In this document: one piece after another, positions 1 to 36,766 of the stretch
Position numbering within the stretch: position 1 is the first letter of the stretch
How the letters are laid out: the number at the start of each line of letters is the position of its first letter
Assembly: GCA_029289095.1 (NCBI GenBank)
Contig: JARFUG010000011.1
Span: 26,637-63,402 of the forward strand
Direction of reading: 5' to 3'
Source of the DNA: Desulfuromonadales bacterium
Lineage (GTDB): Bacteria > Desulfobacterota > Desulfuromonadia > Desulfuromonadales > JACZKF01
DNA length: 36,766 nt
Program-made: the position numbers and the translations under genes
The notes under the pieces: model-generated
The model's database searches: none
What the model was told of the DNA's origin: nothing
What the model saw: only the letters and a program-made list of their open reading frames with translations

Positions 1-201
1 TCCGCCCGCAGCGAGCCCCGCCGCCATCCCCACCATGTTGGCTTCGGCGATGCCGGCGTTGAAGAATCGCCCGGGGAACTCCTTGCCGAAAACGGCCGTT
101 TTGGTGGAACCGGACAGATCGGCATCCAGCGCCACAACCTTCTCATTTTCACGCCCCAGCTCAAGCAGCGCCTGGCCGTAAGCATCACGTGTTGCGATCA
201 T
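1..201 (-). CDS. Transketolase, C-terminal subunit (partial, cut by window edge)
   Basis: This is the first 67 residues of the C-terminal half of a split transketolase. Transketolase moves two-carbon ketol units between sugar phosphates in the non-oxidative pentose phosphate pathway, using thiamine diphosphate. The N-terminus [16 protein letters not shown], then [13 protein letters not shown] and [16 protein letters not shown], are typical of the pyrimidine-binding (Pyr) domain; the glutamate of GIAEANM is the residue that activates the cofactor. The start is the ATG at 201. It lies downstream of the N-terminal subunit gene on the same strand, so the two probably form one operon, separated by 179 bp that hold an inverted repeat array. 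The rest of the gene lies outside the window. Confidence 0.9.
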
Positions 202-218
202 TGATTGGAATCCTTATT

Positions 219-380
219 GAGAATCCAGGAGCCAGAATCCAGGAGCCAGGAGAAAACCCGAATCTGGGCGCCTCCTTCTCCCTCATTGACTACTGACAAT
301 TACAGATTTGCCGGCATCCGCCATGCCCTCGCCCTTTGCCTTTATTCTGGCTCCTGGCTTCTGGCTCCTGGCTCCTGCCT
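219..380. repeat. Inverted array of GGAGCCA / TGGCTCC heptamers (family C)
   Basis: The left arm (about 221-252) holds tandem copies around CCAGGAGCCAG, and the right arm (351-380) holds the reverse complement, CTGGCTCCTGG, repeated with period about 7. The two could pair as a long stem around a ~100-nt loop that also contains CATTGACTACTGACAATTA. The array fills the gap between the two transketolase genes and begins at the base next to the N-subunit stop codon (381-383). The same family recurs at the right end of the window. Confidence 0.8.
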
Positions 381-1208
381 TCACGAATGTCCCAGATGCT
401 CCAGCGCGCGGACGAGTTCGTCGTCGCTCGGCGGAACGCCGTGATAGCTCGCCTTGTGTTCGAAGAAGGGAACACCCTTCCCCTTGACGGTGCGGGCGAT
501 GATCAGGGTCGGCTTCCCATCGGTCTTCTGCGCTTCCTCGAGCCCTCGGGCGATGGCCTGCACGTCATGCCCGTCGACTTCGAGCACATGCCAGTTGAAG
601 GCAAGGAACTTGGGACCGACGGGAGCGACGTTCATGACGTCGGCGACGTTGCCGTCGATCTGCAATCCGTTGACGTCGACGATGGCGCACAGGTTGTCGA
701 GCCCGTAGTGGACGGCGGCCATGGCCGCTTCCCATACCTGCCCTTCCTGCAGTTCGCCGTCGCCCAGCAGGGCGTAGGTGCGCGCCGAACGGCCGGCGAG
801 ACGCGCCGCCAGAGCCAGCCCCACCGCCTGGGAGAGTCCCTGGCCGAGCGAGCCGGTGCAGACGTCGACCCCGGGGGTCTTGTTCATGTCGGGATGGCCC
901 TGCAGGTGACTGCCGAGGCGGCGCAGCGTTTTGAGGTCGTCGGGGGAAAAATAGCCGGCCTGCGCCAGGCAGGCATAGAGTGCCGGCGCGGCATGCCCCT
1001 TGGAAAGGACGAAACGGTCCCGATCTTCCCACCGGGGGTTGGAGGGATCGTGCCGCATGGCATGGAAATACAGGACGGTGAGGACGTCGATGGAGGAGAG
1101 GCTCCCCCCGGTGTGTCCGGATCGGGCCGTATTGAGCATCTTCAGGATTTCGACCCGAAGGTGTCGTGCGGTCTCCTCAAGCTCCCGGACGCTCTGTTCG
1201 TTCAGCAT
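381..1208 (-). CDS. Transketolase, N-terminal subunit
   Basis: This is the thiamine-diphosphate-binding half of a split transketolase, 275 residues, matching the usual ~270-280 for this form. Visible motifs are RSGHTGGSLSSIDVL near the N-terminus, DRFVLSKGHAAPALYA, GSLGQGLSQAVGLALA, and the ThDP/Mg2+ motif GDGELQEGQVWEAAM followed by IVDVNGLQIDG. The frame is open to an earlier ATG at 1226. The ATG at 1208 is preferred because AGGGAG lies 7 nt upstream and because the family begins close to this point. It is read together with the C-terminal subunit downstream. The stop codon touches the first base of a repeat array. Confidence 0.93.
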   Translation of the reverse strand: MLNEQSVRELEETARHLRVEILKMLNTARSGHTGGSLSSIDVLTVLYFHAMRHDPSNPRWEDRDRFVLSKGHAAPALYACLAQAGYFSPDDLKTLRRLGSHLQGHPDMNKTPGVDVCTGSLGQGLSQAVGLALAARLAGRSARTYALLGDGELQEGQVWEAAMAAVHYGLDNLCAIVDVNGLQIDGNVADVMNVAPVGPKFLAFNWHVLEVDGHDVQAIARGLEEAQKTDGKPTLIIARTVKGKGVPFFEHKASYHGVPPSDDELVRALEHLGHS

Positions 1209-1282
1209 CAGATGGCTCCCTAGCATTCCCCGGTCGGGGTCGTGAAATTAGCGGCATCCCCCAGGCTTCGCCGCGGGGATCC

Positions 1283-1708
1283 TCAGGAGTGAGGCTCCTG
1301 GTCCCCTATGAAATAGGACAGAACGATATCTTCGAGATTCGCCTCTTTGGTCGGAGGTTTTTTTGCAACCTGCGGGGGGGGCGAAGGAGGTTGGAGCGGT
1401 GCGGGAGGCGCATCGGCTTCTTCGGCTGGGGACGCTTCGCCGAGCCGTATGCGGATCTTATCGTCGAACTCTCCGTTTTTCAGGCGGCGCAGCATGGATT
1501 GATGCTGGCTCTTCATCAGATCCTGAACGACTTTCTCCAGATTGTCCGCCGAAAGGATGTCGGAATAGGATACCTTCCTGCTGACGAGAATCGTCCCCCC
1601 ATGAAAGAGATGGGTGACGATGTGGGGGTTTTTGACTCCGCCGTCCTCAGTCTGGACGTGGTAGAGCACCCCTTTGTAACGGAAATTGTGGTTGTAGCCG
1701 ACGAGCAT
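1283..1708 (-). CDS. Conserved hypothetical protein
   Basis: A 141-residue soluble protein of unknown function. Its N-terminal part (LVGYNHNFRYKGVLYHVQTE, then HIVTHLFHGGTILVSRKVSY) looks like a compact conserved domain. It is followed by a charged helical stretch (KSQHQSMLRRLKNGEFDDKI) and a proline-rich linker near residues 95-120 (PPAPLQPPSPPPQ). I recall similar proteins in Geobacter-type genomes but cannot name a family with certainty. The ATG at 1708 is preferred over the one at 1717 because CAGGA lies 8 nt upstream of it. There is no signal peptide. It is flanked by metH upstream and transketolase downstream on the same strand. Confidence 0.7.
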   Translation of the reverse strand: MLVGYNHNFRYKGVLYHVQTEDGGVKNPHIVTHLFHGGTILVSRKVSYSDILSADNLEKVVQDLMKSQHQSMLRRLKNGEFDDKIRIRLGEASPAEEADAPPAPLQPPSPPPQVAKKPPTKEANLEDIVLSYFIGDQEPHS

Positions 1709-1822
1709 GGACCGCATCCTGACGGTACGTGAAATGACGGCATAAAATTAGCACACTCGGTCAAAAGACACAAGAGGCATTAAATAAGGGAAAAGGTTCG
1801 AAGAGTACGGAGGTTGTACAAT

Positions 1823-1892
1823 CCAGGCTATGGGCTATGGGCGCCCATGGGGATTATGGAATTGCCTACCGCCTATTGCCTATCGCCCATCA
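1823..1892. repeat. Inverted array of GGCTATG / GCCTATCGCCCAT units (family D)
   Basis: GGCTATGGGCTATGGGC at about 1827-1843 is opposed by GCCTACCGCCTATTGCC TATCGCCCAT at 1864-1890. The array overlaps the 3' end of metH: the metH stop TAG (1873-1875) and the last codons for MGDRQ lie inside the right arm. Confidence 0.7.
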
Positions 1893-4278
1893 GCGCCTTG
1901 ACGCGTTTGACGGCTTCCAGGGCGTCCGCGGCGTAGAGGTCGGCGCCGACCGAGTCGGCGTAGTCCTGCGTGACAACCGCCCCTCCGAGCATGGTGAAGA
2001 CTTTCACCCCCTCTTCGCGCAGGCGATCGAGGGTGACTTCCATCTGGTGCAGCGTCGTCGTCATGAGGGCCGAAAGGCCGACGGCATCGACCTTGTGACG
2101 CAGGGCCTCCTCGACGATTCGTCCGGCCGGGACGTTCTTGCCGAGGTCGATGACCTCGAAGCCGTGGTTCTCAAGCAGGGTGCACACGATATTTTTGCCG
2201 ATATCGTGGATATCGCCTTCTACCGTGGCCATGAGGATCTTTCCGCGGCTCTCGCCGCCGGCGCCTCCCATCGCCTCCCTGAGTCGGGCGAAGGCGGCCT
2301 GCATCGTCTCGGAGGAGAGCATGACCTGCGGCAGGAAAATTAGGTTGGCCCCGAAACGCCGGCCGACCTCTTCGAGCCCCGGCAGCAGCCCCTCGTTGCT
2401 CACATCCAGGGGGGAGAGCCCCTCGCTCAAGGCCTCTTCCACCAAAGCGACGATTCCGTCGCGGTCTCCCTCGATGACGGCGGCGGCGAGGCGCTCACGA
2501 ATCCCCGCGGGACGGTCGGCAGGCGACGGAGCGGCGACAGGAGCTGAGGTCTGCGCGTAGTGGGCAATATAGGCCTCTGCCCGCACGTCCTTGCCGAGAA
2601 GGACCATGGCGGCGCGGAAGGCGTCCATCATCTTCTCCTCACGGGGATTGACGATGGCGGCGTCGAGACCGGCTTCCAGGGCCATGGCGAAAAAGATCGA
2701 GGAGAGGACGGGGCGCGCCGGCAGGCCGAATGAGATGTTGCTCACGCCAAGAACAGTGGAAAGACCGAGATCGGACTTCACCTCCCGCAGCGCCTGCAGG
2801 GTCTGACGCGCCTGATCGGGCTCGGCCGAGACGGTCAGCGCCAGGCAATCGATGACGACGTCTTCCCGGGGGAGACCTGCGGCGAGGGCCGCATCGAGGA
2901 TGCGGCGGGCGACATCGACTCGCCCCTGCGCCGTCGGCGGGATCCCCGTCTCGTCAAGAGCCAGCCCGATCACCGCGGCGCCGTATTTTCGGGCCAGGGG
3001 GAGGATTGTGCGCAGGCTCTTCTCCTCGCCGGAGACCGAATTGATGAGCACCTTGCCGTCGGCGGCCTTCAGCCCGGCCTCCAGGGCTGCCGGATCGGAG
3101 GAATCGAGTACGATGGGGGCGGCGCTCACGCCGGCAACGGCGTAGACGGCCCGCTCCAGGGCGGCGGCTTCATCGACTCCGGGCAGACCGCAGTTCACAT
3201 CGAGCAGGGCCGCCCCCGCGGCGCTCTGGGTCTGAGCCTCGCGGCGTATGTAGGCAGTCTTGCCCTCGCGCAGTTCCTGGCTGTACCCCTTTTTCCCCGT
3301 CGGATTGATGCGCTCTCCGATGACGGCGCAGGGGGCGCCCGATCCGACCGGAACGACGGCGGTGCGGCTGGAGAGAAACGCGCGCCTCGCTGGCGGCTTC
3401 CAGGAGGGGTCTTTCCCCTCAAGGGCGCGGCGCATGGCGGCGATATGCACAGGGGTGGTGCCGCAGCACCCGCCGATGACCCGCACCCCCAGGGCGATCA
3501 TCCGGTCGTGATAGGCGACCATCTCCTCGGGAGTCCCGGGGAAAACCGTCACCCCGTCGCGCAGCACCGGCAGGCCGGCGTTGGCCTGGGAGATCAGCGG
3601 CAGCGACGTGACCGAACGCATCTTCTCGAGAAGAGTGTAGATCCCCTCGACGCCAAGGCCGCAGTTGGAGCCGATGACATCGGCTCCGAGGGCGTCAAGG
3701 GTGACCGCCGCCGCCTCAGGGGGTGTCCCCAGTACCGAGCGGCCGGCGTCGTCGAAAGTCATCTGCGCGATGACTGGAAGCGTGGAAAATTCTCGGCAGG
3801 CGACGACCGCCGCCCTCAGCTCGCGGATGTCGAGGAACGTCTCGCAGGTGACCAGGTCCGCGCCCGCTTCGGCAAAGGCCCTCACCTGCTCGCCGAAAAT
3901 CTCCACCATCTCGTCGAAACCGGCATCTCCCACCGGCTCGAGGAAACGCCCCGTGGGGCCGATTGAGCCGGCGACGAAAGAGCCCGGGCGCGCGGCGCGG
4001 CGGGCGAGTTCGACGGCACGGCCATTGATTTCGGCGAGTCTCCCTTCGAGACCGTAATGGGCGAGCTTCACTCGGCTCCCCCCGAACGTGTTGGTCACCA
4101 GAATATCGGCGCCCGCTTCGGCATACTCGCGATGAATCCCCTCGACCACCTCGGGGGCGCTGAGGTTCATCTCCTCCGGACACCCACCGGGTTTGAGCCC
4201 CCTTTCCTGGAGGAGGGTTCCCATGGCGCCGTCCAAAACCAGAACTCTCGCTTGGATCGTCGCGCGAAAATCGCTCAT
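1873..4278 (-). CDS. metH: Cobalamin-dependent methionine synthase, short form without activation domain
   Basis: Transfers a methyl group from methyltetrahydrofolate through cobalamin to homocysteine, giving methionine, in the cytoplasm. It has 801 residues. Residues 1-290 form the homocysteine-binding barrel, with zinc ligands C206 (GSNCGLG) and C271/C272 (GGCCGTTP). About 320-570 is the pterin-binding barrel (GERINPTGKKGY, DVNCGLPG). About 600-800 is the cobalamin module, with DIHDIGKNIV (H691 is the lower axial ligand) and GLSALMTTTLHQM. Classical MetH of ~1200 residues has a C-terminal AdoMet/flavodoxin-dependent reactivation domain; it is absent here, so reactivation must come from another protein. 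Start ATG 4278 has GGGAGA upstream. The GerMN gene lies 33 bp upstream on the same strand. Confidence 0.93.
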   Translation of the reverse strand: MSDFRATIQARVLVLDGAMGTLLQERGLKPGGCPEEMNLSAPEVVEGIHREYAEAGADILVTNTFGGSRVKLAHYGLEGRLAEINGRAVELARRAARPGSFVAGSIGPTGRFLEPVGDAGFDEMVEIFGEQVRAFAEAGADLVTCETFLDIRELRAAVVACREFSTLPVIAQMTFDDAGRSVLGTPPEAAAVTLDALGADVIGSNCGLGVEGIYTLLEKMRSVTSLPLISQANAGLPVLRDGVTVFPGTPEEMVAYHDRMIALGVRVIGGCCGTTPVHIAAMRRALEGKDPSWKPPARRAFLSSRTAVVPVGSGAPCAVIGERINPTGKKGYSQELREGKTAYIRREAQTQSAAGAALLDVNCGLPGVDEAAALERAVYAVAGVSAAPIVLDSSDPAALEAGLKAADGKVLINSVSGEEKSLRTILPLARKYGAAVIGLALDETGIPPTAQGRVDVARRILDAALAAGLPREDVVIDCLALTVSAEPDQARQTLQALREVKSDLGLSTVLGVSNISFGLPARPVLSSIFFAMALEAGLDAAIVNPREEKMMDAFRAAMVLLGKDVRAEAYIAHYAQTSAPVAAPSPADRPAGIRERLAAAVIEGDRDGIVALVEEALSEGLSPLDVSNEGLLPGLEEVGRRFGANLIFLPQVMLSSETMQAAFARLREAMGGAGGESRGKILMATVEGDIHDIGKNIVCTLLENHGFEVIDLGKNVPAGRIVEEALRHKVDAVGLSALMTTTLHQMEVTLDRLREEGVKVFTMLGGAVVTQDYADSVGADLYAADALEAVKRVKALMGDRQ

Positions 4279-4311
4279 CTGTTCTCTCCCTGAATCACGC
4301 TCTGCGCCTCC

Positions 4312-4902
4312 TTATTCATAGGCGCCCCCCTCTTCGGGAGATCGGCTGTAGCGGAAATCGGCCTGTACGGGCTCGCGCACCCCCACGTGCCCTTTGAGGG
4401 TCTCCAGCACCTGGCCTTCCACGAGAATTCGAACCTGCCGGATGTGCGGAAAATTGACCGCCACGGTATTGGCCACCCCATAGACGGTCAAAAGCTCCGA
4501 AATGCTCCCGCCGGGATGGGCGGAGACGAGATCCCGACTGAAATCGATGACGGCGGCGCCGTTCTGCACTTCGACCCCCCGCACGACGGTGGAGTCCGGC
4601 AGGACGGGCGCGAGACGACTCTGCGGCCCCTTCACCAGGGCCTGCACCGTCAGGCGCACACACTCGACCTCCTCCAGGCAGACGATGTCGCGCGACTCGG
4701 CGACGAGCATCTCCCCCTGGGCGGAGGCGAAATAGAGAATAACCTCCCGGGCTTGCCGGTGCTCTTCCTGGCCGACGGCCACGACCTGGACTTCGGCAGG
4801 GGGGCGGGAGATGAGGAGCTTTCTGGCTGCCAGAGCTGCGAATACGACGAGCAGGACCACAAAGGCGATCAGGAGGATACGGTCGCGAGATGGACGATTC
4901 AT
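4312..4902 (-). CDS. GerMN-domain protein, membrane anchored
   Basis: A 196-residue protein with one N-terminal membrane segment (ILLIAFVVLLVVFAALAARK, about 8-27) and a GerMN (sporulation/spore germination) domain in about 60-190. Typical features are VILYFASAQGEMLVAESR, VRLTVQALVKGP, VVRGVEVQNGAAVIDFSRDL and the final LVEGQVLETLKGH. In non-spore-formers such proteins are envelope proteins of unknown role; GerMN folds are thought to bind peptidoglycan or partner proteins. The ATG at 4902 is chosen over 4926 because GGAG lies 7 nt upstream and it gives a normal anchor. Next to murI upstream and metH downstream, so a link to the envelope is possible but not shown. Confidence 0.85.
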   Translation of the reverse strand: MNRPSRDRILLIAFVVLLVVFAALAARKLLISRPPAEVQVVAVGQEEHRQAREVILYFASAQGEMLVAESRDIVCLEEVECVRLTVQALVKGPQSRLAPVLPDSTVVRGVEVQNGAAVIDFSRDLVSAHPGGSISELLTVYGVANTVAVNFPHIRQVRILVEGQVLETLKGHVGVREPVQADFRYSRSPEEGGAYE

Positions 4903-4949
4903 AGGGGATCTCCGCTTCGGCGCCACAGTCGTTTTTTCATCGGTTTCGA

Positions 4950-5093
4950 AATTGACGGAATCGCCAAAAATTCAAAATCTACCACCAAGACCCCAAGACA
5001 CAAAGAAACCCATTGATTATTAAGGAGATTTCCTTGGTGTGCTTGGGTGTCTTGGTGGTGAAACAAGGCTTTTCTGCGAATGCATCAATTCAG
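4950..5093. repeat. Inverted CACCAAGACACCAAG hairpin repeat, copy 1 (family A)
   Basis: The left arm ACCACCAAGACCCCAAGAC starts at 4981. The right arm, ending in GGTGTCTTGGTGGTGAAA, runs to about 5064. They enclose a ~20-nt loop. The symmetry extends outward to ATTGACGGAATCG (4951-4963) and CGAATGCATCAATTC (5077-5091). The outer edge overlaps the murI stop codon (5090-5092). Confidence 0.8.
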
Positions 5094-5893
5094 GATTTGT
5101 CGAGTTCCACCTGCTCCACCCCTCCCAGGGGGGTCCCGATAAAGGCTCCTCCGACCCGTTCGAACCGGGTGGGGACGTCGGTCACGAAGAAGCGGTGCGC
5201 CCCGGGGAGCCCGGAGCGAAAGTGCCCGTGCTCCCCGAGCGAGGCGGACACGACCCGGGCCGTCTCTTCGGCAGAATCTACGAGTTGGACGCCTTCGCCG
5301 AGCACCGAACGCAGCGTCTTCTTCAGGAGCGGGTAATGGGTGCACCCCAGGACGAGAGTGTCGATTCTCTGCTCCAGGAGAGGCGCCAGGTATTCGCGCG
5401 CAGCCAGATGCGCCACCTCGTGGTCGGCCCACCCTTCCTCGGCGAGGGGGACGAAAAGGGGACAGGGAGCTGAAAAGATCTCGATATCCGGGTTCAGGGC
5501 ATGGATGGCGCGCGTGTAGGCGCCGCTCTTGACGGTCCCCTCGGTGCCGATGACGCCGACTCTTTTATTGCGGGTCAGGGCCGCCGCACGGCGAGCGCCC
5601 GGCTCGATCACCCCGATCACGGGGAGACTGAAGCGCTCCTTGAGATCGAGCAGAGCGAAGGACGAGGCCGTATTGCAGGCCACCACGAGCATCTTGACCC
5701 CCCGCTCGGTCAAGAAAGAAGCGGCCTCGAGAGCATAGCGCACGACGGTGGGCGGGCTCTTGGTTCCGTAGGGGACCCGGGCGGTGTCCCCCAGGTAGAT
5801 CAGCTCCTCGGCGGGGAGGAGCCGTGTGATTTCCTTGAAAACGGTAAGTCCGCCGACTCCCGAGTCGAAGACTCCTATGGCGCGTTCAGGCAC
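5090..5893 (-). CDS. murI: Glutamate racemase
   Basis: Interconverts L- and D-glutamate, supplying D-Glu for peptidoglycan. It has 267 residues, the normal family length. The two catalytic cysteines are C73 in VVACNTASS and C182 in VLGCTHYPLL. Other signatures are the N-terminal IGVFDSGVGGLTVFKEI and YLGDTARVPYGTKSP. The start is a GTG at 5893 with only a weak GGATTA upstream; no better start exists before the conserved N-terminus. The stop codon sits on the edge of the family A repeat, which separates murI from the GerMN gene on the same strand. Confidence 0.95.
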   Translation of the reverse strand: MPERAIGVFDSGVGGLTVFKEITRLLPAEELIYLGDTARVPYGTKSPPTVVRYALEAASFLTERGVKMLVVACNTASSFALLDLKERFSLPVIGVIEPGARRAAALTRNKRVGVIGTEGTVKSGAYTRAIHALNPDIEIFSAPCPLFVPLAEEGWADHEVAHLAAREYLAPLLEQRIDTLVLGCTHYPLLKKTLRSVLGEGVQLVDSAEETARVVSASLGEHGHFRSGLPGAHRFFVTDVPTRFERVGGAFIGTPLGGVEQVELDKS

Positions 5894-6062
5894 GTCAGTA
5901 ATCCAATCTTTTCGGCGGTGCTGTGAAGAAGTCGAATACTAAAAGAATGATCCCCCCAAAGTCAAGGCGGATCCCCCCCTTTTCCCTTGTCCTGCACCCT
6001 GAAAACCTGCTAAGGTAGGCACCTCAGCACCCCACTATCGCTTTCGCGCAGGGCTGAACGAA

Positions 6063-6392
6063 ATGGATATGATTTTCGAGTTTCTCCGGCAGTTTGAAAC
6101 CGCCGCCGTCATGGACTGGCTTGCGAGCCTCGACCTGAACGAGCTGATCCACAACCGTTACTTTCTGGGTGGAACGGCGGCGCTTGCGATCATCGCCCTG
6201 TTGATGCGATGGCGCGTGCTCCTGACCACTCTTCTGGCCGTCGCCGGCTTCGTCGCCCTTCTCTCCTACACGATGCAGCGCGGCACCGGGCTGGAGGAAG
6301 GATTGCAGTCCGACACCCTTCTCATCTTCGTCGCAGGGGGGGTCGCCCTGATCGGCGCGGTCATCTACTTTCTCTTCATCCGCACGGACTGA
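6063..6392 (+). CDS. Small integral membrane protein, unknown function
   Basis: 109 residues. A short amphipathic N-terminus (MDMIFEFLRQFETAAVMDWL) precedes three hydrophobic stretches: about 38-48 (AALAIIALLM), 51-69 (VLLTTLLAVAGFVALL) and 86-105 (TLLIFVAGGVALIGAVIYFL). The protein ends right after the last helix in FIRTD. GCAGGG lies about 8-10 nt upstream of the ATG. It starts the plus-strand run that continues 16 bp later with the dehydratase D-component, so it may be co-transcribed with it. I do not recognise the family. Confidence 0.75.
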   Translation: MDMIFEFLRQFETAAVMDWLASLDLNELIHNRYFLGGTAALAIIALLMRWRVLLTTLLAVAGFVALLSYTMQRGTGLEEGLQSDTLLIFVAGGVALIGAVIYFLFIRTD

Positions 6393-6407
6393 CACCGCAG
6401 ATTCCCC

Positions 6408-7388
6408 ATGGTAGGCTTCACCACAACGATACCCATCGAGATCCTCGTCGCCGCGGGAAAGCATCCTGTCGACCTCAACAACCTTTTCATCACCGACCCC
6501 GACCCCCACGGCCTCATCGAAGAAGCCGAAATCGAGGGGTTTCCCCGCAACATCTGCGGCTGGATCAAGGGGATCTACGGGGTGGCACGACGCCGGAAGA
6601 TAGAGACCCTGGTTGCGGTCACCGAGGGAGACTGCTCCAATACCCAGGCGCTCATGGAGGTCCTCACCTTGCACGGCGTCTCCACAGTTCCCTTCGCCTA
6701 TCCCTACGACCGCTCGGAGGAGAGCGTCCGGCACGAGATCGACAAGCTCGCCCGCACCTTCGACGCCTCCCCCGAGGCGATCCGCCGGGCCAAAGCCGAT
6801 CTCGACGGCGTGCGCCGCAAGGTCCACGATATCGACCGCCTCACCTGGGAGCGGGACGTGGTGAGCGGCGAGGAAAACCACTATTTCCAGGTCTGCACCT
6901 CGGACATGAACGGCGACCTGGGGCGCTTTGATGCCGAGGTCGATGCCTTTCTTGAAGAGGTCGTGCGCCGCGACCCTTTCCGCGACGAACTGCGTCTGGC
7001 CTATATCGGGGTTCCCCCCATCGTCTCGGGGCTCTACGGCGCCCTGGAGTCGATGGGCGCGCGGGTCGTCTTCAACGAAACGCAGCGCCAGTTCTCGATG
7101 CCTTTCGGCGCCGAGTCCCTGGTCGAGCAGTATCGACTCTATACCTATCCCTACGACATCTTCACCCGCCTCGACGACATCGAGCGGGAGATCTCGCGAC
7201 GCCGCATCGACGGGGTGATTCATTACGTGCAGTCGTTCTGCTTCCGCCAGATCGAGGACCTTATCGTGCGCAAACGCCTGCGACTGCCGATCCTCACGCT
7301 GGAGGGAGACCGTCCCGGCCCTCTCGACGCACGAACCCACCTGCGTCTCGAAGGGTTCATCGAGATGCTGAAGGGGCAGAAGCGATGA
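6408..7388 (+). CDS. 2-hydroxyacyl-CoA dehydratase D-component family protein
   Basis: A 326-residue member of the HgdB/BcrC/YjiM family, whose members bind iron-sulfur clusters and carry out radical dehydrations or, as in double-cubane cluster proteins, difficult low-potential reductions. Four cysteines are present: C50 (RNICGWIKG), C76 (EGDCSNTQ), C163 (QVCTSDMN) and C278 (QSFCFRQIE). C50, C76 and C278 lie in the contexts usual for cluster ligands. True 2-hydroxyacyl-CoA dehydratases use two different subunits; only one is encoded here, as in the YjiM or double-cubane type. The substrate cannot be told. The next gene, its activator, overlaps by 4 bp (ATGA). There is no acyl-CoA metabolism gene nearby. 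Confidence 0.85.
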   Translation: MVGFTTTIPIEILVAAGKHPVDLNNLFITDPDPHGLIEEAEIEGFPRNICGWIKGIYGVARRRKIETLVAVTEGDCSNTQALMEVLTLHGVSTVPFAYPYDRSEESVRHEIDKLARTFDASPEAIRRAKADLDGVRRKVHDIDRLTWERDVVSGEENHYFQVCTSDMNGDLGRFDAEVDAFLEEVVRRDPFRDELRLAYIGVPPIVSGLYGALESMGARVVFNETQRQFSMPFGAESLVEQYRLYTYPYDIFTRLDDIEREISRRRIDGVIHYVQSFCFRQIEDLIVRKRLRLPILTLEGDRPGPLDARTHLRLEGFIEMLKGQKR

Positions 7389-8164
7389 TCGCACTCGGCA
7401 TCGACCTGGGGAGCCGTCAGGCCAAGTTCGCCGCCATGGATTCAGACGGCATTCTCTGGCTGCGCGCCTTCGACACCATCCCCTTCTACAAGCGCTTCGG
7501 CGGAATGCGCAACGGGCGACTGACCCTCGACTTTCCCGCCATGGGACTTCTGAACGAATCGGAACGGGCCGAAGCGCGCCTGGTGGCGACGGGGTACGGG
7601 CGAAACACCATCGACCTTGAGGGGGCGCGGGTCGTCCCCGAGATCCAGGCCCATGCCGAAGGGGCGCGTTTCCAGACGGGCCTCGAGACCTTCACCCTTC
7701 TTGATCTGGGGGGACAGGACGCCAAAGCTGCGCGGATCGAAAACGGCATCCTGGTCGATTTCGTGATGAACGACAAGTGCGCCGCCTCCTCCGGGCGCTA
7801 CCTGGAGAACATGGCCAAGGTCCTCGACATCTCCCTCGAGGAGCTCTCCTCTCACCACCGCGACCCCGTCCCCCTCGACGCCACCTGCGGCATTTTCGGA
7901 GAGAGCGAGCTGATCGGACGCATATTGGAGGGACATCCCCTGGAGCGGTTGTGCGCCGGGGTCAACGCGACCCTCATCAAGCGGGTGATGCCGATGCTGC
8001 GCCGCTACCCCAAGGACGTCCTCGTGCTGACCGGAGGGGTCGCCAAGAGCGCCGCGTTTCGAGCCCTTCTCGCCGAGACGCTCGGCGCCCAACCGGTCGT
8101 TCCCGAGCACCCCCAGCACAACGGCGCCATCGGCTGCGCCTCCCTGGCAAGAAAAACCCGGTGA
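7385..8164 (+). CDS. Acyl-CoA dehydratase activase (HgdC/YjiL family ATPase)
   Basis: A 259-residue ASKHA-fold ATPase that, in this family, holds one [4Fe-4S] cluster between two monomers and drives an electron into the partner D-component at the cost of ATP. Seen: the phosphate-binding GIDLGSRQAKF, the second loop LLDLGGQDAKA, the two cluster cysteines C132 (NDKCAASSGRYLE) and C168 (DATCGIFGESEL), and LTGGVAKSAAF. The length equals that of single-partner activators such as YjiL. The start overlaps the stop of the D-component gene, so the pair is translationally coupled. The stop TGA is the first part of an inverted repeat array. Confidence 0.9.
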   Translation: MIALGIDLGSRQAKFAAMDSDGILWLRAFDTIPFYKRFGGMRNGRLTLDFPAMGLLNESERAEARLVATGYGRNTIDLEGARVVPEIQAHAEGARFQTGLETFTLLDLGGQDAKAARIENGILVDFVMNDKCAASSGRYLENMAKVLDISLEELSSHHRDPVPLDATCGIFGESELIGRILEGHPLERLCAGVNATLIKRVMPMLRRYPKDVLVLTGGVAKSAAFRALLAETLGAQPVVPEHPQHNGAIGCASLARKTR

Positions 8165-8240
8165 GGAGTGAGGCGTGAAGAGCGAGGCGTCCATGCATTT
8201 TACTCCTAACTCCTAACTCCTAACTCCTAACTCCTCACGA
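8160..8240. repeat. Inverted CTCCTAA heptamer array, copy 1 (family B)
   Basis: The left arm, GTGAGGAGTGAGGCGTGAAG at 8161-8180, faces a right arm at 8202-8238 made of four exact CTCCTAA heptamers and a final CTCCTCAC. The stop codon of the activase (8162-8164) lies in the left arm. A second copy is found at 19305-19381. Confidence 0.8.
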
Positions 8241-8259
8241 TTTCAAATGAGGTCATCCA

Positions 8260-8523
8260 ATGAAACTCTCGAAACGCGACATCATCCTCATCGTCCTCGG
8301 CGTCGTCATCGTCGCCGTTCTCTGGGCCGCACCTCCGCAGACGACATCGCGGGTCCCCTTCGACGAGACCCACGAGCGCTTCTACGATATCGCGAGGAGC
8401 GAAGGGAAAAAGGCTGCGGAGGTCTTCTGCGCCGATTGCCATAATCAGGAGATGATGCCTCTGCCCCAGGACCATCCGCCCCCCTTCCGCTGTCTCTTCT
8501 GCCACAAACTCGAGCGGAAATGA
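8260..8523 (+). CDS. Small membrane-anchored di-heme c-type cytochrome
   Basis: 87 residues. An N-terminal uncleaved-looking anchor (IILIVLGVVIVAVLWAA, about 8-24) is followed by a short periplasmic domain with two heme-binding motifs, CADCH (near 57-61) and CLFCH (near 78-82). Two covalently bound hemes are therefore expected; other histidines (H70 region, QDHPPP) might be distal ligands. GAGG lies 7 nt before the ATG. The next gene overlaps its stop (ATGA), so the two are coupled. Likely role: electron transfer at the periplasmic face. The partner is unknown. Confidence 0.85.
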   Translation: MKLSKRDIILIVLGVVIVAVLWAAPPQTTSRVPFDETHERFYDIARSEGKKAAEVFCADCHNQEMMPLPQDHPPPFRCLFCHKLERK

Positions 8524-9119
8524 CGTCATCGCCTCTCGACCTCTCCGCCCAGGCGGCGGCTCTCGCCGCCGACCTGTGCGCCAGAGTCCCCCAGTTCAGC
8601 CACATCGACACCGGCAGAGTCCTTTTCGCACTCTCCCGATCGCGAGCCGAAGGGACGCACGGCACTTATGCCCGCATCGCCCCCTTGCGTTTCGCCGAAG
8701 GACATGACGAATACACCCGGCGGCGCAGGGGGATGCTCGAGACGTTCCGGATGCCGGCGCTGCGTCATGAGGGGCGCGACATCCTCTACGTCGTCTACCT
8801 CATGGTCCCGCGCTTCCTGCGCCTGACCGCCGCCCAGAAGCTAAACACCCTCGCCCACGAGCTCTACCACATCTCTGAGCGCTTTGATGGGGATCTGCGC
8901 CGCTTCCCGGGGCGCAACTTCGCCCACGGCGCCTCCCGCGCCGCCTACAATCGACGCATCGAAGGTCTGATCGAAACCTACCGCGCCTCCTCACCGGATC
9001 CCGCCCTGCAACAATTCCTGCACCTGAACGAAGAGAAGTGGAGAACGGGAGAGCTCTCCCTGACCGGCCTCAGCGTCCCCCTCCCCCGCGCCCGCCTCGT
9101 CGCCCGCCGACGGGCGTGA
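8520..9119 (+). CDS. Zincin-like putative metallopeptidase
   Basis: 199 residues with the metal-binding motif HELYH in KLNTLAHELYHISERFDG (about 113-117). A following histidine in NFAHGASRAAY (about 137) could be the third ligand. This is like the small putative metallopeptidase family also found in phages. There is no signal peptide and no membrane segment, so it should be cytoplasmic. The start overlaps the cytochrome stop. Near the N-terminus is TYARIAPLRFAEGHDEYT, of unknown meaning. Function is not known; a role in handling its partner cytochrome is only a guess, as the two would be in different compartments. Confidence 0.75.
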   Translation: MTSSPLDLSAQAAALAADLCARVPQFSHIDTGRVLFALSRSRAEGTHGTYARIAPLRFAEGHDEYTRRRRGMLETFRMPALRHEGRDILYVVYLMVPRFLRLTAAQKLNTLAHELYHISERFDGDLRRFPGRNFAHGASRAAYNRRIEGLIETYRASSPDPALQQFLHLNEEKWRTGELSLTGLSVPLPRARLVARRRA

Positions 9120-9149
9120 TATCGAGAGACTACAACTCCCAACTCCTGA

Positions 9150-9276
9150 TAAAATCGCAAAAACCCGAAAATCCACCACCAAGACTCCAAGGCGCCAAGT
9201 AAAGAACATTTGTCTTATGAAAAGTTTTTCTTGGTGTCTTTGTGTCTTGGTGGTGAAAAAAGAACTTTTTGCAAGA
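9150..9276. repeat. Inverted CACCAAGACACCAAG hairpin repeat, copy 2 (family A)
   Basis: The left arm is CGCAAAAACCCGAAAATCC followed by ACCACCAAGACTCCAAGGCG. The right arm is CTTGGTGTCTTTGTGTC followed by TTGGTGGTGAAAAAAG and CTTTTTGCAAG. The loop is about 30 nt. The outermost pairing is CGCAAAAA with TTTTTGCAAG. The array fills the gap between the convergent metallopeptidase and outer-membrane genes. A single CAACTCCCAACTCCTG half-array (family B) sits just before it, at 9132-9147. Confidence 0.8.
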
Positions 9277-9294
9277 CCATCAACTCCCGGCTTC

Positions 9295-10320
9295 TCAGAA
9301 CAGAATCCCCTGCGACCTGTAGGCGCCGAAGATCATGTCGAGGCGCAGCAGAATGCCGGGCGAGGCGTCGTAGTTCTCTTCGCGGGGGAAAGCAAGCTGG
9401 GGGGTGACTTCGAAATAGAGCCACTCGCGCCAGATTCTCTGCCGGTAGGAGACGAAGAGCCGCACTTCTTCCAAGGCGTGGCTTGGGCGGGTGACGAAGC
9501 CGTTGTTCCACCCGTACTGGAGGATGCGGTTGCGACTCAGGGGTTGGTAGAGGATGAAGTGCAGCCCATAAAAGTAGCCATCCTCATCGTCGAACCAGGC
9601 CCCCTCGGCCGTCGTCCTGAAGAAATACCGCTCATACAGGGGACGTTCGAAATCGAGGCTCGTCCGAATCTCGGAGCGCCCGTCGGAGTACCCCCTGAAG
9701 CGCTGGGTGAAGCGCATCTCCCAGTCCCGAACGGGGACGGTATGACGATAGCGCGGCTCGACGAGAAGGACCGGGGTCCCCCTCCGGAAGCGCAGGCCGG
9801 AGCTGATGCTGATGTTCTGACGCAGCGTCGAGAGGAAGAAGTAACGAAGACCGACAGTGGCGCCTCGCTCCCGCTGCTCGAAAATCGGCTGACGGCGCGC
9901 CTCCGGAGAGAAGAGCCTCTCGCGTTCCTCCTCCTCGCCTGTGAAGAAAAGGCGCAGGCGCTCGCCGACGAGGGGGAGATCGAGACGCAAAGAGCTGCGA
10001 AGATCGACCGTGAAAAGATCCCCCTCTTCGGAAAAATTGGTGACGCTGAGGCGAAGGCGCGTCTCGGTCTCCTCCCGCACCGTCCGTTCGTCGCTGAAAA
10101 AGGAGTCGATCCACCGGGCCGACGCGAGGACCGCCTCGGTGACCCTTTCGTGGGTGACATCGATGAGCCCGGGCTCCTCCTCGGGATCGATCTCCTTCGG
10201 AAGCAAAACTCCAGACTCCTCGTCCTCGACAGGGATCGACGAAATGTCGGCATGCAGATTTGCGACCGACCCGAGCAGAAATCCCGCCACCAAAAATAAG
10301 ATCACCCGTCGCTGAGGCAC
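9295..10320 (-). CDS. Outer-membrane beta-barrel protein, unknown function
   Basis: 341 residues. The N-terminal signal peptide is RRVILFLVAGFLLGSVANLHA, likely cut after LHA (about residue 24). An acidic stretch (VEDEESGVLLPKEIDPEEEPG) and a helix follow. From about residue 85 to the end there are alternating amphipathic strands rich in aromatic and arginine residues (RLRLSVTNFSEE, TVGLRYFFLS, ISISSGLRFRRG, WEMRFTQRFRGYS), ending in phenylalanine (QGILF), as barrel proteins do. The start is a GTG at 10320 with GGAGG 4 nt upstream. It lies downstream of carB beyond a terminator, so it is probably expressed separately. Confidence 0.75.
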   Translation of the reverse strand: MPQRRVILFLVAGFLLGSVANLHADISSIPVEDEESGVLLPKEIDPEEEPGLIDVTHERVTEAVLASARWIDSFFSDERTVREETETRLRLSVTNFSEEGDLFTVDLRSSLRLDLPLVGERLRLFFTGEEEERERLFSPEARRQPIFEQRERGATVGLRYFFLSTLRQNISISSGLRFRRGTPVLLVEPRYRHTVPVRDWEMRFTQRFRGYSDGRSEIRTSLDFERPLYERYFFRTTAEGAWFDDEDGYFYGLHFILYQPLSRNRILQYGWNNGFVTRPSHALEEVRLFVSYRQRIWREWLYFEVTPQLAFPREENYDASPGILLRLDMIFGAYRSQGILF

Positions 10321-10397
10321 ATCTCCTCCATCATGTTATGGATGCTGTCTCATTATACATCGGGACGGTCACAGCGCTTCATCCAGGATGCGAAAGA

Positions 10398-10432
10398 CAA
10401 AAAAATACGCCCCGAGGCAGTGTCTCGGGGCG
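10398..10432 (-). terminator. Rho-independent terminator after carB
   Basis: Read on the minus strand: a stem of CGCCCCGAGACA against TGCCTCGGGGCG, then TATTTTTTTG. The near-perfect 9-10 bp GC stem with a T run lies 30 bp after the carB stop. Confidence 0.9.
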
Positions 10433-10460
10433 CTTATCCGACGCTGAAGGTTCGGCCGGG

Positions 10461-13661
<3,201 letters not shown>

Positions 13662-13810
13662 GTATCTCTCCTTCTCGCCTGCCGATGCTTATTTTGCGCG
13701 CAAACTATGTCAAAATTCAGGCGCCGAAGCAAGACCATTGGCGCCTTCTGCACAAAAAAACGTCCGGCCGCGCCCTTCGCAACTCCTATCAAAGGAGAGC
13801 CAGTCCGACG

Positions 13811-14674
13811 TCAATAAATCTTGCGGCGCGAAAAGGTCGAGCCGATGACGTTGAAGGTGTTCTCCACGATGAAGAGCGCCTCGGGATCCTCGGTGAAGAC
13901 GATCTCTTCGAGGCGCTTGAGCTGGATGTTGTTGATCACTGTGAGCAGCACCTCCTTGCGGCGGTTGTGATAGGCGCCGCGTCCGTCGAGGAAGGTGCTT
14001 CCGATCCTGAGACGCTTCATGATGGAGCCGGCGATGCGGTCGGTGTGCTCCGAGACGATGATCGCAAGCTTGCGCTGGCTGAACATCGAAAGGAAATAAT
14101 CCATCGCCGCCGAGGAGACGAATACCATGATCAGCGAAGCGATGACGAGATCGACTTCGAGGTGAAGCAGGCTGAAGGAGAAGAGGACGAGATTGAAAAC
14201 GAAATAGAATTTGCCGAGACCGATGTTGAAACGCTGCCAGAGGATCACCCCCACAACGTCGAGCCCTCCGTTGGAACCGAGGGAGCGCAGGACGATCCCC
14301 GCCCCTGCACCGATGAGCGCTCCGCAGCTCACCGCGGCGTAGAGCTGGTTCTGGATGCCGAAATTGACATCGATCAGAGCATAGGCGCCCCCCGTCAGGA
14401 GCATGGCGTAGAGGCTGTAGAGAAGAAACCGGTGTCCGATGAAAAACCAGCCCAGGATGAACATCGGGACATTCAGGACGATGTACCAGAGTCCCGGGCC
14501 GAGGGCGCCGCTCAGGGTGTGGATCAGGACCGAGACCCCGAAGAGCCCTGCCGGGACGAAGCCGTGAGAGGCGGCGATCCCTTTGAGAGATACGGCGTAC
14601 AGCAAAGAGCCGATGGTGATGAGGAGCAGGTTCCAGGGGATGGAGTAGGCGATTCCATGTGTCTGCTTTGCCAA
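13811..14674 (-). CDS. YitT family membrane protein (DUF161/DUF2179)
   Basis: A 287-residue inner-membrane protein: five or six hydrophobic segments in the first ~190 residues (IPWNLLLITIGSLLYAVSL, LWYIVLNVPMFILGWFFI, LYAMLLTGGAYALI and others) and a C-terminal cytoplasmic DUF2179 domain (KLAIIVSEHTDRIAGSIMK, GAYHNRRKEVLLTVI). The conserved SNGGLDVVGVIL motif is present. Function is unknown; transport has been proposed for the family. The start is a TTG at 14674: AAGGAGG lies 7 nt upstream, and the 23 extra residues of the longer open frame have no ribosome site and poor composition. It is transcribed divergently from the FAD oxidase. Confidence 0.88.
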   Translation of the reverse strand: MAKQTHGIAYSIPWNLLLITIGSLLYAVSLKGIAASHGFVPAGLFGVSVLIHTLSGALGPGLWYIVLNVPMFILGWFFIGHRFLLYSLYAMLLTGGAYALIDVNFGIQNQLYAAVSCGALIGAGAGIVLRSLGSNGGLDVVGVILWQRFNIGLGKFYFVFNLVLFSFSLLHLEVDLVIASLIMVFVSSAAMDYFLSMFSQRKLAIIVSEHTDRIAGSIMKRLRIGSTFLDGRGAYHNRRKEVLLTVINNIQLKRLEEIVFTEDPEALFIVENTFNVIGSTFSRRKIY

Positions 14675-14801
14675 TTTTATTCCTCCTTGCAAAGGGGTCA
14701 ATCGACCACAGACCGGAAGAAATGTCAACCCGAAGGGGACCAAACCGCTTGCAACCGCTTCGTCATGGTCTATACATCAGGCATGCGACAAGGAGGCGCC
14801 C

Positions 14802-15995
14802 ATGCCGGTCTCGTGGTCCAACTGGTCTGGAAGTCTGCAGTTCGAACCGCAGGAGATCCGATCTCCCGCCACCGAGGAGGAATTGGCCGAACTCGTGCGC
14901 CGCGCGGCGCACGATGGCCGCTGCGTTCGTGTCGTCGGATCGGGGCACTCCTCGACCCCTCTGGTGCAGACCCCCCATACCCTCGTCTCGCTGGAAAAGC
15001 TTCGAGGGCTCGAATCGTTCGAGGCTTCAGGACGCGAAGCGACGATCAGGGCGGGAACGACCCTCAAGGAGGCCAACTCGGCGCTGCTCGAGGTCGGCCT
15101 GGCCGTTCACAATCTCGGCGACGTCGACTTCCAGACCGTTGCCGGCGTGGTCGGCACCGGGACCCACGGCACCGGCCGCACCCTGCCGATCATCCCCGAC
15201 GTCCTGACCGGGGTGCGTCTCGTCGACGGCAGCGGAGAGATCCGGGAATTTCGCGCCGAGGACGACCCGGACTTCTTCCGGGCGGCGCGCGTCTGCCTGG
15301 GCGCCCTGGGGATCTTCACCTCCCTTCGCATGCGCATGCTTCCGGCCTACCAGCTCCGCCGCCGCGAGTGGTGCACCCACGTCGAGGACTGCCTCGAGAA
15401 TCTCGACCGCCTCATGAACGAGAACCGCAACTGCGACTTCTACTGGTATCCGCGCAGCGATCTGGTCAAGATCCGCACCCTGAACATCCCGGGGCAGGGA
15501 TCGGCCGATCTCCCTTTCGCCCGCTGCATCCAGGACATCACCGGCTGGATGGGGGATGTCCTGCCGAAGCAGCGCGAGCTTCGCTTCGACGAGATGGAGT
15601 ACTGGCTCCCTGCCGAAGCCGGCCCCGAATGCTTCCGCAAAGTGCGCCGCCGCGTAAAAGAGACGCACCGGCGCGACGTCGCCTGGCGCGTCCTGTACCG
15701 CTCCGTGGCGGCCGATGACGCGTACCTGAGCGGCGCCCACGGACGCGACACCGTCACCATTTCGCTGCATCAGAACGCCGGCCTGCCTTTCGACGACTAC
15801 TTCAACGATATCGAGCCGCTCTTCCGTCACTACGGAGGGCGACCGCACTGGGGCAAAAAGCACACTCTCAAGGCGAAGGATCTGATGAGGCTCTATCCGA
15901 AGTGGGAGGATTTCCGGGCCGTTCGCCGACGCCTCGATCCCGATGGGACGTTTCTCAATCCCTATCTCAGGCGGATTTTTGGAGATGGAGGGTGA
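14802..15995 (+). CDS. FAD-linked oxidoreductase, D-arabinono-1,4-lactone oxidase family
   Basis: A 397-residue member of the vanillyl-alcohol oxidase superfamily. The N-terminal FAD-binding half (about 15-185) shows VRVVGSGHSSTPL, where H49 is the position that carries covalent FAD in aldonolactone oxidases, then AVHNLGDVDFQTVAGVVGTG and THGTG. The C-terminal ALO domain shows the family ending HWGKKHTLKAKDL and RRRLDPDGTFLNPYL. Such enzymes oxidise sugar lactones or alditols with O2 or another acceptor; the true substrate here is open, and oxygen use would be odd in an anaerobe. Start ATG 14802 has AAGGAGG 5 nt upstream. The stop is followed by a repeat array. Confidence 0.87.
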   Translation: MPVSWSNWSGSLQFEPQEIRSPATEEELAELVRRAAHDGRCVRVVGSGHSSTPLVQTPHTLVSLEKLRGLESFEASGREATIRAGTTLKEANSALLEVGLAVHNLGDVDFQTVAGVVGTGTHGTGRTLPIIPDVLTGVRLVDGSGEIREFRAEDDPDFFRAARVCLGALGIFTSLRMRMLPAYQLRRREWCTHVEDCLENLDRLMNENRNCDFYWYPRSDLVKIRTLNIPGQGSADLPFARCIQDITGWMGDVLPKQRELRFDEMEYWLPAEAGPECFRKVRRRVKETHRRDVAWRVLYRSVAADDAYLSGAHGRDTVTISLHQNAGLPFDDYFNDIEPLFRHYGGRPHWGKKHTLKAKDLMRLYPKWEDFRAVRRRLDPDGTFLNPYLRRIFGDGG

Positions 15996-16020
15996 GGGAT
16001 GAGCAAAGCAAAGCAAGATA

Positions 16021-16126
16021 ACTTGTTTTTTCACCACCAAGTCACCAAGATCACCAAGTAAAACCCTATCAACTGGTTTTCTTTGTGTCTTGGTGTCTTT
16101 GTGGTGGAGTTTTTGTCTTTTTGCGA
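16021..16126. repeat. Inverted CACCAAGACACCAAG hairpin repeat, copy 3 (family A)
   Basis: The left arm, CACCACCAAGTCACCAAGAT, starts at 16032. The right arm, ending in TTGGTGTCTTTGTGGTGGAG, is at about 16090-16110. The loop is about 25 nt. It lies between the oxidase stop and the ribosome site of the ASRT-like gene, so a hairpin here would lie in, or just before, the leader of that gene. Confidence 0.8.
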
Positions 16127-16152
16127 GACAATCAAGCAAAGGAGACTAAAAA

Positions 16153-16524
16153 ATGAAGGCGATCGGCCGTACACTTTGGGCGATTGCAGGGGGACGAATC
16201 CCCCTGCAGAGCACGGGGAGAGAGCCCGATTTCACCAGCCGGGACGAACTCTCTTTGCTGAACACCGGAGGAACCGAGGCCAGCGTCGAAATCACCATCT
16301 TCTATGCGGACCGCGACCCCGTCGGACCTTACCGCGTCACCATCGGCGCGCGGCGCACCCGCACGGTGCGCATCAACGATCTCATCGACCCTGAAGCGGT
16401 TCCCCTGGAGACCGATTACGCCGGAGTCGTCGAATCGGATCTCCCGATCGTCGTTCAATTCAACCGTCTCGATTCCCGGCAGGCGGAGAACGCCGTCACC
16501 TCAACGCTCGCCTATCCCGTCTGA
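16153..16524 (+). CDS. Anabaena sensory rhodopsin transducer (ASRT) family protein
   Basis: A 123-residue soluble beta-rich protein that matches, from memory, the ASRT family along its whole length: IGRTLWAIAGGRIPLQSTG, EASVEITIFYADRDPVGPYR, ARRTRTVRINDLIDP, SDLPIVVQFNRLDSRQAENA and the final STLAYPV. In Anabaena this tetrameric protein binds the cytoplasmic side of sensory rhodopsin. Homologues occur in many bacteria without rhodopsin, where a ligand-binding role, perhaps for a sugar or another small molecule, has been suggested. AAAGGAGA lies 8 nt before the ATG. There is no rhodopsin gene in the window; the nearest neighbours are a sugar-lactone-type oxidase and a histidine kinase. Confidence 0.88.
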   Translation: MKAIGRTLWAIAGGRIPLQSTGREPDFTSRDELSLLNTGGTEASVEITIFYADRDPVGPYRVTIGARRTRTVRINDLIDPEAVPLETDYAGVVESDLPIVVQFNRLDSRQAENAVTSTLAYPV

Positions 16525-16661
16525 TGTTGATCCGTCGCATTTTGATGCAATTTATTGTTTTCTTTTCCCTTCTTTGCCTGTAGCATACTCCCGATAGATG
16601 AGCACTATTATCTTAATTCTCCTCTGGAGGGGGCTTTACCCCCAAATCGCAGCCTCGCATT

Positions 16662-18929
16662 TTGAAAACTTCAAATCCTCCCAACAGCCCAAAGGAACCC
16701 CGCTTACGACCGAAGGTCCTCCTTCCTTTGGTGCTGACCCTCCTTTTCGTTCTCTCCCTCTTTTTCTTCTTCGGCCAGCGCTTTCTCGAACGGGACCTTC
16801 AGATCGAGATCTCCCTGCACACCGAGGCGGTCGACACCCTCTTCGAGCAGATTCTCGCCCGCAGGGCCGAGGCGATGAAGGCCGCCATTTCCCAACTGGC
16901 GCTCAGCGAAGAGCTGCGCGAAGCGATGCAGCGCGGCGACCGCGCTCTTCTGCTGCAGAGAGCGGAAAAACACTACCGCCCACTCCTTGAAGAGCACGGC
17001 ATCAGCCTTTTCTACTTTCACCTCCCTGATCGCAGCGTCTTCCTGAGAGTTCATCGGCCCGAACTCTTCGGAGACGTGGTGGAGCGCTCCACCCTGGTGC
17101 GCGCCGCAACCGAGCAACGTCCGACCTCGGGGATGGAGTTGGGAGTTCTCGGCAACTTTTCACTGCGCTCGGTCGTCCCGTGGACGGTCGACGGGGAGGT
17201 GATCGGCTATATCGAACTCGGCCGCGAAATGCAGACCTTGCTCGTCGAACTGAGCGAATCCGGCCGCAGCGAATTCATCTTTCTCCTCGACAAGGAGCAT
17301 CTGGACCGGGCGACGTGGGAAGAATGGATGCGAAACCGCGGACATGCGCCCAAATGGGACGCCCTCCCCGGCCAGGTCCTCATCGACAGCACCTTCGTCC
17401 CATGGCCCGACGCTGCGCAGCTTATCCATGCGGAGATGGACCTGGCTCGGATCGAAATCGACGGACGCACCTTCCAGGGAGCGCGTCTGCCTTTGCACGA
17501 TGCGGGGGAAGAGGTCATCGGAACGATCCTGGTGCTGCGCGACGTGACGCAGCGCCTCAGAGAGTTTCGCAACTCCCTCGCGATGCTGATCGGCGCATGC
17601 TTCGCCCTGGGCGCGGCGCTTTTCGTCTCCTCCTACATCACCCTGGGGCGGGCGGACCGCAGCCTTAGCGAATCGAGGCGCCGACTTCTCGACCAGATCG
17701 CAAGAACCGAAGGAGCCCGGCGCGAGCTCGAAATCGAGAACGCCGAGCGCCGCCAGGCCGAGGCGGAGCTGGAGAGCGCCCGCGCCGAACTGGAGCGGCG
17801 GGTCCAGGAGCGCACGATGCAGCTCAACGATTCCCTCGGCGCCGTTAGTCGGGTGAAAGACCAGCTCCAGGGGATCCTCGGTTCGGTTCAGGACGCCCTT
17901 GTCGCCGTCGATGCTCAAGGAAAGATCCTGCAGATGAATCATGCGGCGGAGAAGATGTTCGGCGTTACGCTCGTCGGGGCGCGCGGCCGATCCATCGAAG
18001 AGTTCGCCCCCCCGGCGATCCGGGAGAGAATCCTGGATGCCCTTGATTCCAGGACCGCCGGGACCGAATTCGACTTCGAAGTCCCCCCGTCGCAGGAGGG
18101 GGACGGAAAGATCCTGCAGGTCGTCACCTCCATCATTGGACGCAACGAAGAGGATTTCGGCGGCATGATCTTTCTCGCCCGCGACATGACCCGGGAGCGG
18201 CAGATCGATCGCATCAAGAGCGAGTTCATCTCCACCGCCGCCCACGAACTGCGCACCCCCGTGACCTCGATCCTCGGCTTTTCAGAACTCATGCTCCAGG
18301 AACACGACTTCACCCCCGCCGAACAGGCCGAGTTTCTCACCATCATCCGCGACAAGGCCGATGCGCTCTCGGAACTCATCGACGACCTGCTCGATGTCAG
18401 CCGCATCGAGTCGGGCCGGGGGGTCGAACTGCACCGTTCTCCGATTACGGTGGAAGAGCTGATCACTCCCATCATCCGGCAATACCAGAGGGTGACTTCG
18501 AGCCATTCGATCAAGCTGTCGCTCAGCGCACCCGGCGTCAGCCTCGAAGTCGACAAGGGAAAGATCGGCCAGGTCCTGGAGAATCTTCTCAGCAACGCCG
18601 TGAAGTACGCCCCGAAAGGGGGCGCAGTTCACGTGAGCGGAGAAAGAGGAGAAGAGGGAGAGTACCGGATTTCCGTGCGGGACGAGGGGATCGGCATGAG
18701 TCCGGAGGAGGTCGACAGGATATTCGAAAAATTCTTCCGGGCCGACAGCACCGATTCGGCCGTCTCGGGGACGGGGCTTGGGATGACCATCGTCAAGAGC
18801 ATCGTCGAGGCCCACGGCGGAAAGATCCTGGTGCAGAGCGCGCGGGGAAAAGGGACGACCGTCACCTTCACCCTCCCGATGGTGCAGGCCGAAGACCTTT
18901 CGGAAGAAAAAGGGCCCTATTCTTCGTAA
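16662..18929 (+). CDS. Membrane-bound PAS sensor histidine kinase
   Basis: 755 residues. A first membrane segment (about 19-41) and a second (about 302-325) bracket a ~260-residue periplasmic sensor of Cache type (SLFYFHLPDRSVFLRVHRPE, RSVVPWTVDGEVIGYIELG). A coiled coil (about 330-400), a PAS domain (about 405-515), the HisKA dimer domain with phosphoacceptor H528 (STAAHELRTPVTS) and a HATPase domain (ENLLSNAVKYAP, DEGIGMSPEE, GTGLGM) follow. There is no receiver domain and no adjacent response regulator, so it is an orphan kinase. The start is taken as TTG 16662, which puts basic residues before the first helix; no clear ribosome site is seen, so the start is uncertain. Its 3' end overlaps the convergent DUF1330 gene by 13 bp. 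Confidence 0.9.
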   Translation: MKTSNPPNSPKEPRLRPKVLLPLVLTLLFVLSLFFFFGQRFLERDLQIEISLHTEAVDTLFEQILARRAEAMKAAISQLALSEELREAMQRGDRALLLQRAEKHYRPLLEEHGISLFYFHLPDRSVFLRVHRPELFGDVVERSTLVRAATEQRPTSGMELGVLGNFSLRSVVPWTVDGEVIGYIELGREMQTLLVELSESGRSEFIFLLDKEHLDRATWEEWMRNRGHAPKWDALPGQVLIDSTFVPWPDAAQLIHAEMDLARIEIDGRTFQGARLPLHDAGEEVIGTILVLRDVTQRLREFRNSLAMLIGACFALGAALFVSSYITLGRADRSLSESRRRLLDQIARTEGARRELEIENAERRQAEAELESARAELERRVQERTMQLNDSLGAVSRVKDQLQGILGSVQDALVAVDAQGKILQMNHAAEKMFGVTLVGARGRSIEEFAPPAIRERILDALDSRTAGTEFDFEVPPSQEGDGKILQVVTSIIGRNEEDFGGMIFLARDMTRERQIDRIKSEFISTAAHELRTPVTSILGFSELMLQEHDFTPAEQAEFLTIIRDKADALSELIDDLLDVSRIESGRGVELHRSPITVEELITPIIRQYQRVTSSHSIKLSLSAPGVSLEVDKGKIGQVLENLLSNAVKYAPKGGAVHVSGERGEEGEYRISVRDEGIGMSPEEVDRIFEKFFRADSTDSAVSGTGLGMTIVKSIVEAHGGKILVQSARGKGTTVTFTLPMVQAEDLSEEKGPYSS

Positions 18930-19201
18930 GTCGCAATCACGACATCGGCGGCCCTGTCCCGAAGCGCAATCAGCGCCTGGTACGACGCCGAGGCGAACCA
19001 CTTTTCCAACGTGCCGTGATCGCGGAACCTGATGACGACCGCCCGGTCGCACCGATGCTCGCCGGCGAGGACCAAGACGCGCCTGCCGCGAAAAACGACC
19101 TGCGTCTCGAATGGCCGGAGCGACTCTGCGACCCCTTTCACGTACTCCTCCCACAACGCCTCGTCCTTGACGCGGATGTGCCCGATCAGATAAGCCGCCA
19201 T
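18917..19201 (-). CDS. DUF1330 family protein
   Basis: A 94-residue dimeric alpha/beta-barrel type protein: MAAYLIGHIRVKDEALWEEY at the start, FRGRRVLVLAGEHRCDRAVV in the middle and EKWFASASYQALIALRDRAA near the end, all typical of DUF1330. The biochemical role is unknown. ATG 19201 is chosen because GGAGGAG is directly upstream; an earlier in-frame start at 19225 has none. The last 13 bp overlap the end of the convergent histidine kinase gene. Confidence 0.88.
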   Translation of the reverse strand: MAAYLIGHIRVKDEALWEEYVKGVAESLRPFETQVVFRGRRVLVLAGEHRCDRAVVIRFRDHGTLEKWFASASYQALIALRDRAADVVIATYEE

Positions 19202-19304
19202 TTCTCCTCCATCTGAATCATTCATTCAAGACGTTCTCACTTCTGCGCTCTTCCCTCCGGCGGGACAATCCACTATGATGGGTCGGTTTTGGCTGCTGGA
19301 GTGA

Positions 19305-19381
19305 CGCGTGAGGAATGAGGCGGATTTCTCAAGCAAAAACAAGCTCTCACGCTTTTCCTCCTCACTCCCAACTCCTCACGG
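19305..19381. repeat. Inverted CTCCTAA-type array, copy 2 (family B)
   Basis: CGTGAGGAATGAGGCGG at 19306-19323 opposes CCTCCTCACTCCCAACTCC TCACG at 19357-19380, with a loop of about 30 nt. It sits just upstream of the transporter gene, in the same sequence family as 8160-8240. Confidence 0.75.
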
Positions 19382-19408
19382 ATTTAAGCACTATATTCTG
19401 GAGCCCCG

Positions 19409-20686
19409 GTGATCGCAACCCCCATCCTGACCCAGAGGGAGATCTCCCTCTTCTTTTTTCCGCTGCTGCTCAACGTGCAGTTGATGAGCGTTTCGCACTC
19501 CATCATCAATGCGGCGCTCGCCCGTCAGGACGATTTCATCACAGCTTTGGCCGCCTTCTCGGTGGCGATGGTCCTGCATCTGTTTCTCGCCTCCCCCTCT
19601 TACCAGAACCACACCATCACCATCGCCATGGTGCGGGGGCGCCGCTCGCTGTGGGGGACCGTCGTCTTCGTGCTCCTGGTCGCCTGCGGCGTATCGGCGG
19701 CCCTGGCCGCTGTCGCCTACACCGTCGTCGGCGACCTCATTGTCGAAGGGGTGCTGGGGGTCACGGGAGAAGTCGCCGACGGCGCCCGGGAAGTCCTCGG
19801 CATCCTCGTCTTTCTCCCTTTCTTCACCGGCTTTCGCGGCCTCTTTCAAGGGCTCGTCATGCGAGAGAGGCGAACCGCCCTCGTCTCCTTCGCCACCGGG
19901 GTGCGCATCGCCGCCCTCTTCGCCTTTCTGGCGCTGGGAGTCAACTGGTTCACCGGCCCGGCCCTCGGCGCCTTCGCCCTTCTGGGGTGCGTGGCGACCG
20001 AAACGCTCCTGATGGCCTTTTTCGCAAGCCGCTGCAGCATTCCGCGCGCTTCGGAAGGGGAGAAGGGAACGTGGGAAATCATCCGATTCGCCTGGCCCCT
20101 GGCTTTTTCTTCGTGCATGCAGCAGAGCATCCCCCTCGTCATCAACGCCATCATCAGCCGGCTGCCTGACGGAACTCTCGCCCTGGCTTCCTTCGGCGTC
20201 GTGCGCGGCTTTCTCTTCCTGCTCGCAGGCCCCATGCGCAACCTGCAACAGGCCTATCTCACCCTGGTGCGAAACCGCGCCGACTACGCCGTACTGGTGA
20301 GATTTTTCCGGCGCGTCTCGGCCGGCATGGCGGCGCTGATGGTCCTCATCGCCTATCCCCTGAACGAACAGATTCTCGGCAGGGTCATGGGACTCGACGC
20401 CGAGATGCGCTCCTACATCGCCCTCCCCCTGGTCTTCTGCGCCTTGTTCCCCTTCCTCTACGGCGCGGCGAACCTGCTGCGCGGCTGCTTCACCGGCGAG
20501 CACCTCACCGGCCTCCTCGGCTGGTCCACCGTCTTCAAGCTCGCCTATCTGTTGACCTGCTGGGGATTGCTCCTCCTCTTTCCGCTTCCCGTCCCCGGAA
20601 TCGCCCTGGCCATCTTTCTCCTTCTCTCCAGCGAATTCTGGGAATTCTGGTACCTGCACCGCAAGCGCCGGCGCATCCTGGCCTGA
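19409..20686 (+). CDS. Polytopic membrane protein, MATE/MOP-superfamily-like transporter
   Basis: 425 residues with about 12 hydrophobic segments spread over the whole length (for example VVFVLLVACGVSAALAAVAY, LGILVFLPFFTGFRGLF, AGMAALMVLIAYPL, LTCWGLLLLFPLPVPGIALA). The arrangement of two bundles and motifs such as FPLLLNVQLMSVSHSIINAA and AFSSCMQQSIPLVINAIIS resembles MATE/flippase-type or ANKH-like exporters; no substrate can be inferred. The start is a GTG at 19409 with GGAG 5 nt upstream. The C-terminus is a short basic tail (HRKRRRILA). A MITE-like element is inserted 29 bp after its stop. Confidence 0.75.
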   Translation: MIATPILTQREISLFFFPLLLNVQLMSVSHSIINAALARQDDFITALAAFSVAMVLHLFLASPSYQNHTITIAMVRGRRSLWGTVVFVLLVACGVSAALAAVAYTVVGDLIVEGVLGVTGEVADGAREVLGILVFLPFFTGFRGLFQGLVMRERRTALVSFATGVRIAALFAFLALGVNWFTGPALGAFALLGCVATETLLMAFFASRCSIPRASEGEKGTWEIIRFAWPLAFSSCMQQSIPLVINAIISRLPDGTLALASFGVVRGFLFLLAGPMRNLQQAYLTLVRNRADYAVLVRFFRRVSAGMAALMVLIAYPLNEQILGRVMGLDAEMRSYIALPLVFCALFPFLYGAANLLRGCFTGEHLTGLLGWSTVFKLAYLLTCWGLLLLFPLPVPGIALAIFLLLSSEFWEFWYLHRKRRRILA

Positions 20687-20715
20687 AAAGCCTTCCACCG
20701 CACAGGGTCACGCCC

Positions 20716-20910
20716 GAATGGCGCTCGTTTAAGCCCTTCTTGCTACTGCTATGGAGTAAACTCGGGACTGTCCCCGGCCCCATCGGGGGCTGTCCCAGAT
20801 GTTTACGGGCTATGCAACTGTGGTGGTTCGCGCCGCAAAAGCCAGGGACAGCCCCCTGCGGGGACAGTCCCGGTTTTGCTGACATCCGTTTCCTTAAATT
20901 AGCGCCATTC
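20716..20910 (+). mobile_element. MITE-like element, copy 1 (195 bp, with 11-bp target duplication)
   Basis: The ends are perfect 10-bp inverted repeats, GAATGGCGCT at 20716-20725 and AGCGCCATTC at 20901-20910. The similarity continues inward for about 8 bp with two mismatches. The element is flanked by an exact direct repeat, GGGTCACGCCC, at 20705-20715 and 20911-20921, which looks like a target-site duplication. Inside are two imperfect palindromes built on GGGACTGTCCCC (20764-20796) and GGGACAGCCCCC (20845-20871), themselves in inverted order. It has no transposase gene, so it would need one in trans. A nearly identical copy in opposite orientation is at 26803-26995. Confidence 0.85.
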
Positions 20911-20935
20911 GGGTCACGCCCGCATACTTCCGCAT

Positions 20936-22048
20936 TTATCGCCACACCAATACGAGGTCTCCCTCATCCGTCAGCTTAACGCGGACGCCGAGCCCTTTCC
21001 CTTCGCGGTCGAGGATGGCCTGGAGCCATTTCCTTTCAGATGGAAAGGGCCGCGAGAGCCGCAGCTTTCTCATTGCGGTGGGAACCATCCGAAGGTTTTT
21101 CAGGCGTCCTCCAGGAAGGGTCAGCGTGGGGAAATACATCAGACCCAGATCACCCCTGAAGTCTTCGAATCCGGATATCCCCTCGTAATCGGTCAGCAGA
21201 TCGCCGCAGCCGTAAAGGACGAGCTTCTCCCGGTAAACTTCGATCCCCATCGCGTGATGCGAGGAGTGGCCGTGCACCAGGTCGATCCCGGCTTCATCGA
21301 TCAGCGCCCGGGCGAAAAGACGATGGGACGAAGGGATGCGATATCCCCAGTTCCCCCCCCAGTGGACGGAGGCGACGGCAATGTCCCCCTTTTGCTTGAG
21401 AGCCCACACCGCGTGGCCGATTTCGCGAGCGGTGGCCATAGAGAGGTCAGGGAGAAAGTTCACCCCCGGCCGGTCGGCCTCCGCCCCCCACTCCCTGGGG
21501 ATGCCGCTCGATCCACTTCCGAAGCAGAAGAGAAGAACCCGTCCTCGCCCCGGGATCTCCAGAATGGCGGGAGCTTGCGCCTCGGCCAGATTCCGCCCCG
21601 CACCCGCCGTTGCGATATCGAGACGGCGCAGCGTTTCCCGCGTGTCGAGCAGCCCAGGATAACCCCAGTCGAGAACGTGGTTGTTTGCCAGCGAGCAGGC
21701 GTCGATACCGGCGGCGCTCAGACATCCGGCGTTCTCGGGGCTCATTCGATAGTGGATCATCTTGTCTCGCCACCACTGGTGGCTGCGGGTGACGGCCGTC
21801 TCGAGATTGACGATGCGCAGGTCGGGGCCGATACGCTCCATCTCCTCCAGGGCATCGCCCCAGATGTAATCGAAAGGGACGGGATGCGGAATCGGTCCGT
21901 TCGCCGCCTCGGCGAGTTCCCGGTAGGCTGTGGCGATCTTGACGTGCGGCTCATGCAGATCGGGGTCGCACGGATGTGGCAGAATCTGGTCGATCCCCCG
22001 CCCCGTCATCACATCGCCGCAAAGAAAGAGGGTGGCGCTTTCGTCCAT
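20936..22048 (-). CDS. CapA-family (poly-gamma-glutamate synthesis type) metallophosphatase-like protein
   Basis: 370 residues, no signal peptide. It shows the CapA family motifs in order: LFLCGDVMTGRGIDQIL, DLRIVNLETAVTRS, ACSLANNHVLDWGYPGL, ATAGAGRNLAEA, VHWGGNWGYR, and GIDLVHGHSSHHAMGIEVYR. The fold is of the calcineurin-like type; some members act in capsule synthesis, others have unknown roles. Other capsule genes (capB, capC) are not present, so the role here is open. The start ATG 22048 has only a weak GGAT upstream. The MITE copy 1 ends 25 bp from its stop codon. It is divergent from the GGDEF/EAL gene. Confidence 0.88.
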   Translation of the reverse strand: MDESATLFLCGDVMTGRGIDQILPHPCDPDLHEPHVKIATAYRELAEAANGPIPHPVPFDYIWGDALEEMERIGPDLRIVNLETAVTRSHQWWRDKMIHYRMSPENAGCLSAAGIDACSLANNHVLDWGYPGLLDTRETLRRLDIATAGAGRNLAEAQAPAILEIPGRGRVLLFCFGSGSSGIPREWGAEADRPGVNFLPDLSMATAREIGHAVWALKQKGDIAVASVHWGGNWGYRIPSSHRLFARALIDEAGIDLVHGHSSHHAMGIEVYREKLVLYGCGDLLTDYEGISGFEDFRGDLGLMYFPTLTLPGGRLKNLRMVPTAMRKLRLSRPFPSERKWLQAILDREGKGLGVRVKLTDEGDLVLVWR

Positions 22049-22113
22049 TCATCCAGTTTATAGCAATGCGCTTCGATTGCGTCGTCTGAATTTGATTTTT
22101 TTCCATGGATTCC

Positions 22114-22142
22114 TTGCATTTGAATACACTTACCGACATAAT
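22114..22142 (+). promoter_or_regulatory. Candidate sigma-70 promoter of the EAL gene
   Basis: TTGCAT (22114-22119), a 17-bp spacer and CATAAT (22137-22142), 40-70 bp before the ATG. Found by eye only. Confidence 0.45.
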
Positions 22143-22155
22143 TAATCCATTATTT

Positions 22156-22169
22156 ATGACAATTGTCAT
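22156..22169. promoter_or_regulatory. Perfect 14-bp palindrome in the leader of the EAL gene
   Basis: ATGACAATTGTCAT is an exact inverted repeat. It lies between the candidate promoter and the ribosome site (AAGGAGG) of the EAL gene, about 15 bp before the start codon, where a bound repressor would block transcription or translation. The binding protein is unknown. Confidence 0.45.
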
Positions 22170-22184
22170 TGACAAGGAGGGCGC

Positions 22185-23876
22185 ATGTCGGTCTCGGTTC
22201 CGATCATTCCGCAGAGCTTGCTCACCCGCCCGGGCTTTCGATTCGCCGCAGCCATCTTGATCACCTCGCTGATTGCCGTCGTCGGATGGCTCGTTTTCGC
22301 CACGGGCGGGGTCAAGTTCGTCTTCTCCCACTCCATGTACATCCCGATCATCCTGTCCGCCGCCGTTTTCGGAATCCGGGGGGGAATCCTCGCCGGACTG
22401 GTGGGAGGGCTCGTCCTGGGACCCTTCATGCCAATCGACACGGCCACCGGCGAGGCCCAGGCGACGATCAACTGGATCTATCGCACGGGCTTCTTCGCCC
22501 TGATCGGAGCTCTCTGCGGTATGCTCATGAGCTCGCTGCACCGGCAGTTGGAGATCGTCCGACACCAGTCTCTGCACGACTCGACCTCGGGCATTCCCAA
22601 CAAAAACGCACTCTTTCAACATCTCTCCGGCGCACGCCAGGGCTCGGAGACGCCCCTGTCTCTGGCCATTTTCAACCTGAACAACTACTTCGACATCATC
22701 AACACCCTGAGCGTCGAGGCCGGAGAGGAGCTTCTCGGCGGTGTCATCCGCCGCGTGAAAAATGCCCTGTCCGACAGCGAAGCGGTCTGCCAGATCCAGG
22801 CGGACCAGTTCGCCATCTTCCTCCCGGGGGTGGACAAAGCGACGGCGCTGGAGAGATGCGCCGACATGCGCGAAATGCTGAAACCTTCCTTTCCCCTCAG
22901 CGGCATCCCCGTCTACGTCGACACCTGCATCGGTCTGGCTTCCTGCCCGCACGACGATGTCGTTCCGCTGGAGCTGATGCAGAAAGCCAACATCGCCCTC
23001 GACCGGGCGCGGGGGAGCGCCAGAGCGGTCGTCGCCTTCGAGCCGTCGCTGGCCCGGATCAGCCAGGAGCAGCTCGCGCTCCTCGGGGAAATCCCCGCCG
23101 CGCTGAACGAAGGACACTTTCTTCTCCACTACCAGCCCAAAGTGGGGCTCGAAAACGGTGAAGTCACGGGCGTCGAGGCGCTTCTCCGGTGGAACCATCC
23201 TGTCAGGGGGCTCGTTCCCCCCGAAAGCTTCATTCCCCAGACCGAAAAGACGGGACTCATCCACGACCTGACCCGGTGGGTCATCCGGACGGCCCTGAGG
23301 CAACTGGCGGAATGGGAGCAGCGCGGGCACTCCTTCTCGATGGCCGTCAACCTTTCGGTCCAGAATTTCCATGAAGCCGACCTTCTCTCTTTTCTCCGCC
23401 GGCAGATCTCCGATTCCGGCATCGATCCGCAGCGCCTGGAGCTTGAAATCACCGAGAGCGCCGTCATGGAAGATATCGCAACGACGGTGCCGCTGCTGTC
23501 GTCGCTGAAGCAGATCGGCGTGAAACTCTCCATCGACGACTTCGGCACGGGGCACTCCTCTCTGGCCTATCTCAAGCACCTCCCCGTCGACGTCCTCAAG
23601 ATCGACCGCACCTTCATCCGCGGTCTCACGCGGGACGTGGCCGATATGCGCATTGTATCGGGGGCCATTCTCATGGCGAACGGACTGGGGCTGGTGACGG
23701 TGGCAGAAGGGATCGAGGACGCCGCCACGGCCAGCCTGCTTCGGCAGATGGGTTGCCAGGTTGGGCAGGGCTACCACTTCTGCCGGCCGCAACCGGTGCA
23801 GGACGTGGAGAGATGGATGAGAGAGTGGAATGGTAAAGGAGCGGAATTCCAGCCGACCCCGGTCCATTCGGGATGA
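22185..23876 (+). CDS. Membrane c-di-GMP phosphodiesterase with degenerate GGDEF and intact EAL domain
   Basis: 563 residues. Hydrophobic segments in about 18-115 suggest three or four membrane helices (FAAAILITSLIAVVGWLVF, SMYIPIILSAAVFGI, GGILAGLVGGLVLG, GFFALIGALCGMLM). A GGDEF-fold domain (about 128-288) has its signature changed to QADQF (205-209), so cyclase activity is unlikely. The EAL domain (about 298-550) keeps EALLRW at 331-336, NLSVQN, EITESA, DDFGTGHSSLAYL, KIDRTFIRG and VAEGIED, as expected for hydrolysis of c-di-GMP to pGpG. AAGGAGG lies 6-7 nt before the ATG. A palindrome and candidate promoter lie upstream. The GGDEF part may still bind GTP and regulate. Confidence 0.92.
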   Translation: MSVSVPIIPQSLLTRPGFRFAAAILITSLIAVVGWLVFATGGVKFVFSHSMYIPIILSAAVFGIRGGILAGLVGGLVLGPFMPIDTATGEAQATINWIYRTGFFALIGALCGMLMSSLHRQLEIVRHQSLHDSTSGIPNKNALFQHLSGARQGSETPLSLAIFNLNNYFDIINTLSVEAGEELLGGVIRRVKNALSDSEAVCQIQADQFAIFLPGVDKATALERCADMREMLKPSFPLSGIPVYVDTCIGLASCPHDDVVPLELMQKANIALDRARGSARAVVAFEPSLARISQEQLALLGEIPAALNEGHFLLHYQPKVGLENGEVTGVEALLRWNHPVRGLVPPESFIPQTEKTGLIHDLTRWVIRTALRQLAEWEQRGHSFSMAVNLSVQNFHEADLLSFLRRQISDSGIDPQRLELEITESAVMEDIATTVPLLSSLKQIGVKLSIDDFGTGHSSLAYLKHLPVDVLKIDRTFIRGLTRDVADMRIVSGAILMANGLGLVTVAEGIEDAATASLLRQMGCQVGQGYHFCRPQPVQDVERWMREWNGKGAEFQPTPVHSG

Positions 23877-23883
23877 AGGGAGT

Positions 23884-23912
23884 TTGGAAAATGGTCAGGT
23901 GTCGGATAAACT
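23884..23912 (+). promoter_or_regulatory. Candidate sigma-70 promoter of the outer-membrane protein gene
   Basis: TTGGAA (23884-23889), a 17-bp spacer and TAAACT (23907-23912), followed by AAGGAGG 7 nt before ATG 23939. It overlaps the region just after the EAL gene stop. Confidence 0.4.
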
Positions 23913-23938
23913 AATTACACTAACAAGGAGGTATCGAT

Positions 23939-24721
23939 ATGCGCTTTTTCCGTTACATGCTGCCGTTTGCCCTGATCACCCTACTTTCGGCCGGATCTTC
24001 CCTGGCCGATGAGACGATTTCCTTCAAGGCCGGCTACTTGAAACTCAGTCCGAAAGGGACCTTCGCCGTCACCCGATCGGCACTTCCCGGCACCCCCATC
24101 AGTCTCGGCAACGACCTCGGTTACGACGACAGCGAAGACTTCTTTGTAGAAGGCGCCCTGCAGTTCGGGCCTTTCCGCCTGACCGCCAGCTATACGCCAA
24201 TTGAGTTCAGCGGCCGGGGCGTCCTGAACCGGGATGTCAACTTCGCCGGACGGACTTTCAGCGGCGCCGCTCAAACCGCCAGCGATGTCGAAATCGATCT
24301 GGTGGATGTCGGCCTGACCTGGTTCCTGATCAATATCGACAATCTGCCGATCCGGCTGCAGATCGGTCCCGAACTCGCCGTCAAGGTCGTCAGGGCCGAC
24401 CTGGCGTTATCCGGGGAAACGACGGCGGCGCCGGGAGTCGCCGTCAGGGAAACGGCATCGGCAACTGCGCCGATACCGACCATTGGCGCGCGCGCCCGCA
24501 TCGGTCTCTCGGATTTCATTGCGACCTCCGGCCGCGTCGGTTATCTCGAATTCGACGGGAACCGCTTCCTCGACCTCGACGCCCAACTCGAATTTTCGCC
24601 GGTCCCCCTCCTGGGCATCTTTGGCGGCTACCGTTACATCGAGGTCAAGGTCGACGAAAGAAATGTCTTCATCGATGCAGACTTCTCCGGCCCCTACCTC
24701 GGCGCCTTTGTGAGGTTCTGA
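23939..24721 (+). CDS. Outer-membrane beta-barrel protein, unknown function
   Basis: 260 residues. The signal peptide is RFFRYMLPFALITLLSAG to SSLA, probably cut before DETISF (about residue 24). The mature part is made of alternating strands (ISFKAGYLKLSPKG, FFVEGALQFGPFRLTASYTP, DVEIDLVDVGLTWFL, IRLQIGPELAVKV, LGIFGGYRYIEVKV) and ends in phenylalanine (AFVRF), the classic barrel end signal. It is about the size of an 8-strand barrel of the OmpW/OmpA-N type. It has a strong ribosome site (AAGGAGG) and is followed by a strong terminator, so it is likely a well expressed single gene. Confidence 0.85.
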   Translation: MRFFRYMLPFALITLLSAGSSLADETISFKAGYLKLSPKGTFAVTRSALPGTPISLGNDLGYDDSEDFFVEGALQFGPFRLTASYTPIEFSGRGVLNRDVNFAGRTFSGAAQTASDVEIDLVDVGLTWFLINIDNLPIRLQIGPELAVKVVRADLALSGETTAAPGVAVRETASATAPIPTIGARARIGLSDFIATSGRVGYLEFDGNRFLDLDAQLEFSPVPLLGIFGGYRYIEVKVDERNVFIDADFSGPYLGAFVRF

Positions 24722-24752
24722 AACGGTAGCGAAGCGTATCAGGGTAATTTGT

Positions 24753-24789
24753 AAAAGGGCCGCGCCGGAAGGCGCGGCCCTTTGCTTTT
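24753..24789. terminator. Bidirectional rho-independent terminator
   Basis: The stem GGGCCGCGCC / GGCGCGGCCC with a GGAA loop is followed by TTTGCTTTT on the plus strand and by TTTTAC on the minus strand. It serves the outer-membrane gene and the convergent two-PAS gene. Confidence 0.9.
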
Positions 24790-24805
24790 CTCTGGCGACG
24801 CTACA

Positions 24806-25828
24806 TCACTTCGCCTCTCCCTTCACATCAACCACAAACCCCTCCAGCGCCAGCAGCTCCCCGTCCGTGGCCCGAACGCCGCGCCCCACTTCCAGCACCC
24901 TCCGTTCTTCTCCCTCGGCCGTTCGAATCCGGTATTCGTGCCGGAACGGTTCGTTTTTCTCCAGGGCGGACTGGATCTTGCGCCTCAACTCTTCCCGGTC
25001 GTCCGGATGAACGAGATCACCGTACGCGACTCCTGTGTTTTCGGTCAGATCCTCCGGCGCGTACCCCGTCAGCTCCTGGCTCCCCCTGCTGACGAATTCC
25101 ATGGTGCGCTTTCGGTCGTTGCGGCCGCGGTAGACCAGAGCGGGAAGGTGAGCGATCAGCGTCGCGAGGTTCCTCTTACCCTCCCGCGTAATCTCCTCGT
25201 TGCGTTTGCGCTCGGTGATGTCGACGTAGATGCCGAGAAGGCCGATGACTTGACCCGCGTCGTCCCGCAACGGGACTCTGCTCGAGAGGAATGTAGCGGT
25301 TTGGCCGTCGAACTGGAGCTGAGTCTCCTCGACATCCAGGAGCGGCTCTCCCCGCCTCAAGACCTTCTGGTCGAGATTTCTGGCCAGTTCCGCATCCTCC
25401 ATCCTCCAGGCCAGGTCGTGGTCGGTCCTGCCGACGATGCGCTCCTTTTTTCCGACTCCGGCGACGGTGGCGAATCTCTGGTTGCACCCGAGATAGGTTG
25501 AATCCCTGTCCTTCCAGAAGATGTAGATGGGGATGTTGGAGATGATGTTCTCGAGGAGTTGGTTGGCCTCCCGGAACATCCGATCTTCGTGCCGTAGCGC
25601 AGAGACATAGCGATGAATCAGGAATGCCAGCAAGGCGGCGGTCACAAGAACGAAGAACCACCCCTTTGCCGTCTGCAGCCGGGTCAGCACCGCCGGGTCC
25701 TCCAGAACCAGCAACAGCGCCCGATCCGACAGCAGAATCCATACCCCGGCGACAACGGCATATATGGCTGCAATCTTCCACGCCACACGCCAGCTCCCGG
25801 CGGACAATCTCCTCTCGCGCGAATTCAT
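24806..25828 (-). CDS. Membrane protein with two PAS domains and no output domain
   Basis: 340 residues. Two membrane helices near the N-terminus (WKIAAIYAVVAGVWILLS and WFFVLVTAALLAFLIHRYVS) enclose a short ~25-residue external loop. PAS domain 1 covers about 80-205 (IFWKDRDSTYLGCNQRFA, PAC ending LLGIYVDITERKRNEE). PAS domain 2 covers about 215-335 (FVSRGSQELTGYAPEDL, HPDDREELRRKI, PAC ending FVVDVKGEAK). The protein stops right after the second PAC motif, with no kinase, GGDEF or methyl-accepting domain; no frame after the stop continues one. ATG 25828 is chosen as the first start past the divergent DUF488 gene; the longer open frame to 26314 is only its antisense. Confidence 0.82.
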   Translation of the reverse strand: MNSRERRLSAGSWRVAWKIAAIYAVVAGVWILLSDRALLLVLEDPAVLTRLQTAKGWFFVLVTAALLAFLIHRYVSALRHEDRMFREANQLLENIISNIPIYIFWKDRDSTYLGCNQRFATVAGVGKKERIVGRTDHDLAWRMEDAELARNLDQKVLRRGEPLLDVEETQLQFDGQTATFLSSRVPLRDDAGQVIGLLGIYVDITERKRNEEITREGKRNLATLIAHLPALVYRGRNDRKRTMEFVSRGSQELTGYAPEDLTENTGVAYGDLVHPDDREELRRKIQSALEKNEPFRHEYRIRTAEGEERRVLEVGRGVRATDGELLALEGFVVDVKGEAK

Positions 25829-25927
25829 GGTATCGTTCGTCTCAACGGTGCAGATGCTCCCATGGCGGTTTGTTACACTCTGCTCAATAATATCAAATGG
25901 GTGAAAGTTGCGATCGGAGGAGATCGG

Positions 25928-26278
25928 ATGGAGATTCGACTCAAAAGAGCCTACGAGAACCCTGGGGACGAGGACGGGGTGCGGATTCTGGTTGACCGCG
26001 TCTGGCCTCGGGGGGTGAAGAAGGAAGATCTTCGCCTCGAGGGCTGGATGAAGGAGATCGCCCCGAGCACGGAGCTTCGCAGGTGGTTCGGCCACGACCC
26101 GCAGAAGTGGGAGGAGTTCCGGCGGCGCTACTTCGCCGAACTGGGCGGTCATGGTGAGCTGGTCGACGAATTGCGCGGGCGCGCGGCCAGAGGGCGCATC
26201 ACACTCGTGTACGGCGCAAAAGATGAGCGCTTCAATCAGGCAGCGGCGCTGAAGGAGTATATGGAAAAGGAATCCTGA
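25928..26278 (+). CDS. DUF488 family protein (YeaO-like)
   Basis: 116 residues: MEIRLKRAYENPGDEDGVRI, LVDRVWPRGVKKEDLRLEGW, KEIAPSTELRRWFGHDP, KWEEFRRRYFAEL, and ITLVYGAKDERFNQAAALKE, the full set of YeaO/DUF488 motifs. The biochemical role is unknown. ATG 25928 has GGAGGAG 5 nt upstream. It is divergent from the two-PAS gene with ~100 bp between them. Confidence 0.92.
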   Translation: MEIRLKRAYENPGDEDGVRILVDRVWPRGVKKEDLRLEGWMKEIAPSTELRRWFGHDPQKWEEFRRRYFAELGGHGELVDELRGRAARGRITLVYGAKDERFNQAAALKEYMEKES

Positions 26279-26350
26279 TTGAATATTTTTTTCCTGCGTT
26301 GTATTTATTCTCACCCTTCACGGGAAAACATCATTCAGGAGAATCTGCAC

Positions 26351-26674
26351 ATGCCTTCCCCCGAGCGTTTCGAAAACGTCACCGTCGCCTGCAAGGCCAA
26401 CATCTACTTCGACGGAAAAGTTGTCAGCCATGCCGTGACCTTTCCCGACGGCAGCCGCAAGACCCTGGGACTGATCTATCCGGGCGAATACACCTTCAAC
26501 ACCGCTGCTGCCGAGCGCATGGAGATCGTCGCCGGAGCCTGCCGCGCCCGGGTCGCCGGAGAGGACAAGTGGACGGAGTATGCCGCCGGCGCCTTCTTCG
26601 ACGTCCCCGCCAACTCCTCCTTCGACATCGCCGTGGCGGACGGAATCGCCGAGTACGTCTGCTCTTTTGAGTAA
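26351..26674 (+). CDS. ppnP: Pyrimidine/purine nucleoside phosphorylase (DUF1255)
   Basis: A 107-residue small cupin-type enzyme that, in the family, splits nucleosides with phosphate into base and ribose-1-phosphate. Typical segments: ENVTVACKANIYFDGKVVSH, VTFPDGSRKTLGLIYPGEY, AAERMEIVAGACRARV, and GAFFDVPANSSFDIAVADG. The E. coli protein has 94 residues, so this is full length. AGGAGA lies 7-8 nt before ATG 26351. It follows the DUF488 gene by 72 bp on the same strand. Confidence 0.92.
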   Translation: MPSPERFENVTVACKANIYFDGKVVSHAVTFPDGSRKTLGLIYPGEYTFNTAAAERMEIVAGACRARVAGEDKWTEYAAGAFFDVPANSSFDIAVADGIAEYVCSFE

Positions 26675-27098
26675 TTCAGGATTTGGGAGTTGGGAGAGAA
26701 AAGCCCAACGATTCTACCTTCTCCTCGATTATCGACTTTAACTGATCATGTTCGATCCAGGCGGCCGATTCCATCACGGCCGCCATTTCTGTCCTCTGTC
26801 CCGAATGGCGCTAGTTAGTAAACGGATGTCAGCAAAACCGGGACTGTCCCCGCAGGGGGCTGTCCCTGGCTTTTGCGGCGCGAACCACCACAGTTGCATA
26901 GCCCGTAAACATCTGGGACAGCCCCCGATGGGGCCGGGGACAGTCCCGAGTTTACTCCATAGCAGTAGCAAGAAGGGCTTAAACTAGCGCCATTCTCCTC
27001 TGTCCTCTGTCCTCACTTCTCATCCATTCTTGACAGACGGAGAGACGGTGATATGAGAGAGAACCGAAGAGCTCCACCGTTCTCGTGCAGGAGACAAC
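26675..27098. other. Gene-free stretch holding a MITE-like element and simple repeats
   Basis: Between ppnP and the small ORF. It has TTTGGGAGTTGGGAG at 26683-26696 (a family B half-array), TCCTCTGTCC units at 26792-26801 and 26996-27013 flanking the MITE copy, and nothing that looks like a gene or a tRNA. The frames running through the MITE are not real genes. Confidence 0.7.
26803..26995 (-). mobile_element. MITE-like element, copy 2 (193 bp, inverted relative to copy 1)
   Basis: The reverse complement matches copy 1 almost base for base, with the main differences near the ends. Inverted repeats GAATGGCGCT (26803-26812) and AGCGCCATTC (26986-26995) mark the ends. The flanks TCCTCTGTCCC (26792-26802) and TCCTCTGTCCT (26996-27006) match at 10 of 11 bases, consistent with a target duplication, although they lie in a TCCTCTG simple repeat and could match for that reason alone. 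Confidence 0.85.
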
Positions 27099-27242
27099 AT
27101 GAGAGTCGTCTTCGAGCTCGATCAGATCATCGGAAAGCCCCCTCGCGAGGTCGCGCGCCTCTTCCGGCGCAGGGGGATCAATCCCGCCCGCCCCTACAGG
27201 GCCAGGCTTTCGTTCCGGGAAGTGGTGGTCGAGCAGGACTGA
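27099..27242 (+). CDS. Small protein of 47 residues, unknown
   Basis: MRVVFELDQIIGKPPREVAR, then LFRRRGINPARPYRARLSFR and EVVVEQD. Basic in the middle, acidic at the end; no membrane segment, no cysteine. AGGAG lies 5 nt before the ATG. Its codons are GC-rich at third positions, like the neighbouring genes. It comes 127 bp before selA on the same strand. I do not recognise a family. Confidence 0.55.
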   Translation: MRVVFELDQIIGKPPREVARLFRRRGINPARPYRARLSFREVVVEQD

Positions 27243-27369
27243 TCGACTTCGCCTCCCGCCGGCTTTACCCCCGCATCCCGCCTTGTGGTTTTCAACCAAT
27301 CGTGCTATTTCTCTAATCTCAGTGTCATTTCAGCGATTTCCCATTCTTCATTCAAGAGACCGGTTTTCG

Positions 27370-28815
27370 ATGGACGACAGAAAAAACCTGCTGCGCCGCA
27401 TTCCAGCCGTGGACCGCGTCCTCAACGAGCCGGCCCTGAGCCGCCTGAGCGCGTCGTGCCCCCGCATTCTCCTTCTGGAGAGCGCCCAGGAGACGGTCGC
27501 CGAACTGCGGCGCGAGATCCTGGAGGCGCCCCAGAGCTCCCCGGACCTCTCTCCTGCGGCGGTTGCACAAAGGGCAGCCCGCCGGGCCGAGCGCAAGCTC
27601 TCTCCGTCGCTCCAGCCCGTCATCAACGCCACCGGCACCCTGCTGCACACCAATCTCGGGCGCGCCCCCTTGAGCGAGAGCGCCCTTTTGGCCATGCAGG
27701 AGGTCGCCCGCGGCTACTCCAACCTCGAGTTCGATCTCGACTCCGGCGAACGCGGACACCGCTACGCCCACGTGGAGGAGCTCCTGTGCCGCCTGGCGGG
27801 GGCCGAGGCGGCCACGGTGGTGAACAACAACGCCGGGGCGGTCCTTCTCGCCCTCACGGCCCTTGCCAAGGGGAAGGAGGCGATCGTCTCGCGGGGGGAA
27901 CTGGTGGAGATCGGCGGGGCGTTTCGCGTCCCGGACGTGATGGCCGCCGGGGGAGTGACGCTGCGGGAGGTGGGGACGACGAACAAGACGCACCTGAAGG
28001 ACTACCGCGAGGCGATCGGCGATGCGACCGCCCTCTTTTTGAAGGTGCACACGAGCAACTACCGCATCGTCGGCTTCACCGCCTCCGTATCGGCACAAGA
28101 TCTCGTCGCCCTCGCCCGGGAGCGGAGTCTCCTAGTCATGGAAGACCTGGGGAGCGGGATGCTCCTCGACCTTTCCCCGTACGGCATTCCCCGGGAGCCG
28201 ACGGTGCGCGAGGCGGTTGGGGCGGGGATCGACATCGTCACCTTCAGCGGCGACAAGCTCCTCGGCGGACCGCAGGCGGGGGTCATCCTCGGACGGCGCG
28301 AAGCGGTTGAAAAAATCCGCCGTCACCCTATGGCACGGGCGATGCGCATCGACAAGCTCACCCTGGCCGCCCTGGAGGCGACGCTGCGCCACTACCTTGA
28401 TCCGCAGGAGGCCCTCAGGGAGATCCCGGTGCTGCGCATGCTCGCCGCCTCTGCCGAAGAGATCCGGCGGCGCTGCACGCGCCTGAAGCGCAGACTCTCG
28501 GCACTGGCCGAACACGCCGCCGTCGAAATCGTCGCCGAACCGTCGCAGGTCGGCGGAGGGGCTCTGCCGACGACCGAGCTCCCCGGCTTCGCCCTTGCCG
28601 TCACCCCCAGGAAACTCAGCGCCCAGGCCCTGGCCGACCGCCTCAGGCACGGTCGCCCCCCGGTGGTCGGACGCATCCAGGAGGAGCGCCTCCTTCTTAA
28701 TCTGCGCACCGTGGCCAGGGAAGAAGAGAACGAACTCCTTCGGGCCCTGGATACGGTACTCCGGAACACTGACGATCAACCGGTCGGGACTTTAAACCGA
28801 TTTCAACACGGATGA
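27370..28815 (+). CDS. selA: L-seryl-tRNA(Sec) selenium transferase
   Basis: A 481-residue PLP enzyme that turns Ser-tRNA-Sec into Sec-tRNA-Sec with selenophosphate, in the cytoplasm. The N-terminal helical domain ([20 protein letters not shown]) is present. The pyridoxal lysine is K296 in [17 protein letters not shown] (E. coli K295). [20 protein letters not shown] and [20 protein letters not shown] are family signatures. Length fits the usual ~465. The ATG at 27370 is used: earlier codons do not look like SelA. It is the first gene of the selA-selB-selD run. Its stop codon lies inside an inverted repeat array. Confidence 0.96.
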
Positions 28816-28883
28816 AGGGGATGAATGGGATAAAAACCTTTTGGTTCTGATTTAATCCCCTTTATCCCCTTCATCCGTGTTAA
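28805..28883. repeat. Inverted GGATGAAGGGGATGAA array (family E)
   Basis: AACACGGATGAAGGGGATGA and on to 28834 faces a right arm at 28851-28883 ending in CCCCTTCATCCGTGTTAA; the loop is ~16 nt. The selA stop TGA (28813-28815) is in the left arm. It separates selA from selB by 93 bp. Confidence 0.85.
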
Positions 28884-28908
28884 TTCCGCTTTTGAGCAGA
28901 TCAATTCC

Positions 28909-30828
28909 ATGTCGCAAAGCACGCAACGCCACGTCATTATCGGCACCGCCGGACACGTCGACCACGGCAAGACCGCCCTCATCCGGGCGCTGACCGGCGT
29001 AGAGACCGACCGCCTCAAGGAGGAGCAGGCCCGCGGGATCTCCATCGATCTCGGCTTCGCTCCCTTCCGCATTCCTGGCGGCCCCGTCGCGGGGGTCGTC
29101 GACGTCCCCGGGCATGAGCGCTTCATCAGCAACATGCTGGCGGGGATCGGCGGGATCGACCTGGTCCTGCTGGTGGTCGACATCATGGAAGGGGTGATGC
29201 CCCAGACCCGCGAGCACCTGCAGATCCTTCAGCTTCTGGAGATCCAGCGCGGCATCGTCGTCCTCACCAAGTGCGACCTCGCCGAGGAAGACTGGATCGA
29301 TATCGTGGAGGAGGAGATCCGCGAGACCGTCTCCGAGACCTTCCTCAGAGACGCCCCCTTCTGCCGCGTTTCCTCCCTGACCGGGGCCGGAATCCCAGAA
29401 CTCGTCGAGACGATCCGAAAATCGGTCGCCGCCCTCGTTCCGAAGGACGCCGACGGTCCGATGCGCCTTCCGGTCGACCGTCATTTCACCGTTCCCGGCT
29501 TCGGCACAGTGGTGACGGGAACCCTCCTGTCGGGGACGGTGCGCACCGGCGACTCGGTGGAGGTCCTTCCGCCGGGTGAGACGGTGCGCGTGCGGGAGGT
29601 GCAAGTCCACGGAAAAAAAGTCCAGGAGGCCTACGCCGGCCAGCGCGCCGCCCTCAACCTGGCGGGACTCGAGCGCGAACGCCTCCTGCGCGGCTCGGTC
29701 GTCGGGACGCCGGGGCTCTTCGAACAGACCGGCCGCCTCGACGTGCGCCTGACTCTGCTTCCCGAGGCGCCGCGCCCCTTGCGCTTTCGCGATCCGGTCC
29801 ATTTCTACCTGGGAACCGCCCGGGTCGTTGGCGTCGTCGCCCTTCTCGACCGCGACGTGCTGCAGCCCGGGGAGAGCGCCCTCGTCCAGATCCACCTCGA
29901 CCGGCCGCTGGTCGCTCACCGCCAGGACCGCTTCATCGTGCGCTCCTACTCCCCGATGACGACGATCGGCGGCGGCGTCGTCATCGACCCGAACCCCGTC
30001 AAGCATCGGCGATTCCGCGACGAGGTCATGGCGGCTCTGGCCGAGCTCGAATCGGGAGAGAAGTCTTTTTTGCTGCAGAAGGTCTCGGACCAGGGGGCTG
30101 TACGCCTCAAGGAACTGGAGGCTCTCTCGGGGATGGGGCTTGATCGCATCGACGCCCATCTGCAGAGCCTGCGTGAGGAGGGAAAGGTCGTTTTGCTGAC
30201 TGATCAGTGGGCCACGGCCGAGACGGCGCGCGCCTGGAGGCGCAAGCTCGCTGAGGAGACCGAACGCTTTCACCGGGCAAGCCCTTTGTTGCCGGGAATC
30301 CCCCGAGCCACCCTCAAGGGGACGCTTCCCTCTCATCTCACGCAGAAGGCCTTCGACCGCCTTGTCGAGGAGTCCCTCGCCGAAGGAGATCTGGCTGAAG
30401 AAGGGGAATGGCTGCGCCTGCCCGATTTCCAGGCCGCCCCCGACGCCGAACAGGCCCGCGTCATCGCCATCCTCGAGGACGCCTACCGGGAAGAGGGTTC
30501 TCTGGCCAAAAACAAGCGCGAGATGCTCGAGCGCCTCGGCCTCGACCCGGCGCGCACCGAGCCCCTTTTCGCCTATCTCTTCGCCCGGGGACGCCTGATC
30601 AAGCTCAACGAAGAGAGCTTTCTGCATGCCGAGGCGTACGCCCGAGGAGTCGAACTCCTCTGCGCACACTTCGCCTCCCACGAGACGCTGACCCTCGCCG
30701 AGTTCAGGGATCTGTTCGGCAGCGCCCGCAAGCAGGTGCAGGCCCTGCTGGAGCATTTCGACGCCCTGAAGTACACTCTTCGCAAGGGGGACCTGCGGGT
30801 CGCCTGGAAACTGCCGAAGGACGGGTAA
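28909..30828 (+). CDS. selB: Selenocysteine-specific elongation factor
   Basis: A 639-residue GTPase that brings Sec-tRNA-Sec to UGA codons marked by a SECIS hairpin. GTPase motifs: G1 [15 protein letters not shown]2 region [14 protein letters not shown]3 [12 protein letters not shown]4 LTKCD. Beta-barrel domains II and III follow ([20 protein letters not shown]). The C-terminal part from about 380 contains the winged-helix repeats that bind SECIS RNA ([40 protein letters not shown]). The size is usual. The ATG is 28909. Followed by selD after 86 bp with a repeat in between. Confidence 0.96.
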
Positions 30829-30835
30829 ATCATGT

Positions 30836-30897
30836 AACTGGTGATTGGTGACTCGCAAAAGACTTTCAATCACCAGTCGCCAGTCACCAGTCACCGA
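30836..30897. repeat. Inverted GGTGATT / AATCACC array (family F)
   Basis: CTGGTGATTGGTGACT at 30838-30853 against AATCACCAGTCGCCAGTCAC CAGTCACC at 30868-30896, loop ~14 nt. It begins 7 bp after the selB stop and ends just before the selD ribosome site (AAGGATCC). Confidence 0.8.
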
Positions 30898-30914
30898 TTC
30901 AGAAAGGATCCACC

Positions 30915-31955
30915 ATGACCGACAAGCCGGTCCGCCTCACCGCCCTGGCGCGCAGCTCCGGTTGAGCCGCCAAGCTGGCCCCCGGGCCTCTGGCGCAGGT
31001 GCTGCGTCAACTGCCGACCTTCGAGGATGAGAACCTCCTCTCCGCCGCCATCCCGTTTGCCGATGCGGGCGTTTACCGCATCGACGACGAGCGGGCATTG
31101 GTGCAGTCCGTTGACTTCTTCACCCCCATCGTCGACGATCCGCGCGCCTACGGACGCATCGCCGCCGCCAACGCCCTCTCCGACATCTACGCCATGGGGG
31201 GGAGGCCGCTGACCGCGCTCAGCCTCGTCGGCTTCCCTGCGTGTCTCGACCACGCCATCCTGGTGGAGATCCTGCTGGGGGGGACGGAAAAGGTCAAGGA
31301 GGCCGGCGCCGTCATCGTCGGGGGACACACGGTGGACGACGACGAGCCGAAAGTCGGACTCGCCGTCACCGGACTCGTCGATCCGCACCGGATGGTGAGC
31401 ACCGTCGGTGCCTTTCCCGGCGACGTCCTGGTGCTGACGAAACCCCTGGGTACGGGAATCCTGACGACGGCCCTCAAGGGGGAGATCCTCACCGAGGACG
31501 ACATCCGCGACGCGATCACGGGGATGGAGACCCTCAACCGCATGGCCTGCGAGGCGATGATGGAGGTCGGCGTCTCGGCCTGCACCGACATCACCGGTTT
31601 CAGCCTCCTCGGCCACGCCCTGGAACTCGCCGGGGCGAGCGACGTCCTGGTGGAGATCGACGCGGGCGCCCTGCCCGTCTACCCGCACACGCGGGAGATG
31701 GCGGCCATGGGACTGATCCCCGGCGGCGCCTACAAGAACCGCGATCACTACCTGCCGAACGTCGTCGACGGAGAGAAACTCCCCAACGAGATCCTCGACA
31801 TCATGTCCGATCCGCAGACCTCGGGCGGCCTCCTCATCGCCGTTGCGGCCGAGCGCCTCGACGCGCTCCTCGGCAAACTTGAAGAGAAGGGCGCGAAGGG
31901 ATGGACCGTCGGAAGGGTGCACGAAAAGCCGGCGGGGCGTCTGCGGGTGGTGTGA
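30915..31955 (+). CDS. selD: Selenide, water dikinase, itself a selenoprotein (in-frame UGA = Sec17)
   Basis: Makes selenophosphate from selenide and ATP. The frame is 346 residues long if the TGA at 30963-30965 is read as selenocysteine: MTDKPVRLTALARSSG-U-AAK. The Sec replaces Cys17 of E. coli SelD, next to the catalytic lysine (K20). The body is normal: QSVDFFTPIVDDPRAYGRIA, AANALSDIYAMGGRPLTAL, GGHTVDDDEPKVGLAVTG, GILTTALKGE, ACTDITGFSLLGHALE, SDPQTSGGLLIAVA. ATG 30915 has AAGGA upstream. Automated calls tend to start after the TGA and lose the active site. Its stop overlaps the methyltransferase start (TGATG). Confidence 0.96.
30963..30995 (+). promoter_or_regulatory. UGA codon and putative bacterial SECIS hairpin of selD
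   Basis: Right after the TGA (30963-30965) lie two nested perfect stems: CGCCA (30968-30972) with TGGCG (30991-30995), and GGCC (30977-30980) with GGCC (30985-30988), closing a loop CCCG. The distance from the UGA to the hairpin fits bacterial SECIS elements. Actual SelB binding is inferred. Confidence 0.7.
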
Positions 31956-32614
31956 TGGAGAGGATTCTCGAACCCGAGCTCATGCTGGGACAGGAGCAGT
32001 CCCTCGCCTACGCCCGGGCCGATTTCGAGGAGCCGCATCGGCGGGTGCTGGAAGAGTTTCAAAGCGTCTTCGGCGATGAACTCGACGGGGACGTTCTCGA
32101 CCTGGGGTGCGGCCCCGGAGATATCACCCTGCGCTTCGCTCGCGCCTATTCCCGCACGCGGCTCGTCGGCATCGACGGCTCCCCGGCGATGATCGCCCTG
32201 GCGCGGCAGGAGGTTGAAAAAGAAGATGCCTTGAAGGGGCGCGTGTCGTTCATCGAGGGGATCATCCCTGACGCGCAGATACCACCACTACCCTGGCAGG
32301 CCATCGTCAGCAACAGCCTGCTGCATCACCTGCACCGCCCTGAGGTCCTGTGGGAGACGGTGCGGCGCTGCGCGACGGCAGGAACGCGGATCTTCATCTA
32401 CGACCTTCGCCGGCCGCCAACCCCCCAGAAGGCGCGCGAGTTCGTCGAACTCTACGCCGCCGGCGAGCCCGAGATCCTGCGCAGCGACTTCTATCACTCG
32501 CTGCTGGCCGCCTTCGAGGTCGAGGAGGTCAGGGAGCAGTTGGAGCAGGCCGGTCTCGATCTGACCGTCCGCCCCATCGGCGACCGGCACCTGGTGGTGC
32601 ACGGGGTCATGTAA
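31955..32614 (+). CDS. Class I SAM-dependent methyltransferase, coupled to selD
   Basis: A 219-residue Rossmann-fold methyltransferase. Motif I is VLDLGCGPGDITLRFA (about 46-61), motif II LVGIDGSPAMIALARQ, the motif IV region WQAIVSNSLLHHLHRPE, and then RIFIYDLRRPPTPQ. The ATG at 31955 shares one base with the selD stop, so it is translated together with selD; a start further upstream would overlap selD more. The substrate is unknown. Methylation of a selenium compound or of a Sec-pathway component is possible from context only. Confidence 0.88.
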   Translation: MERILEPELMLGQEQSLAYARADFEEPHRRVLEEFQSVFGDELDGDVLDLGCGPGDITLRFARAYSRTRLVGIDGSPAMIALARQEVEKEDALKGRVSFIEGIIPDAQIPPLPWQAIVSNSLLHHLHRPEVLWETVRRCATAGTRIFIYDLRRPPTPQKAREFVELYAAGEPEILRSDFYHSLLAAFEVEEVREQLEQAGLDLTVRPIGDRHLVVHGVM

Positions 32615-32618
32615 ACCT

Positions 32619-32765
32619 GAAAACCGGCCTCACGCGACGACGCGACGACGCAACGTTTAAAATCCTTCAAAACCACCACCAAGACCTCAAGGTACCAAGC
32701 TTTGGTCTTCGTGTCTTTGTGTTGAAATGACTTTGACCCGGTTTTTCGTCGCGTCGTCGCGTGAG
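32619..32765. repeat. Nested inverted arrays: CGCGACGACG (family G) around family A copy 4
   Basis: The outer arms CTCACGCGACGACGCGACGA (from 32629) and CGTCGCGTCGTCGCGTGAG (32747-32765) pair almost perfectly, helped by AAAACCGG (32619) with CCGGTTTT (32738). Inside, at about 32671-32727, is a family A unit: ACCACCAAGACCTCAAGGTA against TTTGGTCTTCGTGTCTTTGT. No gene lies in this 183-bp gap. Confidence 0.8.
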
Positions 32766-32797
32766 ACGCCTTTGATTTCCAAAGCTGCATGGCGGAT

Positions 32798-33202
32798 TCA
32801 GAGATCCCCCGTCAACTTCTGCAGCTCATAGATTTTCGGATTGACCCCCTTCACGCAGGCGACGATCTGGCGCAGCCCCTCCTCGTCGACCCCTTCCTCT
32901 TCATCCCTCCCCTGGAACCAGTCGTATCCCTTCGGCAGGGGGGTGTAGGCGCCGTCGCGCATCAGCGAGACATCGACCATATCGTTGACACGTCCGGCGG
33001 CCTCCCACGGATCGCGGTAATTGAACTGCCGAGCAATGATCTGAAGCGCCAAGCCGTTGGGGAAGATGGCCCTGACCTCGAAGGAGAAGTCGCGCGGTGC
33101 GCCGTAATTGGCGCTGCGCCCGTCCCGGGCGGCGACTTTGGCTCCGGCCTCCTCAAGCATCTGCCGGACCGAGTCGACGGTCATCGGTGTCAGTTGGTTC
33201 AT
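32798..33202 (-). CDS. Small conserved-looking protein downstream of the VWA gene
   Basis: 134 residues, soluble: MNQLTPMTVDSVRQMLEEAG, SANYGAPRDFSFEVRAIFPN, IIARQFNYRDPWEAAGRVND, ending IYELQKLTGDL. No family is recognised; no metal or nucleotide motif is seen. ATG 33202 is chosen since GAGGATT lies upstream; the open frame continues to 33262 but without a ribosome site. Last gene of the probable MoxR-VWA operon, 52 bp after the VWA gene. Confidence 0.75.
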   Translation of the reverse strand: MNQLTPMTVDSVRQMLEEAGAKVAARDGRSANYGAPRDFSFEVRAIFPNGLALQIIARQFNYRDPWEAAGRVNDMVDVSLMRDGAYTPLPKGYDWFQGRDEEEGVDEEGLRQIVACVKGVNPKIYELQKLTGDL

Positions 33203-33254
33203 TTTAAATCCTCGGAAATAAACGCTGATTAACCGCGGTAAAAACGCATTGGCT

Positions 33255-34460
33255 CTATACATCCAACCTCAACTCCACCCCCCAGGGCGCCGGTTTCTCC
33301 CCGTCCTTCGTCAGCACCCAGAGGGTCGGAAATTCCATCGCCTTCGGCGCTTCTCCGTAGCCGTCGGTGAGGTAGATCACCGCGGCGGGGCGGGGATTGA
33401 GAGTGCGGGCGTGTTCGAAGACGGGGCGCAGGTCGGTGAAGCCGCCCCCCTCGTAGACCTCGGCGACGATGTCGGAGCCGCGGAAGGACTCGATCTTCTG
33501 GATGCGGCTGCCGGCGTAAAGGACGGTGAGAAGGGAGTCGCGCCCACGGGCGATGCGCACCAGCTCCGCGGCGAAGGTCTCGCGAAGCTCGCGGATGTTG
33601 GTGGAGTCGCTCACGTCGACCCCGACCAGAAGATGCAGGCGGCGGCGCTTGCGCATGCCCGGAGTGTCGTGGGCGAAGCGGCGATGCTCGCGTTTCCAGG
33701 TGCTCTGCCGGCCGACCCGCCCGGCGGTGGCGACGAACTGCCGCAGGACCTGTTTCCACGGGATGGGAGAGGGGGCGAGCCACCCCTCCACCAGGGGGCG
33801 CACCTCGCCGGGAATCTCCCCGTGGCTCTTTCGCACCGCATCGCTCACCAGGGTGCGCACCACCTCTTCGGCGAGGCGCACCGGGGTGCTCTCGGCCTCG
33901 CTCCAGATCTGGTGATCGTCGATGGGGACTGGCGTTTCGTCGCTCCCCCCCTCCTCTTCACCCCTCTGGCCGAGATCTCCGCCGAAATCCCTCGAGGCAT
34001 CGCCGATCCCTCCCCCTTCGAGGTTTCCGACGGCCCAGGGAGCGTGCAGAAGCGAATAGTACTCCTCGGCTGCCAGCCCCTCGGGGACCTTGAACCGCCC
34101 CGGCAGAGGGGCGCCGGCGGGGAGCCCCTCGATCCCGGTGTTGATGGCCAGGTCGCAGGCGATATCCCAGTCACCGCCATGGCGTTCCTTTCGCCGCAGC
34201 ATGTGCAGGTGCAGAACGTGCTTGAGGACGTGTTCGAGCAGCGCCTCCTGCTCGCCGGGGGAGAAAGCGGCGAAGGCCATCGGACTGACCGCAAGCGTCG
34301 GAGTGCCGTTCTCCATCGTCACCCCGAGGGGGGCTTCGCCCCCGACCGTCCGGCGCCGGAACGAAAGGAGGAGGTGCCCGTAGAAGGGACGCGCTTTCAG
34401 AAGGCGCACCACCGCGTCCTGCAGCGGACGCAGAACGGCCTCGTCCTGTCTACTTCTCAT
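33255..34460 (-). CDS. VWA-like protein (DUF2201 type) with degenerate metallopeptidase N-terminal domain
   Basis: 401 residues. The N-terminal ~150 residues form the DUF2201-N domain. The place of its zinc motif reads HVLKH (77-81), where the usual glutamate is missing; the following WDIACDLAIN is the typical conserved element. An acidic, glycine-rich linker is at about 150-185. The C-terminal VWA domain has a full MIDAS: DVSDS (282-286), the threonine in GGFTDLRP and the aspartate in YLTDGYGE, so it should bind Mg2+. The start ATG 34460 overlaps the end of the MoxR gene by 11 bp. Such pairs are thought to act as chaperones for metal insertion or complex assembly. Confidence 0.85.
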   Translation of the reverse strand: MRSRQDEAVLRPLQDAVVRLLKARPFYGHLLLSFRRRTVGGEAPLGVTMENGTPTLAVSPMAFAAFSPGEQEALLEHVLKHVLHLHMLRRKERHGGDWDIACDLAINTGIEGLPAGAPLPGRFKVPEGLAAEEYYSLLHAPWAVGNLEGGGIGDASRDFGGDLGQRGEEEGGSDETPVPIDDHQIWSEAESTPVRLAEEVVRTLVSDAVRKSHGEIPGEVRPLVEGWLAPSPIPWKQVLRQFVATAGRVGRQSTWKREHRRFAHDTPGMRKRRRLHLLVGVDVSDSTNIRELRETFAAELVRIARGRDSLLTVLYAGSRIQKIESFRGSDIVAEVYEGGGFTDLRPVFEHARTLNPRPAAVIYLTDGYGEAPKAMEFPTLWVLTKDGEKPAPWGVELRLDV

Positions 34461-35541
34461 TGGCGGCCCGGCGCCTCTTTCCCTCGGATTCTTCGCTGAT
34501 GGCGGCGATCGCCTCCATGACGATCCCATCGTACTCGTTCTTGACAAGGATCTCGGCAATCGTCGGGATGCGCACCAGCGCCTTGACAAGACCGAAACGC
34601 AGGTCGCGGGGGAGCGCGGCAATATAGCGCATCAGGTTCTTCTCCTGCGCCTCGTCCAGGCCTGGTGCGATCTGCAGCGCGCTCAGCAGGTCGTTGACGG
34701 TGGCCGCCTGAAGGTCGTCGCGCTGCGCGGCGACGCGTTCAGCCACCTCGTCCCACTCGTCGAGGATCTCGCGTGCGGTCACGGGGCGCCCCTGCTTCTC
34801 GGCGCACCATCGCAGAAAGACGACGGCCGCCTCCCGTCCGATGATTCCCGAATAGACCTCCATCTCGAGCTCCTGCGGAAAGCGGCAGCTTCGGCGCAAC
34901 GTGCTCACCATCTCCCAGGCGCGCTCCGTCGGCTCCACCTCAAGATCGAGGGGCGCCCCCTGGCGGGAGAGGAGATGGGTGTGCACCGAGAGAAACTGCT
35001 GCACGTCGCCGTGGAAGTCCTGCGCGCGGGCGTAGCGGGCCCAGCAGGGATAGTCGGTCTCGACGTAGAGCATCACCATGCGGTCGAGGAGCGCCCGGTC
35101 GAGAGTGGCGACCTGGTAGGTGCCGTCGGGGGGATTGATGGAGACGACCACCTTGTGTTTCGGATGCAGGGTATGGGTGTGGAGCGCCCGGCGCAGCCCC
35201 TGGGCGGGGGGTTCGACGAACTGGAAGATCGCCTGGAGGGTGTCTTCCTGCTGGGCGCGGTTGAGCTCGTCACAGTGCACGATGGTTTCCGGATCATCCT
35301 CTGTGGGCCACCACGATGGGCGCGACCAGTGCATCGTCTCCCCGTCACGGTAGGGAATGCCGACGAGATCTCCCACCTCCATCTGCCCGAGCCGCAACGG
35401 GGTGTAGCGTCGTCCGATTTCGCGGCAGACCTGCACGATGCCGGCGGTCTTTCCCACCCCCCGGTGTCCCACGACGCAGGGGGTGAGGTCGGTTCTGGTC
35501 AGGATCTCACGAAGGACGATCTTCATCTGTTCGATATTCAT
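34450..35541 (-). CDS. MoxR-type AAA+ ATPase
   Basis: 363 residues. Walker A GHRGVGKT (about 25-32), Walker B TIVHCDELNRA (about 87-97), sensor 1 VVVSINPP, and TLDRALLDRMVML with the arginine finger area, followed by a lid and a C-terminal helical extension (about 230-363). MoxR ATPases work with VWA proteins to remodel or activate target proteins. It is the first gene of the operon, with the VWA gene overlapping its 3' end. The ATG 35541 is taken; the target is not evident from the neighbours. Confidence 0.9.
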   Translation of the reverse strand: MNIEQMKIVLREILTRTDLTPCVVGHRGVGKTAGIVQVCREIGRRYTPLRLGQMEVGDLVGIPYRDGETMHWSRPSWWPTEDDPETIVHCDELNRAQQEDTLQAIFQFVEPPAQGLRRALHTHTLHPKHKVVVSINPPDGTYQVATLDRALLDRMVMLYVETDYPCWARYARAQDFHGDVQQFLSVHTHLLSRQGAPLDLEVEPTERAWEMVSTLRRSCRFPQELEMEVYSGIIGREAAVVFLRWCAEKQGRPVTAREILDEWDEVAERVAAQRDDLQAATVNDLLSALQIAPGLDEAQEKNLMRYIAALPRDLRFGLVKALVRIPTIAEILVKNEYDGIVMEAIAAISEESEGKRRRAANEK

Positions 35542-35687
35542 GGGTGCACTCGAAATCCGGGTGAAAACGGCTATCGTTTGGATCGGGCGATCACTCGCCC
35601 GGTTGAAAATGTGATCACTTTAGCCTGAAGCGCAAGAAATTGTCCATTCCCATTGCCTTCGGGCCGCCCATCGGATAGGATCGGCAC

Positions 35688-35888
35688 ATGTTCGGATTCG
35701 GCCCTCTCGAAATCGCCGCCCTCGTCGGTCTGCTCGTCTTCTTCCTCGGCGCCCCCCGCGCCGGTCGGGTGATCGGGCGCGCCTGGCGCACCTGGCTCCG
35801 GGTGGAAGAGGTGAAAGGTCAGCTCCGAAACCCCTTCAGCCTCAAAAATTTTCTGCTGCGTCAGGGGGGCCGGATTTCCAAAGATTAA
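35688..35888 (+). CDS. TatA/TatB-like small protein
   Basis: 66 residues. One N-terminal membrane helix FGPLEIAALVGLLVFFLGAP, where FGPLEI is the typical TatA/B start (short helix with the FGxxE pattern), then an amphipathic basic helix RVIGRAWRTWLRVEEVKGQL and a short tail. Twin-arginine translocase components of ordinary size are slightly longer, and no tatC is nearby. AGGA lies 7 nt before the ATG. It may be a TatA paralogue. Confidence 0.75.
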   Translation: MFGFGPLEIAALVGLLVFFLGAPRAGRVIGRAWRTWLRVEEVKGQLRNPFSLKNFLLRQGGRISKD

Positions 35889-35894
35889 ATCTCA

Positions 35895-35936
35895 ATCTCA
35901 CCACAGAGAACACCGAGAGATCACGGAGAAACGCCC
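35895..35936. repeat. Single-arm CACCACAGAGAACACCGAGAG repeat (related to family A)
   Basis: TCACCACAGAGAACACCGAG AGATCACGGAGAAA: short units of 8-9 bp with the shape CAC(C/A)GAGA, like a diverged family A arm, but without the opposite arm. It lies between the TatA-like stop and a terminator. Confidence 0.5.
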
Positions 35937-35956
35937 TCATTGGTATCTTTCCACGC

Positions 35957-35988
35957 AAAAGCCCCCGCTGCACGCGGGGGCTTTTTTG
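35957..35988. terminator. Bidirectional rho-independent terminator
   Basis: AAAAGCCCCCGC, loop TGCA, and GCGGGGGCTTTTTT form a perfect stem with T runs on both strands. It ends the TatA-like gene on the plus strand and tpx on the minus strand. Confidence 0.92.
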
Positions 35989-36021
35989 ATGGTCATTTCG
36001 CATTCCTCTACGCCCCTACAA

Positions 36022-36546
36022 TCAAAGCAGCTTCTTCACCGCTTCCAGCACGGCATCGAAGTTCGGCTGTTCGGCAACTTCGGGGACGATCTCCCGGTAG
36101 GCCACTTTGCCGTCGGCATCGATAACGAAGACGGCGCGGGCCAGAAGCTTCAGCTCCTTGATCAGAACACCGTAGCTCAGACCGAAGGAGCGGTCCTGGT
36201 AATCGGAGAGGGTCCTGATCCTCTCAATTCCCGCATTGCCGCACCAGCGCTTCTGGGCGGGGGGGAGGTCCATGCTGATGGTATAAATTTCAACCTTCTC
36301 GGGGAGCTCGGACGCCCTCTGGTTAAAGGTGCGGGTCGTCAGGTCGCACGGGCCGGTGTCAAGGGAAGGAACGGTGGAGATAAGGCGGATCTTTCCGGCT
36401 GAATCGTTCAGGGTCACGGGAGTGAAGGCGGTGTCGACGACCCGGAATTCCGGCGCCTGCGACCCGACGAGAATGTCGTCTCCAAGCAGCGTGACGGGAT
36501 TTCCCTTGAAAGTAACGGCGCCTTGCTTTTCTCGTGTGATCGTCAT
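36022..36546 (-). CDS. tpx: Thiol peroxidase (atypical 2-Cys peroxiredoxin)
   Basis: 174 residues. It reduces hydrogen and alkyl hydroperoxides using thioredoxin. The peroxidatic cysteine is C67 in STVPSLDTGPCDLTTR and the resolving cysteine C102 in RWCGNAGIERI, 35 residues apart as in the E. coli enzyme. Family features are GDDILVGSQAPEF and RAVFVIDADGKVAYREIVPE. It uses cysteine, not selenocysteine. ATG 36546 has AGGAGG 8 nt upstream. It has its own strong promoter and ends in the terminator at 35957-35988, so it looks like a single-gene unit. Confidence 0.96.
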   Translation of the reverse strand: MTITREKQGAVTFKGNPVTLLGDDILVGSQAPEFRVVDTAFTPVTLNDSAGKIRLISTVPSLDTGPCDLTTRTFNQRASELPEKVEIYTISMDLPPAQKRWCGNAGIERIRTLSDYQDRSFGLSYGVLIKELKLLARAVFVIDADGKVAYREIVPEVAEQPNFDAVLEAVKKLL

Positions 36547-36588
36547 GGGTGGGGCCTCCTGTGTGAATTGATTATTGCAACGGTCATA

Positions 36589-36616
36589 ATTCTAATCGCC
36601 CACCCACGATTGTCAA
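36589..36616 (-). promoter_or_regulatory. Sigma-70 type promoter of tpx
   Basis: On the minus strand: TTGACA (36616-36611), a 16-bp spacer, TAGAAT (36594-36589). Both hexamers are close to consensus; the ATG is 43 bp downstream. Peroxide control (PerR or OxyR) is possible, but I see no clear site. Confidence 0.75.
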
Positions 36617-36627
36617 GAAGGCACTTT

Positions 36628-36732
36628 CGCCCACTCGCCCACTCAGCCCCTTCCCCCGCCTTCTGCCTTCTGCCTTCTGCCTTCTGCCTTCTGTCTTCTG
36701 GCTCCTGGCTCCTGGCTCCTGGCTCCTGCCTT
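36628..36732. repeat. Tandem CTTCTGC / CTGGCTC heptamers (family C, second locus)
   Basis: CGCCCACTCGCCCACTC (36629-36645) is followed by four GCCTTCT units, then GTCTTCTGGCTCCTGGCTCC and further TGGCTCC copies up to CTGCCTT at 36726-36732. The same TGGCTCC run ends the array at 351-380. If the inverse arm exists it would lie outside the window. Confidence 0.8.
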
Positions 36733-36734
36733 AC

Positions 36735-36766
36735 CTACCCACAGACACCGCAGCGGCGGCAGCCGG
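36735..36766 (-). CDS. Possible C-terminus of a cysteine-rich protein (partial)
   Basis: Read on the minus strand, the last complete codons are GCRRCGVCG and a TAG stop (36735-36737). Three cysteines spaced C-x-x-C-x-x-C suggest the end of a metal- or cluster-binding protein, but only nine residues are visible. The repeat array begins 3 bp after the stop. Confidence 0.35.
   Translation of the reverse strand, partial: GCRRCGVCG

Follow-up and report, generated by a model that had tools for sequence, protein, structure and literature searches.

An element of 195 bp lies between two convergent genes in the DNA analysed here (the window, a stretch of 36,766 nucleotides from a Desulfuromonadales bacterium), and its combination of inverted ends, flanking direct repeats and internal palindromes raises the question of which type of transposase moves it. 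A first-pass annotation described the element as MITE-like with an exact 11-bp target duplication, and took the duplication and the palindromes as clues to two different transposase types, an IS4-group enzyme and a REP-type tyrosine transposase. The element, its parts and its neighbours are listed in Table 1.

Table 1. Features of the two MITE copies in the window and the genes flanking copy 1.
Feature	Position	Strand or orientation	Remarks
MITE copy 1	20716..20910	.	195 bp; 9 full copies in genome
Left 11-bp target duplication, GGGTCACGCCC	20705..20715	.	matches target preference
Right 11-bp target duplication, GGGTCACGCCC	20911..20921	.	exact copy of the left one
Left terminal inverted repeat, GAATGGCGCTCGTTTAAG	20716..20733	+	family consensus GAATGGCGCTAGTTTAAG
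Right terminal inverted repeat, GAATGGCGCTAATTTAAG	20893..20910	-	sequence as read on the - strand
Internal palindrome 1, GGGACTGTCCC	20764..20774	.	
Internal palindrome 2, GGGGGCTGTCCC	20785..20796	.	
Internal palindrome 3, GGGACAGCCCCC	20845..20856	.	inverted partner of palindrome 2
Internal palindrome 4, GGGGACAGTCCC	20860..20871	.	inverted partner of palindrome 1
Left neighbour: MatE/ANKH-type transporter gene	19409..20686	+	outside element; ends 18 bp before left duplication
Right neighbour: PGA_cap (capsule synthesis protein) gene	20936..22048	-	outside element; convergent; stop 15 bp from right duplication
MITE copy 2	26803..26995	opposite to copy 1	193 bp; overlooked in first-pass annotation
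Copy 2 left target duplication, TCCTCTGTCCC	26792..26802	.	
Copy 2 right target duplication, TCCTCTGTCCT	26996..27006	.	10/11 identical to the left one

The element is a multicopy MITE with constant ends

The ends of copy 1 are perfect inverted repeats over 10 bp (GAATGGCGCT at 20716-20725 and AGCGCCATTC at 20901-20910), or imperfect ones over 18 bp (16/18 positions). Taken alone, this copy is ambiguous as to its boundary. Its duplication begins with GGG and finishes with CCC, and the CCC/GGG at the duplication edges also permit an inverted repeat of 13 bp and a duplication of 5 bp. This second arrangement was ruled out by other copies, which share the boundary GAATGG and have 11-bp duplications such as AACTCTGACCT, ACATGTAATGT and CGAGCTGTCCC, among others. 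Because these genome copies agree, the element boundary was placed at GAATGG, with a duplication of 11 bp. The terminal 10-mer, sought with at most one mismatch, occurs four times in the window, each time exactly. Since these four occurrences pair as the ends of two copies, and nine full copies exist in the genome, the 10-mers are not attributable to chance. The second of the two copies has a Ppnp gene (26279-26674) on one side and selA (27283-28815) on the other.

The source genome (3.5 Mb) is assembled in 154 contigs, several of which end inside the element. About a dozen copies are present, of which nine are full and 97-99.5% identical; the others are partial and lie at the ends of contigs, and one such piece bridges C62 and C90. 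Duplications of 11 bp are present at 9 of the 10 assessable sites, seven of them exact and two (on C134, and at the second window copy on C89) with one mismatch. The duplicated sequences are all different: GGGTCACGCCC, AACTCTGACCT, GGGACATTGCC/T, CGAGCTGTCCC, AGGTCAGTCGC, GGGGCAGGGGA, ACATGTAATGT, TCCTCTGTCCC/T and GGATGTGGCCC. Multiple copies, differing 11-bp duplications and ends that are constant in position establish that the element is mobile. It is short and non-coding, has terminal inverted repeats and target duplications, and is dispersed in multiple copies; it is thus a non-autonomous transposon of the MITE type, as the first-pass annotation had proposed, and it has no transposase gene of its own. 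The same annotation had named copies without duplications or with variable ends as findings that would speak against it. One full copy, on C18, indeed lacks a duplication; the end positions are invariant. In two relatives, G093 and G070, several times more MITE copies are found than in the window's genome (82 and 61 matching pieces, respectively, both strands counted).

Insertion sequences of the IS4 family share the ends of the MITE

MITEs that depend on a partner insertion sequence for their movement are well documented. A search for the ends in 58 genomes of the same order revealed pairs in relatives that are about 1555-1557 bp apart. The complete insertion sequences of these relatives measure 1555-1588 bp, carry the same 18-bp end, GAATGGCGCTAGTTTAAG, and are mostly flanked by 11-12-bp duplications; seven copies reside in one genome (G051). 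They encode a 489-amino acid transposase that matches Pfam DDE_Tnp_1 (E 3.4e-26) and the NCBIfam IS4 family model (E 2.6e-61, over the cut-off). Residues Y342-R345-E349-K356 form the Y(2)R(3)E(6)K (YREK) signature, and the catalytic residues are likely D156, D232 and E349, the two aspartates being assigned by spacing. Among solved structures none matches the transposase by sequence, and its best IS-named plasmid relative is ISAcma16-like (33% identity). Among the 63 element pairs for which a duplication was identified, allowing one mismatch, its length is 11 bp in 58, 12 bp in three and 10 bp in two.

In the IS231 subgroup, the target is GGGN5CCC. This subgroup was considered and rejected, as the ends lack CAT and only 1 of 37 target sites fits that pattern. 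Subgroup IS4 of the IS4 family has the end signature -AATR--------WTW---- and 10-13-bp target duplications (De Palmenaer et al. 2008, PMC2266710), and both the consensus end GAATGGCGCTAGTTTAAG and the duplication length fit this subgroup when compared with Table 1 of that study. Further likenesses are autonomous relatives of 1400-1650 bp, a DDE transposase with the YREK signature, and a marked target preference in some members (PMC2266710). Unlike these insertion sequences, the window element lacks a transposase gene, and it has little in common with them beyond the 18-bp ends; therefore, simple internal deletion from a known insertion sequence does not account for it.

The IS4-group mobiliser suggested by the first-pass annotation is supported by these complete insertion sequences, with their identical 18-bp ends, IS4 transposase and 11-12-bp duplications. 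Judging from the relatives, it is very likely that the MITE is moved in trans by a transposase of the IS4 family, subgroup IS4, that prefers GGGACAG-type targets. Such a transposase would bind the 18-bp ends, excise the element and join it to the target with an 11-bp stagger, which would give rise to the duplication.

The 18-bp end is found as well in Desulfobulbaceae, Nitrospirae and further named assemblies, among them many metagenome bins. With regard to phage carriage, an exact copy of the end is present at 970-987 of a viral contig (IMGVR_UViG_3300042878_001900), the single such contig. At three loci (L119, L121 and L240), the flanks of complete insertion sequences are inverted rather than direct copies (GGGACACTCCC and GGGAGTGTCCC on opposite sides), which may reflect recombination between two copies.

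In the window's genome, no match to DDE_Tnp_1 (PF01609) was found, whereas members are present in 9 of 14 control genomes. Likewise, a tblastn search of this genome with the transposase gave no match, and one search found relatives in 7 of 12 genomes. Because no such transposase is detectable, the MITE copies look orphaned and their mobiliser lost from this genome, or else the insertion sequence falls in an assembly gap. Counting against our assignment, a partner transposase in the same genome is usual for an IS4-type MITE, although it is not required of an orphan.

The internal palindromes are full versions of the preferred target

The first-pass annotation noted two internal palindromes in inverted order. 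The inverted arms are present, and the palindromes number four, two per arm. A single strand of copy 1 is predicted to fold into one long hairpin that is far more stable than those of shuffled sequences (z -6.7 as DNA and -6.8 as RNA). Comparison of the MITE with Rfam gave no match to a known structured RNA. Palindrome doublets of the form GGGACTGTCCCC-GCAT-GGGGGCTGTCCC are also present without MITE ends in three relatives (G031, G013 and G057), and the MITE may have arisen through the capture of two such doublets between a pair of IS4-type ends. In one of these relatives (G013, locus L093), GGGGACAGTCCC-type palindromes recur within a long open frame (228-2957), where they are translated as LSPALSGTVPGF / GQSPVKLGTVPDDQR linkers.

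When oriented, 37 target sites give the pattern G-GGGACAG-NNNN. The heptamer GGGACAG is found at one edge, with at least 5 of 7 positions matching, in 50 of 58 eleven-bp sites compared with 2.8% of 11-mers drawn at random from those loci. Orienting a site raises its match count in every case, and the random set was scored identically. An independent matrix, derived from 30 sites in other genomes, places the insertion sites of the window's genome far above background (p = 1.7e-5), and the window site GGGTCACGCCC ranks in the top 0.025% of background 11-mers. The only site of this genome that falls wholly outside the preference is ACATGTAATGT. In a preferred target, the 11 bp that become duplicated have GGGACAG (or CTGTCCC) at one edge, and this one half of the palindrome suffices. 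The internal palindromes are full versions of this target. What had appeared to be two clues to different transposase types is a single clue, the palindrome matching the IS4-type target preference.

Nested insertions in a relative (G070) bear on this point. There, three 173-bp elements with the same ends lie within palindromes of larger MITE copies (L316, L317 and L318), flanked by exact 11-bp duplications GGGACAGTCCC, GGGACTGTCCC and GGGGCTGTCCC, respectively. Because all three hit palindromes, the interior of the MITE serves as a natural target in that relative; nested insertions were not seen in the window's genome. With four palindromes in two inverted arms, every new copy would add preferred targets for its own mobiliser.

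Alternatively, a REP-associated tyrosine (Y1) transposase might mobilise the element as a REPIN-type unit, its inverted ends and direct repeats being incidental. The two inverted palindromic arms around a spacer, folding as one hairpin, do resemble the REP doublets (REPINs) associated with RAYTs (Bertels and Rainey 2011, PMC3116915), four Y1_Tnp genes are present in the window's genome, and the related doublets stand alone in the three relatives named above. However, unlike REPINs, the window element has IS4-type ends and target duplications: the latter occur at 9 of 10 sites, and the constant 18-bp ends are common to IS4-type insertion sequences. Moreover, 22 of the 23 GGGACWGTCCC palindromes in the genome lie inside MITE copies, none was found around the four Y1 (RAYT-like) genes, and no other association with a RAYT emerged. 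REPs are marked by a GTAG or CGTC tag beside the palindrome, at one of its ends (PMC3733652), and neither tag is adjacent to the internal palindromes. We consider mobilisation by a Y1 transposase to be highly improbable, and the corresponding suggestion of the first-pass annotation is unsupported. The palindrome that flanks one of these Y1 genes is a different one, GGGACACTCCC. Seven of the 11 such sites in the genome are on one contig (G000:C112:27858-37064) around a Y1 transposase gene. They mostly form inverted pairs, the arrangement that a RAYT and palindromes of its own would be expected to show.

The palindromes vary less than the transposon ends

Among 34 full copies from relatives, the mean minor-allele count per site is 0.31 in the palindromes, 2.0 in the ends and 5.6 in the central spacer. 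The palindromes are less variable than both the ends (p = 1.1e-4) and the spacer (p = 1.9e-8), although these values are a guide, given that copies were chosen by query similarity, sites are non-independent and ancestry is shared. The result persists when G and C sites alone are used. It is clearest in G093, where 44 of 45 palindrome sites are invariant compared with 26 of 36 sites in the ends, and weaker in G070 (p = 0.04 versus the ends, not significant versus the spacer). No compensatory changes were seen in 40 predicted pairs, which gives no covariation support for an RNA; thus, it is sequence that is conserved rather than pairing through covariation. Selection acting on a host function, selection acting on use as a target, and repair between the arms would each suffice as an explanation.

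Positions 48-166 of the element are invariant in the window's genome, where every variable site is within 47 bp of an end; the collapse of short reads could contribute to this distribution. It is conceivable, if somewhat doubtful, that the invariant interior in this genome is an assembly artefact in which short reads collapse the middle of the repeat. The 154 contigs, several ending in the element, and the confinement of variable sites to at most 47 bp from an end are consistent with such an artefact, but palindrome variation is similarly low in G070 and G093, whose assemblies have 2 and 6 contigs, respectively. A rather unlikely explanation is that the palindromes serve the host as a transcription terminator, mRNA stabiliser or protein-binding site, and that copies are retained for this reason. 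Variation below that of the ends or spacer suggests constraint after insertion, copy 1 is flanked by convergent genes, and in two genera (G041, L109 and G032, L090) a copy with decayed ends is found in the same place with its interior kept, immediately before the start codon for MKVIFVGAGPGDPDL, in a gene that we take to be cobM-like. Yet none of the 40 predicted pairs shows a compensatory change, copy 2 sits upstream of selA, the terminator-like match is not above chance, and 17 bases of one arm are lost in G032. Furthermore, a host role would bear on what copies do once inserted and is compatible with a mobile origin.

The palindromes might also stay perfect without selection if the near-identical arms corrected each other's mismatches by template switching or gene conversion, which we likewise hold to be rather unlikely. 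This process predicts zero compensatory changes and near-perfect arms, as seen; the four palindromes are near-identical, and L090 shows two collapsed into one. The ends, which are also an inverted pair, vary more, but this is a weak point against arm correction since they are farther apart. More speculative, and in our estimation unlikely, is the proposal that the MITE keeps target palindromes as a landing pad. New insertions would then be diverted from genes to copies already present and to REP-like spacer DNA, permitting low-cost growth of the family, and selection for that, or for a role of the hairpin in the host, would conserve the palindromes more than the ends.

Comparison with other elements and implications

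A MITE called Chunjie is known from Geobacter uraniireducens, which presumably belongs to the same wider group as the window's organism. Chunjie copies are 178-235 bp long and mostly intergenic, with direct repeats and many partial copies (Chen et al. 2008, as described in PMC10969869). The size, intergenic setting, direct repeats and partial copies are similar to those reported here, a likeness at the level of description. ISRm22, an IS4-family insertion sequence of Sinorhizobium meliloti, inserts into REP palindromes (Tobes and Pareja 2006, PMC1525189). Like the mobiliser proposed here, it has an IS4-family transposase that selects palindromic extragenic targets, and some of its copies lack perfect duplications (PMC1525189). 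In contrast, ISRm22 is autonomous and has 6-bp repeats, whereas here the duplications are 11 bp, half a palindrome is enough, and the passenger carries the target internally.

An IS4-type MITE is itself ordinary; what is unusual is that it carries and conserves the preferred targets of its mobiliser. No description of a passenger that carries and conserves such targets was found in the literature searched, which was limited in coverage. A MITE family that many genomes of this order contain can now be assigned to a concrete transposase, whose end and target sequences lend themselves to testing. The conservation of the palindromes beyond that of the transposon ends calls for an explanation, and is directly testable. 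Finally, a passenger that receives insertions at a target it carries itself points to a possible mechanism of self-limitation.
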